From positions 806,001 to 870,000 of the forward strand of contig NC_018526.1 of assembly GCF_000294495.1 (NCBI RefSeq): a stretch of 64,000 bases of DNA. The letters are read 5' to 3'. The translations under genes were made by a program, and so were the position numbers. Of the stretch, positions 1-64,000 are shown piece after piece. The DNA comes from Streptococcus suis S735. Its GTDB lineage: Bacteria; Bacillota; Bacilli; Lactobacillales; Streptococcaceae. Numbering within the stretch: position 1 is the first letter of the stretch; every line of letters starts with the position of its first letter. The notes under the pieces are model-generated. The model had not been told where the DNA came from. It ran no database searches and saw only the letters and a list, made by a program, of their open reading frames with translations.

Positions 1-7
1 GGGCTAG

Positions 8-343
8 ATGAAAGTTCTTGTCATGTCATATATGGTCATCTATCTCTTGGTGACCTTAGGAGCGGCTTTGTTTAGCTATCTAAAGACCAAAAAAATGAAT
101 ACATTGCGCTTGATTTTAACTATCCTATCCATGATATTGCTGACAAGCACCTTGTATTTTTATAGTCAGTCTTATCACGACTTGCAGATGGTGGGGTTTG
201 CTCTGGGATTTACCTTTATTTCTACTCTTTTTCTCTATAATGGAACGAAAGAAGGTAGTAATTTTACGACAGTTATGCTCTTTTCCATTGGAAGGTTTAT
301 CTTACATATTCAATTTTTAATTTTGCTCTATCTTTTTCGATAG
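8..343 (+). CDS. Small integral membrane protein, unknown function
   Basis: This predicted 111-residue protein consists almost wholly of hydrophobic segments, about four membrane helices near residues 6-24, 32-52, 57-77 and 88-110. It is therefore expected in the cytoplasmic membrane. No catalytic motif is visible and I do not recognise a named family. The start lies seven bases from the window edge, so its ribosome binding site cannot be judged. An internal ATG at position 23 is an alternative start. It reads in the same direction as glcK, which follows after a gap carrying its own promoter, so the two need not share a function. Confidence 0.6.
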   Translation: MKVLVMSYMVIYLLVTLGAALFSYLKTKKMNTLRLILTILSMILLTSTLYFYSQSYHDLQMVGFALGFTFISTLFLYNGTKEGSNFTTVMLFSIGRFILHIQFLILLYLFR

Positions 344-381
344 AGCAATTAATTTTTATCCGTACAAATTTTTGAAAAGGC

Positions 382-411
382 TTTACGCAAACCTTTGCAT
401 TGTGTTATAAT
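382..411 (+). promoter_or_regulatory. Predicted glcK promoter with palindromic spacer
   Basis: TTTACG at 382-387 and an extended -10 (TGT then TATAAT, 406-411) are 18 bases apart, upstream of the glcK ribosome binding site. The spacer holds a 12-base inverted repeat, GCAAACCTTTGC at 387-398, that could bind a repressor. The promoter is supported by consensus. The operator role is inference. Confidence 0.55.
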
Positions 412-438
412 AAAGAAAATACATTTGAGGTGATGATT

Positions 439-1398
439 ATGTCTAAAAAAATTATCGGTATTGACCTTGGGGGAACTTCTGTTAAATTGGCCATTTTGAC
501 TACTGAGGGAGAAATTCAAGAAAAATGGTCTATCAAGACAAATATTTTAGATGATGGAAGTCATATTGTTCCTGATATTATTGACAGTATCAAGCAGCGA
601 TTTGAAACCCATGGTTTGACAAAGGACGATTTCTTAGGAATTGGTATGGGCTCACCCGGTGTAGTGGATAGTGAAGCTGGCACTGTTATCGGAGCCTATA
701 ACCTCAACTGGAAGACCTTGCAATTGGTCAAAGAGCAGTTTGAATCTGCGCTCGGTTTACCATTCTTTATTGACAATGATGCAAACGTAGCGGCCCTCGG
801 TGAACAATGGGTTGGTGCTGGAAACAACAATCCAAACGTTGTCTTTATGACGCTTGGTACAGGTGTCGGTGGCGGTGTCATCGCTGCTGGAAACTTGATT
901 CGTGGTGTCAAAGGTGCTGGTGGCGAATTGGGCCATATCACAGTTGACTTTGATGAGCCATTTGCATGTACTTGTGGTAAGAAAGGTTGTCTAGAAACAG
1001 TTGCTTCAGCGACAGGTATTGTCAACCTCAGCCGTCGCTATGCTGATCAATACGCAGGCGATGCAAAACTGAAACAAATGATTGATGATGGGCAAGATGT
1101 AACGGCTAAAGATGTCTTTGATTTGGCAAAAGAGGGCGATGATTTGGCTTTGATTGTCTACCGTCACTTCTCAGAATACTTAGGTGTTGCTTGTGCAAAC
1201 ATTGCTGCAGTCCTCAATCCTGCCTACATCGTTCTTGGTGGTGGTGTATCAGCTGCGGGAGAGTTCTTATTGGATGGCGTTCGCAAGGTCTTTGCTGAAA
1301 ATAGCTTCCCACAAATCAAGGAAAGTACACAAATTGTCTTGGCAACACGTGGTAATGATGCAGGTGTATTGGGCGCAGCATCACTCGTCTTGAAATAA
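439..1398 (+). CDS. glcK: ROK-family glucokinase
   Basis: This cytoplasmic enzyme phosphorylates glucose with ATP to glucose 6-phosphate, and the ROK family also includes repressors without kinase activity. The N-terminus has the ATP phosphate-binding motif IGIDLGGTSVK. The middle carries GTGVGGG and the ROK zinc motif CTCGKKGCLE. No DNA-binding domain precedes the kinase, which supports an enzyme. The ATG at 439 was chosen over upstream in-frame ATGs because GAGGTGAT lies 8 bases before it. It gives 319 residues, the usual streptococcal length. A terminator hairpin follows directly. Confidence 0.95.
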   Translation: MSKKIIGIDLGGTSVKLAILTTEGEIQEKWSIKTNILDDGSHIVPDIIDSIKQRFETHGLTKDDFLGIGMGSPGVVDSEAGTVIGAYNLNWKTLQLVKEQFESALGLPFFIDNDANVAALGEQWVGAGNNNPNVVFMTLGTGVGGGVIAAGNLIRGVKGAGGELGHITVDFDEPFACTCGKKGCLETVASATGIVNLSRRYADQYAGDAKLKQMIDDGQDVTAKDVFDLAKEGDDLALIVYRHFSEYLGVACANIAAVLNPAYIVLGGGVSAAGEFLLDGVRKVFAENSFPQIKESTQIVLATRGNDAGVLGAASLVLK

Positions 1399-1403
1399 TC
1401 GTT

Positions 1404-1429
1404 AAAAGCAGGGGAAACTCTGCTTTTTT
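1404..1429 (+). terminator. Rho-independent terminator after glcK
   Basis: AAAAGCAG and CTGCTTTTTT form a stem around GGGAAACT, followed by a T run. Confidence 0.8.
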
Positions 1430-1523
1430 CAATTCCGCTGTCACATTTTCTTTATATACATATATTGAAAAATGTAGTATTTAAGCATACAATGAAAGTG
1501 TAAAGAGAAAGGAGTGTCACCTT

Positions 1524-1802
1524 ATGAAACAGGTAAACATGTCTAAAATAATCAACTATCTGACCATTCTTGGTTTATTGATTTTGTTATCTGCTTTTTT
1601 CCTTGATAACTGGATTCGTGACTGGTTTTTCCCGTCTAGCTGGGGAAACGTAGCAACCATGTTGATTCTCCCTCTACTGGGGGCTCTAATTCTTATACTA
1701 TCTATCTATTATAAAAAATTGTGGACTGGTTTGATTAGTATCTTCTTAATAATCTCATTTCCTCTGATATTCGGTATTGGCTACTTTATATTTGGCCCCT
1801 AG
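1524..1802 (+). CDS. Small membrane protein, unknown function
   Basis: This 92-residue protein has three predicted membrane helices, near residues 9-27, 43-60 and 66-90, and no recognisable motif. AAAGGAG precedes the start by about nine bases, which supports translation. The next gene starts 11 bases downstream and also encodes a small hydrophobic protein, so the two look like a bicistronic unit. I cannot assign a function. Confidence 0.6.
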   Translation: MKQVNMSKIINYLTILGLLILLSAFFLDNWIRDWFFPSSWGNVATMLILPLLGALILILSIYYKKLWTGLISIFLIISFPLIFGIGYFIFGP

Positions 1803-1813
1803 AAGGAGTGGTT

Positions 1814-2116
1814 ATGAACCTGACTTTACTAAAAAGATTAAATCTAGTTTTGTATGGTATCGCAATTTTTCTCTTCGTCATGCTATTTTTGCCAATAGGA
1901 CAATGGTTTGATATTGTAAATGTGAATTTTAAACTAACATTTTTTATCATTCCATTTTTCGGACTAGCCAGCTTACCAACGGCTATTTACACTAAAAATG
2001 TTCGTCAGATATTGTTGAGTGTTCTCTTGGTTGCCTTGTATTTTATATTGTTCAGCCTAATAACTGCCCTATCTGGTTTGTTCCACCTTAATTTTTATTC
2101 ATTCTTTTTCAAATGA
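1814..2116 (+). CDS. Small membrane protein, unknown function
   Basis: This 100-residue protein has about three hydrophobic helices and no recognised domain. The ATG at 1814 is preferred to the in-frame GTG at 1808 because GAAGGAG ends at 1808 and would overlap that GTG. It is probably cotranscribed with the small membrane protein just upstream, and a terminator follows its stop. The pair may form a two-subunit membrane unit, but nothing in the sequence shows this. Confidence 0.6.
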
Positions 2117-2117
2117 G

Positions 2118-2144
2118 AACTCCGGTGCAAAACTGGAGTTTTTT
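2118..2144 (+). terminator. Terminator between the small membrane genes and thyA
   Basis: AACTCC and GGAGTT form a hairpin followed by a T run. The thyA promoter begins only about ten bases later. Confidence 0.75.
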
Positions 2145-2153
2145 GCTAGAATT

Positions 2154-2162
2154 TGCTATACT
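2154..2162 (+). promoter_or_regulatory. thyA extended -10 promoter, predicted leaderless start
   Basis: TTGC then TATACT (2157-2162) makes an extended -10. Six bases separate TATACT from the thyA ATG, so the expected +1 is the A of ATG. No Shine-Dalgarno sequence is present in the gap. Confidence 0.55.
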
Positions 2163-2168
2163 AAGACC

Positions 2169-3008
2169 ATGACTAAAGCAGATATTATTTTTAAAGAAAA
2201 CATTCGTAAGATTATGGAAGAGGGCGTTTTTTCAGAAAATGCTCGCCCACGTTACAAGGATGGAAATGTAGCTAATTCCAAGTACGTTACAGGCGCCTTT
2301 GCTGAGTATGACTTGTCTAAGGGCGAGTTTCCTATTACAACACTTAGACCTATTCCAATTAAGTCGGCCATCAAGGAAATTCTCTGGATTTACCAAGACC
2401 AGACCAATGACCTGTCTGTCTTACAGGAAAAATACGGTGTCCAGTATTGGAATGACTGGGAAGTTGAAGGAACAGGCACAATCGGTGAACGCTATGGGGC
2501 TATCGTGAAAAAGCATGACATCATTTCAAAAATCCTCAAGCAATTAGAGGAAAATCCATGGAACCGCCGTAATGTGATTTCTTTGTGGGATTATGAAGCA
2601 TTTGACCAATCCGCGGGTCTTTTGCCATGTGCCTTTCAGACCCTGTTTGACGTTCGGCGAGTGGATGGGGAGATTTATCTGGATGCAACTCTAACTCAAC
2701 GGTCAAATGATATGTTGGTAGCCCATCATATCAACGCTATGCAGTATGTAGCCCTTCAGATGATGATCGCTAAACATTTTGGCTGGAAGGTTGGGAAGTT
2801 TTTCTATTTCATCAACAATCTTCACATCTATGACAATCAGTTTGAACAGGCTGAAGAATTACTCCGTCGCACACCATCTGAAGTTGAGCCACGTTTGGTC
2901 TTAAATGTTCCTGACGGTACCAATTTCTTTGATATTCGGGCAGAAGATTTTGAATTGGTGGACTACAATCCAGTTAAACCGCAGTTAAAATTCGATTTAG
3001 CAATTTAA
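2169..3008 (+). CDS. thyA: Thymidylate synthase
   Basis: ThyA methylates dUMP to dTMP using methylene-tetrahydrofolate as both methyl donor and reductant. It works with dihydrofolate reductase, which is encoded just downstream. The 279-residue protein matches streptococcal ThyA in length. The catalytic cysteine lies in LLPCAFQ near residue 156, and the substrate-binding motifs TQRSNDM and NNLHIYDNQ follow. No ribosome binding site precedes the ATG, which fits a leaderless transcript. The last 39 bases are duplicated 110 bases downstream, a likely recombination scar. Confidence 0.97.
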
Positions 3009-3079
3009 CTGGATTAGCAGTGAAGAACTTCGTTCTTGCTATTTCCAACCTTCAACAGTCTATACTCAGACTTTCGAAG

Positions 3080-3118
3080 CCAGTTAAACCGCAACTTAAT
3101 TTTGACTTAGCGATTTAA
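3080..3118 (+). repeat. Diverged duplicate of the thyA 3' end
   Basis: This stretch reads PVKPQLNFDLAI and a stop, and matches the true thyA end at 2970-3008 apart from one amino acid. Most base differences are synonymous, so it looks like the end of a different thyA allele rather than a recent copy. About 70 bases of unrelated sequence lie between the two ends. Confidence 0.75.
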
Positions 3119-3293
3119 GATGAGGGGGGCTTTCCAGCACCAGCGAGATTCACATTCTACGAATCTCGGAATCTTCCCTATCTCTGAGGAGTCGGTGATA
3201 GTTTCAACATGATAAAAATTTGCGCTTGGCCTACTTGGTAAGTGCATTTTTCATGTTTTTTTGATAGAATGATAGGACGGAAAGTGAGAGAAA

Positions 3294-3806
3294 ATGACTA
3301 AAAAGATTGTTGCCATTTGGGCTCAAGATGAAAATGGATTGATTGGAAAAGGTGATAGACTTCCTTGGTCATTGCCAGCTGACTTAGCTCATTTCAAAAA
3401 AACGACAACAGGTCACACGATGGTGATGGGACGTATAACTTTCGACGGCATGGGTAAACGTGCTCTTCCTAATCGTCACACCATCGTTTTGACAACGGAT
3501 AAAACCTATCAACTAGAGAGTGAACGTATTACCATTTTACACAGTGTGGAAGATGTTCTAGATTGGTATAACAAACAGGAGCAGACACTATTTGTGATTG
3601 GTGGGGGACAAATTTTTACTGCTTTTGCACCTTACATTGAAACATTAATAGTGACAGATATTCACGGTCAATTTAATGGCGATGTGTATTTTCCGAAAGC
3701 ATTTCCTATGGAGAAATTTCAGCTACAAAGCGCCAATTTACGTCCAAAAGACGAGAAAAACCCGTATGATTTTACAATAAAAACCTATGAAAGAAGAGAT
3801 GGTTAG
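3294..3806 (+). CDS. folA: Dihydrofolate reductase
   Basis: This enzyme reduces dihydrofolate to tetrahydrofolate with NADPH, regenerating the cofactor consumed by thymidylate synthase upstream. The 170-residue protein shows the family features: IWAQDENGLIGKGDRLPW at the N-terminus with the Met20-type loop, an acidic position in LPADLAHFK, and MGRITFDGM for NADPH binding. GGGQIF near residue 104 contacts NADPH. Trimethoprim binds this enzyme, but resistance cannot be judged without alignment. A small membrane ORF and clpX follow at short spacing. Confidence 0.96.
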   Translation: MTKKIVAIWAQDENGLIGKGDRLPWSLPADLAHFKKTTTGHTMVMGRITFDGMGKRALPNRHTIVLTTDKTYQLESERITILHSVEDVLDWYNKQEQTLFVIGGGQIFTAFAPYIETLIVTDIHGQFNGDVYFPKAFPMEKFQLQSANLRPKDEKNPYDFTIKTYERRDG

Positions 3807-3808
3807 GC

Positions 3809-3982
3809 ATGGAGAGAAGTTTATTCGGTTTATTTACAGCATTTCTCTGTGGGATTTGTGTTCTTTGTGCGATTCAAGCCTTTCGGAAGAAACGTTTTGG
3901 TTTAGCAATTTTATTTTTACTGAATGCTTTTACCAATCTGGTCAATAGTATTCACGCCATTTATGGATTTTTATTTAGATAA
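3809..3982 (+). CDS. 57-residue membrane protein, DUF3272-like
   Basis: An ORF of 57 residues lies between folA and clpX, starting three bases after the folA stop. It starts MERSLFGLFT and has two hydrophobic helices separated by a short basic loop (AFRKKRFG). A small protein in this same slot is conserved in streptococci and I believe it corresponds to DUF3272, recalled from memory rather than searched. Translation may be coupled to folA. The function is unknown. Confidence 0.65.
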   Translation: MERSLFGLFTAFLCGICVLCAIQAFRKKRFGLAILFLLNAFTNLVNSIHAIYGFLFR

Positions 3983-4003
3983 GAGATATGAAAGAGGAAA
4001 CAC

Positions 4004-5230
4004 ATGGCTGTTAAGCATACACATGAGCTAATCTATTGCTCATTTTGCGGAAAAAATCAAGAAGAAGTTAAAAAAATTATCGCAGGGAACAATGTCTTCA
4101 TTTGTAATGAGTGCGTGGAACTAGCACAGGAAATCATTCGTGAGGAACTGGCAGAAGAAGTTTTGACAGACTTGGCCGATACGCCAAAGCCACAAGAATT
4201 ACTCAATATCCTGAACAACTACGTCATCGGACAGGATCGTGCAAAACGTGCTTTAGCAGTAGCCGTTTACAACCACTACAAACGTATCAATTTCCAAGAT
4301 AGCCGTGATGAGAACGATGTTGATTTGCAAAAATCAAATATCCTCATGATTGGCCCGACTGGTTCAGGAAAAACCTTCCTAGCTCAGACCTTGGCTAAAA
4401 GTTTGAATGTCCCGTTTGCTATTGCTGATGCGACCGCTCTTACTGAGGCAGGTTATGTTGGTGAAGACGTAGAAAATATCCTCCTCAAACTTTTGCAGGC
4501 TGCAGACTTTAACATCGACCGTGCAGAAAGAGGAATTATCTATGTAGATGAAATTGATAAGATTGCCAAAAAAGGTGAAAATGTGTCCATTACCCGCGAT
4601 GTATCTGGTGAAGGTGTCCAGCAAGCTCTCCTAAAAATTATCGAGGGAACTGTGGCCAGCGTACCACCACAAGGCGGACGTAAACATCCAAACCAAGAAA
4701 TGATTCACGTGGACACCAAAAATATCCTGTTTATCGTTGGCGGTGCATTTGATGGTATCGAAGAAATCGTCAAACAGCGTCTCGGTGAAAAAATCATCGG
4801 TTTTGGTCATAATAATCGTGCTATTGATGAAAAAGAATCATACATGCAACATATCATTGCAGACGATATTCAAAAATTCGGTATCATTCCAGAGTTGATT
4901 GGTCGCTTGCCTGTATTCGCAGCTTTGGACCAATTGACAACAGAGGATTTGGTACGCATTTTGACGGAACCGAAGAATGCTCTTGTAAAACAATACCAGA
5001 CACTCTTGTCTTATGATGACGTGGAGCTTGACTTTGATGAGGACGCCTTGTTAGCAATTGCAGAAAAAGCAATTGAACGTAAAACTGGTGCTCGTGGACT
5101 TCGCTCTATCATTGAAGAAACGATGTTGGATGTCATGTTTGAGGTGCCAGGTCAAGATAACGTTAAACGCGTTCGTGTAACAAAAGCAGCAGTAGACGGT
5201 AAAGAAAAGCCTTTACTAGAAACTGCATAA
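4004..5230 (+). CDS. clpX: ATP-dependent Clp protease ATP-binding subunit ClpX
   Basis: ClpX is the hexameric unfoldase that feeds tagged proteins to the ClpP peptidase in the cytoplasm. The 408-residue protein has an N-terminal zinc domain (CSFCGKNQ and CNEC), Walker A GPTGSGKT, the pore loop GYVGEDVE, Walker [12 protein letters not shown] and a sensor region in ELIGRLPV. A good Shine-Dalgarno (AGAGGAAA) precedes the ATG. It lies upstream of engB as in other streptococci, separated by a hairpin that may limit read-through. Confidence 0.97.
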
Positions 5231-5233
5231 AAA

Positions 5234-5271
5234 AATAAAGGGTGGAAACTGATTGTTTTCTACCCTTATTT
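5234..5271 (+). terminator. Hairpin between clpX and engB
   Basis: AAATAAAGGGT and ACCCTTATTT form a stem between the clpX stop and the engB start. It may terminate or attenuate clpX transcripts. The T tract is short, so read-through into engB is plausible. Confidence 0.5.
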
Positions 5272-5285
5272 ATGAAAGGTATAAA

Positions 5286-5873
5286 ATGGAAATCAACACA
5301 CATAATGCTGAGATTTTGCTCAGTGCTGTTTCAAAAGCCCAGTATCCGGGCTATGACATTCCAGAAATTGCCCTTGCCGGGCGATCTAACGTTGGAAAGT
5401 CCTCATTTATCAATACTCTTCTAGGAAGAAAAAATCTTGCACGTACGTCAGGAAAACCAGGAAAGACTCAACAACTCAATTTTTATAATATAGATGATAA
5501 AATTCGATTTGTAGATGTTCCAGGTTATGGCTATGCTAAAGTATCCAAAACGGAGCGCGCTAAGTGGGGCAAAATGATTGAAGAGTATTTGACGACACGA
5601 GAAAATCTACGTGTTGTGGTGAGTTTAGTAGACATGCGTCATGAGCCATCAGCAGATGATGTTCAAATGTATGATTTCTTGAAATATTATGAAATTCCTG
5701 TTATTATTGTGGCAACGAAGGCTGATAAAATCCCACGAGGAAAGTGGAATAAGCACGAATCGATGATTAAAAAGAAATTGGATTTTGATAAAAATGATCA
5801 ATTCGTTATCTTTTCTTCTGAGACTCGTCACGGATACGATCAGGCATGGGATGCTATCTTAAGTAACATCTAA
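5286..5873 (+). CDS. engB: Ribosome biogenesis GTPase YsxC/EngB
   Basis: EngB is a small GTPase needed for assembly of the large ribosomal subunit. The 195-residue protein carries G1 GRSNVGKSS, a switch region with [10 protein letters not shown]3 DVPGYGYAK and G4 TKADK. The ATG at 5286 was chosen over an upstream in-frame ATG because AAAGG lies a suitable distance before it and the resulting [11 protein letters not shown] start fits the family. It follows clpX, a common arrangement in streptococci. Confidence 0.95.
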
Positions 5874-5895
5874 TAAACAGTTCAGGAGAAAAATC

Positions 5896-6309
5896 ATGGA
5901 ACGTACTTTCTTCATCATCAAACCAGATGCTCTTAAGCGTGGACTTGCAGGACAAATTCTTTCACGTATCGAACGCAGGGGATTTCAAATCCGAGATTTA
6001 AAAATGGTTACAGCGACAGAAGAGCTAATCAGTCAACATTATGAACAGTTGACAGATAAACCTTTCTTCCCGCAATTAGTACAATATATGACGAGCGGGC
6101 CGATGATAGCTGGCATTATAGAAGGGCCAGAAATTATCAAATCTTGGCGAGATATGATGGGAGCTACCAATCCAGTAAACGCCCTACCTGGGACTATTCG
6201 TGGAGATTTTGCGACAGCGCCCGTTGAGGGAATTGTGGCAAATGTCGTTCATGGCTCAGATAGTGCAGAAGCAGCCGAACGCGAGATCGGTCTTTGGCTG
6301 GGAAAATAG
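5896..6309 (+). CDS. ndk: Nucleoside diphosphate kinase
   Basis: Ndk transfers the terminal phosphate between nucleoside tri- and diphosphates through a phosphohistidine. The 137-residue protein begins with [11 protein letters not shown] and has the catalytic histidine in NVVHGSDS near residue 117. AGGAG precedes the ATG. It sits 22 bases after engB, so the two may be cotranscribed, and a strong terminator follows. Confidence 0.95.
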
Positions 6310-6317
6310 CAGAGCAG

Positions 6318-6346
6318 ACACCTAGTTTTCTAGGTGTTTTTCTTTG
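6318..6346 (+). terminator. ndk terminator
   Basis: ACACCTAG and CTAGGTGT form a perfect 8-bp stem followed by T-rich sequence. Its right half is repeated at 7289-7305, on the other side of the HIRAN gene. Confidence 0.85.
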
Positions 6347-6412
6347 ATAAATTGGTGAAAAAACTGATTAGTGGTATAATGAAAAAAAGCAATAATAGAG
6401 AGGTTATTCACC

Positions 6413-7084
6413 ATGGGGCAAGGAACAACGATTAGTCTTATCAAAGAAGAAATTATTCAACAGGAAAAGCAAATTGAAGGTATACTTTTGGAGATTGAGA
6501 ACTTGCGGATTATGAAGAAGCAGTGTAAAAATTGGTTGTTTTTTGCTATAACGATGCTGTTCTTCTCTGTCATTGTATTCAAAGGGATGTTTCTTGTTAT
6601 TATGGTATTTCTTTGTTTCATGTATGTAGTAACATCATATTTCCAATCGGATAGATGTGATGGATTAATTAGCCATTATAAAAATGAGATTGATTCTATA
6701 GAGGAGGCTATCAATAAAAATAGAGAATTCATTGCTAAGTACAAATATTTTTCGCATTTTTATGTAGCAGGTACGCAATATAGGGAAGATCGTTTTGAGC
6801 CAATGAGGGTGTTAAGATGTCTGACGTACGGCGGAGAAACTACAGATGTCAAGTTAGTTCGTGAGCCAGATAATAAGTATGACCCAAATGCAGTTAAAGT
6901 ACTTGTATGTGGTTATTTTGTTGGCTATATCCCTAAAACTGCTTCTGAGGAAGTTTCCCGACTAATCGATAGAGGGGAAAAGTTGAACTTGTCAGTAGAT
7001 ATGGAAAGACAAGGGAGTTATGATAAAGGTTATCGTGCTTATTACGAACTGACAATTTACGTTTTAAATGATGAAAAATTGTAA
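6413..7084 (+). CDS. Membrane-anchored HIRAN-domain protein
   Basis: This 223-residue protein has three parts. Residues about 1-38 are a charged, probably coiled-coil helix. Residues about 40-77 form two membrane helices. Residues about 118-220 are a HIRAN domain, recognisable from FYVAGTQYR, LVREPDNKYDPNAVKV and VGYIPK. HIRAN domains occur in DNA-repair helicases and often bind DNA ends or stalled forks, but also appear as stand-alone bacterial proteins of unknown role. The membrane anchor makes a direct repair role uncertain. It lies alone between the ndk terminator and lepA and looks inserted. A second HIRAN protein is encoded at 19728. Confidence 0.75.
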   Translation: MGQGTTISLIKEEIIQQEKQIEGILLEIENLRIMKKQCKNWLFFAITMLFFSVIVFKGMFLVIMVFLCFMYVVTSYFQSDRCDGLISHYKNEIDSIEEAINKNREFIAKYKYFSHFYVAGTQYREDRFEPMRVLRCLTYGGETTDVKLVREPDNKYDPNAVKVLVCGYFVGYIPKTASEEVSRLIDRGEKLNLSVDMERQGSYDKGYRAYYELTIYVLNDEKL

Positions 7085-7365
7085 TTATTAAATTCATTAA
7101 AAATATATCGAGTTTATGTGGGACAAGTAATAAAATCAGAAATTAACTCTTTGATATATTAACTGGAATTTATATATCGAAAATTAATGGCTCCATACCT
7201 TTAATCAAACAATAATTCCTTGTTTCAGTCTTATTTTATGACCGACTAGAACTTACTTTGGGAATTTACTCGTAACAATAACCTATATTTCTAGGTGTTT
7301 TTCTTATGGAAAATTATCACTAAATCTGATATAATGAGGAGTAATACCCTTGTAGAGGAAGAAAC
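7085..7365. other. AT-rich intergenic DNA with a duplicated terminator half
   Basis: No gene is visible. TTCTAGGTGTTTTTCTT at 7289-7305 exactly copies 6328-6344 from the ndk terminator. Like the first copy, it is followed by a promoter-like sequence ending in TATAATG, here serving lepA. The pattern suggests that the HIRAN gene entered with duplication of the junction. Confidence 0.6.
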
Positions 7366-9198
7366 ATGAATTTAGAAGATTTGAAAAAACGACAGGAGAA
7401 AATTCGTAATTTCTCCATTATTGCCCACATCGACCATGGTAAATCAACCTTGGCTGACCGTATTCTTGAGAAGACGGAAACAGTTTCCAGCCGTGAAATG
7501 CAAGCCCAGTTGCTGGATAGTATGGACTTGGAACGCGAGCGTGGTATCACAATTAAACTCAACGCAATCGAACTCAACTATACAGCTAAAGATGGAGAGA
7601 CATACATTTTCCACTTGATTGACACACCAGGACACGTGGATTTTACCTATGAGGTATCGCGTTCGTTGGCTGCCTGTGAAGGAGCGATTTTAGTGGTGGA
7701 TGCTGCTCAAGGGATTGAAGCACAGACCTTGGCCAACGTTTATCTAGCCTTGGACAATGATTTGGAAATCTTGCCAATCATTAACAAGATTGACCTGCCA
7801 GCAGCAGACCCAGAACGTGTTCGTCAGGAAATCGAAGATGTGATTGGTTTGGATGCTTCTGAAGCAGTGCCAACATCAGCCAAGGCAGGTATTGGTATCG
7901 AGGAAATCTTGGAGCAGATTGTCGAGAAGGTTCCAGCACCGACTGGTGATGTCGAAGCTCCATTGCAAGCCTTGATTTTTGACTCGGTTTACGATCCGTA
8001 TCGAGGCGTTATCCTCCAAGTTCGTATCGTCAATGGTGTGGTAAAACCTGGTGACACCATTCAGATGATGAGCAATGGTAAGACTTTCGATGTGACGGAA
8101 GTGGGGATTTTCACACCCAAAGCAATCGGTCGTGATTATTTGGCGACTGGTGATGTTGGTTACATTGCAGCCTCTATCAAGACCGTTGCAGATACCCGTG
8201 TCGGTGATACGGTAACCTTGGCAGAAAATCCTGCCAGCGAGCCACTAGCGGGCTACAAGCAGATGAATCCAATGGTCTTTGCAGGTATCTATCCAATCGA
8301 TTCCAACAAGTACAATGACCTCCGTGAAGCCTTGGAAAAACTCCAACTCAACGATGCCAGCTTGCAGTTTGAGCCAGAAACATCGCAGGCACTCGGATTT
8401 GGTTTCCGTTGTGGATTCTTGGGCCTCTTGCACATGGATGTTATCCAAGAACGGATTGAGCGTGAGTTTAACATTGACCTCATCATGACAGCACCGTCGG
8501 TGGTTTACCATGTCAACATGACGGACGGTGAAATGATTGATGTAGCCAACCCATCCGAATTCCCAGACCCAACAAAGATTGCCACTATCGAAGAGCCTTA
8601 CGTTAAGGCACAAATCATGGTACCACAGGAATACGTCGGTGCAGTCATGGAATTGGCCCAACGCAAACGCGGTGACTTTGTGACTATGGATTACATCGAT
8701 GATAATCGTGTCAATGTCATCTACCAAATTCCACTTGCGGAGATTGTTTTTGACTTCTTTGATAAGCTTAAGTCGTCCACTCGTGGTTATGCCAGCTTCG
8801 ACTATGAGATTTCTGAATACCGTTCATCCAAGTTGGTGAAAATGGATATTCTCCTCAATGGTGACAAGGTCGATGCCCTCAGCTTTATCGTCCACAAGGA
8901 ATTTGCCTACGAACGTGGGAAAATTATCGTGGACAAACTCAAGAAAATCATTCCCCGTCAACAGTTTGAAGTACCAATACAAGCAGCTATCGGTCAGAAA
9001 ATTGTTGCCCGTAGCGACATCAAGGCTCTTCGGAAGAACGTTTTGGCCAAGTGTTATGGTGGTGACGTTTCCCGTAAACGCAAACTCCTAGAAAAGCAAA
9101 AAGCTGGTAAAAAACGGATGAAAGCCATCGGCTCTGTCGAAGTTCCACAAGAAGCCTTCCTCAGTGTTCTCAGCATGGATGAAGACGATAAGAAATAA
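7366..9198 (+). CDS. lepA: Elongation factor 4 (LepA)
   Basis: LepA is a ribosome-associated translational GTPase that affects initiation and translocation under stress. The 610-residue protein has G1 AHIDHGKST, a switch I with [11 protein letters not shown]3 DTPGHVDF and G4 NKIDLP. The LepA-specific C-terminal domain follows, ending in a basic stretch [28 protein letters not shown] precedes the ATG. It is likely monocistronic, bounded by a shared terminator with the convergent tautomerase gene. Confidence 0.97.
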
Positions 9199-9211
9199 AC
9201 TTGATACAAAG

Positions 9212-9247
9212 AAACACTCCTGCATTTTCTTGCAAGAGTGTTTTCTC
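9212..9247. terminator. Bidirectional terminator between lepA and the tautomerase gene
   Basis: AACACTC and GAGTGTT, with inner TGCA pairs, form a hairpin with T-rich sequence on the plus side and A-rich sequence on the minus side. Confidence 0.75.
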
Positions 9248-9430
9248 TTATTTACGTTTCATTTCACCTTGTGGGTAGTAGGTCCCTTCAGGCATATCAT
9301 TGATGAAGACATGAATGGCTTCTTTGGGCGCATTAGTATTGCGTGATACCACCTCAGTTACTTCACGCGCAAGGGCAATTTTTTGTTCTTCTGTGCGTCC
9401 TTCAAACAAATCAATACGTACAAATGGCAT
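9248..9430 (-). CDS. 4-oxalocrotonate tautomerase family enzyme
   Basis: This is a 60-residue tautomerase-superfamily protein. Members use an N-terminal proline, exposed after removal of methionine, as a general base. Here the sequence starts MPFVRIDLFEGR, so Pro1 is present. Family members form hexamers. The physiological substrate in streptococci is unknown, since no catechol pathway genes are nearby. A strong GGAGGAAA site precedes the ATG. The gene lies near tdk and prfA, as in other streptococci, but on the opposite strand. Confidence 0.88.
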   Translation of the reverse strand: MPFVRIDLFEGRTEEQKIALAREVTEVVSRNTNAPKEAIHVFINDMPEGTYYPQGEMKRK

Positions 9431-9500
9431 ATATTTCCTCCTTTATTTTTCGTTTATTGTACCATAGTTTTTATGATTCTCCAAGGATATTTTCATAAGA

Positions 9501-9530
9501 TATAACAAAATATATTTATATTTTGTTATA
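9501..9530. promoter_or_regulatory. 30-bp perfect palindrome overlapping a -10 box
   Basis: Two 14-bp arms (left TATAACAAAATATA) flank a 2-bp centre without a mismatch. The right arm contains most of an extended -10 (TGT then TATAAT, 9527-9532) for the surface-protein gene at 9565. It is a candidate operator. No regulator for it is evident in the window. Confidence 0.65.
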
Positions 9531-9564
9531 ATAATATCGCGACAAACAATAAGGAGAATGATTT

Positions 9565-10872
9565 ATGTTTAAGAAAAAAGCAACTCAGATAGTTAGCGAA
9601 ACGTCAATTAAAAAATCTAGAAAATTTCTTAATCGGAAAACAGCAGGAATAACTGGTGGCGTCCTACTTACAACATTTATCGGTTCACAATTAATGACTG
9701 CTGAACTTCCAAAAAAAGATGACCTTTATGGACAACAGTATGTAACAGTCGTAAAACATCTTCAGGAAGCAGGTTTAAAAAATATTCAGGGGGTGGAAAT
9801 CACTGATTTAGAATTTGGAAAAATAGGTGAAAGCAATCTTGTCGAACTCGTCTCTGTTGACGGAGAAGATTGGAAGGAAGGACGTACTTTAAAAAACATC
9901 CCAATTACAATCTCCTACCATGTTCCCAAAAAAGATGCCGTTGAATTCAACCTACCAGCTTCTAAAAATTTAGCAGATGTCGAGAAAGAGCTGAAAGATT
10001 CAGGTTTTATGCAAATCGAACTAACTCCTGTTCTGCTAGTAGAAGAAGGCAATGCGGACAAAAAAGATAAAATTGATCGCCTTCAAATCGGAAATCACAC
10101 CTATCAATCCAATCATTTTTACTCTACTAGTCTCCCTGTTACATTAACCTATTTTGACGTTAGCAAAGATAACATCAAACTACCAGAAAATCTAGCAGAG
10201 GCTAAAACAAAACCAGAGCTCGAAAAACAACTAAAAACAGCAGGATTTACAGACATCAAGTGGACTGCTGTTGCAGACAAGGATAAAGCAAAGCACGAAA
10301 AAATTCAAAAAATTAATCTAGGTGGTGCAGAGATTCAATTGCCCACCAAACAGGAGATTATCAGCAAAAAATCAACCCCCATTGTAATTACCTACTACGA
10401 TTTCTCTAGCTTCGCTGAACTGCCATCATCCATTTCAACGAAAACAGCTGCAGATACTAAAAAATTGTTTACCGACGGTGGTTTTTCTCAAGTATCTGAA
10501 GTAGCAACAGAGACCAATGAAATTGCTAAAAACGGACAAATCATTGCGGTCGAGATTGATGGAAAATCTTTTAACGAGATGAACGATAAGGTCATCAAAA
10601 AAGATAGCAAAGTCATTGTCAAATATTGGAATGCTGAAAAAGCTATTGCTGAGAAAGCACGTAAAGAGGAGGAAGAACGTCTCGCCGCCGAAGCGCAAAA
10701 AGTAGCAGAAGCACAAAGCCAAGTTCAGCAATTTACTGCTACACCATCTCAAAACACATATTATCCAAATTGTAAGGCAGTTAGACAAGCAGGAGCTGCA
10801 CCAATCTATCATGGAGAACCAGGTTACGGTAGTCATTTAGACCGTGATGGAGATGGAGTTGGGTGTGAGTAA
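9565..10872 (+). CDS. Membrane-anchored repeat protein with C-terminal Excalibur domain
   Basis: The 435-residue protein has a basic N-terminus and a hydrophobic segment near residues 27-46, fitting a signal anchor or signal peptide. Four divergent repeats of about 70 residues follow, near 50-115, 130-210, 213-300 and 308-375. Each has a helix ending like LxxAGFxxI and then strands ending ITYYD or ITISYH, reminiscent of PASTA-type folds. An Ala/Glu-rich helix leads to an Excalibur domain (about 398-435) with YYPNCKAVRQAG and the calcium-binding HLDRDGDGVGCE. It is probably extracytoplasmic and may act at the cell wall. AAGGAG precedes the ATG. The function is unknown. Confidence 0.75.
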   Translation: MFKKKATQIVSETSIKKSRKFLNRKTAGITGGVLLTTFIGSQLMTAELPKKDDLYGQQYVTVVKHLQEAGLKNIQGVEITDLEFGKIGESNLVELVSVDGEDWKEGRTLKNIPITISYHVPKKDAVEFNLPASKNLADVEKELKDSGFMQIELTPVLLVEEGNADKKDKIDRLQIGNHTYQSNHFYSTSLPVTLTYFDVSKDNIKLPENLAEAKTKPELEKQLKTAGFTDIKWTAVADKDKAKHEKIQKINLGGAEIQLPTKQEIISKKSTPIVITYYDFSSFAELPSSISTKTAADTKKLFTDGGFSQVSEVATETNEIAKNGQIIAVEIDGKSFNEMNDKVIKKDSKVIVKYWNAEKAIAEKARKEEEERLAAEAQKVAEAQSQVQQFTATPSQNTYYPNCKAVRQAGAAPIYHGEPGYGSHLDRDGDGVGCE

Positions 10873-10881
10873 GAAAAAACA

Positions 10882-10910
10882 TTGACAACGTTTACATTGC
10901 GTGCTATACT
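10882..10910 (+). promoter_or_regulatory. Consensus promoter for the small membrane gene at 10934
   Basis: TTGACA (10882-10887) and TATACT (10905-10910) are separated by 17 bases, immediately after the Excalibur gene. Confidence 0.8.
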
Positions 10911-10933
10911 ACTCTTATAAGGAGGGATTGCTC

Positions 10934-11158
10934 ATGACCTATAAATACCGTATGATTTTATCGTTCCTACTCACTGGATTATTTTTGTATCTAGTAGTAA
11001 CTGTTTTTAACAAAAGTGTATGGGAAGGCCCATTGTTTCTTGCATTTTCTTTTTACAGCCTGATATATGGTTGTGTTATGCTCTACAAGTGGAAACCAAC
11101 GGCAGCTAAAATCATTTTCCGATGTATTGGAGAATTTCTCTCTTTACCATGGTCTTAA
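10934..11158 (+). CDS. Small membrane protein, unknown function
   Basis: This 74-residue protein has two membrane helices near residues 7-25 and 32-50, followed by a basic tail. The ATG at 10934 is preferred over the upstream in-frame ATG at 10901. It has GGAGGG seven bases before it, and the upstream ATG lies inside the promoter. The gene has its own near-consensus promoter and its own terminator, so it is a complete monocistronic unit. No family is recognised. Confidence 0.65.
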   Translation: MTYKYRMILSFLLTGLFLYLVVTVFNKSVWEGPLFLAFSFYSLIYGCVMLYKWKPTAAKIIFRCIGEFLSLPWS

Positions 11159-11163
11159 TATCA

Positions 11164-11189
11164 AACAAGCTCAAAACGGGCTTGTTTTT
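11164..11189 (+). terminator. Terminator before tdk
   Basis: ACAAGC and GCTTGT form a stem around TCAAAACGG, followed by a T run. Confidence 0.8.
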
Positions 11190-11256
11190 CTATTTCCTAA
11201 ATGGTCAATTTATGATAGAATGGAGGGAGTGAAAATTTAAGATTGGAAAGAGAAAA

Positions 11257-11838
11257 GTGGCTCAATTATATTATAAATATGGGACAATGAACTCAGGAAA
11301 AACCATTGAGATTTTGAAGGTTGCCCACAACTATGAAGAACAAGGAAAACCTGTTGTTATCATGACATCTGCACTTGATACTCGTGATGCCTTTGGTGTT
11401 GTATCCAGTCGTATAGGCATGAGAAGAGATGCAGTGGCGATTGACGATGATATGGATATCTTTGGTTTTATTGAAAAAATGGAACCGCGTCCTTACTGTG
11501 TTCTCATTGATGAAGCACAATTTCTTCGACGTCATCACGTCTACGCACTTGCTCGCGTAGTCGATGAATTAGATGTACCCGTTATGGCTTTCGGTCTTAA
11601 AAATGATTTCCGAAATGAACTATTTGAAGGTTCCCAACATTTGCTCTTATTGGCTGATAAATTAGATGAAATCAAAACAATCTGCCAATATTGTTCTAAA
11701 AAAGCGACAATGGTTTTGAGAACACAGGATGGAAAACCTACTTATGAAGGAGAACAAATCCAAATTGGTGGCAATGAAACCTACATTCCTGTCTGTCGCA
11801 AACATTATTTTTCACCAGAAATTAAAGATTTACCCTAA
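11257..11838 (+). CDS. tdk: Thymidine kinase
   Basis: Tdk salvages thymidine by ATP-dependent phosphorylation to dTMP. The 193-residue protein has the P-loop GTMNSGKT, the Walker B-like VLIDEAQFL, and a zinc site built from CQYCSKKA and a C-terminal CRKHY. The start is GTG, supported by GGAAAGAG before it and by the MAQLYYKYG family N-terminus. tdk precedes prfA as elsewhere in streptococci. Here a repeat array of about 350 bases separates them, so cotranscription with prfA is doubtful. Confidence 0.95.
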
Positions 11839-11942
11839 TTTTTGAAAATGAAATGAGAAGCAACTGTAAACTGAGCAACTATATAGAACTGAATTTGCCT
11901 ATGACTCTGTGCCAATTTTCATAACTTACATACTACGGCAAA

Positions 11943-12057
11943 GGAATTGAACACGCCCTACAAGCTGTGTCAAAAAGATAATTTCTCCAAGTGTTTGTAA
12001 CACTTGGTCAAAATTCCTATTTTGACTGTGCTTGCTTAACGGGCTTTGTATCTTAAT
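11943..12057 (+). repeat. Palindromic repeat element, copy 1
   Basis: About 115 bases recur 228 bases downstream with two mismatches. The unit starts GGAATTGAACACGCCCTACA. It contains a perfect hairpin (CCAAGTGTT, loop TGT, AACACTTGG) nested in a longer imperfect inverted repeat, with GTCAAAA against TTTTGAC and GCCC against GGGC. Between the two copies are further short versions of the unit start at 12058 and 12115, the latter diverged. Confidence 0.85.
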
Positions 12058-12170
12058 GGAATTGAACACGCCCTACAAGCTAACTAGAAGTGTGTGCGGT
12101 CAAATATTTAGAAAGGAATTGAATACGGGCTACGAACTGTGCCTGTTTCATGACCTACATATTACAGAAA

Positions 12171-12285
12171 GGAATTGAACACGCCCTACAAGCTGTGTCA
12201 AAAAGATAATTTCTCCGAGTGTTTGTAACACTTGGTCGAAATTCCTATTTTGACTGTGCTTGCTTAACGGGCTTTGTATCTTAAT
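12171..12285 (+). repeat. Palindromic repeat element, copy 2, abutting prfA
   Basis: This copy ends three bases before the prfA ATG and so supplies its whole 5' region. The hairpin has one G-T substitution (CCGAGTGTT) that still pairs in RNA. No Shine-Dalgarno sequence is present between it and prfA. TATCTT at 12277-12282 lies exactly six bases before the ATG. Confidence 0.85.
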
Positions 12286-12288
12286 CTT

Positions 12289-13368
12289 ATGAACATCTAC
12301 GATCAATTACAGGCGGTGGAAGACCGCTACGAGGAACTTGGTGAATTGTTGTCTGACCCTGATGTAGTCAGCGATACCAAGCGTTTTATGGAGTTGTCTA
12401 AGGAAGAAGCTACAACTCGTGATACAGTAACAGCCTACCGCGAATATAAGACTGTACTTCAAAACATTGTCGATGCAGAAGAGATGATTAAAGAATCTTC
12501 TGGTGATGCTGACTTGGAGGAAATGGCTAAGGAAGAACTCAAACAAGCTAAGGCTGATAAAGAAGCTTACGAAGAAAAGCTGAAAATCCTTCTTTTACCA
12601 AAAGACCCTAACGATGACAAAAACATCATCTTGGAAATCCGTGGTGCCGCAGGTGGTGATGAAGCTGCCCTCTTTGCTGGAGACCTTTTGACCATGTATC
12701 AAAAATATGCAGAAGGTCAAGGCTGGCGTTTTGAGGTTATGGAGGCTTCATATAACGGTGTCGGCGGTATCAAGGAAGTGGTTGCCATGGTCTCTGGTCA
12801 ATCCGTTTATTCAAAACTCAAGTATGAATCAGGAGCTCACCGTGTCCAACGTGTCCCTGTGACAGAAAGCCAAGGTCGTGTCCACACCTCGACAGCAACT
12901 GTCCTCATCATGCCAGAAGTTGAAGAAGTGGAATACGACATCGATCCAAAAGATCTTCGTGTCGATATTTACCACGCATCTGGTGCTGGTGGACAGAACG
13001 TCAATAAGGTTGCGACTGCCGTTCGTATCGTTCACTTGCCAACCAACATCAAGGTCGAAATGCAGGAAGAACGGACTCAGCAGAAAAACCGTGAAAAGGC
13101 CATGAAGATTATCCGTGCCCGTGTTGCGGATCACTTTGCACAGATTGCCCAAGATGAGCAGGATGCTGAGCGTAAATCAACTATCGGTACAGGTGACCGC
13201 TCAGAGCGCATCCGTACATACAACTTCCCACAAAACCGTGTGACAGACCACCGTATCGGCTTAACCTTGCAAAAGCTGGATACTATCTTGTCAGGTAAGA
13301 TGGACGAAGTCGTAGATGCCCTTGTTCTCTACGATCAAACGCAAAAACTAGAAGAGCTTAACAAATAA
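12289..13368 (+). CDS. prfA: Peptide chain release factor 1
   Basis: RF1 recognises UAA and UAG and triggers hydrolysis of peptidyl-tRNA on the ribosome. The 359-residue protein starts [17 protein letters not shown] and has the catalytic GGQ in GAGGQNVNK near residue 233, the glutamine that PrmC methylates. The ATG at 12289 gives the standard family N-terminus. An upstream in-frame TTG at 12274 is less likely. No ribosome binding site precedes the ATG, since a repeat element occupies that position. The stop overlaps the prmC start (TAATG). Confidence 0.96.
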
Positions 13369-14201
13369 TGAATTACGCTCAATTATTTGCAGCATACGAA
13401 GAACAATTAGTCGCAATCGGTGAAGAGGCAGAATCCCTGTCCTTCACCTTTCGTGGCTTAAAGGGATTGAACTTTACGGAATTTCTCCTCCTGCTCCGTC
13501 AGGAAGTCACACCGACTGACAAAGAAGAGATTGATGCGATTTTTCAGCAACTTTCCCAACACCGACCTGCCCAGTACATTATCGGCAAAGCTGATTTTCA
13601 TGGCTTGGAGTTTGCGGTGGATGAGCGAGTCTTGATTCCAAGACCTGAAACGGAAGAATTAGTTGATTTGATTTTGCAGGAAAATAGCGGAGCAAGTTTG
13701 CGTATCTTAGACATCGGTACAGGAAGCGGTGCCATAGCTATTTCCCTTGCAAAAGCTAGACCTGATTGGGAAGTGGTAGCGGTTGACATTTCAAATGATG
13801 CCCTAGCAGTGGCTCAGGAAAATGCAAGAACCAACCAAGTCTCTGTTCACTTTCTAGAATCGGATGTCTTGCAAGCTGTGACAGGGAAATTTGACATCAT
13901 TGTTTCTAATCCGCCCTATATCTCACCAGATGACACAGATGAAGTTGGACTCAATGTATTGACTTCTGAGCCTCATCTTGCCTTATTTGCGGAAGAAGAT
14001 GGCATGGCTATCTATAGACAAATTGCGGAGCAAGCAGGGGCATTTTTGAAGGAAAATGGAAAACTCTACTTTGAAATTGGCTACAAGCAAGGGCAAGACC
14101 TAACCGACTTACTCGCTCTGCATTTCCCCCAAAAGCAAATTCGAGTCCTCAAAGACCAATTTGGACAGGATAGAAAGGTCGTAGCGGATGACAATGGATA
14201 A
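13368..14201 (+). CDS. prmC: Release factor glutamine methyltransferase
   Basis: PrmC methylates the GGQ glutamine of release factors using S-adenosylmethionine. The 277-residue protein has an N-terminal helical domain, the SAM motif DIGTGSGAIAIS and the substrate-binding NPPY in IVSNPPYIS. It overlaps prfA by one base, which fits translational coupling of the modifier with its substrate. The gene for the next operon member starts inside its last codons. Confidence 0.95.
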   Translation: MNYAQLFAAYEEQLVAIGEEAESLSFTFRGLKGLNFTEFLLLLRQEVTPTDKEEIDAIFQQLSQHRPAQYIIGKADFHGLEFAVDERVLIPRPETEELVDLILQENSGASLRILDIGTGSGAIAISLAKARPDWEVVAVDISNDALAVAQENARTNQVSVHFLESDVLQAVTGKFDIIVSNPPYISPDDTDEVGLNVLTSEPHLALFAEEDGMAIYRQIAEQAGAFLKENGKLYFEIGYKQGQDLTDLLALHFPQKQIRVLKDQFGQDRKVVADDNG

Positions 14202-14796
14202 ACTCCGAACAATTCTTGAAAATGGTGGTGCTGTTATCCTTCCAACTGAAACAGTCTATGGGCTTTTTGCCCAAGCCTTGAATGAAGATGCAGTCAATCG
14301 TGTCTATCAGTTGAAACAGCGTCCGCGGGACAAGGCAATGAACTTAAATGTCTCAAATCTGAACGATATTTATTTTTTCAGTCAAAATACACCCTTTTTT
14401 CTGGAGAAACTGTATAATAGATTTATGCCAGGACCGCTAACGATTATCCTGAAAGCAAACGACAACGTTCCTTTTTGGGTTAATTCTGGACTGGATACTG
14501 TTGGTTTTCGTCTTCCTAATCACGAACAAACCTTACGTTTGATTTCAGAGACTGGCCCACTTATTGGACCGTCCGCCAATATTTCAGGAAACGAAAGTGG
14601 CAAGAAGTTTTCGGACATCCAGGCACAATTTTCAGTTGATTTGCCTGGCATTGAGGATGACCAAGCTCTAACAGGCATTGATTCAACGATTTTGGACCTT
14701 TCTGGACAGAAAGCGCGGATTTTGCGCCAAGGTGCTATCAGCCGCGAAGAGATTCAGAAAGCCATTCCCGAAATAGAATTTGAGGTAGTTTTATGA
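14188..14796 (+). CDS. tsaC: Threonylcarbamoyl-AMP synthase (Sua5/YciO/YrdC family)
   Basis: This enzyme makes threonylcarbamoyl-AMP from threonine, bicarbonate and ATP for the t6A modification of ANN-decoding tRNAs. The 202-residue YrdC-type protein shows ILPTETVYGL near the N-terminus, KQRPRDKAM, and GPLIGPSANISG, all typical. It lacks the extra Sua5 C-terminal domain, so it is a TsaC-length enzyme. It overlaps prmC by 14 bases and the following acetyltransferase by four. ATG 14194 is an alternative start. Confidence 0.9.
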   Translation: MTMDKLRTILENGGAVILPTETVYGLFAQALNEDAVNRVYQLKQRPRDKAMNLNVSNLNDIYFFSQNTPFFLEKLYNRFMPGPLTIILKANDNVPFWVNSGLDTVGFRLPNHEQTLRLISETGPLIGPSANISGNESGKKFSDIQAQFSVDLPGIEDDQALTGIDSTILDLSGQKARILRQGAISREEIQKAIPEIEFEVVL

Positions 14797-15224
14797 TTCG
14801 TCCCATTGAGAAAAGTGACTTGATAGTCATCCGAGAAATCAATGCTCAATCCTTAGGGTATGATTGTTCATTGGAACAAACTGAGCGACAGTTTTTTAGA
14901 TGCACGAGCACATTGGGGCATATCTTGTTGGTCTATATAGATGACATAAGTGGCGCAGTGCAAGGTTACATTCACGCACAAGTCTATGAAAGTCTCTATT
15001 CGGATACAGGCCTCAATATTCTCGGACTAGCTGTTTTGCCTGGTCATCAAGGACAAGGGATTGGAGCAAGCCTGCTGAAAGCCGTTGAGCAAATTGCACA
15101 GAAAGAGGGCTACCATTTTATTCGCCTCAATTCTGCTGAAAGTCGTCTCCAAGCCCATCTTTTCTACGAAAAGAATGGCTATCACTCCGATAAAATGCAG
15201 AAGCGTTTTATCAAGCACATTTAG
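14793..15224 (+). CDS. GNAT-family N-acetyltransferase
   Basis: This 143-residue protein is a single GNAT domain. It has the acetyl-CoA binding motif [16 protein letters not shown], and the C-terminal [10 protein letters not shown]. The acceptor substrate cannot be inferred from sequence. It overlaps the preceding tsaC gene (ATGA overlap), which suggests translational coupling. It lies between a tRNA-modification gene and glyA, in an order common in streptococci. Confidence 0.85.
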
Positions 15225-15247
15225 CCCAATACAAAGGAGTACCGTAT

Positions 15248-16507
15248 ATGATTTTTGACAAAGTTAACTACAAAGAATTTGATAAAGAAGTTTGGGAAGC
15301 TATCCAAGCTGAAGAAAAACGCCAACAAAATAATATCGAATTGATTGCGTCTGAAAACGTTGTTTCTAAAGCTGTTATGGCAGCTCAAGGTTCTATTTTG
15401 ACCAATAAATACGCAGAAGGTTACCCAGGTCGTCGTTACTATGGCGGTACGGAATGCGTTGACGTAGTTGAAAGTTTAGCTATTGAACGTGCTAAAGAAA
15501 TATTCGGTGCAAAATTTGCTAACGTTCAGCCGCACTCAGGAAGCCAGGCCAATTGTGCTGCCTACATGGCCTTGATTGAGCCAGGAGACACTGTTATGGG
15601 GATGGACTTAGCTGCAGGTGGTCACTTGACTCACGGTGCATCAGTTAGCTTCTCAGGACAAACTTACAACTTTGTAGCTTACAATGTTGACGAAGAAACT
15701 GGCTTGCTTGATTACGATGCAATTTTAAAACAAGCAAAAGAAGTACAGCCAAAATTGATTGTAGCAGGTGCTTCAGCCTATGCCCGTACAATTGACTTTG
15801 CTAAATTCCGCGAAATTGCAGATGCAGTGGGGGCCAAACTGATGGTGGATATGGCTCATATTGCTGGTCTTGTAGCAGCAGGTCTTCATCCGAACCCAGT
15901 GCCACATGCCCATATTACAACAACTACGACTCATAAAACTCTTCGTGGGCCACGTGGTGGTTTAATTTTGACCAATGATGAAGAGCTCATCAAGAAAATC
16001 AACTCAGCCATCTTCCCAGGCATCCAAGGTGGTCCATTAGAGCATGTCATTGCTGCAAAAGCCGTATCTTTCAAAGAAGTTTTGGACCCAGCTTTCAAAG
16101 ACTATGCTCAGAAAGTGATTGAGAACAGCAAGGCCATGGCCGAAGTCTTCCTTGCAAACCCTAACTTTAAAGTCATCACAGGAGGAACAGACAACCATCT
16201 CTTCCTCGTTGACGTGACCAAAGTTGTTGAAAATGGTAAAGTTGCTCAGCATCTCTTGGATGAAGTAAATATTACTCTCAATAAAAACTCAATTCCTTAC
16301 GAAAAACTCTCACCATTCAAAACAAGCGGTATCCGTATTGGCTCTGCGGCCATTACTGCTCGTGGTTTTGGAGTAGAGGAAGCTCGCAAGGTTGCACAAC
16401 TAACTATCAAAGCACTTGAAAATGCAGAAAATGAAAAAGCTCTTGAGGAAGTCCGTCAAGAAGTGCGTGCTTTGACAGATCAATTCCCACTTTACGAAGG
16501 TTTATAA
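15248..16507 (+). CDS. glyA: Serine hydroxymethyltransferase
   Basis: GlyA interconverts serine and glycine while charging tetrahydrofolate with a one-carbon unit, feeding thymidylate and purine synthesis. It uses pyridoxal phosphate, bound by the lysine in [15 protein letters not shown] near residue 229. The 419-residue length is normal. AAAGGAG precedes the ATG. The stop overlaps the start of the next gene by one base. Confidence 0.97.
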
Positions 16508-17481
16508 TGGATATATTTGTAAAAAAAGCCATCATACATCAATTTAGTCCTGATGATACAGAGCTGGTCCTTTCCGACCAGCTTTTGACTGTTAGCCCAA
16601 AAATAGAAGAATATTTGCGTAAAAAGATTGAACGTGTCTTTTCTGATGAAGCAAAAACAGGACAATTTAACCCCGACAATCCTTTTCTTGACTATTTAGA
16701 TGGCGACCTACTGACCAACTCTGTCAAGATTGCTAATCTATGGAAAGAAGAATTTTCAATTTCTGAGAATTTAAAAACCAATGACCTCATTTTCATAGAG
16801 TTTGAACGAAATGGTGTTGAACATTTTGCCTTTTTGAGAATCTCACTGCGTGAAAATCTCGCCCACGTTGGTCTGGAAAGCGGAAGTCCTTTAAAAATCA
16901 CCCAGAATAATTTACCTGGAGCAGGTTCAGCACCTGATGAAGCCTTGATTGTCAATCTTCAAACGCGGAAGTATCATTTGATTGAGAAAAGAATCAAACA
17001 CAATGGAGCCTTCCTCAATTATTTCTCAGATAATCTTCTGCAAGTTACACCAGCTATTTCTGCAAAAAAATCAATCAAAGCAGTAGAGCAAACTGCACAG
17101 AAGATTGCTGACAATTTCCATCAAGGCGATTTTCAATTTCAATCGAAAGTCAAGTCAGCTATTTTCAACAATTTGGAAGAAGATAATGAGCTTTCACCTG
17201 AAAAATTGGCTGATCAGTTATTCGATAACAACCTGACCGCTCGTTTAAATTTCGTCGATCAACTGAAAGAGGTCATACCTGATAAGATTTCCTTCGATGA
17301 AATTGATAGTAGCCGTCAACTTAAGAAATTTGAAAATCAGAAGCTATCTTTATCAAACGGAATTGAGTTGATTGTGCCAAATGCAATCTATGAGGATGCA
17401 GAATCGGTTGAGTTTATTCAAAATGACAACGGGACCTATTCTATTCTTATCAAAAATATTGAAGACATAAAGAGCAAGTAA
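16507..17481 (+). CDS. 37-kD nucleoid-associated protein family (NdpA/YejK-like)
   Basis: This 324-residue protein resembles the NdpA/YejK nucleoid-associated family. I rely on the N-terminal VKKAIIHQFSPDD pattern, the overall length and its known streptococcal position after glyA. Family members bind the nucleoid, but their role in Firmicutes is not established. It overlaps glyA at TAATG and directly abuts pvaA, so all three are probably translated from one transcript. Confidence 0.75.
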   Translation: MDIFVKKAIIHQFSPDDTELVLSDQLLTVSPKIEEYLRKKIERVFSDEAKTGQFNPDNPFLDYLDGDLLTNSVKIANLWKEEFSISENLKTNDLIFIEFERNGVEHFAFLRISLRENLAHVGLESGSPLKITQNNLPGAGSAPDEALIVNLQTRKYHLIEKRIKHNGAFLNYFSDNLLQVTPAISAKKSIKAVEQTAQKIADNFHQGDFQFQSKVKSAIFNNLEEDNELSPEKLADQLFDNNLTARLNFVDQLKEVIPDKISFDEIDSSRQLKKFENQKLSLSNGIELIVPNAIYEDAESVEFIQNDNGTYSILIKNIEDIKSK

Positions 17482-18081
17482 ATGAAAAAACTGATACGTA
17501 CGCTGATACTTCTTTTGCTGATTTTTCTCGGTTACAAATTCTATCAAACCTACAATGCAGTCAAGCAAGTGATGACCTATCAAACTATGGTACAAGAAGT
17601 ATTGGCTGAAAACGACACACCAGCTAATGAAGAACTAGTCCTAGCAATGATTTACACAGAAACCAAGGGACAAGAAGCAGATGTCATGCAATCGAGTGAG
17701 TCCGCTACTGGCTATGCTAACACTATCACGGATAGTAGAGAGAGTATCAGGCAAGGAATTATCTACCTGACAGAAAACCTACGGTTGGCTGAGGAAAAAG
17801 GAGTAGAGGTTTGGACAGCAGTTCAGGCATATAATTTCGGTCCAGCCTATATTGACTATATTGCTGAACATGGTGGAGAACATACACTCTCTTTAGCTAA
17901 AGAATACTCCAGAACAGTAGTAGCACCAAGCTTAGGGAATACTACAGAAGAAACATATACCTATTTTCATCCCTTGGCTTTGCTAAATGGTGGGAAGTTA
18001 TATGTAAATGGTGGAAATATCTACTATGCTAGACAGGTTCGTTTTAATATGCACCTGATGCGCCTCATTAATTTATTTTAA
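17482..18081 (+). CDS. pvaA: Lysozyme-like cell-wall protein (PvaA-like)
   Basis: This 199-residue protein has an N-terminal hydrophobic segment (residues about 4-22) and then a lysozyme-like domain. The catalytic-type glutamate is in [10 protein letters not shown], followed by [13 protein letters not shown] and the [12 protein letters not shown] motif. Such proteins are transglycosylase or lysozyme-like enzymes acting on peptidoglycan outside the cell. The pneumococcal counterpart in the same position is PvaA. It directly abuts the preceding gene and a terminator follows. Confidence 0.85.
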
Positions 18082-18089
18082 TACCTATC

Positions 18090-18117
18090 AAACTCATCGG
18101 AAATCTGATGAGTTTTT
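18090..18117 (+). terminator. Terminator of the prfA-pvaA gene group
   Basis: AAACTCATC and GATGAGTTT form a 9-bp stem around GGAAATCT, followed by a short T run. Confidence 0.85.
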
Positions 18118-18181
18118 AACTACAGCATTTTTACAAACTAGGTAAAATTGTAGTATAATAAAGAGAATAGGAGACAGAGTG

Positions 18182-18940
18182 ATGAAACGAAATGTATTGA
18201 TTACAGGTGCAAGTAGTGGTATTGGCAAAGCAATCGCTTATGTGTTTGCTGCTAATGGTGATAATATCATCATTACAGGACGAAGATTGGACAAACTAGA
18301 AGAAATTAAGCAAGATATTGAAAAGCAATACCATGTTCAGGTGTCAGTTCATTCATTTGATGTTACGAATATGGAACAAACGATTGTAAATTGTCAAAAA
18401 ATTTTAGAAGAAGTTGGTCAAATTCATATTTTGGTAAACAATGCTGGCCTGGCATTGGGATTGGACAAATTCCAAGACTATGATTTGACTGACATGATGA
18501 CAATGATTGATACCAATATTAAAGGATTACTAACTGTGACACGTCAGTTATTGCCACAAATGGTTGAAAATAATGAGGGTCATATTATCAATATTGGATC
18601 AACGGCCGGTATTTACGCCTATGCAGGAGCTGCTGTCTATGCTGCAACCAAATCAGCTGTCAAAGTGCTTTCAGACGGGATCCGTATTGACACGATTGAT
18701 AAAAATATCAAGGTAACTACGTTACAACCCGGTATCGTTGAGACTGATTTTAGCCAAGTCCGTTTTCATGGAGATAAAGAGAGAGCAGCGACAGTCTATC
18801 AAGGAATTGATGCTCTTCAAGCAAATGATATTGCCAGCTGTACTCTATTTGTTGCAAATCAACCTGCACATGTGCAGATTTCTGATATGACCATTATGGC
18901 AACCAAACAGGCAACTGGCTTTACTATTCATAGAGATTAG
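18182..18940 (+). CDS. Short-chain dehydrogenase/reductase
   Basis: This is an NAD(P)-dependent oxidoreductase of the classical SDR type, about 252 residues. It has the cofactor motif TGASSGIGKA, NNAGLAL, the catalytic serine in NIGSTAGIY, and YAATK with the active Tyr and Lys. The arginines in TGRRLDK after the second strand favour NADP. It most resembles YdfG-like enzymes acting on hydroxy acids, but the substrate is unknown. The ATG at 18182 is chosen over the GTG at 18179 because AGGAG lies at better spacing. Confidence 0.85.
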   Translation: MKRNVLITGASSGIGKAIAYVFAANGDNIIITGRRLDKLEEIKQDIEKQYHVQVSVHSFDVTNMEQTIVNCQKILEEVGQIHILVNNAGLALGLDKFQDYDLTDMMTMIDTNIKGLLTVTRQLLPQMVENNEGHIINIGSTAGIYAYAGAAVYAATKSAVKVLSDGIRIDTIDKNIKVTTLQPGIVETDFSQVRFHGDKERAATVYQGIDALQANDIASCTLFVANQPAHVQISDMTIMATKQATGFTIHRD

Positions 18941-18956
18941 AGGGGAGATAGCTAGA

Positions 18957-19706
18957 ATGAAAAGAAAATATTTAGCACTCGCTCTTGGCTTGCTCACTAT
19001 CATGTCGCTTTCTGCCTGTCAAACTGAAAAGAAGGGCAGTTCCGCAAGTACCTCAACTGCTGATACCCAGGTTTCTAATGCCAATACAAGCACGTCATCA
19101 ACAATCCAACGTGAGATTTCTCTTAGTTCTATGGATATAGATGCTCTAATGCAAGGCAATTACGATAGTATACTAGGCACCTGGCAAAATAGCCAAGGAA
19201 ATTCACTAGTCTTCAATAGCAAAGGATTAGTAGCAGATAGCCAGTCCTTACTTGGCCGCGGAAAAATAACTGACGGAATTTTTGAAACAGGCTATGTAGA
19301 CGCAACGATTGGCGATGTAACACTATTAATGATTCCCAAAGGAACACAAGCAAATACAACTGAGACAGACACTACTGACTCTACGCGCGATAGAATGATT
19401 GTAATAAGCCAAGAAACAACAGCAGACGTGGTAGATGTCTATTATCGCTTGACCAATTCAGCCACTAGCGGTATAGACCCATTAAAAAATACTGAAACAG
19501 GCGTCCAGTTGGATAGTGGACCAAAAACGATTGATTATGCCAACTCAATTTTAGGCGAAAACAATTGGCGCGTCATTGAAGGTAACTACACGCGCACCGA
19601 ATCTATTCCTTATAATATTTTGGAAGGCGATGATAATGCCCGTTACACTATTTACCAAAACGGTGTTATTATCAATGCAGATTATCAAATTGTTTATCAA
19701 CCATAA
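18957..19706 (+). CDS. Lipoprotein, possibly DUF6287-type
   Basis: This 249-residue protein has a lipoprotein signal peptide ending in the lipobox LSAC (Cys21), then a Ser/Thr-rich linker. A C-terminal portion with GNYDSILGTWQNSQGNSLVF resembles streptococcal lipoproteins annotated as DUF6287; that match is from memory. It would be anchored to the outer face of the membrane. It lies 16 bases after the dehydrogenase gene and 21 bases before a HIRAN gene, so the three may be one operon without an obvious common function. Confidence 0.7.
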   Translation: MKRKYLALALGLLTIMSLSACQTEKKGSSASTSTADTQVSNANTSTSSTIQREISLSSMDIDALMQGNYDSILGTWQNSQGNSLVFNSKGLVADSQSLLGRGKITDGIFETGYVDATIGDVTLLMIPKGTQANTTETDTTDSTRDRMIVISQETTADVVDVYYRLTNSATSGIDPLKNTETGVQLDSGPKTIDYANSILGENNWRVIEGNYTRTESIPYNILEGDDNARYTIYQNGVIINADYQIVYQP

Positions 19707-19727
19707 TGATTCTCTAGGAGGTTAGAT

Positions 19728-20081
19728 GTGACATTCACATCATTTGAACCAACACGCAATGTGCAAGATTTTCATTTGGCAGCATTTGCCTACTATGATG
19801 GACTAGATGTAATCGACCAACTCAAGCCAGGAACACCTGTTCAGCTAGTCGGAGAACCTTCAAACCCACATGACTCAGAAGCTGTAGCAATCTTTTATCA
19901 GGGCACAAAGTTAGGATATATCCCATCGGATAAAAACTCACTAATCAGTCGCTTAATCTATTTTGGACACGGCGATATTCTAGAGGCACGTATTCAGATG
20001 TCCAATACAGAAAATCATCCTGATCGCCAGTTTCGAGTCGTTGTAAAACTAAAAGATAATCGTAAAAATGATAGTCGGTAA
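19728..20081 (+). CDS. Stand-alone HIRAN-domain protein
   Basis: This 117-residue protein is a single HIRAN domain, with HLAAFAYYDG, LVGEPSNPHDSEAVAIF and KLGYIPS. The start is GTG, with AGGAGG six bases before it; the overlapping ATG is out of frame. Unlike the HIRAN protein at 6413 it lacks membrane helices. HIRAN domains are linked to DNA processing, but stand-alone versions in Firmicutes have no assigned role. It is convergent with the gene at 20102. Confidence 0.75.
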   Translation: MTFTSFEPTRNVQDFHLAAFAYYDGLDVIDQLKPGTPVQLVGEPSNPHDSEAVAIFYQGTKLGYIPSDKNSLISRLIYFGHGDILEARIQMSNTENHPDRQFRVVVKLKDNRKNDSR

Positions 20082-20101
20082 TTTACCAACCTACCCATTT
20101 T

Positions 20102-20959
20102 CTACTTAACACGGAGCTGTGCTCTCTGTTTTTGTTCTTCAATAATGCTTAAAAAGGCTGCAAACTCCCTATCTAGGCGATGTTGGTAGGCCTTATTTTT
20201 TATTGTGAGATCTTCCAGGAACACTGGATAGGTTCCTTTTTTATACAATTCTCCTTGAAAGAAGAAGCGGTCCGATAATTTATCAACTGAAACAAGAGAA
20301 GAACGCCAGCGGCTTTTACGAGAATGAGAAGGTTTCCAAGATATTTTTAATTGCTTCTCATAAAAGTACCAGCCCATAATATAGATTTTAGTAATCTGAT
20401 TTCGTTTTCTGTCTTGATAGAAACAAGGAACTGCATAAACATTTCCATGCTTTGTTTGCAAAAAAGGATGGAAATCTTTTATCTTTTCGTATTCTTTCTT
20501 TGGAATAAGGGTTAATTGATTATCCTTAATAACCTTCTTTTCATCAATAGTATATGAATAACGGTAGGGGTCATAAATGGTTGATTGTCCACGCGCTCTA
20601 TAACGCTCTGCCATTTCCTTAAAAATAGGTAGACGTCTATAACCATCCATCAGACTAGATAGACTAAGCCCTCGTCGATTATTATTTTTCTTCACACCAA
20701 GAATCTGGCAGGTAGACCAATAATTGATAGGAATGGCTCCTAATCCTACCAGAAGACCGGCGCTGTCAAAATGACTGGCAAAGCGTACCTCACGAGTGTG
20801 ACCAGTCTCATTTTTCAAATCAACAAATACAGGTTGCTTGTCCTGTTCAAAAACAATTATATAATTTCCAGAAGACTCCGTATTTTCTCTAATTGGAACG
20901 GTGTAGAAGTGGTGAAAATTTGGTAATTCTAGTAACTTTCCAAGTGTTGATGTTTTCAT
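20102..20959 (-). CDS. Unrecognised 285-residue protein with leaderless-type start
   Basis: I do not recognise this family. The product is basic and rich in aromatic residues, has no signal peptide or membrane helix, and ends in a predicted helix. The start was moved to the ATG at 20959 (MKTSTLGKLLELPNF), because 30 further residues upstream read through the promoter. An extended -10 (TGT then TATACT) lies at 20966-20971 on the minus strand, exactly six bases before this ATG, and no Shine-Dalgarno is present. It lies in an accessory stretch before McrBC. A role in defence is possible but unsupported. Confidence 0.55.
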   Translation of the reverse strand: MKTSTLGKLLELPNFHHFYTVPIRENTESSGNYIIVFEQDKQPVFVDLKNETGHTREVRFASHFDSAGLLVGLGAIPINYWSTCQILGVKKNNNRRGLSLSSLMDGYRRLPIFKEMAERYRARGQSTIYDPYRYSYTIDEKKVIKDNQLTLIPKKEYEKIKDFHPFLQTKHGNVYAVPCFYQDRKRNQITKIYIMGWYFYEKQLKISWKPSHSRKSRWRSSLVSVDKLSDRFFFQGELYKKGTYPVFLEDLTIKNKAYQHRLDREFAAFLSIIEEQKQRAQLRVK

Positions 20960-21076
20960 AACACAAGTATAACAAAAAATATTTTTCAAATCCACAAAAA
21001 TGTTTAATTCGTTAAACATAGATATAAAGAAGCTGGGAAAGACATCCATGACGACTTTCCCACTCCCACCGTTTAT

Positions 21077-21865
21077 TCAAGGATAGGTGATGATTGTCTT
21101 ATCTACCGAATCTTCTAAAGCCTGGCGCGATTCTTCTGATAAACGCAAATCCGCAAGGGTTTGTTCTGAAAAATAGTAGGGATTTAGACTATCTACAAAT
21201 GCAGAAATTGAAATGACAGCTTTCTCCAATATCAGAGATTTTTCAGTGTAAGCAAAGGGAATAGCAGACCAATCATCACTCTCGAACATTTCTAAAATAT
21301 CTTTTTGAACTTGAATTTCAGCCTCATTTTTAGCTGAAACTAGGATTGTTTTTAGTGTAGCACGAAAACTTTCCTTGTCTTGCACCAAGTCTTCCAAGGT
21401 CAACAAGCTTTCATCTGCCTTCTCATAGAAAATATCTAATTCCGTCTCTGACGAAGTAGTCACATGGAGCCAGTCAGCCTTGATACTGGTTTTCATTACT
21501 GCATAGGCAGAAGCATTTTCAAAGGGACTGCTGCGCGTTTGAGGATAGAGAACAATCCACTCTTTCTGGAATAGATTGTCAGGTTTAGCTATTTTCAGTT
21601 CCTCCTCAGAAGCTGTACCAATCCGCTGGCTGATAGCAGTAGTGTCATCTTGCTGAAAGAATCCAATGATACGCGGATTTTGCGGACCGCCAATGGCATC
21701 AATTTTTGTTCCCAGATCATTAATAATGCGTATGTTCAAGGCATGACACTGCTCATTTAATAGTCTATTTTGCTATTTTCCGAGCCAGTAGATTCCAATA
21801 CAAGATAGACCAGTAGCAATAAGCAAGACAAGTAACAGCACTTTCGAGTATTTCAGCACAGCCAT
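21077..21865 (-). pseudogene. Signal-anchored protein interrupted by an in-frame amber codon
   Basis: An ATG at 21865 with AAAGGTG before it begins MAVLKYSKVLLLVLLIATGL, a good signal anchor. Codon 31 is TAG (21775-21773). The same frame then continues without a gap for the remaining 232 codons, through QNRLLNEQCHALNIR. The downstream open frame could only start at weak codons such as TTG 21739, with no ribosome binding site. A nonsense mutation in a gene of about 262 residues is therefore more likely than a short gene. The family is not recognised. A sequencing error or amber read-through would be alternatives. Confidence 0.7.
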
Positions 21866-22060
21866 CACACCTTTCTAAAACGCTTTCAGTCATATATTAT
21901 CATATATAAATATCAAAAGAAACTATTTTAAGGTACCACATTAAACTGTTACACAAGTATATAAATTCTAAGTTTACGACAGGAATGTTTAATGATAAAA
22001 TATAGGTAAATTCGAACTCATAATTTAATAGGTGTAGATACAACACCGTTGGAGGATACT

Positions 22061-23758
22061 ATGGATGAACAAAATCAATTCAATTGGGTAAACTTTTATA
22101 AGGAATTTGCTTGGAAATTAGTAGACTATAAAGATAATAGAGCAGAGCTGGTTGAGAAAGTAAAAGCTATCTATACCAAAACAAAGATACATATGCCCAC
22201 GTTAGAAAAGGACAATCGACTGATAGATATTGATCCTTTTACGATATTTGGACTCTTCAATAAGCAAATAAAAGAGGAGAATCGCATTAAAATTCTGACA
22301 GCTATAGCAGAATTATTCAACCTCCAAACGGAAATCCCATCCTCTTTTGAAAGTATACCAGTACTGATGAATCAGAATGCGACTTTCTATTATTTTATCG
22401 GAGATCGTGATGAGAATGATATTGATGACTTATGGGAACTTTTCATTGCTGCTTTGACCTATAGCAAGGAGCCTACGGCTGAGAAGAAAGAAAAATTTTC
22501 ACACTATTTTGATTTGGCTATAAACAAGAAAGGAAATGGCAACAGCAAGATTACGATGGCCTTGTATTGGATTGCTCCCGACTTTTTCTTGAGCTTAGAT
22601 AGTCAAAATGAAGCGTATGTGTATGAGTCTGGGGAGATTCCAACTGACATTGTCCAAAAATTACCAAAGATGAAGTCAAAAATTTCTGCCGATGATTATT
22701 TTTATATCTCGGACTCTATGCATCATTATTTAAACAGTGCAGAGAGCAAACTGAAAGATTTTAAAGAATTATCATCCATGGCTTGGAAATACTCTAAACA
22801 GATCAATCAAGAAGAGAAGGAAAGAAGTGCTGGAACAATTTCTCCACTGGCTGATGAAACTGATACTGGAAACGAGATAGGTAGTGAAGAGGTAGTAGAA
22901 GATAGCTATACGAAAAATCACTTCCTATCAGAAGTCTATATGACAGAAGAAGAGTATGATCAATTAACCTCCATACTCCAAATGAAAAAGAATATCATCT
23001 TACAAGGAGCGCCAGGAGTTGGAAAGACGTTTATTGCAGAACGCCTAGCATTTTCATTAATGGGTAAACCAGATTTAGAAAGGGTCATGACAATTCAGTT
23101 TCACCAAAGCTATTCCTACGAGGACTTCATCATGGGCTTTAGGCCTTCGACAAGTGGCTTTGAGCTGAGAAGAGGGGCATTCTATACTTTCTGCAAAAAA
23201 GCAGAGTCTGACAAGAGTCATAATTATTTCTTTATTATTGATGAAATAAACAGGGGAAATTTGAGCAAAATTTTTGGTGAATTGTTTATGCTGATAGAAA
23301 ATGACAAACGAGGCAAGTCTTTACAGCTCCTCTACTCGGATGAGCAATTCTCAATTCCAGAAAATCTATATATCATCGGTATGATGAATACCGCAGATAG
23401 GAGTTTGGCCCTACTTGATTATGCACTGAGACGACGCTTTGCCTTCTTTGACATCAAGCCAGGTTTTTCAACTACGGGATTCAAAGATTATCAAGCAAAT
23501 CTGAAAAACGAAAAATTCGATAGACTCATTTCCTGTGTAGAAAAGCTAAATCAGGCCATTTCAACAGAGGAAGTACTGGGAGATAGCTTCTGTATTGGGC
23601 ATAGTTACTTCTGCGGTTTATCGGCAGAAGTACTGGAACAAGGTTTGCTAGAAGCCATTGTTGAATATGAACTGATTCCCCTCTTGAAAGAATATTGGTT
23701 TGATGAACCGACAAAAATTTATGATTGGAGTAGTAAGTTAAGGAGTGCCATCCAGTGA
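22061..23758 (+). CDS. mcrB: McrB-type GTPase subunit of a type IV restriction system
   Basis: This is an AAA+ ATPase of the McrB family (565 residues) which, with McrC, cleaves DNA carrying modified cytosines. The first ~290 residues are the variable target-recognition part. The motor follows, with Walker A GAPGVGKTF, FHQSYSYEDFIMGFRP, Walker B FFIIDEINRGNLSKIFGE, and the sensor region MMNTADRSLALLDYALRRRF. GGAGG five bases before the ATG at 22061 decides the start. It overlaps mcrC by four bases. No methylase is nearby, as expected for type IV. Confidence 0.9.
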   Translation: MDEQNQFNWVNFYKEFAWKLVDYKDNRAELVEKVKAIYTKTKIHMPTLEKDNRLIDIDPFTIFGLFNKQIKEENRIKILTAIAELFNLQTEIPSSFESIPVLMNQNATFYYFIGDRDENDIDDLWELFIAALTYSKEPTAEKKEKFSHYFDLAINKKGNGNSKITMALYWIAPDFFLSLDSQNEAYVYESGEIPTDIVQKLPKMKSKISADDYFYISDSMHHYLNSAESKLKDFKELSSMAWKYSKQINQEEKERSAGTISPLADETDTGNEIGSEEVVEDSYTKNHFLSEVYMTEEEYDQLTSILQMKKNIILQGAPGVGKTFIAERLAFSLMGKPDLERVMTIQFHQSYSYEDFIMGFRPSTSGFELRRGAFYTFCKKAESDKSHNYFFIIDEINRGNLSKIFGELFMLIENDKRGKSLQLLYSDEQFSIPENLYIIGMMNTADRSLALLDYALRRRFAFFDIKPGFSTTGFKDYQANLKNEKFDRLISCVEKLNQAISTEEVLGDSFCIGHSYFCGLSAEVLEQGLLEAIVEYELIPLLKEYWFDEPTKIYDWSSKLRSAIQ

Positions 23759-24750
23759 TACCTGTCCAAAATATCTACTATATGCTATCCTACGCATTCA
23801 AAATCCTTCATGAGCAGGAATATAAACGGATCGCTACTGAAGAATTTAAAAATGCTGCAGATCTACTGGCGGAAATAATGATAATCAGCCTCTCGATACA
23901 GGTGAAAAGAGGACTTGGTCGAGAGTATCGTTCTCAAACCGAGTCACTCTCGGCACTTAAAGGTAAAATAAATATCTCTGAATCTTTAACACCTCCGAAT
24001 TGGCGTAGAAAGCAACTTGTTTGCCAATACGATGATTTTTCTCTTGACAGTAGAATGAATCGCATTATCAAAGCAAGCATTGAGATACTGCTAAAAGCTG
24101 ATATAAGCAGGGACAGGAAAAAGAAATTGAGAAAACTCTTAGTTTTCTTTGGAGAAGTCTCAAAAATTAATCTACACTCAATCAATTGGAATTTACAATA
24201 CAATCGAAACAATCAATCGTATCAATTACTAATGTCAATCTGCTATTTGGTGGTGAATGGATTAATTCATACAGAGAGGGAGGGGAATAAGAAATTGATG
24301 AATTTTCTTGATGAGCGGAGGGAATCCTTGCTATATGAGAAGTTCATTCTTGGATATTATAAAAAGCATTATCCCCAAATACAGGTTACCGCCTCTCAGA
24401 TACCTTGGGCACTAGATGATGGTTTTGGAGAAATGCTCCCCATCATGCAGAGTGATATTTACCTCAAATATAAAGATACTATATTGATTATTGATGCTAA
24501 ATATTATTCTAGTAACACACAGATTCGCTTTGATAAGCGCACACTCCATTCAAATAATCTATACCAAATTTTTACCTATGTGAAAAACCAGGCTTATCGC
24601 CTGTCAGATTCAAACGATACAGTAGCAGGAATGCTTCTATACGCTAAAACCGATATAGATATTCAACCTAATCAGGTCTACCAAATGCATGGAAACCGGA
24701 TTAGTGTCAAAAATTTGGACTTAAATCCTGCCGTTTGCAAGTATTGCTGA
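23755..24750 (+). CDS. mcrC: McrC nuclease subunit of a type IV restriction system
   Basis: McrC supplies the endonuclease of the McrBC complex. The 331-residue protein begins at a GTG overlapping the mcrB stop, which points to translational coupling. The N-terminus (IPVQNIYYMLSYAFK) and the segment RRKQLVCQYDDFSLDSRMNRIIK are typical. The PD-(D/E)xK nuclease core is visible as MQSDIYLKYKDTILIIDAKYY, with Asp, Asp and Lys in order. The system would restrict methylated incoming phage or plasmid DNA. Confidence 0.9.
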   Translation: MIPVQNIYYMLSYAFKILHEQEYKRIATEEFKNAADLLAEIMIISLSIQVKRGLGREYRSQTESLSALKGKINISESLTPPNWRRKQLVCQYDDFSLDSRMNRIIKASIEILLKADISRDRKKKLRKLLVFFGEVSKINLHSINWNLQYNRNNQSYQLLMSICYLVVNGLIHTEREGNKKLMNFLDERRESLLYEKFILGYYKKHYPQIQVTASQIPWALDDGFGEMLPIMQSDIYLKYKDTILIIDAKYYSSNTQIRFDKRTLHSNNLYQIFTYVKNQAYRLSDSNDTVAGMLLYAKTDIDIQPNQVYQMHGNRISVKNLDLNPAVCKYC

Positions 24751-24828
24751 ACAACTGGATGACATCATTACATCGCATTTTGCATCCCCTCCAAAACTGT
24801 ACTAGTTAGAGCTCTAAGCTAGAAAACA

Positions 24829-24878
24829 AAAAAACAATCAAAGTAGTAGCACTAAACTACTCTTTGATTGTTTTTTTA
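24829..24878. terminator. Bidirectional terminator between mcrC and guaA
   Basis: ACAATCAAAG and CTTTGATTGT, with inner TAGTAG/CTACT pairs, form a long hairpin flanked by A and T runs. It can serve both converging genes. Confidence 0.85.
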
Positions 24879-24958
24879 TAAGACTCTTTCCTATTTTGGA
24901 GCGTCTGGTTAATTGATTTCCCAGATCAGCGACACTTTTTTGTTTTTAGGCATCGGGT

Positions 24959-24981
24959 AAATTAGTCCACTGGACTAATTT
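24959..24981. repeat. 23-bp perfect palindrome at the guaA stop
   Basis: Arms AAATTAGTCCA and TGGACTAATTT flank a single central base, and the guaA stop codon lies at one end. There is no T run, so it may be a 3'-end stabilising hairpin rather than a terminator. Confidence 0.6.
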
Positions 24982-26530
24982 ACTCCCACTCAACTGTTGC
25001 TGGTGGTTTACTTGTTATATCATAGACGATGCGGTTGACGTGGTCGACTTCGTTTACGATACGGACAGAGATTTTTTGAAGAACATCCCATGGTAGTTTG
25101 GCAAAGTCAGCTGTCATTCCATCGACAGAAGTGATAGCACGGATAGCGATAGTGTAGTCGTAGGTACGACCATCTCCCATGACACCTACGGAGCGAACGC
25201 CAGTATTAACCGTGAAATATTGCCACACATCGCGGTCAAGACCTGCTTTTGCAATTTCCTCACGCAAGATAGCGTCAGATTCGCGAACAGTTTGAAGTTT
25301 TTCCTCAGTGATTTCACCCATGACACGAATGGCAAGGCCTGGTCCTGGGAATGGTTGGCGCCATACAACTTCATCCGGCATACCAAGAGCAGTACCGAGG
25401 GCACGAACTTCATCCTTAAAGAGAGTATTGAGCGGTTCAATCAACTTGAACTGCATATCTTCTGGCAGACCACCAACGTTGTGGTGAGATTTGATTGTCT
25501 CAGCAGTATCCGTTCCTGACTCGATAATATCGGTATAAAGTGTTCCTTGCGCTAGGAATTCAACATCAGTCAACTTGCTCGCTTCATCGTCAAATACGTA
25601 AACAAATTCATTACCGATGATTTTACGTTTCTTCTCAGGGTCAGATACGCCAGCAAGTAGGTCTAAGAAACGCTTAGCAGCATCGACGCGAATAATATTG
25701 AGGCCAAATTTACCGCCCAACATCTCCATAACCTGATCACCTTCATTCTTACGAAGAAGACCGTGGTCAACGAAGATACAGGTCAATTGGTCACCAATAG
25801 CACGTTGAAGAAGGACCCCAACAACAGACGAATCTACACCGCCTGACAAACCGAGCAAGACTTTCTTGTCCCCAACAGTCTGGCGGATTTTTTCAATTTC
25901 TGTTTCGATGAAGTTTTCCATTGTCCAGTCGCCTTTGGCTCCACAGATACCAAACGCAAAGTTTTTCAAAATATCGTTTCCATATACGGAATGACGAACT
26001 TCTGGGTGGAACTGGATACCGTAGATACGGCGTTCCGTGTTTTCAATGGCTGCGTAAGGGCAGTCAGCAGAAAGACCAACCAGGTGGAAATCAGCAGGAA
26101 TTTCAGTTACAGCATCCCCGTGGCTCATGAGTACAAGCTGTTCTTCTGGTGTTCCAGCAAAAAGCGCTGATTCAGTCTTCAGTTGAAGATTTGATTGACC
26201 ATATTCACGATTTCCAGCCTCACCAGCAGGAACAACCTTACCTCCCAATTTATGGGTAATTAACTGCATACCATAGCAAATCCCTAAGATAGGAATACCC
26301 AATTCAAAGATTTCTGGATCAATATCAAAGGCATTTTCTGCGTAGACAGAGTTTGGTCCACCTGAAAGAACGATACCAATTGGATTGATAGCACGGACTT
26401 CCTCAGCTGTAATTTTATGGTTTTTCAATTCTGAAAAGACACCAAATTCACGAATTCGACGTGAAATAAGTTGGTTGTACTGACTACCATAATCCAATAC
26501 AATAATTTTTTGGACATCTTGTTTTGTCAT
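24980..26530 (-). CDS. guaA: GMP synthase (glutamine-hydrolysing)
   Basis: GuaA converts XMP to GMP using ATP and ammonia from glutamine. The 516-residue protein has an N-terminal class I amidotransferase domain with Cys in GICYGMQL and His in IQFHPEV. The ATP pyrophosphatase domain follows with [10 protein letters not shown] and then the dimerisation domain ending TVEWE. The long divergent region to gntR holds CGAAC motifs in opposite orientation (26589 and 26659) that weakly resemble PurR boxes. Confidence 0.97.
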
Positions 26531-26805
26531 GTTTTTCCCTTTCGTTTTGAAAAAAATTCAAATACTAGTAGTTAGTTTAACATAAAAGCGAACATTTTCC
26601 AAATTTTATTTGTTAAATATCTGTTTTGCAAACTATGAGTGATAATAAAAATGTTAGTGTTCGTATTTTTATTGTTTTTACTCACTTTATTTTAGGTAAT
26701 CTGACTTCATTGTTTGCCTAGGAGAATTTTACCAATAGAGTGTGGCCTGAATTAGCCAAACGCCTTTATTTTTGGTAAACTAGAAAGAAGAGAAAGGCTA
26801 GATAA

Positions 26806-27504
26806 ATGAAAGCAGCATATATCACAATTCACGATAAAATTAAGGAACAAATCGATAACGGAATCTGGAAAATTGGTCAACGTTTACCAAGTGAACGCGA
26901 TTTAGCAGATGAATTTGGTGTTTCTCGTATGACGCTCCGTCAAGGAATCACACTTTTAGTGGAAGAAGGTATTCTACAACGCAAGATTGGTTCCGGTACT
27001 TATGTCGCCAGTACACGGGTTCAAGAAAAGATGCGAGGCACGACTTCCTTTACTGAATTAGTACAACTCCAAGGAAAGACGCCAAGCAGCAAATTATTGT
27101 CCTATACACGAACCAAACCTAATGAAAAAGAAGTTGAACAATTAGGTTTATCCCGTGGCGAGTATGTTATTCGAATGGAGCGGGTCCGCTATGCAGATAA
27201 TGTTCCCGTCGTGTATGAGGTTGCCAGCATTCCTGAACGCTTGATAAAAAATGTCCCAAAAGAAGATGTTACCAACCATTTCTTTAAAACACTTATGGAC
27301 AATGGTTATCGAATTGGAACGAGCAAACAAACTATTTTTGCGCGTTTAGCCAATGAAAAAGTGGCTCAATATTTACAAATTTCTAAAAACCAGGCTATTC
27401 TCGCACTAAAACAGGTATCTTATCTCGAGGATGGTCAAGCATTTGAATTTGTAAATAGTCAGTATGTTGGGGAACGTTTCGAATTCTATTTAGAAAACAA
27501 TTAA
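26806..27504 (+). CDS. GntR-family transcriptional regulator with UTRA domain
   Basis: This 232-residue HutC-subfamily regulator has an N-terminal winged helix (residues about 5-70) with GQRLPSERDLADEFGVSRMTLRQ. A UTRA ligand-binding domain follows from about residue 85. UTRA proteins usually sense sugar phosphates or related small molecules. The target operon is not evident, since no sugar transport genes adjoin. It is divergent from guaA, as in other streptococci. AGAAAGG precedes the ATG. A palindrome of a recurring type overlaps its stop codon. Confidence 0.85.
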   Translation: MKAAYITIHDKIKEQIDNGIWKIGQRLPSERDLADEFGVSRMTLRQGITLLVEEGILQRKIGSGTYVASTRVQEKMRGTTSFTELVQLQGKTPSSKLLSYTRTKPNEKEVEQLGLSRGEYVIRMERVRYADNVPVVYEVASIPERLIKNVPKEDVTNHFFKTLMDNGYRIGTSKQTIFARLANEKVAQYLQISKNQAILALKQVSYLEDGQAFEFVNSQYVGERFEFYLENN

Positions 27505-27521
27505 CATAAAAATAATTATGT
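27504..27521. repeat. Recurring palindrome ACATAA-N6-TTATGT, copy 1
   Basis: A perfect inverted repeat begins at the last base of the gntR stop. Related copies lie at 31109-31126, 34648-34665 and 50829-50846. Confidence 0.7.
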
Positions 27522-27570
27522 AAAACATTTTTAAAATCCGTAATCTTTCTAGTGATGACGGATTTTCTTA

Positions 27571-27599
27571 TTTATAAAATATGGAATTTTTGATATAAT
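27571..27599 (+). promoter_or_regulatory. ylxM-ffh promoter, predicted near-leaderless
   Basis: TTTATA (27571-27576) and TATAAT (27594-27599) are 17 bases apart. The ylxM ATG at 27607 lies seven bases after the -10, so transcription should start at or one base before the start codon. Confidence 0.6.
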
Positions 27600-27606
27600 G
27601 AAGTTT

Positions 27607-27939
27607 ATGGAAATTGAAAAAACCAACCGAATGAATGCCTTATTTGAATTCTATGCAGCCTTGCTAACAGACAAGCAAATGAACTACATCGAGCTCTATT
27701 ATGCCGATGATTACAGTTTGGCTGAGATTGCTGAAGAATTTCAAGTCAGCCGTCAGGCGGTCTACGATAACATTAAACGAACAGAAAAATTACTGGAAGA
27801 CTACGAGATGAAACTACATATGTATTCTGACTATGTAGTGCGTAGCCAGATTTTCGATGAAATACTGAACAAGTATCCAGAAGATGCTTATTTGAAGGAA
27901 AAAATCGCTATTCTAACCAGTATTGATAATAGAGAATAA
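27607..27939 (+). CDS. ylxM: YlxM, SRP-associated DNA-binding-like protein
   Basis: YlxM is a small helix-turn-helix protein that in streptococci interacts with the signal recognition particle and modulates Ffh GTPase activity. The 110-residue protein has [25 protein letters not shown], then [14 protein letters not shown], a sigma-70 region 4-like HTH. The ATG at 27607 is preferred to that at 27598, which overlaps the -10 box. No Shine-Dalgarno precedes either. ffh starts 12 bases after the stop. Confidence 0.9.
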
Positions 27940-27951
27940 GAGGAGAAGTAT

Positions 27952-29490
27952 ATGGCTTTTGAAAGCTTAACAGAACGTTTACAGAATGTTTTTAAAAATC
28001 TGCGTCGTAAGGGAAAAATTTCTGAGAGTGATATTCAGGAAGCAACTAAGGAAATTCGTCTGGCCTTACTAGAAGCCGACGTTGCCTTGCCAGTTGTAAA
28101 AGACTTTATCAAGAAGGTGCGTGAACGTGCTATCGGTCATGAAGTCATTGAAACCCTGAACCCCGCTCAACAAATTATCAAAATCGTTGATGAAGAATTG
28201 ACGGCTGTATTAGGTTCTGAAACTTCAGAAATTATCAAATCACCAAAAATTCCAACTATCATTATGATGGCTGGATTGCAGGGTGCTGGTAAAACGACCT
28301 TCACAGGTAAGTTGGCTAATAAACTCAAGCAGGAAGAAAATGCCCGTCCACTCTTGATTGCTGCCGATATTTATCGTCCAGCTGCCATTGACCAGTTGAA
28401 GACCCTTGGTCAACAAATTGATGTACCTGTATTCGAGTTAGGCAATCAAGTCCCTGCCCTGGAGATTGTACGCCAAGGTTTGGAGCAAGCCAAGGCTAAT
28501 CATAATGACTACGTTCTGATCGATACAGCAGGTCGTTTGCAGATTGACCAAGCCCTCATGACTGAACTAAGAGAAATCAAAGAGTTTGCTCAGCCAAACG
28601 AAATCCTCTTGGTCGTCGATGCTATGATTGGTCAGGAAGCTGCCAACGTTGCGCGTGAGTTCAATGATCAACTGGCTATTACTGGTGTGATTTTGACCAA
28701 GATTGACGGCGATACACGTGGTGGTGCAGCCTTGTCTGTCCGTCACATTACTGGTCAGCCAATCAAATTCACCGGTACTGGTGAAAAAATCACAGATATT
28801 GAAACCTTCCACCCAGACCGTATGTCCTCGCGTATTTTGGGCATGGGCGACATGCTGACCTTGATTGAAAAAGCCAGCAAAGAATATGATGAGAAGAAAT
28901 CACTAGAACTCGCTGAAAAAATGCGTGAGAATACCTTTGATTTCAACGATTTCATTGATCAGCTGGACCAAGTTCAAAATATGGGACCAATGGAAGACCT
29001 GCTGAAGATGATTCCAGGTATGGCTGGTAACCCAGCACTTGCCAACTTGAAAGTTGACGAGCGTGAAATTGCACGAAAACGAGCTATCGTATCTTCTATG
29101 ACACCAGCCGAACGAGAAAATCCTGATTTGTTGACACCAAGCCGTCGTCGTCGTATTGCTAACGGTTCTGGAAATAGCTTTGTCGAAGTCAATAAATTTA
29201 TCAAGGATTTCAACCAAGCGAAAACCATGATGCAGGGTGTCATGTCAGGCGACATGAACAAAATGATGAAACAAATGGGAATCAACCCAAATAATCTCCC
29301 TAAAAACATGCCAAACATGAACGGTATGGATATGTCTGCTCTGGAAGATATGATGGGAGGAGCTGGTATGCCAGATATGTCCCAAATGTTTGGAGGCGGT
29401 TTGAAAGGTAAAATTGGTGAGTTTGCTATGAAACAAGCCATGAAACGCCAAGCCAATAAAATCAAGAAAGCCAAAAAGAAGAGAAAATAA
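27952..29490 (+). CDS. ffh: Signal recognition particle protein Ffh
   Basis: Ffh is the GTPase of the bacterial SRP that targets nascent membrane proteins to FtsY and SecYEG. The 512-residue protein has the N domain, G1 GLQGAGKTT, DTAGRLQ, TKIDGDTRGG, and a methionine-rich M domain from about residue 330 that binds 4.5S RNA and signal sequences. The C-terminus is basic. It is the second gene of the ylxM-ffh-sat group associated with acid tolerance in Streptococcus mutans. satC of that operon is absent here. Confidence 0.97.
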   Translation: MAFESLTERLQNVFKNLRRKGKISESDIQEATKEIRLALLEADVALPVVKDFIKKVRERAIGHEVIETLNPAQQIIKIVDEELTAVLGSETSEIIKSPKIPTIIMMAGLQGAGKTTFTGKLANKLKQEENARPLLIAADIYRPAAIDQLKTLGQQIDVPVFELGNQVPALEIVRQGLEQAKANHNDYVLIDTAGRLQIDQALMTELREIKEFAQPNEILLVVDAMIGQEAANVAREFNDQLAITGVILTKIDGDTRGGAALSVRHITGQPIKFTGTGEKITDIETFHPDRMSSRILGMGDMLTLIEKASKEYDEKKSLELAEKMRENTFDFNDFIDQLDQVQNMGPMEDLLKMIPGMAGNPALANLKVDEREIARKRAIVSSMTPAERENPDLLTPSRRRRIANGSGNSFVEVNKFIKDFNQAKTMMQGVMSGDMNKMMKQMGINPNNLPKNMPNMNGMDMSALEDMMGGAGMPDMSQMFGGGLKGKIGEFAMKQAMKRQANKIKKAKKKRK

Positions 29491-29584
29491 TCTCTTCTTT
29501 TTTACTTTTTATTCGAAGAAGTAAGATATAGCAATATAAAATAGAAGTAGCAAAGCAGGAAAAATGATTTTCAAACTCCAACAC

Positions 29585-29658
29585 TTTCCGTTATAACAGA
29601 AATATTCAAAAATGTCCTTTTTAGTGGACAATCTTTATATTGTCCGTTATAATGGAAA
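29585..29658. promoter_or_regulatory. Three phased 18-bp operator-like palindromes before satD
   Basis: The sites are TTTCCGTTATAACAGAAA (29585-29602), TGTCCTTTTTAGTGGACA (29613-29630) and TGTCCGTTATAATGGAAA (29641-29658). Starts are exactly 28 bp apart, with ten bases between sites. A -10-like TATAAT follows at 29660-29665. The satD product has a C-terminal helix-turn-helix and is the obvious candidate ligand. Confidence 0.6.
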
Positions 29659-29683
29659 TATAATAGAAATTAGAGGATAAGTT

Positions 29684-30352
29684 ATGAATTATATCGCAAT
29701 AATAGGAGATATTGTCAATTCAAAACAGACTTCAAACCGCTCTAGTATTCAAGAGCGGCTAAAACAGCAGCTAAATAGAATCAATCATTCCTTCGCTCAG
29801 GACTTCGCATCGCCATTTACCATTACAAAGGGAGATGAATTTCAAGCCTTATGCAAGCCTAACCCTTATATTTTTTTTATAATTGACCAAATCCAACTAG
29901 CCTTTCGTGATGAGGTGGAGATTCGATTTGGAATTGGTTTGGGTGAGATTCTAACAGCTATCGATCCCAAGCTAAGTATTGGAGCAGATGGTCCAGCTTA
30001 TTGGGAAGCACGCAAGGCTATTGACTTCATTCATGACAACCATGACTATGGCACCAGCAAAATTGCATTTTCATCTGAATACAAGCAAATCGATCGTGTG
30101 ATTAACCCCTTGCTAACTTCTAGCGATTTCATCAAAGCTGCCTGGAATCGTTCGCAAACGGATCTGTTTGAGACCTTAATCTCCAAAAAAATCTATCAAG
30201 AAGATTTCACACAAAAGCCAATTGCTGAGAAAATGAAACTCAGTCAAAGCGCCTTTACCAAACGTTTGAAATCCAGCGGAATCAAACTCTACCTGCGTAA
30301 TCGTCAAACTGCCATGAATTTGATTCTCCAGCTCAGTCAGAAAGAAGGATAA
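29684..30352 (+). CDS. satD: SatD family protein
   Basis: This 222-residue protein matches SatD, named from the secretion and acid tolerance locus next to ffh. The N-terminus, YIAIIGDIVNSKQTSNR, resembles the nucleotide-cyclase-like fold start seen in SatD proteins. The C-terminal ~50 residues (IAEKMKLSQSAFTKRLKSSG) form a likely helix-turn-helix, suggesting DNA binding. AGAGGATA precedes the ATG. satE follows after three bases. Three repeated palindromes upstream suggest autoregulation. Confidence 0.82.
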   Translation: MNYIAIIGDIVNSKQTSNRSSIQERLKQQLNRINHSFAQDFASPFTITKGDEFQALCKPNPYIFFIIDQIQLAFRDEVEIRFGIGLGEILTAIDPKLSIGADGPAYWEARKAIDFIHDNHDYGTSKIAFSSEYKQIDRVINPLLTSSDFIKAAWNRSQTDLFETLISKKIYQEDFTQKPIAEKMKLSQSAFTKRLKSSGIKLYLRNRQTAMNLILQLSQKEG

Positions 30353-30355
30353 AGC

Positions 30356-31096
30356 ATGTCATTTTCAGTTATTTCTAGCTATCTTATTCAACATCCAGTT
30401 TTAACCGCCTTGCTTATTGCCCACTTTTTAAGTGATTTTACCTTCCAGAGTCAAGCACTGGCGGATGCTAAAAAGCTTCATTTGAAAGCTCTTTTCATGC
30501 ACCTTTTCATTGTTGCTATCCCTCTTCTTATCCTAGCCTTACTTACCCCTATTCAAAACGGAGATTTATTTTTTCAAGTTTGGCTGAGCCATCTTGCGAT
30601 TGACTATGTCAAATATTTTCTCAACAAACACCATTGGATAAAGGACTCCTGGGAAGCTGGAGCATTCCTAGTTGATCAATTGCTCCATATCATCTCAATC
30701 ATCATTCTTTATCACACTATCGGTGTTAATGTCGCTTCACACTCACTCTGGATTGAACCAAATTATCTCCTCCTGCAAATCCTTTTTATCCTTCTGATCA
30801 GCAAGCCCGTCAATATTCTTTTCAAACTCTACTTTAGCAAATATCAGGTAGCGGAAGGAGAAGAAGAGCAGACTGTGACAGGTGCAGGAGCCTTGATTGG
30901 TCAATTGGAGCGCCTCATAATGGGAATTTTTCTGCTTCTGGGGCAATACACAGCTATCGGACTGGTATTTACAGCAAAGTCCATCGCACGCTATGATAAA
31001 ATATCCAAAAGCCAAGCCTTTGCTGAATACTATTTAATTGGTTCGCTATTTAGTATCATCAGTGTCCTAGTATTGTACGTTTTATTGATTTTATAA
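30356..31096 (+). CDS. satE: SatE-like DUF3307 membrane protein
   Basis: This 246-residue protein has a DUF3307-type N-terminal half (LLIAHFLSDFTFQSQALADAKK and a conserved HLAIDYVKY) and about six or seven membrane helices. It is the partner of SatD in streptococcal acid-tolerance loci and also occurs with SatD in other Firmicutes. Its biochemical function is unknown. It is cotranscribed with satD, three bases upstream. Confidence 0.78.
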   Translation: MSFSVISSYLIQHPVLTALLIAHFLSDFTFQSQALADAKKLHLKALFMHLFIVAIPLLILALLTPIQNGDLFFQVWLSHLAIDYVKYFLNKHHWIKDSWEAGAFLVDQLLHIISIIILYHTIGVNVASHSLWIEPNYLLLQILFILLISKPVNILFKLYFSKYQVAEGEEEQTVTGAGALIGQLERLIMGIFLLLGQYTAIGLVFTAKSIARYDKISKSQAFAEYYLIGSLFSIISVLVLYVLLIL

Positions 31097-31103
31097 AACA
31101 AAT

Positions 31104-31131
31104 AGTTTACATAATTTATTTTGTGTAAACT
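31104..31131. repeat. 28-bp palindrome after satE (recurring palindrome, copy 2)
   Basis: AGTTTACA and TGTAAACT are the outer arms of a palindrome centred on ACATAA-N6-TTGTGT. It lies between the satE stop and a -10-like TATTAT for the kinase-like gene. Confidence 0.6.
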
Positions 31132-31160
31132 TTTATTATAAAAATAGAAAGAAATACTAT

Positions 31161-31787
31161 ATGATTATTTGGTTAAATGGCCCATTCGGTGTCGGAAAGA
31201 CTACTTTAGCAAATATATTACACAAACGAATAGAAAACTCATATCTCTATAATCCCGAATTACTAGGTGATTTCTTACAACATCAATTACCTCAGACTGT
31301 ATGTCCTGAAGATTTTCAAGATTATTCCGTTTGGCGACAGAGTACTTATAAAATAGTATTTGATTTAGCGACTAAAACCGATAAGATTATTATTATTCCT
31401 ATGACAATCTATAAGAAAGAATATTATCAGGAGATTATTCAGCAATTGATACAGGATAAGATTCCTTTGGAACATTATATTTTGTTAGCTGACAAAACAA
31501 CCATTTTGGAACGTTTAGATAATCGAGTCAATGAAGACAACATCTGGGCCAAAAGACATCTTGATGATTGTTTATACTCAATGAAAATCAAAATCTGACT
31601 AGGCGACGTAGATGCAGATAGAACTGAAGTTCATCAAAACAAGTCAACAACGTCTGATTTTGATTTTCGAAGAGTATTAAAATCTTTTGAAAGTCAGATT
31701 CCAGGACAAAGGTTTAAAACAGACAGTTTGAAGCCAGAAGAGGTTGCGAAGAAGATTCTAATGCTATGTGAGTTTACCGAGAAATAA
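31161..31787 (+). pseudogene. P-loop nucleoside-kinase-like gene interrupted by a BOX element
   Basis: The first 138 codons encode a small P-loop kinase resembling TmrB or cytidylate-kinase-like proteins, with Walker A GPFGVGKTT and a basic-lid region RLDNRVNE. At codon 139 a 102-bp BOX-like repeat is inserted and a TGA inside it (31596-31598) ends the frame, giving 145 residues. After the element the same frame resumes with LKSFESQIPGQRFKTDSL and runs to TAA at 31787. Removing the element would restore about 173 residues. The truncated protein lacks the C-terminal helices and is probably inactive. Confidence 0.8.
31575..31676. mobile_element. BOX-like repeat element inside the kinase gene
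   Basis: The 102-bp element runs from TACTCAATGAAAATCAA to TTGATTTTCGAAGAGTA, the terminal motifs of pneumococcal BOX elements. TTA flanks both sides and may be a target duplication. A second copy of equal length lies at 59471-59572. Confidence 0.8.
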
Positions 31788-32135
31788 TCTAGATTTTTAG
31801 GATTTTGGACGTGAAAAAAATTTTCTAGTTATCTCGAAAACTAAAAAATTATGAACAATTGACCTAATATAGCCTGAACCCTTGATAATACTGAGATAGA
31901 AGCATAAAGTACATTCTTCAAAAAATGTACTTTATTTTTATTTTGTACATTATTTTAGGATTCAATAAGGTACAGGATTAAAGCATATTATTGTATTAGT
32001 GTTAGAAATCCAATTGTACAAAATGTAGTAGAAAATAGAGGGGAGGAGATTGGAGCAATTGTACATTTTTAGATGTTAGTCGTAGAGCAAAAATAATAAA
32101 ATCAGCTAATTTCTCAGATTTTCTTGATAAAAAAC
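31788..32135. other. AT-rich gene-free DNA left of the Abi module
   Basis: No coding region is visible. It holds the left ~41-bp direct repeat (31794-31834; partner at 33430-33469). It also has several GTACATT/AATGTAC motifs, including an inverted pair near 31930 and further copies near 32018 and 32063. Related motifs recur right of the Abi gene. Confidence 0.55.
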
Positions 32136-32164
32136 TTGACGTATATTCAAATATACTATATAAT
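32136..32164 (+). promoter_or_regulatory. Strong promoter before the Abi-associated RNA
   Basis: TTGACG (32136-32141) and TATAAT (32159-32164) are separated by 17 bases. The predicted start is near 32171, which leaves about 80 bases before the Abi start codon. Confidence 0.8.
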
Positions 32165-32170
32165 GAACTT

Positions 32171-32233
32171 GAAATATCAATGGCCGCCCTTGCTTCAATT
32201 GCACAGACATGTTCTGATGGGTGGTTTTTTTTT
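32171..32233 (+). ncRNA. Candidate small structured RNA upstream of the Abi gene (abiF RNA-like)
   Basis: The RNA predicted from the promoter folds by pairing GCCGCCC (32183-32189) with GGGTGGT (32219-32225, one G-U pair). Inside is a small CAGA/TCTG hairpin. A run of nine T follows at once, so most transcripts should end before the toxin gene. Promoter, short RNA, terminator, then an Abi_2-family gene is the layout described for abiF RNAs. The match is by arrangement and not by covariance search. Confidence 0.55.
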
Positions 32234-32250
32234 GTTTAAGGAGTGTTCAA

Positions 32251-33214
32251 ATGAGTAGTTTTTCCCATAAAAGTTTTGAGGAACAAGTTGCTTTGTTAGA
32301 ATCAAGAGGCATGCTGTTTTCTGGAGAGCAGGACAAGAAAAAAGCTGAGCAAAAGTTATCAATAATTTCTTACTATAAATTAAAGGAATTTGCTAGACCT
32401 TTTTCAAAAATTGTGACAGTTGATGGAGTGCGTCAAATAAATTACCAAAACACCCCATTCAAAAAAATTACTGTTAGTATATTATCAAGATAAACGATTG
32501 CGTCTCCATCTATTGGATGCTCTCGAAGACATTGAGGTAGCTTTAAAAACCCAAGTAGCATTTGTTTTAGGTTATAGGAGATTAGGGCCATATGGATATT
32601 TAAATTTCTCACAGTGGTGCAATAAAAAAGAGTACTGCAAGCATTACCTAAAATATCGAGAAGAGAAATTTAAAAAGCAGCTCAAAGCTGAATTGAAAAG
32701 AACAACTTCTCCAGAAATCAAGGAAAAATTGAAAATTGACAATATGAAATATCCTCCAATTTGGTTGGCTATTAACCTAATGACGTTCGGTCAGATAATC
32801 AACCTTATCGAATTGATGTCAACAAATAATATTAGACAAATAGCTAAACAATATGATTGCAGTGATGCTGAGTTACTTTCTTGGTTGAAATGTTTGAATT
32901 TATTACGTAATATGTGTGCTCATAATTCGAATATTATTGATCTTAAAATGCATACAACACCAATACTTCGTGAAGAATGGAAGGAGCTCTTATACGAACT
33001 AAAAGAAGGTGTTTATTCAAACCGCATTGCTCTGCCGATTATTATAGTGAAATATATGATGGATGCTATTGATAACCAATATAATTTTAGAGAAATTTTT
33101 GGTTCATTTAGAAAGTTGATTGACAAAAGCCAAAGGCAAGCAAATTACTACGGCCTTAAAAACAAGGAAGTATTGAATTGTCTGCAACATAATTCTTTGT
33201 ATACTAGAATTTGA
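32251..33214 (+). pseudogene. Abi_2 family (AbiD/AbiF) HEPN-type abortive infection protein, frameshifted
   Basis: AAGGAGTG precedes ATG 32251. The first 81 codons read MSSFSHKSFEEQVALLESRG, the Abi_2 N-terminus, to a stop at 32493. The +1 frame then continues with YYQDKRLRLHLLDALEDIEVALKTQ and ends at 33214. Removing one A from the A7 run at 32461-32467 joins the parts as PFKKLLLVYYQDKRLR and gives about 320 residues. The HEPN RNase motif R-x4-H is present as RNMCAH. The full protein should be an RNA-cleaving toxin for phage defence, silenced here unless slippage occurs. Confidence 0.8.
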
Positions 33215-33488
33215 AATTAGAATAATCTTTGTTTGCTAAATATTAAGTAGATGCATTAAAAAGTCACTCATATTAAGAAATAATAAAACAGGTCTAAAGT
33301 ATAGATCTGTTTTAAATTTATGTAAAAAATGGGGGTATCTCTATGTCCGAAAACATAGTTTTAGGTATCAAATTAACTAGAAAAATGTACTTTGGAAAAA
33401 ATTTCCAGTTTTGTCGTTATTAAAGTACATTTTTAGCTGATTTTTCCTAAAAAATTTTTTTGGTTATCTTTCTAATATCCCCACAAAC
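33215..33488. other. Gene-free DNA between the Abi gene and dif
   Basis: No ORF of note is present. It contains the right copy of the ~40-bp imperfect direct repeat (33430-33469) and GTACATTTTTAG motifs shared with the left flank. Two AATGTAC/GTACATT motifs (33385-33391 and 33425-33431) are in inverted orientation. Confidence 0.55.
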
Positions 33489-33519
<31 letters not shown>

Positions 33520-33572
33520 CTTATATAAGGTTATGCTATACTACTCATATAACTAAAAATCAGGAGAAAATG

Positions 33573-34643
33573 ATGAGACGCGAGTTATTATTGGAAAAAA
33601 TTGATCAACTAAAAGAAATTATGCCTTGGTTTGTTCTGGAATATTATCAGTCAAAATTGGCTGTGCCTTACAGTTTTACTACCTTATATGAATACTTGAA
33701 AGAATACCGTCGTTTTTTTGAATGGTTACAGGATTCGGATTTGGTGGCTGTTGAACGGATTGCTGACATTCCGCTGGATGTTCTGGAACATCTGACAAAA
33801 AAAGATATGGAAGCTTTCATTCTTTATCTGCGGGAGCGTCCCTTGCTGAACGCCAATACCACGCAGAATGGTGTGTCGCAGACCACCATTAACCGTACCC
33901 TCTCGGCCCTTTCTAGTCTCTTCAAGTATTTAACCGAAGAAGTGGAGAATGAGCAGGGCGAGCCCTACTTCTACCGCAATGTCATGAAAAAGGTATCTAC
34001 TAAGAAGAAGAAGGAAACCTTGGCAGCGCGGGCGGAGAACATCAAGCAAAAGCTCTTTTTGGGCGATGAAACGATGGAGTTCTTGGACTATGTGGACAAG
34101 GAATACCAAGTCAATCTCTCTAAACGTGCCCTCTCCTCCTTCCAGAAAAATAAGGAGCGGGATTTGGCGATTCTGGCGCTTCTCTTGGCTTCTGGCGTCC
34201 GTCTGTCAGAAGCGGTGAATTTGGATCTTCGAGATGTAAACCTCAATATGATGATTATCGAAGTAACTCGTAAGGGTGGTAAACGGGACTCGGTCAATGT
34301 GGCTGGGTTTGCTAAGCCCTACTTAGAAGCCTACATGGGCATCCGTCAGCAACGCTACAAGGCTGAAAAAACGGATACAGCCTTCTTCCTGTCCGAATAC
34401 CGTGGTCTGCCTAACCGTATCGATGCTTCTTCTATTGAAAAAATGGTTGCCAAGTACTCTGCGGACTTCAAGATACGCGTAACCCCCCACAAACTCCGTC
34501 ACACATTGGCAACTCGTCTCTACGACGCCACCAAGTCGCAAGTTCTAGTCAGTCATCAGCTGGGCCATGCCAATACCCAGGTCACCGATCTCTACACCCA
34601 TATCGTCAACGATGAACAGAAAAATGCTCTGGATCAGTTGTGA
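33573..34643 (+). CDS. xerS: Tyrosine recombinase XerS
   Basis: XerS is the single tyrosine recombinase that resolves chromosome dimers at difSL in streptococci, coordinated with FtsK at the division septum. The 356-residue protein has an N-terminal core-binding domain (about 1-155) and a catalytic domain. The catalytic residues are visible as [28 protein letters not shown] and the nucleophile in DLYTHI. ATG 33573 gives the MRRELLLEK start; AGGAGA lies upstream. Confidence 0.97.
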
Positions 34644-34647
34644 TATC

Positions 34648-34665
34648 ACGTAATATAAATTATGT
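34648..34665. repeat. Recurring palindrome, copy 3 (ACGTAA-N6-TTATGT)
   Basis: The sequence begins five bases after the xerS stop, with one mismatch to the ACATAA-N6-TTATGT pattern. Confidence 0.55.
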
Positions 34666-34674
34666 AAATAAATT

Positions 34675-34705
34675 AAGGAGTAAGCGAAAACTTACCCCTT
34701 TTTCT
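34675..34705. terminator. Bidirectional terminator between xerS and the hexose-phosphate mutase gene
   Basis: AAGGAGTAAG and CTTACCCCTT form a hairpin around CGAAAA, followed by a T run, between two converging genes. Confidence 0.8.
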
Positions 34706-34712
34706 CTTAAAT

Positions 34713-36221
34713 CTAAATCAATGCTTTCAATTTTTCCTGATTGACTGCTGGGTACTGGTCCAAAAAGGCTGAGAGAGTTCGTAAAACGGCAGGTATGTGT
34801 CCAGTCTGGTCATTCTCCACCTGCAAGACCAAGAGCGGCTCGTGGAGGCTCATACGGAGCAAGAGCCAGCCGTCACCATAAGGCTCAGTCAGGTCAAACC
34901 GCACTCCTTCTTCGTTTTCTGGGTTAAAAGCAAAGCCTTCGAGGCTGGTTTGGCGGAGGTCAGCAATGACCTGTTCACCAAGCGCTCGATAGTCTGTGGC
35001 TTCCAGTTTGAACCGCACTTCTTGGGTTTCCAAGGGTTGCTTGAGCTGGGCAATCAAGTCGTCCAAGGACTTGCCTTCCGCTTGCAGTTTGGGTAAGAGC
35101 ATGAGAATCTTAGCCGCTACATACGTTCCGTCATCGAGGAAGTAATTTTCCTTAAAGGCAGCATGTCCAGATGTTTCGATAGCCAACTGGCAATCAACTC
35201 CTTCTTGATTGGCTAAAATAGCACGGTTTATGACATTACGGTAGCCTGAAATATAGCGAATTTGTTTGCCTCCCAGACTTTCTATAAAGACCTTAAGGTG
35301 TTCAGTCGTTGGGGAATTGGTCACAATGCTGGTTCCTGGATGTTCAGCTAGGACAATCTGGCTGAGAACGGCAATCAGGTTGTTACGATTGAGAATTTCT
35401 CCTGACTTGGTGACCAGGGCGGCACGGTCAACGTCGGTATCAAAGATAATGCCTAGGTCTGCACCTTGCTTCAAGACAGCCTGACGAATGCTTTCCATAG
35501 CTTCCTTGTTATCTGGGTTTGGAACATGGTTTGGGAAGGTGCCGTCTGGGTCTAGGAATTGTGAACCAGTGGTATCTGCTCCCAATTCTGCCAACACTTT
35601 CTCAGCAAAGAATCCTCCCGCACCATTTCCAGCATCGACGATGATATTAAGACCTGTCAGTGGTTTTTCTTGTCCACCACAGGCGGTACGAATTTTACCA
35701 ACCAGATCTTGGGCATAAGGCGTAATCAGGTCTGCACTGGTGATACTTCCAAGGGAAGAAGCTGGCAAGTCTTCACTATGCGAGAGGATGAAGTCAATAT
35801 CTTCATGTTCTGCTCCGCCATTTTCCGAAAAAATCTTAATGCCGTTGAAGTAATAGGGCAGGTGGCTGGCAGTGATCATGACACCAGCGTGGCACTTGAA
35901 CTGCGGATACTGGGTGCTCATGAAGAGAGCTGGCGTGGTGGCCATGCCAAAGTCAATCAGCTGAACGCCCAGACAAACGGCTTCTTCTGTAAAGGCTGCG
36001 ACCAAATCTGGACCGCTGAGGCGGCTGTCTCGACCGATACCGATGGTCAATTGGCCTTTTTGATAGACCTGCGCCAGTTCCGGCTTCTGAGTTAGCCAAT
36101 GAATAAGTCCGCGAACTACTTCCTGGGTGGCTTGTGGAGTGAGATTGACAGCATATTCGTCTGTAGCGATAGCAATTCCACGAATATCTGATCCATTTTG
36201 CAAGACGTGATGATGGGACAT
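34713..36221 (-). CDS. Phosphomannomutase/phosphoglucomutase family protein
   Basis: This 502-residue alpha-D-phosphohexomutase interconverts hexose 1- and 6-phosphates via a phosphoserine. The catalytic serine lies in MITASHLPY near residue 118, where many relatives have TASHNP. The metal loop is DTDVDRAA and the sugar-specificity loop is around ETSGHAAFKE. It differs from the main streptococcal PgmA and GlmM and its exact substrate is uncertain. AGGAGG precedes the ATG. A near-perfect CcpA site upstream suggests carbon catabolite control. Confidence 0.85.
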   Translation of the reverse strand: MSHHHVLQNGSDIRGIAIATDEYAVNLTPQATQEVVRGLIHWLTQKPELAQVYQKGQLTIGIGRDSRLSGPDLVAAFTEEAVCLGVQLIDFGMATTPALFMSTQYPQFKCHAGVMITASHLPYYFNGIKIFSENGGAEHEDIDFILSHSEDLPASSLGSITSADLITPYAQDLVGKIRTACGGQEKPLTGLNIIVDAGNGAGGFFAEKVLAELGADTTGSQFLDPDGTFPNHVPNPDNKEAMESIRQAVLKQGADLGIIFDTDVDRAALVTKSGEILNRNNLIAVLSQIVLAEHPGTSIVTNSPTTEHLKVFIESLGGKQIRYISGYRNVINRAILANQEGVDCQLAIETSGHAAFKENYFLDDGTYVAAKILMLLPKLQAEGKSLDDLIAQLKQPLETQEVRFKLEATDYRALGEQVIADLRQTSLEGFAFNPENEEGVRFDLTEPYGDGWLLLRMSLHEPLLVLQVENDQTGHIPAVLRTLSAFLDQYPAVNQEKLKALI

Positions 36222-36262
36222 AGTAACCTCCTAATTCAAACTAAATTTAGTATATCATATTT

Positions 36263-36276
36263 TCGAAGCGGTTTCA
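36263..36276 (-). promoter_or_regulatory. Candidate CcpA cre site
   Basis: On the minus strand TGAAACCGCTTCGA matches TGAAANCGNTTNCA at all but one specified position. It lies just upstream of the TATACT -10 for the hexose-phosphate mutase gene. Confidence 0.55.
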
Positions 36277-36283
36277 AAATGAA

Positions 36284-36309
36284 AAAAGCACAGCTTCTAC
36301 TGTACTTTT
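36284..36309 (-). terminator. Terminator of the bceRS genes
   Basis: On the minus strand a stem built on ACAG/CTGT with flanking pairs is followed by a T run, overlapping the kinase stop. Confidence 0.6.
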
Positions 36310-37238
36310 GTAATGCTTACAGTTGTCCCAATTTCCAGTTGACTTTCCACGGAAATAGCTAGTTCCAACTGATTCAAGACCCGCTTGGTCAGATACAATC
36401 CAAATCCTGTCGCTTTTTGGTGTTCTCGTCCATTAAAACCTGTAAATCCCTCGTCAAACAGGCGAGGAAGGTCTTCTGCCAGAATCCCAATTCCCGTATC
36501 GAAAATGGAAATTCCTCCATTCAATTCAATGGCCACCTTTCCACCAGTCTTATTGTACTTGAGGGCGTTGTCGATAATCTGTGATAGGGCAAAACTAAGC
36601 CACTTTCTGTCGGTTTTCAGTAGCCAATTTCCATCGATAATCACTGAAATGTCCTTTTGCAAGAACTGATTGCGGTATTTTTTGACCAAATCCACCACCA
36701 CTTCTCTTACTTCCACCTGCTCAAAACGAAAATCACTGACATGGTTGGTCAGCTTGAGGTAGTTGAGGAGATTGGCCATGTAATTATCCAAGCGTAAGAG
36801 CTGGTGATTGACATCCTGCTGGTTGAGATTGTCAGTCTGGCTCATCAAAGACAGGGCAGCCAAAGGCACTTTCATTTGGTGGGACCACATTTTGACCATA
36901 GCTTGCAGGTCTTCTTCTCGTGACTTATAGACCAAAAGCTGCTCCCGTGTCGCCTCCTTCTCTGCCTCAATCAAGTTGAGATAGGCCAAGTCCACAGGCT
37001 TATTAAGCAGGGGCAGAGCTTCTTCATGGACATAGTCTTCCAAGGCTCTCATGCGGTTGCGAAACTTCCAGAAAAGCCCTACAGTTAGAAGGATTAAGAA
37101 GGTTAGGGACAATAGCAGAGCGTTTTGCAGGAATTCGGTGGGCAGTTGATAGAGAAAGAAGAGCAAGATAAAACTAGTAGCCAGAACAATGTAGGAGAAG
37201 TAAAAACTCCGGTATTCGCGGATAAATTTTGCTATCAT
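36297..37238 (-). CDS. BceS-type intramembrane-sensing histidine kinase
   Basis: This 313-residue kinase has two N-terminal membrane helices (about 12-30 and 36-54) joined by a very short loop, so it has no extracellular sensor domain. The H box is MWSHQMKVPLAAL, the N box IIDNALKYN and the G box FDTGIGI. Such kinases sense antimicrobial peptides through their partner ABC transporter, encoded here at 38523-41246. It overlaps the response regulator gene by four bases. Confidence 0.9.
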   Translation of the reverse strand: MIAKFIREYRSFYFSYIVLATSFILLFFLYQLPTEFLQNALLLSLTFLILLTVGLFWKFRNRMRALEDYVHEEALPLLNKPVDLAYLNLIEAEKEATREQLLVYKSREEDLQAMVKMWSHQMKVPLAALSLMSQTDNLNQQDVNHQLLRLDNYMANLLNYLKLTNHVSDFRFEQVEVREVVVDLVKKYRNQFLQKDISVIIDGNWLLKTDRKWLSFALSQIIDNALKYNKTGGKVAIELNGGISIFDTGIGILAEDLPRLFDEGFTGFNGREHQKATGFGLYLTKRVLNQLELAISVESQLEIGTTVSITKVQ

Positions 37239-37909
37239 TTGATCAAGTACCCCACGCCACGAACGGTATGAATTCGTTCAAACCCGACTTCGCTCACCTT
37301 CTTACGCAGTCTGGTCATGTTTACATTGAGCGTATTCTGGTCGATAAATTCTTCATTTTCCCAGAGTTTTTCCAAGAGTTCATCCTTGCTGACAATCTGC
37401 CCTTGTCTTTCTAGTAAGGCGGATAAAATCTTGGTTTCAGTAGGTGAAAGCTGAACCTGTTCCGATTCGTTTGAAAATCGCCCGTCCAAACTAAGCTGGA
37501 ACTGATCGATAGACAATTCGCTCGATTTGCTGAATTGATTAACCCGACGCAGGAAGGCTCCGATTTTGGCATCCAAAATTCCTAGAGAAAATGGCTTGGA
37601 GACAAAATCATCGCCACCCATGTTCATGGCCATGACCGCATTCATCTCATCATCGCTAGAAGAGATAAAGATAATGGGCATGGTCATGGTTTTACGGATT
37701 TCTGTCGTCCAATAAAAACCGTTGTAATAGGGCAAGTTAATGTCCATCAGCACTAAGTCTGGTTTGATTTCCGCAACTTCCTGACTGACAGCTCGGAAAT
37801 TCTGCACACTTTCTACCTGATAAGATTTTCCCAAATGCTGCTTCAAGAGTTGGACAATCATCTCATCATCTTCAACAATATAAATCTTCTCTTTTTTCAT
37901 CTTCTTCAT
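37235..37909 (-). CDS. OmpR-family response regulator, BceR-type
   Basis: This 224-residue regulator has a receiver domain with the phosphoacceptor Asp in LVLMDINLPYYNG (near residue 56). A winged-helix DNA-binding domain from about residue 125 ends IHTVRGVGYLIK. With the adjacent kinase it forms the two-component system expected to induce the BceAB transporter. Unusually, a toxin-antitoxin pair separates it from the transporter genes. Confidence 0.92.
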   Translation of the reverse strand: MKKMKKEKIYIVEDDEMIVQLLKQHLGKSYQVESVQNFRAVSQEVAEIKPDLVLMDINLPYYNGFYWTTEIRKTMTMPIIFISSSDDEMNAVMAMNMGGDDFVSKPFSLGILDAKIGAFLRRVNQFSKSSELSIDQFQLSLDGRFSNESEQVQLSPTETKILSALLERQGQIVSKDELLEKLWENEEFIDQNTLNVNMTRLRKKVSEVGFERIHTVRGVGYLIK

Positions 37910-37916
37910 TCTGCAA

Positions 37917-37940
37917 AAGCCAGGACACAGGTCTTGGCTT
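37917..37940 (-). terminator. Hairpin between relE and the response regulator gene
   Basis: AAGCCA and TGGCTT with further inner pairs form a stem at the relE stop. It could end the toxin-antitoxin transcript. Confidence 0.5.
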
Positions 37941-38196
37941 ATATACTTCCATTTCTCATTTTTATGCTTGTCACAATCAATTTATCATCTTCAATATTAA
38001 CGATAACCCTGTAATTGCCGATACGATAGCGCCATTGGCCAGAACGATTAGCAGTCAAGGCTTTTCCGTATTGTCTAGGGTTGTCAGTCACATGACTGGA
38101 CAAGTAGTTGGTAATCTGTTTTTGGGTAAATTTGTCCAACTTTTTCAACTGTTTAATAAAACGACTGGTCGGTACGAGTTTATAACAGGTCTTCAT
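37939..38196 (-). CDS. relE: RelE/ParE-family toxin
   Basis: This 85-residue protein has the compact RelE fold pattern: SRFIKQLKKLDKFTQKQITNYL, then QYGKALTANRSGQWRYRIGNYRVI and VTSIKMR. RelE toxins cleave mRNA in the ribosomal A site; ParE relatives poison gyrase, and sequence alone does not fully separate them. The RSGQWRYRIGNYRVIV segment with KxxxxWRYR favours RelE. It overlaps its antitoxin gene by 17 bases. Confidence 0.88.
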   Translation of the reverse strand: MKTCYKLVPTSRFIKQLKKLDKFTQKQITNYLSSHVTDNPRQYGKALTANRSGQWRYRIGNYRVIVNIEDDKLIVTSIKMRNGSI

Positions 38197-38431
38197 CCGT
38201 CAACCCCAACTCTTCCAACATTTCCTCCCAGCTAATCGGCTCAATGCCTTTCGCCAAGTCTGCCTCGTATTCAGACAGAGCGATATCTGCCACACGGGCA
38301 TCATATTCATCTTCGAGAGCTTCAAGGGTTTTAGTCCGAATGAGTTCTGACAAACTGACACCTTCAAACTTTGCCATAGCCTGCATAAAGAGCTTGTCCT
38401 GCTCAGAAACTTTCAATGTAATAGCTGCCAT
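38180..38431 (-). CDS. relB: RelB-like antitoxin, DUF6290 type
   Basis: This 83-residue protein has an N-terminal ribbon-helix-helix segment (AAITLKVSEQDKLFMQAMAKFEGVSLSELIRTKTLEAL) and an acidic C-terminal tail that would wrap the toxin. It should neutralise RelE and repress its own operon. A promoter and a TGGTATTACCA palindrome lie just upstream. The pair stands between bceB and the bceRS genes, all on the same strand. Confidence 0.88.
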   Translation of the reverse strand: MAAITLKVSEQDKLFMQAMAKFEGVSLSELIRTKTLEALEDEYDARVADIALSEYEADLAKGIEPISWEEMLEELGLTDEDLL

Positions 38432-38456
38432 TTTCTCACCTCTTCGAGTATTCCTT

Positions 38457-38472
38457 TGGTATTACCATTGTA
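38457..38472 (-). promoter_or_regulatory. relBE promoter -10 and operator palindrome
   Basis: On the minus strand an extended -10 (TGT then TACAAT, 38467-38472) abuts the 11-bp palindrome TGGTAATACCA (38457-38467). Overlap of palindrome and start site suits antitoxin autorepression. Confidence 0.5.
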
Positions 38473-38486
38473 ACACCATTTCCCTG

Positions 38487-38518
38487 AAAAAGCAAGAAAT
38501 CTCGCACAAGGCGAGACT
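38487..38518 (-). terminator. Terminator after bceB
   Basis: TCTCGC and GCGAGA form a stem around CTTGT on the minus strand, followed by T-rich sequence. It separates the transporter transcript from relBE. Confidence 0.7.
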
Positions 38519-38522
38519 TCTG

Positions 38523-40493
38523 CTACCGTTCAATAATGCGATAATAAGTGCGACTAGTCCACTTGTAAATGACAAAGTAAATCAGAGTGACTGCCAGTAG
38601 GGTGATGCCACTGACTGTGTAAATCATTAGTGATGAGGTAACACCAAAACTTAGTAGCATTTGCTTGAGCATGATAAGGGCGATGACAAAGTGTAGGGTC
38701 GCCATGACCAAAGGCATAAAGAAGACCGTAAGTGTTTGGGAGTTAATTGTTTTCTTGACAGCCTTCTGGCTCATGCCTACTTCTTGTAGAATCTTGTAGG
38801 ATTTCTTGTCCTCATGCCCTTCTGAATACTGCTTATAGTAGATAATCAAGGCTGCACCCAGTAGGAAACTAATTCCCAGCAAGAAACCTGTAAAGAGGAA
38901 ACCGCCTGTAAAGCCCATCAGTAAATTGTTGAAATCCGTACGTTGCATAACATTTCCAAGATATTCTCCATTTTCATCGAGAATTTCGTATATTTCACCA
39001 GATTGCTCTCCAAGAGAGAGTACCTCTTCATCAGTCAAGTCGGTAAAGACACGATAATCTAGGCTAACAAGATAGCCTTGCGGATTATTGGATTCGTAAT
39101 ACTCACGAACAGCATTCAACACTGTGTCATCACTGACTACCATAACGGCGGCATTTAGCGTATTGGTGATGTCTGGGAAAATAGCCTTATCAAGATTGGC
39201 TACATTCTCAAAGGATTGATCGCCCAAAACAAGCTTCTTCAGCGATGGTTTTTCGCTCGGACGCATAAAGACCACTTGATTGGCAGCAAGCTCTGGCAGG
39301 TCATTCCCCAATTTTCTGAAATCATCTTGGGTGATGAAGTAGGTAAAGGCCATTTTAGAAAAATCTGGATTAGAAATATTTTTTGGGCTAATGACAATCT
39401 CTTCGCCACCATCATATACCAGACCAGCTTGGTAGGTCAGATAGGATAGACTGTCATCGGCTTTTTCTGGAAAATGGCTGAGCACCGATTGCTGGAAGGC
39501 CATTTCACCTTGACTTCTATCCGAAACTTTATAGGTAATAGATGTTTCCTTGGGATATAGTGCACCTGTCATACTGCTCATACCTGTATAAAGGGAGGTT
39601 GTGGTCGCAATGGTCACAAAGGCCATGACCGCAAGTAGCGTAATATTGGCCAAACCCGTTGCGTGCTGCTTCATCCGAAAAATCATCTGCGATGTCGTAA
39701 TGAAATGCTCTGGCGTATAGAAATACCGCTTGTTTTTCCGACGAGCCTTCAAATACCAAGTCATAAAACTGATGTAGAACAGATAGGTCCCCGCAATGAC
39801 AAAGAGCACAGCGATAAAGAACCGATAGATAACAGCTAGACCTTCTGCTTTCGATGAAAGCGATAGGTAGTAGCCCATCCCAAGACTAAAAACACCAAGA
39901 GCAGCTAGAAGAACATTTCCTTTCGGCTCTCTCTCTCCTTTTTCACTAGCTCGGAACAAAATCAGCGGACTGGTCTTGCCAATGGTCCGAATGGCTAGCA
40001 ATTCCAAGAGAAAGAAGAAACCAGCAAAGAGAAAGGCAGTCATGACAAAGGCCAGAGGCTCAATTCCAAAATGTAAATCACTATAATGTGTTATATTGAC
40101 AAAAATCAAGTAGAGAACATTTGCAAACACACCAGCTAAAACAGAACCAAGAACCACAACTAGCAAGAAAATCATCATCAATTCGAGGCTAGCTATCAAG
40201 GCTACTTTTTTCTTGTTCATCCCCAGCATGTTATAGAGACCAAATTCTCTCGCCCGTTGTTTCATCAGGAAATTAAAACTATAAATCTCCATAATGACCG
40301 AGAAAATGGTCAGAATAATCACACCAAGACCGATAGAAATGGCACCAGAGCCCATGGTCTTCATAACTGGACTCAGCATGATCAAGAACATGGAACAAAT
40401 CAGGGTAAAGAGGACCAGACTGGCTAAAACGAAGGGAGCAAAAACACCCATGGATTTTCGGATATTTTGCCCAGCAAGTTTGAGGTAAAACAT
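38523..40493 (-). CDS. BceB-type ABC transporter permease (FtsX-like)
   Basis: This 656-residue permease has about ten membrane helices and a large extracellular domain (roughly residues 310-520) between helices 7 and 8, the BceB architecture. FtsX-like regions flank it. With the adjacent ATPase it should detoxify cell-wall-active peptides such as bacitracin or lantibiotics and signal to the kinase at 36297. Substrate specificity lies in the extracellular domain and cannot be read here. It follows the ATPase gene without a gap. Confidence 0.9.
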   Translation of the reverse strand: MFYLKLAGQNIRKSMGVFAPFVLASLVLFTLICSMFLIMLSPVMKTMGSGAISIGLGVIILTIFSVIMEIYSFNFLMKQRAREFGLYNMLGMNKKKVALIASLELMMIFLLVVVLGSVLAGVFANVLYLIFVNITHYSDLHFGIEPLAFVMTAFLFAGFFFLLELLAIRTIGKTSPLILFRASEKGEREPKGNVLLAALGVFSLGMGYYLSLSSKAEGLAVIYRFFIAVLFVIAGTYLFYISFMTWYLKARRKNKRYFYTPEHFITTSQMIFRMKQHATGLANITLLAVMAFVTIATTTSLYTGMSSMTGALYPKETSITYKVSDRSQGEMAFQQSVLSHFPEKADDSLSYLTYQAGLVYDGGEEIVISPKNISNPDFSKMAFTYFITQDDFRKLGNDLPELAANQVVFMRPSEKPSLKKLVLGDQSFENVANLDKAIFPDITNTLNAAVMVVSDDTVLNAVREYYESNNPQGYLVSLDYRVFTDLTDEEVLSLGEQSGEIYEILDENGEYLGNVMQRTDFNNLLMGFTGGFLFTGFLLGISFLLGAALIIYYKQYSEGHEDKKSYKILQEVGMSQKAVKKTINSQTLTVFFMPLVMATLHFVIALIMLKQMLLSFGVTSSLMIYTVSGITLLAVTLIYFVIYKWTSRTYYRIIER

Positions 40494-41246
40494 CTACTCA
40501 CCCCCTAAAAGTGCAGACATATTGAGTGAAATCTCCTTGGCAAAGTCTTGATTGCTCTTGTCTGCCTTGTACAGTTGATGGAAAATACGACCATCTTTGA
40601 TAAACAAGACACGTTTGGCGTGGCTGGCTGCGTTGGCCGAGTGGGTCACCATGAGAATAGTTTGCCCGTCACGGTTAATCTCTTCAAACAAATTCAGCAA
40701 GTCTTCCGAATTGCGATAATCTAGGGCAGCCGTCGGTTCGTCCGCTAGGACAATCTGTGGCTGGGTAATCAAACTACGAGCAATAGCCACGCGCTGCTTT
40801 TGTCCACCAGAAAGTTCAAAGGGACGTTTTTTCAGCAAATCTTGAATCCGTAGTTTTGGTGCCAATACTTCCAACCGTTTCTCCATTTCCTGATAGCTCT
40901 CACGTGCCAATACCAGAGGTAAAAAGATATTGTCTTGGATGGACAGGGTGTCCAAGAGGTTAAAATCTTGGAAGACAAAGCCAAGATTACGCAAACGGAA
41001 ATCTGCCAGCTTGCTTTCCTTGATTTTGGTGATGTCTTGATTGTTTAAGATAACAGAGCCCCTCGTCGGCTTGTCCAGGGTTGCTAGAATGTTGAGCAAA
41101 GTCGTCTTACCAGAACCACTTTCCCCCATGATAGCGATAAACTCGCCCTCTTCTACCTTAAAATCCACATCTTGCAAGGCACGAGTTTCCTCTTTTGAAA
41201 AGCGCGTGCGGTAAACTTTTTCTAAATGATTGATTTCTAATAACAT
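40494..41246 (-). CDS. BceA-type ABC transporter ATPase
   Basis: This 250-residue MacB/BceA-class ATPase has Walker [10 protein letters not shown], the Q loop [12 protein letters not shown], the signature [14 protein letters not shown], and Walker [13 protein letters not shown]. It energises the BceB permease encoded next. AGGAG precedes the ATG. The ribosome binding site and first ~35 coding bases closely match those of the unrelated ATPase gene at 43768. Confidence 0.92.
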
Positions 41247-41381
41247 AGTTACTCCTAATTGTTTTCTTTAGCAAAATTAACTTGATTTAGTATAGCTAAT
41301 TTTCTTTGGTACTAAATCCCATGAAATTGAGTTTCTAATTATCAGCTTTATAAAAGAAATACATGAAATTGTAAAAGGTTT

Positions 41382-42116
41382 TTATTTACTATTTTCCAAA
41401 TTCTTGATAGTTAACTGATAAAAAATAAAACTAAACACAATATTCACTGTAATAAATAAGATAAACTCTAAAAATGTCATATCTTGCAATGCCCTACTCC
41501 GTAATCCAATCATCGGTTGAGAGTAAGGGAAAAATTTCGTAAAACTTTCATTGATAAAAATTAATACAAAATTAAGCATACTACCAATGGTAGCAACACC
41601 GACTCCCTTACTGAAATTTCGAGTTTTTACAGTGATATAGGATTGGAGTGTAATAATTGGAAAGGAAGACAAAAGCGATAAAGCAATCCATTTAACATGT
41701 GTGGCTAAACTAAGGTCAAATGAAATGCCGTCAATTTTTGCCGCAACTATAAAAATCAGCAGCAATAAGAGTTGAATTGGAAGAATAAGAAGAAAACTGC
41801 TCATTAATTTTCCTAAATATAATTTCCTCATAGAAACTTGATTAGCCTTTAGCATGTCAAGAGTTTTTCGCTCAAATTCAGGAACTAATAAGAGACCTGC
41901 AATAATGGCTAACATAGGAGGATAAAGTAAGGTACTATTGTAAAAGGTCAGTTGTCCCCACAGAACCAAAGATTGAGTTCCGTCGATTAAAACATCACGA
42001 TTAGCAAAATAGATACCCAATCCTATCATACTAGAGAAACTCAAAAAGGCAATCCCAATGACTAATAATTGAATTTTCCTTGTTTTTGTCCACTCAGCTA
42101 AGAAGTAATCTTTCAT
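41382..42116 (-). CDS. ABC-2 permease of a lantibiotic-immunity-type transporter (LanG-like)
   Basis: This 244-residue protein has about six membrane helices and the ABC-2 permease pattern. It starts MKDYFLAEWTKTRKIQLLVI and has PEFERKTLDMLKANQVSMRKLYLGKL, the coupling-helix region of LanE/LanG/BcrB-type permeases. It is the last gene of a four-gene unit with a second permease, an ATPase and a lipoprotein. Such transporters expel lantibiotics or bacitracin-like peptides from the membrane. No bacteriocin synthesis genes are in the window, so resistance rather than self-immunity is likely. Confidence 0.82.
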   Translation of the reverse strand: MKDYFLAEWTKTRKIQLLVIGIAFLSFSSMIGLGIYFANRDVLIDGTQSLVLWGQLTFYNSTLLYPPMLAIIAGLLLVPEFERKTLDMLKANQVSMRKLYLGKLMSSFLLILPIQLLLLLIFIVAAKIDGISFDLSLATHVKWIALSLLSSFPIITLQSYITVKTRNFSKGVGVATIGSMLNFVLIFINESFTKFFPYSQPMIGLRSRALQDMTFLEFILFITVNIVFSFIFYQLTIKNLENSK

Positions 42117-42117
42117 C

Positions 42118-42864
42118 TTAGTTCCCTTTCTTTCTTAATATTAGAACCGCCAAAAGGTAGAGTATCAAGCAGTAAATGGCATAACAGACGATTTTCTCAA
42201 GCAACTGACTATCTAAATTATAGGTAATTGTGCCGTCACCCAGAAATTGATATTTATAAGGCGCAAGACTTCCTGAACCAGTGATTGGGTTAAGTAAACT
42301 GGTAAAACCATAACTTTTTGGGTTTAAGATAATTCCTAGAAAACCACCTAAAAGTCCTAGTGCTAGCAGAATCCCCTGCTTTTCAAGAATCATGGCCAAG
42401 GTCAGATAAAGACAAATCAATGAAAATATTGCAAGTATCTGCCCAATAAACTGAATACCAATAATCTGCAAAGAAATAGAGATTCCTGCCTGTGTTCCGA
42501 AAAGATAAATAATCATAATTTCGATAGCAGACATAATAACAAAGGAAACCAGCATAAAAAAGAATTTATCACGAAAAATGGCTGTTAGGCTTTGACCATT
42601 AGCTATTTGTAGTTTAAAGGTCTGCCCTTCATGTTCATTCCCTACAATTCGACTAGCAAACACACAAACTGCAATCGGGAACATAAGTAGATTGACATTC
42701 TGATTACTAAACAAGGTTCCAGCCATTCTTAACTCTGGATGTGAAGAGAAAGCAGAGATAAAAGTTGCAATATTCCAAAGTGTGGCAACCAACATCAAAA
42801 TAATGACAATTGAAATAGATTTTGTTCGTCTACTTTTTAGCCATTCAATGTAAACACCATTCAT
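42118..42864 (-). CDS. ABC-2 permease of a lantibiotic-immunity-type transporter (LanE-like)
   Basis: This 248-residue protein has about six membrane helices, begins with YIEWLKSRRTKSISIVII, and has IVGNEHEGQTFKLQIANGQSL, the conserved loop of LanE/LanG permeases. It is one base from the next permease gene and one from the ATPase gene, so translation of all three is probably coupled. The two permeases likely form a heterodimer. Confidence 0.82.
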   Translation of the reverse strand: MNGVYIEWLKSRRTKSISIVIILMLVATLWNIATFISAFSSHPELRMAGTLFSNQNVNLLMFPIAVCVFASRIVGNEHEGQTFKLQIANGQSLTAIFRDKFFFMLVSFVIMSAIEIMIIYLFGTQAGISISLQIIGIQFIGQILAIFSLICLYLTLAMILEKQGILLALGLLGGFLGIILNPKSYGFTSLLNPITGSGSLAPYKYQFLGDGTITYNLDSQLLEKIVCYAIYCLILYLLAVLILRKKGN

Positions 42865-42865
42865 C

Positions 42866-43768
42866 TTACGCCTCCTTTGTTAGATTTAGGAAAATATCTT
42901 CAAGAGTTTCACTTTCTCTAACCACTCGGAATATTCGGTATCCATTTTCTATTAAATAGCTCACCAGATCTGCTAACCGATCGTTATCCAAATCCCTTAA
43001 AGTTACTTGACTTTCGGATGCACTCAAAATTTCTACCGTTCCAAGTTCAACTAAGGTCTGAACAATATTTTTCTGTGAAAAATCACCGCCAATTTCAATC
43101 CAAGTATTTGACTTAATAGCTTCAATTTCTCCCTCATAGACAAGACGACCATGATTGATAATCCCAACTCGATCTGCAATGTGTTCAATTTCCGGAAGAA
43201 TGTGACTGGAAATAAAGACAGTCAGACCTTTTTCTTTGGCTAATTGAACAATTAATTCACGAATTTCATGAATACCAGCTGGATCAAGACCATTTGTGGG
43301 CTCATCTAATAATAAGATTTTCGGCTTTTTCACTAAAGCAAATGCTAAGGCAAGTCGCTGTTTCATACCAAGAGAATAGGCCTTAACTAATTTTTTTCGA
43401 TTTTTTTCATCAGCTAATCCAACGAGCTCCAATGTTGGCCGGATATTATTTTTATCAAATCCCACCATTTTTTGAAACACTAATAAATTTTCATATCCAG
43501 TTAAATTAGGATAATAGGACGGTTCTTCTATCATAGATCCAATCTGATTTAGGTATTTTTTGTCATTTCGAATGTCTTTTTTATTAATAAAAATTTCACC
43601 TGAAGTCGGAGTGACAAGTGATAGAATCATTTTCATCGTAGTTGTCTTACCTGCACCATTTGGTCCAAGAAAGCCGTAGATTTCTCCTTCTCGTACAGTA
43701 ATCTTTTCAATATCAACAGTGGTAACGTCTTTGTAAACTTTTTTTAAATGATTGATTTCTAATAACAT
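42866..43768 (-). CDS. ABC transporter ATPase, bacitracin/lantibiotic type (LanF-like)
   Basis: This 300-residue ATPase has Walker A GPNGAGKTTTMK, signature YSLGMKQRLALA, Walker B KILLLDEPTNGLDP and the H loop SSHILPEI. The C-terminal extension is typical of BcrA/LanF ATPases. It drives the two permeases downstream. Its ribosome binding site and first codons ([13 protein letters not shown]) nearly duplicate those of the BceA-type gene at 41246, although the proteins belong to different ABC subfamilies. Confidence 0.88.
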   Translation of the reverse strand: MLLEINHLKKVYKDVTTVDIEKITVREGEIYGFLGPNGAGKTTTMKMILSLVTPTSGEIFINKKDIRNDKKYLNQIGSMIEEPSYYPNLTGYENLLVFQKMVGFDKNNIRPTLELVGLADEKNRKKLVKAYSLGMKQRLALAFALVKKPKILLLDEPTNGLDPAGIHEIRELIVQLAKEKGLTVFISSHILPEIEHIADRVGIINHGRLVYEGEIEAIKSNTWIEIGGDFSQKNIVQTLVELGTVEILSASESQVTLRDLDNDRLADLVSYLIENGYRIFRVVRESETLEDIFLNLTKEA

Positions 43769-43788
43769 ATAAACTCCTAATTGATTTC

Positions 43789-44166
43789 TTAAGTAAAATC
43801 AACATTCTCAAGTACACTTTGATAGTCGATTCGGTCTGATTCAGCAACATTTTCTTCTAAATCTACCTTATAGTAACCATCCTGGACACCGATGGCCCAT
43901 TCCTTGTTAGTGGTTACATAGAGATTATTCAAGGATACTGTCTTTTTCACTGCCCCTTCTTCTTTGACAACAGGCCATTCCATAAACTGAACTTCTGTTC
44001 CTTGAATACTATCTTCGGCAACTTCCTGTTTGCTAACGGCATAGACTTTTCCCTTGTAATGGAAAGTTTGATAGCCCTCATCAAAGCTAAAACCTGCTGA
44101 AGAGGAAGAGCAAGCAGTTAGGATTATGCTTCCCAAAGCCAGCATGCTAATTACTTTCTTTTTCAT
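43789..44166 (-). CDS. Lipoprotein of the immunity operon
   Basis: This 125-residue protein has a lipoprotein signal peptide (MKKKVISMLALGSIILTAC), with lipobox Cys19. The mature part contains FHYKGKVYAVSKQEV and a Tyr-rich stretch. It may sequester the peptide substrate at the membrane, as LanI-type lipoproteins do, but no homology to a named LanI is evident. GGGAGG precedes the ATG and the ATPase gene follows after 20 bases. Confidence 0.75.
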   Translation of the reverse strand: MKKKVISMLALGSIILTACSSSSAGFSFDEGYQTFHYKGKVYAVSKQEVAEDSIQGTEVQFMEWPVVKEEGAVKKTVSLNNLYVTTNKEWAIGVQDGYYKVDLEENVAESDRIDYQSVLENVDFT

Positions 44167-44178
44167 AGTTTCCTCCCT

Positions 44179-44319
44179 CTAGTATGCCATAAATCGCATA
44201 CTTTGCAAATTATGGGCGAGCTCTTCTAAGAATAAGGCTTGTTCCATGAGTTCAGCTTTCTCTTTTTCAGAGAATACCTTTTCTTCTATTCTCTTTGCTT
44301 GTAGAAATTTGAATGACAT
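44179..44319 (-). CDS. 46-residue ORF leading the immunity operon
   Basis: A short ORF starts at ATG 44319 with AGAAGGAAA before it and ends at TAG 44179, 12 bases before the lipoprotein start. The peptide begins MSFKFLQAKRIEEKVFSEKE and ends NLQSMRFMAY. It is highly charged and predicted helical, with no signal peptide or double-glycine leader. The strong ribosome binding site and promoter directly upstream argue that it is translated first in the operon. It could be a regulatory leader peptide or a small immunity factor. I do not recognise it. Confidence 0.6.
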   Translation of the reverse strand: MSFKFLQAKRIEEKVFSEKEKAELMEQALFLEELAHNLQSMRFMAY

Positions 44320-44351
44320 ATGATTTCCTTCTTTCTATTTCTTATGAGTCT

Positions 44352-44407
44352 ATTATAGAAAATATTCCTCCTGTACTCTCTTACAGTTCTGATTAAAAAA
44401 CTTACAG
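44352..44407 (-). promoter_or_regulatory. Activator-type promoter of the immunity operon
   Basis: TATAAT on the minus strand (44357-44352) has no good -35. Instead, CTGTAAG occurs twice on the minus strand, at 44380-44386 and 44401-44407, 21 bp apart (two helical turns) and ending at the -35 position. This layout suits a dimeric response regulator. Confidence 0.5.
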
Positions 44408-44422
44408 CTTTGTAAGGAAAGA

Positions 44423-44446
44423 ATAAAAGACACCATTTCTGGCGTC
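44423..44446 (-). terminator. Terminator of the ATP-grasp/esterase operon
   Basis: On the minus strand GACGCC and GGTGTC form a stem around AGAAAT, followed by TTTTATTC. Confidence 0.65.
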
Positions 44447-44458
44447 TTACAGTTAGTT

Positions 44459-45625
44459 TTATTTTGTTAGACCAATATAAGCAATCATTTCATCTAACTC
44501 TTTCTTGCTTTCCGTTACAAGAAGATAGGCATCATTTCCCTGAAGTTCCGCAAAGGCATCTGGCATCCGTTTGACTGTCTTAATCTTACCAGCGAATGTC
44601 TGATGGATATCATCTGCTGAGTGAACATATTCGGTCGTATCACGGCGGGTTGCTACCAAGCAGTATTGTGGTTCAAATCTACGTTCCTCAACTGTACCAC
44701 CTGTTGCGACATTGGCATAATCACGGAAAAGATCAATGGAATGAGCGTAGTTATAGGCTTCAACTGTGAAACCGCCTGCCATACGGTTATTGTATTCAAT
44801 GGCAATGTAGTCGTCCCCATCCTTGAAAAATTCAATATGGAAAAAACGCTCTCTCATACCAAAGGCCTTGATAATAGCTCTGCCATACTCAACCAGTTTA
44901 AAATCTAATTCTTTTTCGATAAAGTAGGCATTGTCCTTCTTGGTTTGCATCAATTCAAATGGAGTATGAACATAAGTCAAGCCTGTTTCAAAGACAACAT
45001 TGCCTTCGTAGTCCAACAAACCATCATAAGTAGTGATAATACTTGAATTGACAAATTTTTCGAGGAAATAAATAGTTGCTCCATCCCATGTCTCCACAAA
45101 CCGATCAAAATCTTCTTTATTTTCGATTTTGAAGGCACCTGATGCTCCAACACCGTTGTCTGGTTTAGCAATCATTGGAAAACCAACATTCTTCAAAGCT
45201 CTGCCAAAATCACGTTCCGATTTAACAACCACACCTGGAACAACTGGAACACCTGCTTTTTTGAAATATTTTTTCATTTCAGACTTAAATTTGGTCTTTT
45301 TCAGGTGTTTAGGCTTAGCACCAAAAATGTTGAATTGTTCACGGAGGGCTGCATCGTTTTCAAGCCAATATTCATTGTGGGATTCTACACGGTCAATTGG
45401 ACCATGCTTGTAAATAAGAAAGGCTGCTGCACGCTTGACTTCATCCAAGTTTTCAAGATTCTCAACACGGAAGTATTCTGTTAAGGCATTACGAAGTTCT
45501 TCAGGCAATTGATCGTAAGGTTCTTGCCCGATACCTAGAACCGTAACGCCTTCTTTTTTTGCCAATTCAATGGTAAATGGTTGGAAATTTTCTGGATAAA
45601 AAGGTGAAATAACGAGATAATTCAT
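44459..45625 (-). CDS. ATP-grasp domain carboxylate-amine ligase
   Basis: This 388-residue protein has an N-terminal Rossmann-like pre-ATP-grasp domain (MNYLVISPFYPENFQPF) and an ATP-grasp core with KPDNGVGASGAFKI and metal-binding FHIEFF and AIEYNNRMAGG. ATP-grasp ligases join a carboxylate to an amine or thiol through an acyl-phosphate. The substrates are unknown. Two serine esterases precede it in the same direction at spacings of 17 and 30 bases, so the three genes probably act in one pathway. Confidence 0.82.
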   Translation of the reverse strand: MNYLVISPFYPENFQPFTIELAKKEGVTVLGIGQEPYDQLPEELRNALTEYFRVENLENLDEVKRAAAFLIYKHGPIDRVESHNEYWLENDAALREQFNIFGAKPKHLKKTKFKSEMKKYFKKAGVPVVPGVVVKSERDFGRALKNVGFPMIAKPDNGVGASGAFKIENKEDFDRFVETWDGATIYFLEKFVNSSIITTYDGLLDYEGNVVFETGLTYVHTPFELMQTKKDNAYFIEKELDFKLVEYGRAIIKAFGMRERFFHIEFFKDGDDYIAIEYNNRMAGGFTVEAYNYAHSIDLFRDYANVATGGTVEERRFEPQYCLVATRRDTTEYVHSADDIHQTFAGKIKTVKRMPDAFAELQGNDAYLLVTESKKELDEMIAYIGLTK

Positions 45626-45642
45626 AGGTAGTCCTTTCTAGC

Positions 45643-46389
45643 TTATAGTCCGATAGAATGAAGGAAGAATGGCATTTGCTTTCTCCACCACACCCAGTCG
45701 TGGGCCACATCTGTTCCCCAAGTATCAAACCAAGCTGGGATACTCTTCTCTTCAAATGCACGTTTGAGGTTATAGAATGAGTCCAAACCGTCTTGCTCCC
45801 AATCGCCCAAACCTGTACAGACGATAATATCAGCCTGACGGTATTTATCAATAAACCAGCCGTCGTTTTGGTTCCAAATGTAATCTGATGGTGAGTTCTG
45901 ATAAACAACATCATCATTGCCATAATCTTGATTGTTGTTGAAGAAACGAGCATCATAGACACCTGAAAGGGCGATAACTTTCGTGAAAACATCTGGATGT
46001 TGCAGGAAGAAATTGAGCGCGTGATAAGCTCCCATAGAACAACCAGTTGTCATCATCCCATCAAACCAACCAGTTTTATGTTTGATAAAGGGAATCGCTT
46101 CTTCAATCACATAACGCTCATAGGCACGGTGAGCCTCTGCCTTGTCATGGATGGATTTCCAGTCTGCCAACCAGCTTTCACTATCGTAGCTAGTTAGAGT
46201 AAAAAATTGGACCTGACCAGCTTCAATAGAGCCACGACAAGCTTCAATCATACCAAAATCAGCATATTCATTGTAAGAACCACCTGATGAAGCAAATACG
46301 ACAACAGGAATCCCTACGTGACCATAACGATTTAGATTCATTTCTCGGCCAAGATTTCCAGACCAATGACTTAAAAATTCAACGTGCAT
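45643..46389 (-). CDS. Esterase-family alpha/beta hydrolase
   Basis: This 248-residue protein resembles the putative esterase family (esterase D/Fes type). The nucleophile elbow is TGCSMGAYHA, with Ser near residue 117, and a catalytic histidine is likely in DVAHDWVWW near the C-terminus. No signal peptide is visible, so it should be cytoplasmic. Together with the ATP-grasp ligase and a second esterase it may make and hydrolyse an ester or peptide conjugate; this is inference. Confidence 0.8.
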   Translation of the reverse strand: MHVEFLSHWSGNLGREMNLNRYGHVGIPVVVFASSGGSYNEYADFGMIEACRGSIEAGQVQFFTLTSYDSESWLADWKSIHDKAEAHRAYERYVIEEAIPFIKHKTGWFDGMMTTGCSMGAYHALNFFLQHPDVFTKVIALSGVYDARFFNNNQDYGNDDVVYQNSPSDYIWNQNDGWFIDKYRQADIIVCTGLGDWEQDGLDSFYNLKRAFEEKSIPAWFDTWGTDVAHDWVWWRKQMPFFLHSIGL

Positions 46390-46419
46390 AGTAAAGCCTC
46401 CTATTTGTATATTTTTGTT

Positions 46420-47247
46420 TTATGACCAATGTTCGCTTAGGAATCGTAGGCAAGCTGGCAAATAGAGCGCCCAAGCCTCTTCATTATGGACCGCACCTGA
46501 AACGACTTCCAAGGCGATATTGTCCAAATCCACTCCGCCAGCGATCAATTGACGATAGTAAGTCAATGAAGAATTGATATAGGCCTGCTTGATATTTCCT
46601 GCCATCAATGTTTTATCTGTATCATCTGCTTCTTCTGTCCCAACGTAGATGTAGACTCGTTGCTCTGAGTCTAATTGTTGACGTTCAATATAACGGTCGA
46701 AAGCATCTTGATGAAGCCAGTTGGCAGATGAAAATACTCCTAGACAGCCAATCTGGTTCTGATAAGCCAATCCCATAAACTGGGTGATATTGCCTCCCAA
46801 GGATGAGCCAATCATTGCAGTGTGAACTTTATCAGATTTTGTCCGGTATTCTTGATCAATAAATGGTTTGACGACATCCATCACAAATTCAGCATACAAG
46901 GTTCCCTTACCACCGAACTGCACCCCAGGAATCCCCATCTCACTAAACTTCCAAGCAGCGTATTCATGCATGCGATCAGCACCATCGTTATCAATAGCCA
47001 CTACGATCATTTTTGCAATGTCTGGATTACGCTTAATAGTTGGGATGACTTTCCATGAATGACCTGAAAAAGCTTCCTTACTGTAGAGTACATTTTGCCC
47101 ATCGTGGAAATAAACAACGGGATAGGTCTCTTCTGTATTTTCAGCATATCCTTTCGGCAATAAAACACGGACTCGACGTTTTCTTTCTGTAAATGGTACA
47201 TCTAATTCATGAGTTCTCATGTCCAAATAAAAGTAAGACTTATTCAT
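46420..47247 (-). CDS. Esterase-family alpha/beta hydrolase
   Basis: This 275-residue protein is a second esterase of the same broad family, with YPVVYFHDGQNVLYSK near the N-terminus. The nucleophile motif is MIGSSLGGNITQ and a histidine lies in SGAVHNEEAW. It resembles enterochelin esterase-like hydrolases. It is the first gene of the three-gene unit with the smaller esterase and the ATP-grasp enzyme. AGGAAGAG precedes the ATG. Confidence 0.8.
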   Translation of the reverse strand: MNKSYFYLDMRTHELDVPFTERKRRVRVLLPKGYAENTEETYPVVYFHDGQNVLYSKEAFSGHSWKVIPTIKRNPDIAKMIVVAIDNDGADRMHEYAAWKFSEMGIPGVQFGGKGTLYAEFVMDVVKPFIDQEYRTKSDKVHTAMIGSSLGGNITQFMGLAYQNQIGCLGVFSSANWLHQDAFDRYIERQQLDSEQRVYIYVGTEEADDTDKTLMAGNIKQAYINSSLTYYRQLIAGGVDLDNIALEVVSGAVHNEEAWALYLPACLRFLSEHWS

Positions 47248-47360
47248 ATCTATCTCTTCCTTACGTATTTTAAGTATTATATCATAGTTTTTCTGGAATA
47301 TTCAGAAAATTTAGTTATTTATTTGCAATTTTCGGATTTTCCGAACATAGTTAGTCAATG

Positions 47361-48365
47361 TCACAGAATTTTCTCATACATTTGGCGGTAATAATCTAAT
47401 TCTTTTTCTTCTTTTTGGGTGATGCTTTCAAAAATATCTAGCAAAATGGTACCTTTATCACGTTTCCAGGTTGCCACAAATCGCCCTTTATAAAATACAA
47501 CAGGTTTGACAATACCCGTCAACGTATAAATGTTACGGATGTATTTTGGATCGAAAAATGGGTTGTTTTTCTTTTCATAGCCCAAAAGTAATTGATCAAA
47601 CCCAGCAACGAAAAGACACTGAGGTAAATCTGCCTCATCAAGCACCCCAAGGTAAAACCGCTCCTCTCCAGCTACTTGAATTGTTTTTAAATCTAATTGA
47701 GCCATCCACTCTAGAATGGTTGACTTATTTTCTTTGAAATAATAACGAGCATCTGCTAGACTGACTGGCCCAAAGCCTGAAAAATACCGACGTGCTATTT
47801 CCAGCTCAGCTTTTTCCCGAGAAAGTGGCTGAAAGTCTGTCAGACGATGAAAACGCTTGGCACCGTACTCTTGGTAGACTTCCCCACGCTCGACCATGTA
47901 GCGAAAGAGACCGCCCCAGGCATTAAAGACCAGCTTCTCCTCTTTCTGTGTCATCTTTTCCTCTCGGCAAAGGACCTTGAGATCCTCACGGGTCATAGGA
48001 CCTTGTTCAAGGGCTTCTAAAATCAGATGGTGATATTTCTGCTTGGTCTGAGGACTAAAACCGTCCCGTCCTTCTGTCTTGAGGTAATCGGTGCTGACCA
48101 GCCGCCCCTCATGGATATAGAGAGGAATTTCCGACTCGAGATAGGCATGAACCGTTCGCCGAATGGACCACTGACGAGTCAGTTCCTCCTGCCAGCTACC
48201 CTCATGAAAATCCTCCGCTGTCATACGGTTACGAAATCCGACATGAACATAGGGCTGAAACTGAGCCTGCAAACCATTGAGATTTTGGCAGATTTGTTGA
48301 ACAGACTGGGGGTTCAACAGACCTTGTTTCTGCAGAATAATTCCCTTCCAAGTATTGTGGTGCAT
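47361..48365 (-). CDS. AlkZ-like winged-helix DNA glycosylase family protein
   Basis: This 334-residue protein belongs to the winged-helix HTH_42/AlkZ family. AlkZ-type enzymes unhook interstrand crosslinks or excise damaged bases through a QxQ motif. The segment NGLQAQFQPYVHVGFRNR contains QAQ in the right place. The start at 48365 (MHHNTWKGIIL) was chosen because GGAGGAGA precedes it. An upstream in-frame ATG lies in leader DNA. The substrate here is unknown. Confidence 0.8.
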   Translation of the reverse strand: MHHNTWKGIILQKQGLLNPQSVQQICQNLNGLQAQFQPYVHVGFRNRMTAEDFHEGSWQEELTRQWSIRRTVHAYLESEIPLYIHEGRLVSTDYLKTEGRDGFSPQTKQKYHHLILEALEQGPMTREDLKVLCREEKMTQKEEKLVFNAWGGLFRYMVERGEVYQEYGAKRFHRLTDFQPLSREKAELEIARRYFSGFGPVSLADARYYFKENKSTILEWMAQLDLKTIQVAGEERFYLGVLDEADLPQCLFVAGFDQLLLGYEKKNNPFFDPKYIRNIYTLTGIVKPVVFYKGRFVATWKRDKGTILLDIFESITQKEEKELDYYRQMYEKIL

Positions 48366-48429
48366 CGTATTTCTCCTCCGCTTTCTAATCCCAGTATAAC
48401 ACAAAAGACACCCGAAGGTGTCCTGTACA

Positions 48430-49266
48430 TTATGCTTTCACAATGGGAATCCAGAGTTCCATTTGGTAGTCTGGGGAACTCATGTCTCCTTCAAAATAGT
48501 ACTCAAAATCTGGTGCACCTGAATGGCGATAGCCGTGTTCAGGAAAAAAAGTTTCTAGCGCATAACGCCATCCTGCATGAATAGATTGAGGAACAGGGCC
48601 TGTTAGGGTAAAAATAGCATAGTCAGCTTCGTGAACATCAAGAAGTTCTAAGCCTAACTTAGTCGCTTTTTCACTATCTGTGACATCATAAGCAGCCATA
48701 TAATTAATCGTCTCGTCCGCTTGAGCTAATGTACAAACTCCAAAGGACTGCCCACTTCCTAGAGCAGCTAACTCTTCATAAGTATGGTTCTTGAACAAGT
48801 CTTCCCATACCTGCGGACACACTTCGTTACTGATTGCTGTGCGAAGAAGTCCAGCAACTGTAAAACCAGCCTTCTTTTCAATACGAACATCCATTTCTTT
48901 ACCTCCTTGGATGGTTAATGATAGTTGCAAGGGTAAGAGGACCTTAAAAGGCAACCCCTTACGCACTTGACTAGGAGAAATCTGATGAAATTGTTTGAAG
49001 GCAAAGGCAAAAGAATCCGAAGATTCATACCCATATTTAAGGGCTATATCTATAATCTTTGCCTGTCCTTCACGAATGTCCATAGCAGCTCGCGTCAACT
49101 TTCGTAACCGAACGTATTCTGACAAGGACATATCTGTCAGAATCGAAAAGAGACGACTAAACATGGGAACGGAATATCCTGATATGCGCAAAAATTCCCG
49201 TTCATCGATTTCGCTTTCTAAAACGGACTCTAGGTAACGTACGGTTGCATTGAACTCTTTTATCAT
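48430..49266 (-). CDS. AraC-family regulator with GyrI-like effector domain
   Basis: This 278-residue regulator has an N-terminal AraC DNA-binding domain with two HTH motifs (YSVPMFSRLFSILTDMSLSEYVR and ALKYGYESSDSFAFAFKQFHQISPSQVRKG). A C-terminal GyrI-like ligand-binding domain from about residue 125 ends YQMELWIPIVKA. Such regulators bind amphipathic drugs and often control efflux. ATG 49266 is preferred to the TTG at 49269. It is probably in the same transcription direction as the AlkZ-like gene, with a short gap. Confidence 0.85.
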   Translation of the reverse strand: MIKEFNATVRYLESVLESEIDEREFLRISGYSVPMFSRLFSILTDMSLSEYVRLRKLTRAAMDIREGQAKIIDIALKYGYESSDSFAFAFKQFHQISPSQVRKGLPFKVLLPLQLSLTIQGGKEMDVRIEKKAGFTVAGLLRTAISNEVCPQVWEDLFKNHTYEELAALGSGQSFGVCTLAQADETINYMAAYDVTDSEKATKLGLELLDVHEADYAIFTLTGPVPQSIHAGWRYALETFFPEHGYRHSGAPDFEYYFEGDMSSPDYQMELWIPIVKA

Positions 49267-49342
49267 CAACTTCCCCTTTCCCTATCAGTTTACCATCTAC
49301 CATCCAAGTTTTCCCGATACTTTTCGTCGGAAAACTATCGGC

Positions 49343-50677
49343 TTAAACCGTCAAAAACTCTTCCAAGTCCTTGAGGGAACGCTCTGCTATTGCCTCATAA
49401 CGCTCCTTCTTATCGCGGATACGCGGTCCGTCCAGCTCCTTGATGATACCAAAGTTGACATTCATAGGCTGGAAGTGCTTGCTTTCGGTGTGGGTGATGT
49501 AAAATGGCAGAGCTCCGATGGCTGTGGTCTGTGGGAAGATGACTGGCTCTTCGCCATGGAAACGGCGAACAGCATTGATACCGGCTACTAAGCCAGAGGC
49601 GGCAGACTCGACATAGCCTTCTACTCCTGTCATTTGACCTGCAAAGAACAAATTTGGATTTTTCTTGGTCGCAAAGGTCTGTTCCAATAAGTTTGGCGAA
49701 TCCATGTAGGAATTGCGGTGCATAACGCCGTAGCGGACAAACTCAGCATTTTCGAGTCCTGGAATCATCTGGAAGATCCGCTTCTGCTCGCCCCACTTAA
49801 GGTGAGTCTGGAAGCCAACAATATTGTAAAGGCTACCTGCTGCGTTATCCTGACGGAGCTGGACAACTGCGTAAGGTGTCTTGTATTCGCCATCACGTGG
49901 TCCCTTGTAATCTTCTGGATATTCCAGACCAACTGGCTTCATTGGGCCATAGAGCATGGTTTTGATACCACGTTTGGCCATGACTTCAATGGGCATACAG
50001 CCTTCAAAGTATTTTTCTTTTTCAAAGGAGTTAAGCGGTGCTTCCTCGGCTGAAATCAAGGCCTCATAGAAAGCGTTGAACTGCTCCTTGTTCATAGGGG
50101 CATTGAGATAGGCAGCCTCTCCCTTGTCGTAACGAGACTTAAGATAAACCAAGTCCATGTTAATGGTCGAGCTGTCGACAATCGGTGCTGCCGCATCGTA
50201 GAAGTAAAAACCGTCACCACCATTAAGCGCGTGAATCTTCTCCGCCAAGGCGTCAGACGTCAAAGGCCCCGTCGCAATGACTGTAATAGCATCTTCAGGA
50301 ATTTCGGTAATCTCACCACGGATGACCTCAATCAGCGGGTGATTGTGAATCTCATCAGTAACCGCTTGAGAGAAATTCTCACGATCCATGGCCATGGCAC
50401 CTCCAGCAGGAACACGGTGAGCCTCTCCAGCACGCATGATAATGGAATCCAAACGACGCATCTCTTCCTTAAGAAGGCCGACAGCGTTGGTCAAACTATC
50501 ACCACGGAATGAATTGGAACAAACCAACTCCGCAAACTTGTCCGTCTTGTGCTGAGGAGTCGGCTTGACACCACGCATCTCGTAGAGTTTGACAGGAATG
50601 CCACGTTTGGCAATCTGATAAGCAGCTTCTGAGCCAGCCAAGCCAGCTCCTATAACATTAATGTGGGTTTGAGACAT
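49343..50677 (-). CDS. trmFO: Methylenetetrahydrofolate-tRNA-(uracil-5)-methyltransferase TrmFO
   Basis: TrmFO makes 5-methyluridine at position 54 of tRNA, taking the methyl group from methylenetetrahydrofolate with FAD as reductant. The 444-residue protein starts with the FAD motif [14 protein letters not shown] and has the conserved LVCSNSFRG and [20 protein letters not shown]. Length and motifs fit well. AGAGG lies ten bases before the ATG, slightly distant. Confidence 0.95.
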
Positions 50678-50828
50678 GAAACTAATACCTCTAGCCAGAA
50701 TATCTGACTACTGTTTGGGAATACCCAAAAACAGAACCTTTCTAAATTTTATACCTATCTAGTATACCAGAAAATGGCTAGAAAGGACAAAACTACCTTC
50801 ATTGAAATGAAAGTAGTTTCACCTTTTT

Positions 50829-50846
50829 ACATAATATATTTTATGT
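50829..50846. repeat. Recurring palindrome, copy 4 (ACATAA-N6-TTATGT)
   Basis: A perfect inverted repeat lies 27 bases downstream of the HAD gene stop. Confidence 0.65.
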
Positions 50847-50872
50847 ATATCCTTTACTGTTCTATCGCTTAT

Positions 50873-51622
50873 TTACAATAGCTCCGCTATATCTCCAACA
50901 ACCTCAAAATTCCAACCAAGTCTCCTATAAGAGTCGATTTCTTCCTGACTATACGGGAAAGTATTCAGCAAAATGGAATCCATTCCCAATTCATGAGCAA
51001 TAGCTATATCGGATGTCAAATCATTACCAACCATAACCGTTTCCTCAACATCAAGATTATTTTCCTCTAAAACCAGTTGAAGAAATGCTGGTTCAGGCTT
51101 CTTCATCTTAAAGTCAGAAGAGATATAAATTTTTTCCATCAAATCAGCACAACCTGTCTGTTCAATTTCTGCCTGAGTAAAAATTCGTTGAGCATTGGAG
51201 AGAATAAATAATCGCACTTCTCTGTCCTTTAATGTCTGTAGACTAGTTAGGGTATTTTCATAAGCCTCTAACTTTTCACGTGAAAGCACGCGGAAAATCG
51301 TGGCTACTACTTGTCCAAAAGTCTCTAAATCAGTCGGCTTATTGGTACTTTGGTTTTCATTTGGTGCATCCGTTAATAGACGAATGAAGATTGTTTCTAA
51401 ATCAATTTCGACATACTGATAACTCACTGTTTCCGCGAGAGAGCTCTCTGCCTCTTCTACAAAACGATGATAGGCATTTTTCAACTGGCGCGGTCGATAG
51501 GAACAACCAAAAGCATTGTAAATCTGTGTTAGCTGATTCCAGACCTCTAGTTTATTCTCATCTGTACGAATATCAACCAATGTACCATAAAAATCGAAGA
51601 TATAGTTTTTGTAACTTTTCAT
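50873..51622 (-). CDS. HAD-superfamily hydrolase (YjjG/2-haloacid-dehalogenase-like)
   Basis: This 249-residue protein has a HAD core with motif I FDFYGTLVD, motif II LFILSNAQ, a Lys in KKPEPAF and motif IV VGNDLTSDI, plus a helical cap. Relatives such as YjjG hydrolyse nucleotide monophosphates and similar metabolites. The specific substrate is unknown. GGAGAAA precedes the ATG. It is separate from trmFO and from rplL. Confidence 0.85.
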   Translation of the reverse strand: MKSYKNYIFDFYGTLVDIRTDENKLEVWNQLTQIYNAFGCSYRPRQLKNAYHRFVEEAESSLAETVSYQYVEIDLETIFIRLLTDAPNENQSTNKPTDLETFGQVVATIFRVLSREKLEAYENTLTSLQTLKDREVRLFILSNAQRIFTQAEIEQTGCADLMEKIYISSDFKMKKPEPAFLQLVLEENNLDVEETVMVGNDLTSDIAIAHELGMDSILLNTFPYSQEEIDSYRRLGWNFEVVGDIAELL

Positions 51623-51694
51623 GTCTTTCTCCTAATCTTTAGACATCATTTTTTATATTATACCCCACAACGAAAACGTTTGCAACAATAGAAC

Positions 51695-51728
51695 GAAAAA
51701 ACCTACCACATTAAGTGATAGGTTTTTA
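51695..51728 (-). terminator. Terminator after rplL
   Basis: AAAACCTATCAC and its near complement form a long stem around TTAA on the minus strand, with a T run. Confidence 0.85.
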
Positions 51729-51746
51729 TTTTGATTGGAAACTCTA

Positions 51747-52112
51747 TTATTTAAGAGTAACTGAAGCGCCTGCTTCTTCCAATTTAGCTTTGATTTCTTC
51801 AGCTTCTGCAGTTGCAACGCCTTCTTTAACCATAGCTGGTGCACCGTCAACAAGCTCTTTAGCTTCTTTAAGACCAAGACCAGTGATTTCACGTACAACT
51901 TTGATAACGCCAACTTTTTTGTCGCCAGCAGATGTCAATTCAACGTCGAATGAATCTTTAGCTTCTTCAGCAGCACCACCAGCTGCAGCAACAGCTACAG
52001 GAGCAGCCGCAGTTACACCAAATTCTTCTTCGATAGCTTTAACAAGGTCGTTAAGCTCAAGGATAGTAGCTTCTTTAATTTCAGCAATAATGTTTTCAAT
52101 GTTCAATGCCAT
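51747..52112 (-). CDS. rplL: 50S ribosomal protein L7/L12
   Basis: This 121-residue L7/L12 forms the flexible stalk of the large ribosomal subunit that recruits translational GTPases. It has the N-terminal dimerisation domain ([31 protein letters not shown], described by position 1-31), an alanine-rich hinge, and the C-terminal domain with [30 protein letters not shown] precedes the ATG. It follows rplJ in the standard order. Confidence 0.97.
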
Positions 52113-52177
52113 TGTGATTTTCCTCCAATTTAGGTTTTTAAATAGTTTGTAGCACTAAGCAGCTACGCTCTGACGCA

Positions 52178-52672
52178 TTAAGCAGCGTCTTCTTTTTCTG
52201 CAACAGCTTTGACAGCGTATGCAACGTTGCGAACTGGCGCTTGAAGTACAGAAAGCAACATAGAAAGCATGCCTTCTCGGTTTGGCAATGTAGCAAGTGC
52301 TTCGATTTCTTCTTTAGAAGAAACTTTACCTTCTACAGCACCACCTTTGATTTCAAGAGCATCAGCAGTTTTCGCGAAATCGTAAATTGTTTTAGCTGGA
52401 GCAACTGCATCGTTTGAGAATGCAACTGCAGATGGACCTACAAACAATTCTGCAAGACCTTCAAGACCAGCTTGCTCAGCAGCACGACGCAAGATTGAGT
52501 TTTTGATAACTTTGTACTCAACTTCTGCACCACGCAAGTTACGACGAAGAACTGTATCTTGTTCTACTGTCAAACCACGAGCGTCTACAACAACGATAGA
52601 TGTTGCAGCTTTCATTTGCTCAGCAACGGCATTTACTAATTCCGCTTTTTTAGCGATAATAGCTTCACTCAT
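52178..52672 (-). CDS. rplJ: 50S ribosomal protein L10
   Basis: L10 anchors L7/L12 dimers to 23S rRNA and represses its own operon by binding the mRNA leader. The protein is taken as 164 residues from ATG 52672 ([15 protein letters not shown]), which has GGAGG before it; upstream in-frame codons lie within the leader. Motifs [12 protein letters not shown] and [12 protein letters not shown] fit. The C-terminal helix ends [12 protein letters not shown]. Confidence 0.97.
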
Positions 52673-52831
52673 TTTTTTACCTCCGTTTTTATTTTGGGCT
52701 AGGCACAAAAAAATCGCACCTAAACCTAGACACGAAAGTACAAATACGTTTATCTCAATAATCGTTTTGTGCCTCGGTAGGATGTTTATGAGTCCAGCTC
52801 CCCTACTGTCTTAGGTCAGTTTTTTCAAACC
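52673..52831 (-). promoter_or_regulatory. L10 leader (ribosomal protein autoregulatory RNA)
   Basis: The leader from about 52831 to rplJ includes CATCCTACCGAGGCACAAAA and AGGTTTAGGTGCG on the minus strand, typical of Firmicutes L10 leaders, followed by a T-rich stretch near GATTTTTTT. L10-L12 is expected to bind it and reduce rplJL expression. Confidence 0.8.
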
Positions 52832-52837
52832 TCAATT

Positions 52838-52866
52838 ATCATAACACAGTATTTTCAATAATGCAA
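52838..52866 (-). promoter_or_regulatory. rplJL promoter
   Basis: On the minus strand TTGCAT (52866-52861) and TATGAT (52843-52838) are separated by 17 bases, with an extended TGT before the -10. Confidence 0.65.
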
Positions 52867-53206
52867 GACTTTTCTCCTATTTTTTTAATTTTTTAAACAA
52901 TTTTTCAAACTGGTATTGCCGTTTAGTTCGTTTTAGTTGTAGAGGTCAGACTTGGAATGTGAAACACGAATTGCTGTGATTTGCTTCGCAAATCTTATCT
53001 CCAACCTTTTTACCTCGATTTTTTCATTTCTAAGCTCAGGCTGAAACAGTTCACTGAACAGTTTCACTCCACTGGCCTGTTAAACCCAATCAACCACTGC
53101 ACTGAGAAGTGACTTTGGACTTTTTGACCAGCCTCATTTAAAGTTGAAAATAAGGAAACGAAGTTTCCTCGCTTGTCGAAGTAAGCTAAGATAAACTAAC
53201 ATGACT
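52867..53206. other. Non-coding, apparently decayed repetitive DNA
   Basis: No convincing ORF or RNA is visible between the rplJL promoter and the topA terminator. Short inverted and direct repeats (for example AACAGTT twice near 53048) and phrases such as GAGGCTGGTCAAAAAGTCC on the minus strand suggest a degraded dispersed repeat. This is a weak inference. Confidence 0.4.
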
Positions 53207-53244
53207 ATAAAAAACAACTGCCATTCCCTTGAGAATAGCAGTTT
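53207..53244 (-). terminator. Terminator after topA
   Basis: AAACTGCTATTC and GAATGGCAGTT form a hairpin on the minus strand, followed by TGTTTTTTAT. Confidence 0.85.
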
Positions 53245-53248
53245 AATC

Positions 53249-55342
53249 TTATTTAATCTTGTCTTCTTCGTAGTCACCATTTGGACAGACAACTTGTTTA
53301 CCACCACCACGAACTTTTTTCTCGACAAGATAGTGGTCACATTTTGGACAGGCACGACCAACAGGTTTATCCCATGAGGTAAATTCACACTCTGGATAAC
53401 GGTCACAACCATAGAAAAGTCGATTGCGTTTGCTCTTTCGTTCAATGACCTGGCCTTGTTGACACACGGGGCAAGTTACGCCGATCTCCTTGGTAATTTG
53501 CTTGGTATTGCGGCAATCGGGGAAATTACTACAAGCATAGAATTTTCCAAAACGACCTAGTTTAATGACCATTTCATGTCCACAAACATCACAGTCAAAG
53601 CCAGCTGGTTCATCCTTAATTTGGATTTTTTCCATCTGTTCTTCTGCCTTAGATAATTCTACCTTGAATGGCTGATAGAAACCATCAATGACCTTCTGCC
53701 ACTGCTCTTTCCCGATTTCTACATCATCCAATTTTTGTTCCATATCGGCTGTAAATTTGACATTGACAATATCTGGGAAGAATTCAACAATCAGCTTATT
53801 AACGATTTCGCCGAGTTCAGTCGGTTCAAATCGCTTAGCAGCTAACTTAACATAGTAGCGTTTCTGAATGGTTTCAATGGTTGGTGCATAGGTTGACGGA
53901 CGACCAACACCATTTTCTTCCAAAGTCTTAATCAAAGTAGCTTCAGAATAGCGAGCTGGTGGCTGCGTAAAATGTTGTTCAGGATTTGTTGATGTACGTA
54001 CAACTGTATCACCTTGCTCCATATCTGGCAACATCTTATTCTTGTCAGAATCATTATAGACTGCCATGTAACCATCAAATTTAACTTGGCTACCATTGGC
54101 AGCAAAAATCACTCCATTTTGACCTAGACGAACACTCATGGTATCAAAGACCGCTGCAGCCATCTGACTTGCGACAAAACGATTCCAAATCAGTGTATAT
54201 AGTCGCAACTGGTCCTTGTCCAGATATTTTGCAATTGATTCAGGTGTTAAGTTAACATTTGATGGACGAATGGCTTCGTGGGCATCTTGTGCACCACTGG
54301 CATTTTTTACTTTATTACCATGCTTTGAATAGGTAGCACCAAAACGCTCCGTGATAAAGTCAGCAGCTTGTGCTTGTGCAACAGGGCTAATACGTGTTGA
54401 ATCCGTACGCATATAGGTAATCAAACCTTGGGTACCACCTGTGCCAAGACTGACACCCTCATAAAGTTGTTGGGCAACCATCATGGTTTTACGAGTACGG
54501 AAATTGATTTTATTAGCCGCATCCATCTGCATAGTAGAAGTTGTGTAAGGCAGAGGTGCATTTCGTTTGCGTTCCTTACGCTCAACCTGTTCTACTAAGA
54601 AATCATCCCCATCAAGTCGGGCGAGAATTTCTTTAACCTGCTCATTGTTTTCAATTTTAGTTTTCTTTCCATCTATACCGTAGAAAGAAGCCTGGAATTT
54701 CTTGCTCCCCTTTTTGAAGGTTGCATCAATTGTCCAATATTCTTCTGGTTTGAAATTGCTGATTTCATTTTCACGGTCGATTATTAATTTGAGAGCAACC
54801 GATTGAACACGTCCTGCTGACAGACCTTTTTTGACTTTCTTCCATAAAATAGGTGATATGGAGTACCCTACAATACGGTCTAAGACGCGACGAGCTTGCT
54901 GGGCATCTACCAAGTCATGATTGATAGCGCGCGGCTCCTGAAAAGCATTTTTTACTGCATCTTTTGTAATTTCATTAAAGACAACACGGTTTTTATCGTT
55001 TGCGTCCAATCCCAAAATGTGAGCCAAATGCCAAGAAATTGCTTCTCCTTCGCGGTCCGGGTCACTCGCGAGAAAGACTTGCTTAGCATTTTTTGCTTCT
55101 TTTTTCAAAGAATTGATGAGTGGTCCTTTTCCACGTATGTTGATGTACTCAGGTGCATAGTTGTTATCAAAGTCAATAGACATACTAGATTTCTTCAAAT
55201 CTCGAATATGCCCGACTGAAGCAACGACCTTATAATTTTTACCAAGATATTTTTCGATTGTTTTTGCCTTAGCAGGTGACTCTACAATAACGAGATTTTT
55301 CTTGGTTGTTGTTTTTTTCTTACTAACTGTTTTTGTAGCCAT
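53249..55342 (-). CDS. topA: DNA topoisomerase I
   Basis: TopA relaxes negative supercoils through a transient 5'-phosphotyrosine link. The 697-residue protein has a Lys/Thr-rich N-terminus, then the TOPRIM domain with [12 protein letters not shown] and DPDREGEAI. The active tyrosine lies in [13 protein letters not shown]. Three C-terminal zinc ribbons follow (CDVCGHEM with CSNFPDC, CPVCQQG with CDRYPEC, and CPKCDHY). It lies downstream of dprA as in other streptococci, separated by about 90 bases. Confidence 0.97.
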
Positions 55343-55434
55343 TCTTATACCTTACAAATATTTTTAACCTCACAAAGAATATACTATTTTTCAGTCAGTG
55401 TCAAGATATTTATTTTCCTATAGGAAGACTTGTT

Positions 55435-56277
55435 TTAAAATTGATACTCAGAAATGATGTCCAATCCTGATGTAACGCACTTTGCTCCCTCTTGAATCAA
55501 ATGATGACAACCATCTGATTTTCCGTCCATAATGGAACCTGGAATAGCATAGACTTCTCTTCCTTCTTCCAAGGCACGTTCACAAGTAATCAAGCTGCCA
55601 GACCGCATTTTTGCCTCGCAGACTACCAATCCTTCCACCAAACCAGCTATAATGCGATTGCGTTCTGGAAAATGGTATTTGAGTGGCTGAGCACCAGCTT
55701 CATACTCTGTCAGCACCAAATGGTGTTTTCCAATATAGGTCTGCAAATCTTTATTTTCTTTTGGATAAATATTATCTAAACCTGTTCCGATTACAGCAAT
55801 GGTTTGGCCTCCATTTTTCAAACTGGCGATGTGGGCAGCTGTATCAATTCCTCTTGCCAAACCACTAACAATGACAAAACGATTGCTCAATTCCTTGATA
55901 ATTTTCTGAACAGATTGGATACCATTTTTACTGGCATTTCGTGTACCAACAACTGCCAGCTTTAATTTTTCTAGCAATTCTAAATCCCCTTGATAAAACA
56001 AAAGTACAGGTGGATTGTAAATCTGTTTGAGCGCCAAAGGATAGATGTCATCTAAAATTGAAAATGATGGATACTTATTAAATTCCTCGCGACAGGCTTT
56101 TGTATCTAGATTCTTATAATTTTCCATAAATAGCACTGGATTTTTACATTCAGACACTACAGCGACATTTCGCAAGGTCAATTTTTTACCGTGTTTTTCT
56201 TGATAGGCCAAAACTTTATTCACATTAAGATTGGTCAAACCTGCTTTTTTCCATTTAAACAATTCAAAATTATTCAT
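55435..56277 (-). CDS. dprA: DNA processing protein DprA
   Basis: DprA protects incoming single-stranded DNA and loads RecA during transformation. It also shuts off competence in pneumococcus. The 280-residue protein has a SAM-like N-terminal region and a Rossmann core with VGTRNASKNGIQS, VSGLARGIDTAAH and GTGLDNIYPKEN. The start at 56277 (MNNFELFKWKK) is set by GAGGTGAAG upstream; the 41 residues before it are read-through. A competence box is present 20 bases upstream. Confidence 0.94.
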   Translation of the reverse strand: MNNFELFKWKKAGLTNLNVNKVLAYQEKHGKKLTLRNVAVVSECKNPVLFMENYKNLDTKACREEFNKYPSFSILDDIYPLALKQIYNPPVLLFYQGDLELLEKLKLAVVGTRNASKNGIQSVQKIIKELSNRFVIVSGLARGIDTAAHIASLKNGGQTIAVIGTGLDNIYPKENKDLQTYIGKHHLVLTEYEAGAQPLKYHFPERNRIIAGLVEGLVVCEAKMRSGSLITCERALEEGREVYAIPGSIMDGKSDGCHHLIQEGAKCVTSGLDIISEYQF

Positions 56278-56297
56278 TTTCTTCACCTCATCTAGTC

Positions 56298-56305
56298 TAT
56301 TCGCA
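56298..56305 (-). promoter_or_regulatory. Candidate ComX (SigX) box before dprA
   Basis: On the minus strand TGCGAATA differs at one base from the streptococcal late-competence box TACGAATA. It lies 20 bases before the dprA ATG, close to where it is expected. Confidence 0.65.
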
Positions 56306-56335
56306 AGGCAAAGAAAAAATTCTCCCGAAGAAGAA

Positions 56336-56893
56336 TTATTTTTTAGGTATTTCTTTGATAACACGCGCAGGATTGCCAGCCAAAACGACATTATCACCAA
56401 AAGACTTGGTCACAACGGAACCAGCACCAACAACAACATTGTTGCCCAAGGTCACGCCAGGTAAGATTGTCACACCACCACCAGCCCAGAAATTATCACC
56501 AATGGTAATAGGAGAGCCATATTCCAAACCAGAATTTCGTTCATCAGGATCTAGTGGATGAAGTGGAGTTAGCAACTGTACATTGGGACCAAGCATGGCA
56601 TTTTTGCCAATGGTAATGGGACAGACATCCAACATGGTACAGTTGAAATTAGCGTAAAAATCCTCACCAACATGAATATTGCTATCGTAGTCACAGTAGA
56701 AATTGGGCTCCATATAGATGCGTTGGCCTGTAGTTCCAAACCAGCTTTTCAATCGCTCAGAGCGGGCTTTTCCATCTAGTTCTTCGTTAAATTTTTTCAT
56801 CTGTTGGCGGGCAAAGGTTCGCATCTTTCTCAATTCAGCATCTGCTGCCATATAAAATTGCCCAGCTATCATCTTTTCTTTTTCTGTCGACAT
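56336..56893 (-). CDS. Sugar O-acetyltransferase (maltose acetyltransferase family)
   Basis: This 185-residue enzyme has an N-terminal Mac domain ([18 protein letters not shown]) and a left-handed beta-helix of hexapeptide repeats ([45 protein letters not shown]). It should transfer acetyl from acetyl-CoA to a sugar hydroxyl. The true acceptor is unknown. It is about 60 bases upstream of dprA and 11 bases downstream of the CstR-like gene, all on the minus strand. Confidence 0.88.
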
Positions 56894-56903
56894 ACCCCTA
56901 CTC

Positions 56904-57164
56904 CTATTTTTTTATGATTAAATTGATAGCTTGAGCAAGACGAGCTTCTTGTTCTTCAGGGTTTTCAGATGGATGAGTGATACAATCTTGTACCTTCTGA
57001 GCAATAACCATTCCCATCATACTATTAATGCTGGAACGAACAGCACTCAACTGAGTTACAATATCAATACATTCCTGATCTTCTTCAATCATTTTCTGAA
57101 TGCCTCTGAGCTGACCTTCGGCCCGTTTCAAACGGTTTATCATCTTTTTCTTATCAGTATTCAT
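56904..57164 (-). CDS. CsoR/RcnR-family repressor, CstR-like persulfide sensor
   Basis: This 86-residue helical repressor has two cysteines, Cys32 (DQECIDI) and Cys61 (VQDCITHP), separated by 29 residues as in CstR. The histidine that copper-sensing CsoR proteins carry four residues before the second cysteine is absent (Lys57). Persulfide sensing is therefore favoured. The divergent rhodanese and CoA-disulfide reductase genes fit sulfide detoxification. ATACCC palindromes lie at both divergent starts, one overlapping its own start codon. Confidence 0.85.
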
Positions 57165-57178
57165 ACCCTATATGGTAC
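57163..57178. promoter_or_regulatory. CstR-type operator overlapping the repressor start codon
   Basis: ATACCCTATATGGTAC matches the ATACCC-N4-GGGTAT pattern with two mismatches in the right arm and covers the repressor ATG. Confidence 0.6.
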
Positions 57179-57242
57179 TGCTTGAAGTGAAAAATGTCAA
57201 TTTTTTACCTTGACATCTTTCGAATTCCTTGATATATTTTAG

Positions 57243-57258
57243 ATACCCCGTAGGGTAT
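57243..57258. promoter_or_regulatory. CstR-type operator before the rhodanese gene
   Basis: ATACCCCGTAGGGTAT has perfect ATACCC/GGGTAT arms around CGTA and lies 12 bases before the rhodanese ATG, beside its GGAG. Confidence 0.75.
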
Positions 57259-57270
57259 AAAGGAGTAACA

Positions 57271-57594
57271 ATGTTTAAACAATTATTTTCAGGAATGTTT
57301 TCAAACTCAGATAGTCTTCCGATAACTGATGTAGAACAAGCGATACAATCATCGAATGCTATTTTGCTTGATGTTCGCGAAGTCGACGAATTTGCTAGTG
57401 GACATATTCCACAAGCTATCAACCAGCCCTTAAGTCAACTTGACCAATTTAAAGGCGACAAAACCAAGAACTATCTTGTCATCTGTCAATCTGGCATGCG
57501 TAGCCAACGGGCGACAGAATATCTTAAATCTCAAGGCTATCAAGCAATCAACGTTAAAGGCGGTATGAATGCCTGGACAGGAGGAATAGCATGA
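57271..57594 (+). CDS. Single-domain rhodanese (thiosulfate sulfurtransferase-like)
   Basis: This 107-residue rhodanese transfers sulfane sulfur through the active-site cysteine in VICQSGMRSQRA. AILLDVREVDEFASGHI marks the domain start. ATG 57271, with GGAG upstream, is preferred to the in-frame ATG at 57229 that lies before the operator. It overlaps the reductase gene by four bases, so the two are coupled. Regulation by the divergent CstR-like repressor is likely. Confidence 0.9.
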   Translation: MFKQLFSGMFSNSDSLPITDVEQAIQSSNAILLDVREVDEFASGHIPQAINQPLSQLDQFKGDKTKNYLVICQSGMRSQRATEYLKSQGYQAINVKGGMNAWTGGIA

Positions 57595-59243
57595 AAATAA
57601 TTATTGTAGGTGGTGTCGCTGGCGGTATGTCAGCAGCTACTCGTCTCCGTCGTTTGATGGAAAATGCTGAAATCATCGTTTTTGAGAAAGGACCTTATGT
57701 TTCCTTTGCCAACTGCGGTTTACCTTATTACATTTCTGGAGAAATAGCAGAGCATGACAGTTTATTGCTTCAAACGCCAGAAAGTTTGAAACAACGCTTT
57801 AATCTAGATGTCCGCCCCTTCCATGAAGTCATTAGTATCGATGCTGAGCAGCAAACTGTAACAGTCAAAACGCCTACTGGTGAGTTGATTGAAAGCTACG
57901 ACAAACTAATCTTATCACCCGGCGCCAAGCCTGTCATTCCAAATCTATCTGGTATTGAAGAAGCAAACAATCTCTTTACTCTTCGGAACGTACCTGATTT
58001 GGACAAGATTATGATTAAACTAGACCAGATCAAGTCTGGTCATGTTGTGGTAATTGGTGCAGGTTTTATCGGTCTGGAAATGGCGGAAAACTTAGCTTTA
58101 AAAGGCTGGAAGGTCATGCTTGTCGAACAAGCTCCCCATGTTTTACCTACTTTTGACTTAGAAATGGCACGATATGTGGAAGCAGAGCTAACCAATAAAG
58201 GTGTCGAGGTTATCACTGGGCAGTCTGTTACTGCTTTTCATGAAAAAGGACAGGTTCTAGAATTGTCTAACGGACAAACCTTGTCATCTGATGTGACCAT
58301 TCTCTCAGTCGGAGTTGCTCCCGACAGTCAACTAGCCAAAGATGCTGGAGTTGAGTTAGGTCTCCGTGGTGGTATTCTCGTAGACCAAAACTACCAAACT
58401 AGTCAGAAGAATATTTATGCTGTTGGTGATGCTATTGTTGTTAAACAAGAAATTACAGGTCAAGATGCCTTGATTTCACTGGCTTCTCCTGCTAACCGTC
58501 AGGGAAGACAGGTAGCTGATGTCATTGCTGGACTTGATAGAAAAAACAAAGGATCTATTGGAACAGCTATCGTAAAAGTCTTTGACCTAGCTGCCGCTTC
58601 AACTGGTTTAAGCGAACGTGCTGTTCAATCACTCGGCTATAAACATGCCGTCGTTCATACAACTGGAAAAGACCATGCAGGTTATTATCCTGGTGCGACT
58701 GATATTGTTTTAAAACTCATTTTCTCACCGACTGATGGAAAAATTTTCGGAGCGCAAGCCGTCGGTCAAAAAGGTATTGATAAGCGGATTGATGTCCTTG
58801 CCACTGCTATCAAGGCTGGACTGACAATTTTTGATTTACCAGAGCTAGAATTGACTTACGCTCCGCCATTTGGCTCTGCCAAAGACCCTGTCAATATGAT
58901 TGGCTACGCTGCTATGAACATCGCAGAAGGGATTAGCCAAAACATCCAGTGGTATCAACTAGACGACGAGTTAGCTACTGGTAAAGTTCTATTAGATGTC
59001 CGCAATCCTGGTGAGGTCGCAAATGGGCAATTCAGAGAATTCATTCACATTCCTTTGGACCAACTCCGTGAGCGAATTGGAGAACTGGATGCTTCAAAAG
59101 AATACATTGTCAGCTGCCATAGTGGACTGCGTTCTTATATTGCCGAACGTATCTTAAAAGAAAATGGTTTTATAGTTAAAAACCTAGATGGAGCCTATTC
59201 ACTTTATAAGATGACATTGCCTAAAAATATTATCCAACCATAA
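57591..59243 (+). CDS. CoA-disulfide reductase with C-terminal rhodanese domain
   Basis: This 550-residue flavoprotein has an FAD motif (IIIVGGVAGGMSAATRLRR), the single redox cysteine in SFANCGLPYYISG, and an NAD(P)H-binding VVVIGAGFIGLEMAE. The C-terminal rhodanese domain (about 455-545) has Cys in VSCHSGLRSY. Such CoADR-rhodanese fusions reduce CoA persulfide or polysulfide. It is cotranscribed with the small rhodanese and forms the effector part of the sulfide/persulfide response. Confidence 0.9.
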   Translation: MKIIIVGGVAGGMSAATRLRRLMENAEIIVFEKGPYVSFANCGLPYYISGEIAEHDSLLLQTPESLKQRFNLDVRPFHEVISIDAEQQTVTVKTPTGELIESYDKLILSPGAKPVIPNLSGIEEANNLFTLRNVPDLDKIMIKLDQIKSGHVVVIGAGFIGLEMAENLALKGWKVMLVEQAPHVLPTFDLEMARYVEAELTNKGVEVITGQSVTAFHEKGQVLELSNGQTLSSDVTILSVGVAPDSQLAKDAGVELGLRGGILVDQNYQTSQKNIYAVGDAIVVKQEITGQDALISLASPANRQGRQVADVIAGLDRKNKGSIGTAIVKVFDLAAASTGLSERAVQSLGYKHAVVHTTGKDHAGYYPGATDIVLKLIFSPTDGKIFGAQAVGQKGIDKRIDVLATAIKAGLTIFDLPELELTYAPPFGSAKDPVNMIGYAAMNIAEGISQNIQWYQLDDELATGKVLLDVRNPGEVANGQFREFIHIPLDQLRERIGELDASKEYIVSCHSGLRSYIAERILKENGFIVKNLDGAYSLYKMTLPKNIIQP

Positions 59244-59249
59244 GCAACT

Positions 59250-59284
59250 AACCTTCTGTGATTTTGGGTCCAGAAGGTTTTTTC
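59250..59284 (+). terminator. Terminator after the CoA-disulfide reductase gene
   Basis: AACCTTCTG and CAGAAGGTT form a 9-bp stem with a T run. Confidence 0.85.
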
Positions 59285-59350
59285 TTGACATTAAATATTG
59301 TATATCGTACAATCTAGTTATCATTACTAGATAAAAGAGAGTAGATAATC

Positions 59351-59902
59351 ATGAAACAGACCATTCCCTACTGGCATGAATTACCTGATTTAGATTTGTA
59401 TTTGGACCAAGTTCTGCTGTATGTTAATCAAGTAGTCAATTCTCAGGAAAGCCTTGAACAGAAGAGTTTATACTCAATGAAAATCAACAGTAGCCTAGGA
59501 AACGAAGCTGATGATAGAACTGGGGTTCATCAAGGCAAGTTGATAACGGATAATGTTGATTTTCGAAGAGTATTGACTGCTGCTATGATTAACAATTATG
59601 TCAAGCACAAGCAACTTGAAAAACCGGTAAAGAAAAAATACCAGAAACAGCAAGTTGCCCGCTTGATTGCCTTGACTATCTTAAAAAATGTCTTTTCGAT
59701 TCAAGAAATCAGTCAGACCTTAAATCTTCTTCTCCAATCGAGTCATTCAGAAACACTCTACAATCATTTTGTTGACTGCATGCGAAACGAGGAAAATGAA
59801 GAAACCCCTGACATCATTCGCTACGCTTGTCAATCTGTCAAACTTTACTACAAAACCCGTCAACTCACTATGGAGTTAGAAAGGAGTCACCATGAATCCT
59901 AG
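59351..59902 (+). CDS. DUF1836 protein carrying an in-frame BOX element
   Basis: The N-terminus (IPYWHELPDLDLYLDQVL) and the segment LTAAMINNYVKHKQLEKPVKKKYQKQQVARL are those of DUF1836, a small protein family of unknown function with a MerR-like helix. Between them, about residues 41-74 (YSMKINSSLGNEADD to FRRV) come from a 102-bp BOX-like repeat that keeps the frame open. The protein is 183 residues, against about 149 without the element. Whether it still works is unknown. It is upstream of the hemolysin III gene and overlaps it. Confidence 0.8.
   Translation: MKQTIPYWHELPDLDLYLDQVLLYVNQVVNSQESLEQKSLYSMKINSSLGNEADDRTGVHQGKLITDNVDFRRVLTAAMINNYVKHKQLEKPVKKKYQKQQVARLIALTILKNVFSIQEISQTLNLLLQSSHSETLYNHFVDCMRNEENEETPDIIRYACQSVKLYYKTRQLTMELERSHHES
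59471..59572. mobile_element. BOX-like repeat element within the DUF1836 gene
   Basis: The 102-bp element has the same ends (TACTCAATGAAAATCAA and TTGATTTTCGAAGAGTA) and exactly the same length as the copy at 31575-31676. This copy has no stop in the host reading frame. Confidence 0.8.
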
Positions 59903-60542
59903 TTTGAAATTGAGCCTGCAACTATCCTTTGGAGAGGAGGTTGCTAACAGTGTCACACATGCAGTCGGAGCCCTGCTTATGTTGGTCTTGCTCCCCGTTA
60001 CTGCTATTCATTCCTATCAAGATTATAACCTGACCGCTGTGATTGGTATGTCCATCTTTGTCATCAGCCTATTTCTCATGTTCCTATCCTCTTCCATCTA
60101 CCACTCCATGCCCTATGCTTCTACTCACAAATACATCCTGAGGATTATTGACCATAGCATGATTTACATTGCCATCGCTGGAAGCTACACACCTGTTGCC
60201 CTTTCCTTGGTCGGTGGTTGGCTAGGTTATCTGATTGTAGGTTTACAATGGGGATTAACTATTTTTGGTATTCTCTACAAAATATTTGCCAAAAAAATCA
60301 ATGAAAAATTCAGCCTTTTCCTCTATCTCTTTATGGGCTGGTTGGTGGTCTTTATCCTGCCAGCCATTCTGCAAAAGACTGGAATGGCATTTGGCATTCT
60401 CATGCTGGCTGGTGGATTATCTTATACTATTGGAGCCCTCTTCTATGCCAAGAAAAAGCCCTACTTCCACATGATTTGGCATCTCTTTATCCTACTGGCT
60501 TCGGCACTTCAGTATATCGCCATTGTCTACTTTATGTTATAA
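59892..60542 (+). CDS. Hemolysin III family (YqfA/TrhA-like) membrane protein
   Basis: This 216-residue protein has seven predicted membrane helices and the PAQR/hemolysin III signatures: EEVANSVTHAVGALL, SSSIYHSM, RIIDHSMIYIAIAGSYTP and FHMIWHLFILLAS. The conserved His and Asp residues suggest a metal-dependent hydrolase fold. Bacterial relatives affect membrane fluidity or lipid homeostasis; haemolysis is not established here. AAAGGAG lies within the end of the DUF1836 gene, which it overlaps. Confidence 0.9.
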   Translation: MNPSLKLSLQLSFGEEVANSVTHAVGALLMLVLLPVTAIHSYQDYNLTAVIGMSIFVISLFLMFLSSSIYHSMPYASTHKYILRIIDHSMIYIAIAGSYTPVALSLVGGWLGYLIVGLQWGLTIFGILYKIFAKKINEKFSLFLYLFMGWLVVFILPAILQKTGMAFGILMLAGGLSYTIGALFYAKKKPYFHMIWHLFILLASALQYIAIVYFML

Positions 60543-60543
60543 G

Positions 60544-60576
60544 AAAACAGCTTCTAGTCACCTAGAGGCTGTTTTT
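60544..60576. terminator. Bidirectional terminator between hemolysin III and YdcF genes
   Basis: AAAACAGC-TCTAG and CTAGA-GCTGTTTT form a hairpin around TCAC between converging genes. Confidence 0.85.
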
Positions 60577-61585
60577 AATGCATTAAACTGATGATCACTC
60601 CAATCAAGTAAAGGGCTGACACGATGCTCAAAAAGACCAAATGCGCCTTTCGGCTCATGACTACATAGCCTACAAATTCCCGAATGAAGGCATTAAGGCT
60701 AAAGTAAAATTTGGTTTTTGCGCCGTAGCCGATACATTTGATTCTCAATTGTCGTGCCAATAGCAGAGCTCTGAAAACGTGATAGTAATTGGTTACAAGT
60801 GCAAATCGACTGCCAGGTTTCATCAGGGCATAGGAAAATTTCAAATTTTCTTCTGTGTTGGTTGATTGGTTTTCGATGAGAATGTCTTCAGCAGGCACTC
60901 CTTTCTCCAAGGCATAATTTGCCATTGCCTGTCCTTCTGCTATGAGTTCATCAGGACCTTGTCCGCCTGACATGATGAGCTTGCTGCCAGGCTGTTTCTG
61001 GTAGATCGCTATGCCTTTTTCAATCCGCGAAGCCAAAAGTGGCGTTACCTTGTCACCAATCAGACCTGCTCCCAAGACCACTACATAATCAAGCTTGCCT
61101 GGGAAAAAATTGACCAAATTGACAAAGCTAGACATGGTATAGAGCATGCTGATGATAATGGCATAGGACACAAAAAAACCAACGTACACAAACACCATAT
61201 TGAAAAAGCTGATGGCTGATAGAGATTGAACCACAAAGGGAGCGATGAAGAGATAGAAAGTCAAGGCTACCGCCAGTCCCATGGATAGGAAATTATGGAA
61301 GCGAACCCCTTCTCTCTTCAAAATTTGAAAACCATTTAGATAAAGTGTGAAAAGCAAGACAAATGGACCACTTAACAAGGCTAAAAAGAGCACCATAGCC
61401 ACTGCTATAGCCAGCAAGCGCAAGATTTCATTGTATTCGAGAATGCCTGTTGAGATAATCCATGCTAAAGCCCAGACGAGGATGTTCAAAGCAAACAGTG
61501 AGATAAAAATCGACCGCCGCTCCCAGAAATAGACAAGAGCAAACAGACCGATAGCCGCTAAAAATAACCAGAAAAAGACTGTCAA
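60575..61585 (-). CDS. YdcF/SanA-family membrane protein (DUF218)
   Basis: This 336-residue protein has five or more N-terminal membrane helices (residues 1-165). A DUF218 domain follows, with DYVVVLGAGLIGDKVTPLLASRI, KLIMSGGQGPDELIAEGQAMANYAL and NQSTNTEENLKFS, then further C-terminal hydrophobic helices. Members are linked to cell-envelope maintenance, with an unclear reaction. The start is TTG 61585, two bases after the rnhB stop, with GGGGGA upstream. Confidence 0.82.
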   Translation of the reverse strand: MTVFFWLFLAAIGLFALVYFWERRSIFISLFALNILVWALAWIISTGILEYNEILRLLAIAVAMVLFLALLSGPFVLLFTLYLNGFQILKREGVRFHNFLSMGLAVALTFYLFIAPFVVQSLSAISFFNMVFVYVGFFVSYAIIISMLYTMSSFVNLVNFFPGKLDYVVVLGAGLIGDKVTPLLASRIEKGIAIYQKQPGSKLIMSGGQGPDELIAEGQAMANYALEKGVPAEDILIENQSTNTEENLKFSYALMKPGSRFALVTNYYHVFRALLLARQLRIKCIGYGAKTKFYFSLNAFIREFVGYVVMSRKAHLVFLSIVSALYLIGVIISLMH

Positions 61586-61587
61586 GA

Positions 61588-62361
61588 CTAGTTTCCCCCT
61601 GCTACCATAGACTTAATGGGCTCAAAGGTCTTACGGTGAATGGGCGTGATGCCTAACTTGTTCAAGCCTTCCAAGTGCTCTGTCGTTCCATAGCCAGCAT
61701 TCTTGGCGAAGCCGTAGCCTGAGAACTCCTTGTCATAGTCCGCCATCATCTTATCCCGCGTCACCTTGGCTACAATAGAGGCCGCTGCGATAGATAGGCT
61801 ATTGGCATCTCCCTTGATGATGGAAGTTTGTGGTATGGGCGTATCCAACTTCATGGCGTCTATGAGCAAGTGGTCAGGTTTCTGGCTTAATTTCCCCAAA
61901 GCCTCCAGCATGGCTAACTTGGTTGCCTCATAGATGTTGACCTCGTCGATGAGAGCTGCATCTTTTATTCCCACACCGACTGCCACCGCTCGCTCCATAA
62001 CCTCTTGGTAGATTGCTTCATGCTTGGACTTGGGGATTTTCTTGGAGTCGTTGAGGTAGCGGATTTTGCACCCTTTAGGCAAGATAACCGCCGCTGCCAC
62101 CACAGGACCTGCTAGAGGTCCCCGGCCGACTTCGTCGATACCAGCGATGAACTCCACCCCATTTTCATAAAGGGATTTTTCGTAGAATAGCATAGCTTCT
62201 AAGCGGGCATCTTCTACCGCTTCTTTTTCCAGCTCCTTACGGCGTTTCTTGATAGCAGCCTGGACCCCTGCTCGCTCATCCTGAGCCAGTTGGTCCCAGA
62301 CTGGACTGTCCAGACTGTCTACCTGGGCCAGCAGAGCTGTCACTTCCTTAATCGTTGCCAT
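61588..62361 (-). CDS. rnhB: Ribonuclease HII
   Basis: RNase HII nicks 5' of ribonucleotides in DNA and degrades RNA-DNA hybrids. The 257-residue protein has an N-terminal helical extension typical of Firmicutes. The catalytic core shows [17 protein letters not shown], then LLIDAMKLD and [12 protein letters not shown], which carry the acidic residues. It overlaps rbgA by 14 bases, a conserved pairing in streptococci. Confidence 0.95.
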
Positions 62362-63199
62362 CTAAGTCACTCACCCTGTCTAATGTATAAGTACCCAAGC
62401 GACCGTCCCGAACGTCCTTGACAAAGAGGTTGTAAAAACGGTCATAATCATCACGAAAGCCCAATTTCTTGGTCCAGTCCATGATGAGTTCAGGTGTTTC
62501 CTGCTCCAAATCCATCCCCTTAAATCGCTCTTGTAGACGTTCTGGGTAGTTGGCTTTGAAGTAGTCCAAACCAAAAATAGTCACTTCATCCATAGGCAAG
62601 AGCTGATCCTTAATGGCTCCTGTCAGAGCCAACTTAAGTCCAACTTCCTGGTCCTCAAATTTAGGCCAGAGTATCCCAGGTGTATCAAGGATTTCAAGGT
62701 CCTTGTTGGATTTGAGCCACTGTTGGCCCTTCGTCACACCTGGTTTGTTGCCAACAACGGCGATTTTCTTACCAGCCAGACGGTTCATGAGGGTGGATTT
62801 TCCAGCGTTTGGAATACCGATGATCATGGTCCGCAAGGTTTCTTTTTGAATACCTCTCTCGCGGAGGCGTTCAATCTTGTCTTTCATCAGACCCTTGGCT
62901 GCGTCGGTCACCTTTTTCACCGTCGCTTGCTCTTTTGAGTTGATGGCAAGGGTACGGATGCCTTGACCTTCAAAGTAGCTCTGCCATTCTTTGGTACGAA
63001 CAGGGTCTGCTAAGTCGACCTTGTTGAGAATCATGAGCTTGGGCTTGTCTCCGACAATCTTGGTCAACATGGGGTTTTGGCTGGATAGGGGCAGACGGGC
63101 ATCGACCAAAATGGTCACGAAATCAACGTGCTTGATGTTCTCCTGCACCTGCCTGCGAGCTTTTGACATGTGGCCCGGAAACCATTGAATAATTGCCAT
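62348..63199 (-). CDS. rbgA: Ribosome biogenesis GTPase RbgA (YlqF)
   Basis: RbgA is a circularly permuted GTPase required for late 50S assembly. In the 283-residue protein G4 (LNKVDLAD) precedes G1 (GIPNAGKST) and G3 (LDTPGILWP), the permuted order. [14 protein letters not shown] is the typical N-terminus. AGGAGG precedes the ATG. It is cotranscribed with rnhB. Confidence 0.95.
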
Positions 63200-63224
63200 G
63201 GGGTCCTCCTAAATATGATTCATT

Positions 63225-63254
63225 GAAAAAAGCCGTAAAAACGGCTTGTTTTTT
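63225..63254 (-). terminator. Terminator upstream of rbgA
   Basis: AAGCCGT and ACGGCTT form a stem followed by a T run on either strand. On the minus strand it ends the cysteine-cluster gene transcript. Confidence 0.8.
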
Positions 63255-63298
63255 TATTATTATAGCAGAAAATCAATATTTTGTCTTACTTGTTCCTC

Positions 63299-63787
63299 TT
63301 AAATTCTCTCCCGTAACTTTTCGACAAAGAGATAGGCTGCGGGACAAATCAGAGTATTTTTTATTGTTAAATTGTTGATTTGATAAATCTTCTTGCGGTC
63401 AGTATGTGGAAATTCTCGACAGGCTTTGGGACGAGCATCATAGATACTACATAGATTATCGCCTCCAAGGAAGGGACAGGGCATGGATTGAAATACCTTA
63501 TCTCCGTCCTCATCCATACGCAAATACATATCCTCAAAAACTGGAAGTTTCATGCGCAAATGCTTGGCAATTCGGGTAATATCTGCTTCTGTAAAGAGTG
63601 GTCCCAATGTTTTACAACAGTTGGCACACTCTGTACAGTCGATTTCAGAAAATACTTCGGCATGAATATCTTGAACAATTCTATCCAAATTTTTAGGTGT
63701 TTTCTTCTTCAAATTTGCTAGAAATTTTCGATGTTCTCCTTGCTTCTGCTGGGCCAATTGCTTGTATCTTTCAATGTCGACGGTCAT
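63299..63787 (-). CDS. YkgJ-family cysteine cluster protein
   Basis: This 162-residue protein has the CxxCxxxC-type cluster of the YkgJ (UPF0153) family: DCTECANCCKTLGP, then CPFLGGDNLCSIYDARPKACREFP and a late ICPAAY. The conserved cysteines probably bind zinc or an iron-sulfur cluster. The function is unknown. ATG 63787 (MTVDIERYK) is chosen because AAGGAGAG lies just before it; the upstream in-frame start is leader DNA. Confidence 0.88.
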   Translation of the reverse strand: MTVDIERYKQLAQQKQGEHRKFLANLKKKTPKNLDRIVQDIHAEVFSEIDCTECANCCKTLGPLFTEADITRIAKHLRMKLPVFEDMYLRMDEDGDKVFQSMPCPFLGGDNLCSIYDARPKACREFPHTDRKKIYQINNLTIKNTLICPAAYLFVEKLRERI

Positions 63788-63838
63788 AATCTCTCCTTTT
63801 CGTCCACTATTATACCACAAACGAATGGTTAAGCTCTG

Positions 63839-64000
63839 CTAATTTTCAAAACCTTCTTCAGAAAAAATCCTGCAGGAAACTTCTGCTACAGGTAGACCAA
63901 TAATGGTGTGAATATCCCCAGAAATACCTGCTACAAAGCGTGGATCCAGCTCCTGAATACCATAGGCACCTGCCTTGTCGAGTGGCTGCTTTTCACGGAT
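63839..64000 (-). CDS. maf: Maf-family nucleotide pyrophosphatase, C-terminal part
   Basis: The last 53 codons of a gene on the minus strand are present; its start lies beyond the window. DKAGAYGIQELD and FVAGISGDIHTIIGLPVAEV are hallmarks of Maf proteins, which hydrolyse non-canonical or modified nucleoside triphosphates and affect septation. The stop is TAG at 63841-63839. Confidence 0.88.
   Translation of the reverse strand: MREKQPLDKAGAYGIQELDPRFVAGISGDIHTIIGLPVAEVSCRIFSEEGFEN

Follow-up and report, generated by a model that had tools for sequence, protein, structure and literature searches.

The 64,000-nucleotide stretch of the Streptococcus suis S735 chromosome analysed here (the window) probably carries what is left of an AbiF RNA-antitoxin module on the chromosome, with an RNA of a new class; the toxin gene of this module has a broken frame, and its RNA gene is intact (rough probability, 0.78). 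Upstream of the toxin gene, at a fixed position across relatives, lies a conserved RNA with covarying stems; the HEPN site of the toxin is invariant among homologues, and the model of an intact homologue has the AbiF fold. From these comparisons we read the module and its RNA class with high confidence.

A short RNA with its own promoter and terminator

The promoter of the RNA (Table 1), called near-consensus in the first-pass annotation of this DNA, is the top scorer of 14 promoter-like sites in a scan of positions 31700-33600, the count itself being uninformative at close to the shuffled mean of 10.5. The RNA of about 60 bases that the annotation described, with a GC-rich closing stem, an inner hairpin and a nine-T end, is also present in all its parts, and covariance model R1 (below) matches it over 32171-32229 with 63.3 bits, a score obtained on a sequence that is part of the training alignment. 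As a single sequence the RNA has an ordinary fold energy (z −1.25; 22 of 200 shuffles equally good), and its nine-T terminator is absent from the output of a terminator scan of the window region, so that only comparison with relatives sets the RNA apart from chance.

Table 1 Features of the AbiF locus in window coordinates
Feature	Position	Strand	Basis or remark
Sigma-70-type promoter of the RNA, TTGACG-17-TATAAT	32136..32164	+	11/12 consensus positions
Three-way-junction-class RNA, ~60 nt, nine-T end (32225-32233)	32171..32233	+	Comparison and model match
P1 5' strand CCGCCC	32184..32189	+	GC-rich closing stem
P2 small hairpin TGC...GCA	32191..32203	+	Stem 32191-32193/32201-32203; 3/3 pairs with compensatory changes in relatives
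P3 hairpin CAGA-CATGT-TCTG	32204..32216	+	Stem 32204-32207/32213-32216; most conserved part
P1 3' strand GGGTGG, doubling as terminator stem	32219..32224	+	Pairs with 32184-32189
Ribosome-binding site AAGGAG	32238..32243	+	Read from sequence
N-terminal part of broken Abi_2/AbiF gene, 80 aa, then stop (32491-32493)	32251..32493	+	ATG at 32251; weak Abi_2 match, 16.6 bits, below cut-off
C-terminal part of Abi_2/AbiF gene, other frame, 238 aa, HEPN site	32498..33214	+	Abi_2 105.8 bits, E 4.2e-30; PADLOC AbiD
HEPN motif R-N-M-C-A-H (R-x4-H)	32906..32923	+	R, N and H invariant in homologues
Terminator-like hairpin 3' of the gene	33284..33314	+	Terminator scan

A broken toxin gene with intact relatives

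The gene behind the RNA lies in two pieces, the second of which clears the curated cut-off of Pfam PF07751 (25.6 bits) by a wide margin. Searched across the whole genome, PF07751 has a single Abi_2 match, at 120 bits; an NCBIfam search of the protein at E 0.001 gave no match. We found no intact reading frame for the Abi_2/AbiF gene in this genome. The same locus in two other S. suis genomes (strains 2256 and 15) holds an intact copy as one open frame, 97% identical to the window gene over the 238 residues compared, which rules out a programmed frameshift; the window copy is broken, or misread in the one assembly. Of the annotated Abi_2 gene with an R-x4-H motif, the domain and the motif therefore stand, whereas the frame is not open and the HEPN part lies in another frame. 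The annotation had further proposed an RNA-linked defence module at this site; with the toxin frame broken, the locus is unlikely to be a working one. With a damaged toxin gene next to an intact RNA gene, it can at most supply an antitoxin that has no toxin to match, and there may be nothing to neutralise in this strain. Two loci of another Streptococcus genome (L017 and L028 in G062) likewise have an intact RNA in front of a broken Abi_2 copy, and the survival of the RNA beyond its toxin may thus recur.

The HEPN residues, whose conservation in orthologues the annotation had left to be checked, are indeed constant: R219, N220 and H224 occur without exception in the 16 aligned homologues (alignment A1), which come from streptococci and streptococcal phages, one lactococcal and one Clostridioides phage and an Aerococcus plasmid, and R, N and H are invariant again in 14 of 14 sequences of a second alignment (A7). 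An AlphaFold2 model, built for the intact relative L030 in place of the window copy (pLDDT 89.1, pTM 0.85), matched one PDB chain at E ≤ 0.001 in Foldseek, namely 8vz6 (E 1.3e-12, TM 0.73/0.79), whose title names a PbAbiF dimer bound to ncRNA; the sequence profile agrees with this match (E 2.2e-28). The predicted fold of the intact homologue thus resembles that of PbAbiF as bound to its RNA, AbiFr.

A conserved three-way-junction RNA upstream of Abi_2 genes

Our starting sample consisted of 102 loci with a tblastn match to an intact homologue, from which 15 were set aside: six repeats, two clostridial loci of the RF03085 type, five distant loci (24-28% identity, with other RNAs upstream) and two without upstream DNA. 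The RNA was found upstream of the Abi_2 gene in all 87 remaining loci, many of which are near-identical phage contigs and some of which were fetched twice, leaving 37 distinct RNAs including that of the window. These were aligned with MAFFT (alignment A3, for which the limits of L080 and L039 had first been placed manually), and RNAalifold, supplied with no structure, returned a three-way junction formed by a closing stem (P1), a small and variable hairpin (P2) and a CAGA-loop-UCUG hairpin (P3).

Compensatory changes, in which both sides are altered and pairing is kept, occur at 13 of the 14 pairs of this junction. Paired cells amount to 90.3% (74.3% in shuffled alignments), and the covariation score of 0.519, against 0.214 for shuffled alignments, was reached by 0 of 500 shuffles, a control that shared ancestry can inflate. 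Sliding the partners by 1-3 columns keeps the ancestry and lowered covariation to at most 0.144, although a structure derived from the alignment itself tends to beat its slid versions. P3 is paired in 100% of cells across the 37 distinct sequences. The stem conservation upstream of homologues that the annotation anticipated is accordingly present, and its suggestion of a streptococcal variant of the AbiF-linked RNAs is plausible: a conserved, terminated RNA precedes an Abi_2/AbiF HEPN gene. In the window and its relatives the RNA is a single unit, with no tandem repeats. Much longer P2 hairpins were observed in L039, L154 and L156, one of them from Aerococcus tenax.

Relation to Rfam abiF and other RNA-antitoxin systems

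A link to the abiF family of Rfam, which the first-pass annotation had suggested checking, was not borne out by covariance search: the window yielded no RF03085 match (gathering score 37 bits) in searches with E limits of 5 and 10, and neither did 22 related loci (15 searched at E up to 1, seven at E up to 0.5). The same library detects RF03085 upstream of abiF in the Clostridioides phages phiC2 and phiCDKH02 (37.6 bits), and the absent match rules out Rfam abiF as the identity of the RNA. Both RNAs have an outer stem around a small inner stem and lie upstream of Abi_2 genes, but where RF03085 has a short unpaired 3' stretch the new class has the covarying hairpin P3, with a loop, commonly UACGU, CACGU or CAUGU, that RF03085 lacks. 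A common origin of the two is plausible. RF02589 (Spy779816) was considered for the RNA upstream of the L024 Abi_2 gene and rejected, its sub-threshold match lying past the 3' end of the gene on the other strand.

The closest described counterpart is found in Clostridioides difficile. RCd22 is described as lying upstream of abiF, with a SigA promoter, a terminator at its end and low read-through into the toxin gene; its deletion is stated to raise abiF expression 17-fold, and by binding the toxin directly it is said to neutralise it both in cis and in trans, the toxin AbiFCd needing R202 and H207 (PMC12373285). The locus shares with AbiFCd/RCd22 an Abi_2 HEPN toxin with R-N-x-C-A-H and an RNA gene directly upstream, with one promoter and a terminator in between, and since the layout is the same, we infer the same job. 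The antitoxin role is in this way carried over from homologues (as presented in PMC12373285 and PMC12737573), and there is a good case by analogy that the RNA neutralises AbiF. RCd22 is reported to hold two abiF motifs, separate from its terminator (PMC12373285), whereas here a three-way junction of about 60 nt forms one unit whose closing stem is also the terminator stem, and the window toxin is broken; with RNA and terminator combined in this single unit, AbiF may be bound in a geometry other than that of RCd22.

Type III toxin-antitoxin systems (ToxIN and the like) also combine an RNA antitoxin upstream of a ribonuclease gene with one promoter and a terminator between, and the promoter-RNA-terminator-gene layout of the window fits their arrangement as one transcription unit. 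The tandem RNA repeats of those systems are absent here, and the HEPN toxin of this module differs from the ToxN fold.

In intact relatives, by analogy, transcription from one promoter would give an abundant short RNA, made in excess, with P1 and the T-run halting most transcripts and rare read-through supplying AbiF. AbiF would be a HEPN ribonuclease acting as a dimer, and the three-way-junction RNA would bind or cap this HEPN dimer and keep AbiF switched off until it is released by infection or because the RNA is lost. As a less certain extension, solitary copies of the RNA in phages might act on AbiF in trans.

Solitary copies of the RNA in phages and prophages

Model R1, built from A3, was run on 284 Streptococcus genomes, yielding 24 places in 16 genomes, and on 395 Lactobacillales genomes, yielding 27 places in 23 genomes and 14 of 80 genera. 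Six places were common to both genome sets, giving 45 loci, 12 of which are training places. A whole or partial Abi_2 frame lies within 1.5 kb downstream at 19 of the 45 (7 of the 33 non-training loci), and the RNA is solitary, with no Abi_2 frame within that distance, at 26. A phage terminase large subunit follows 0.7-2.8 kb downstream at 15 of these 26 (assigned with PHROGs from one picked ORF per locus), L146 has a phage exonuclease downstream, and the ten others comprise chromosomal loci, remnants and unclear cases.

When IMG/VR was scanned with a pattern for the P3 core only, 33 stretches came up, and R1 matched 32: 16 with Abi_2 downstream and 16 solitary, of which at least two are taken as duplicates (L177 = L137 and L179 = L131, by matching size and RNA). 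The terminase large subunit lies within 5 kb downstream in 10 of the 16 solitary and none of the 16 Abi-linked viral loci, which differ in length and in some cases end early. Genome and viral loci together, 22 of the 42 solitary copies have a tRNA T-arm motif no more than 300 nt away, as against 0 of the 35 toxin-linked ones. An ArpU-type regulator is encoded upstream of the RNA in L116, L129, L132 and L136, and the annotated phages Javan157 and Javan161 have terminase genes downstream of it.

Several further elements were observed around the solitary copies. A hairpin, AACCGCAAG...CTTGTGGTT or close variants of it, stands just after the RNA in L116, L131, L132, L137 and others and recurs in streptococcal phage islands. 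The islands of L137 and L144 contain tRNA-like genes with four-base anticodons (ARAGORN) near the solitary RNAs, which could be decoys too, and those of L141 and L145 contain the Rfam RNAs rliG, rli62 and mcrA near the solitary RNA; these three RNAs may be components of such islands as well.

An island of similar layout occurs in LYGO9, and Listeria phages share other parts of an island (41 records). R1 had no match in LYGO9 or sk1, each searched over its whole record, or in the fetched island regions of P70 (6.3 kb) and LP-101 (4.0 kb), and the idea that strictly lytic phages carry the RNA was dropped on these searches; RF03085 was likewise not found in sk1. Close to one end of the sk1 record (L223) lies a noncoding segment, 27505-27717, in which there are two tRNA-like matches; the record's other end starts with the terminase small subunit, and the place resembles the streptococcal islands.

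Structure is kept where gene, promoter and, mostly, a long T-run are gone

For a separate alignment of solitary RNAs we used 24 of the 42 copies (14 of the 15 terminase-linked genome copies, L146 and nine viral copies; 23 distinct rows), leaving out L158, which repeats L144, the other viral copies and the ten chromosomal or unclear ones. Placed on the drawn junction, these have 96.0% of cells paired, compensatory changes at 11 of 14 pairs and a covariation score of 0.512, compared with 0.181 for shuffled and at most 0.125 for slid versions; the slid controls of the toxin-linked and solitary alignments together rule out the junction as a product of chance. Unaided, RNAalifold recovered P1 and P3 in the solitary set and not P2.

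The transcription signals differ between the two kinds of copy. A promoter-like site (at least 9 of 12 positions, within about 50 nt upstream) precedes 17 of 19 distinct toxin-linked RNAs, the window being one of the 19, compared with 0 of 19 terminase-linked solitary and 4 of 14 other distinct RNAs, rows with less than 60 nt of upstream DNA being left out. Within the 10 nt that come next, 15 of 19 distinct toxin-linked RNAs have a run of at least six T, compared with 2 of 16 distinct terminase-linked solitary RNAs (Fisher p 1.3e-4, to be read with related sequences not being independent and with the promoter and T-run scripts keeping different representatives of identical RNAs).

The promoters and T-runs of the toxin-linked copies are what one would expect if the RNA were a mere transcription attenuator or terminator of the toxin gene, its fold serving termination or a signal-sensing switch and having no role in trans. 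The solitary phage copies count against this: they keep P1, P2 and P3 with compensatory changes although no toxin gene follows and their T-run is short, and a terminator would not need the near-invariant P3. We consider an attenuator improbable, while noting that P1 pairing near toxin genes could partly be kept for termination alone. With the fold retained and gene, promoter and strong terminator gone, selection seems to hold the folded RNA itself.

Solitary and toxin-linked RNAs can be nearly or fully the same. The solitary RNA of L171 equals the toxin-linked RNA of L169, L170 and L181 over 51 of 51 nt, and that of L116 differs from L118 at one position. By eye, a CAGG/CCUG P3 is shared in host family f9 by two toxin-linked copies (L148 and L150; not L157) and four solitary ones (L143, L144, L158 and L152), a small-number hint that the type of P3 is shared within a host family.

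A second RNA class beside the solitary copies

An RNA of the form GACUUAG...CUAAGUC begins a few bases after the solitary RNA at eight loci (L116, L136, L137, L160, L163, L176, L188 and L194). RNAs of this type also lie between the promoter and the Abi_2 gene in L023-L025, and the L194 copy differs from that of L023 at 1 of 42 positions. They align end to end with the RF03085 model below threshold (20.0 bits in L023, 27.6 in L137), and sub-threshold RF03085 matches stand next to R1 in two further islands (L138, 32.1 bits; L142, 26.2 bits). A phage in which two types of Abi_2-linked RNA adjoin would have the look of carrying a decoy set; an RNA-rich recombination site could look the same.

Possible roles of the solitary copies

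We tentatively propose that the solitary RNAs of Lactobacillales phages and prophages, which lie upstream of terminase genes, often amid tRNA-like genes and in some cases as a pair of classes, may be made from the phage operon and bind the AbiF of the host or of resident prophages, disarming it, which would amount to RNA-only counter-defence; we rate this as quite possible, if slightly short of an even bet. Phage-borne solitary copies of a defence system's own RNA part have precedents in RNA anti-CRISPRs, which are solitary CRISPR repeats in phages, and in pseudo-ToxI, a means of phage escape. Both of those have been tested experimentally, whereas the phage AbiF-type RNAs are known from sequence alone.

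The solitary copies could instead be self-antidotes that quieten the phage's own AbiF on induction and not that of the host. Javan149 and Javan161, which hold a toxin-linked and a second, solitary copy, fit this idea, but Javan157 and Javan420 carry a solitary copy with no PF07751 match in the whole record at E 0.001, and we regard it as unlikely.

Another account gives the copies a phage task unrelated to AbiF, such as RNA processing in the late region, packaging or spacing between tRNA-like genes, or sees in them recombination scars. In its favour are the many adjoining terminase genes, the tRNA-like sequence near 22 of 42 copies, the nearby RNAs of unknown role (rliG, rli62 and mcrA) and the absence of R1 from all of LYGO9 and sk1 and from the fetched island regions of P70 and LP-101. 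Against it stand the solitary RNA identical to a toxin-linked one over 51 nt and the second Abi_2-linked RNA, of the GACUUAG type, that directly follows at eight loci. We view an AbiF-unrelated role as somewhat unlikely.

Among the titles and abstract openings searched, with subscription journals mostly outside, we found no report of solitary phage AbiF RNAs as counter-defence. An RF03085 sRNA is reported from cyanophage S-CREM1, in the text available to us without a counter-defence reading (PMC9964418), and passages of PMC3675131, PMC6431027, PMC6105707 and PMC4759559 added nothing further to the argument.

Neighbourhood of the locus in the window

DNA on both sides of the AbiF locus aligns to the two S. 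suis relatives. The locus directly adjoins a 28-letter site at 33490-33517, the single match in the window allowing up to 3 mismatches, and a 357-aa recombinase gene just downstream of it (33570-34643); we take these to be a dif-like site and an xerS-like recombinase gene. On the other side, an imperfect 29-nt inverted repeat (31571-31680) runs across the end of a kinase-like ORF (31161-31598, AAA_33) and is presumably a small RUP-type repeat. Repeated GTACATTTTT/AAAATGTAC words flank the module on both sides (31905-31934, 32061-32075 and 33380-33439).

Implications

Rince et al., in 2000, reportedly found that a region of phage sk1 DNA protects phage 712 from AbiF. A decoy RNA would be a simple escape from AbiF for some phages, sk1 itself having neither R1 nor RF03085 by search, and the solitary phage copies would make the old question of how phages escape AbiF testable. 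If the proposed counter-defence is real, genomes that, like that of the window, retain a live RNA beside a dead toxin may gain the same immunity. More broadly, the RNA-guided enzyme Cas13 is presented as a descendant of AbiF, and the RNA partner of AbiF as the forerunner of the guide RNA (as put forward in PMC12165695, PMC12737573 and PMC12373285). Another RNA class, different in structure, that serves one and the same toxin fold would mean that the RNA partner has been freely remodelled.
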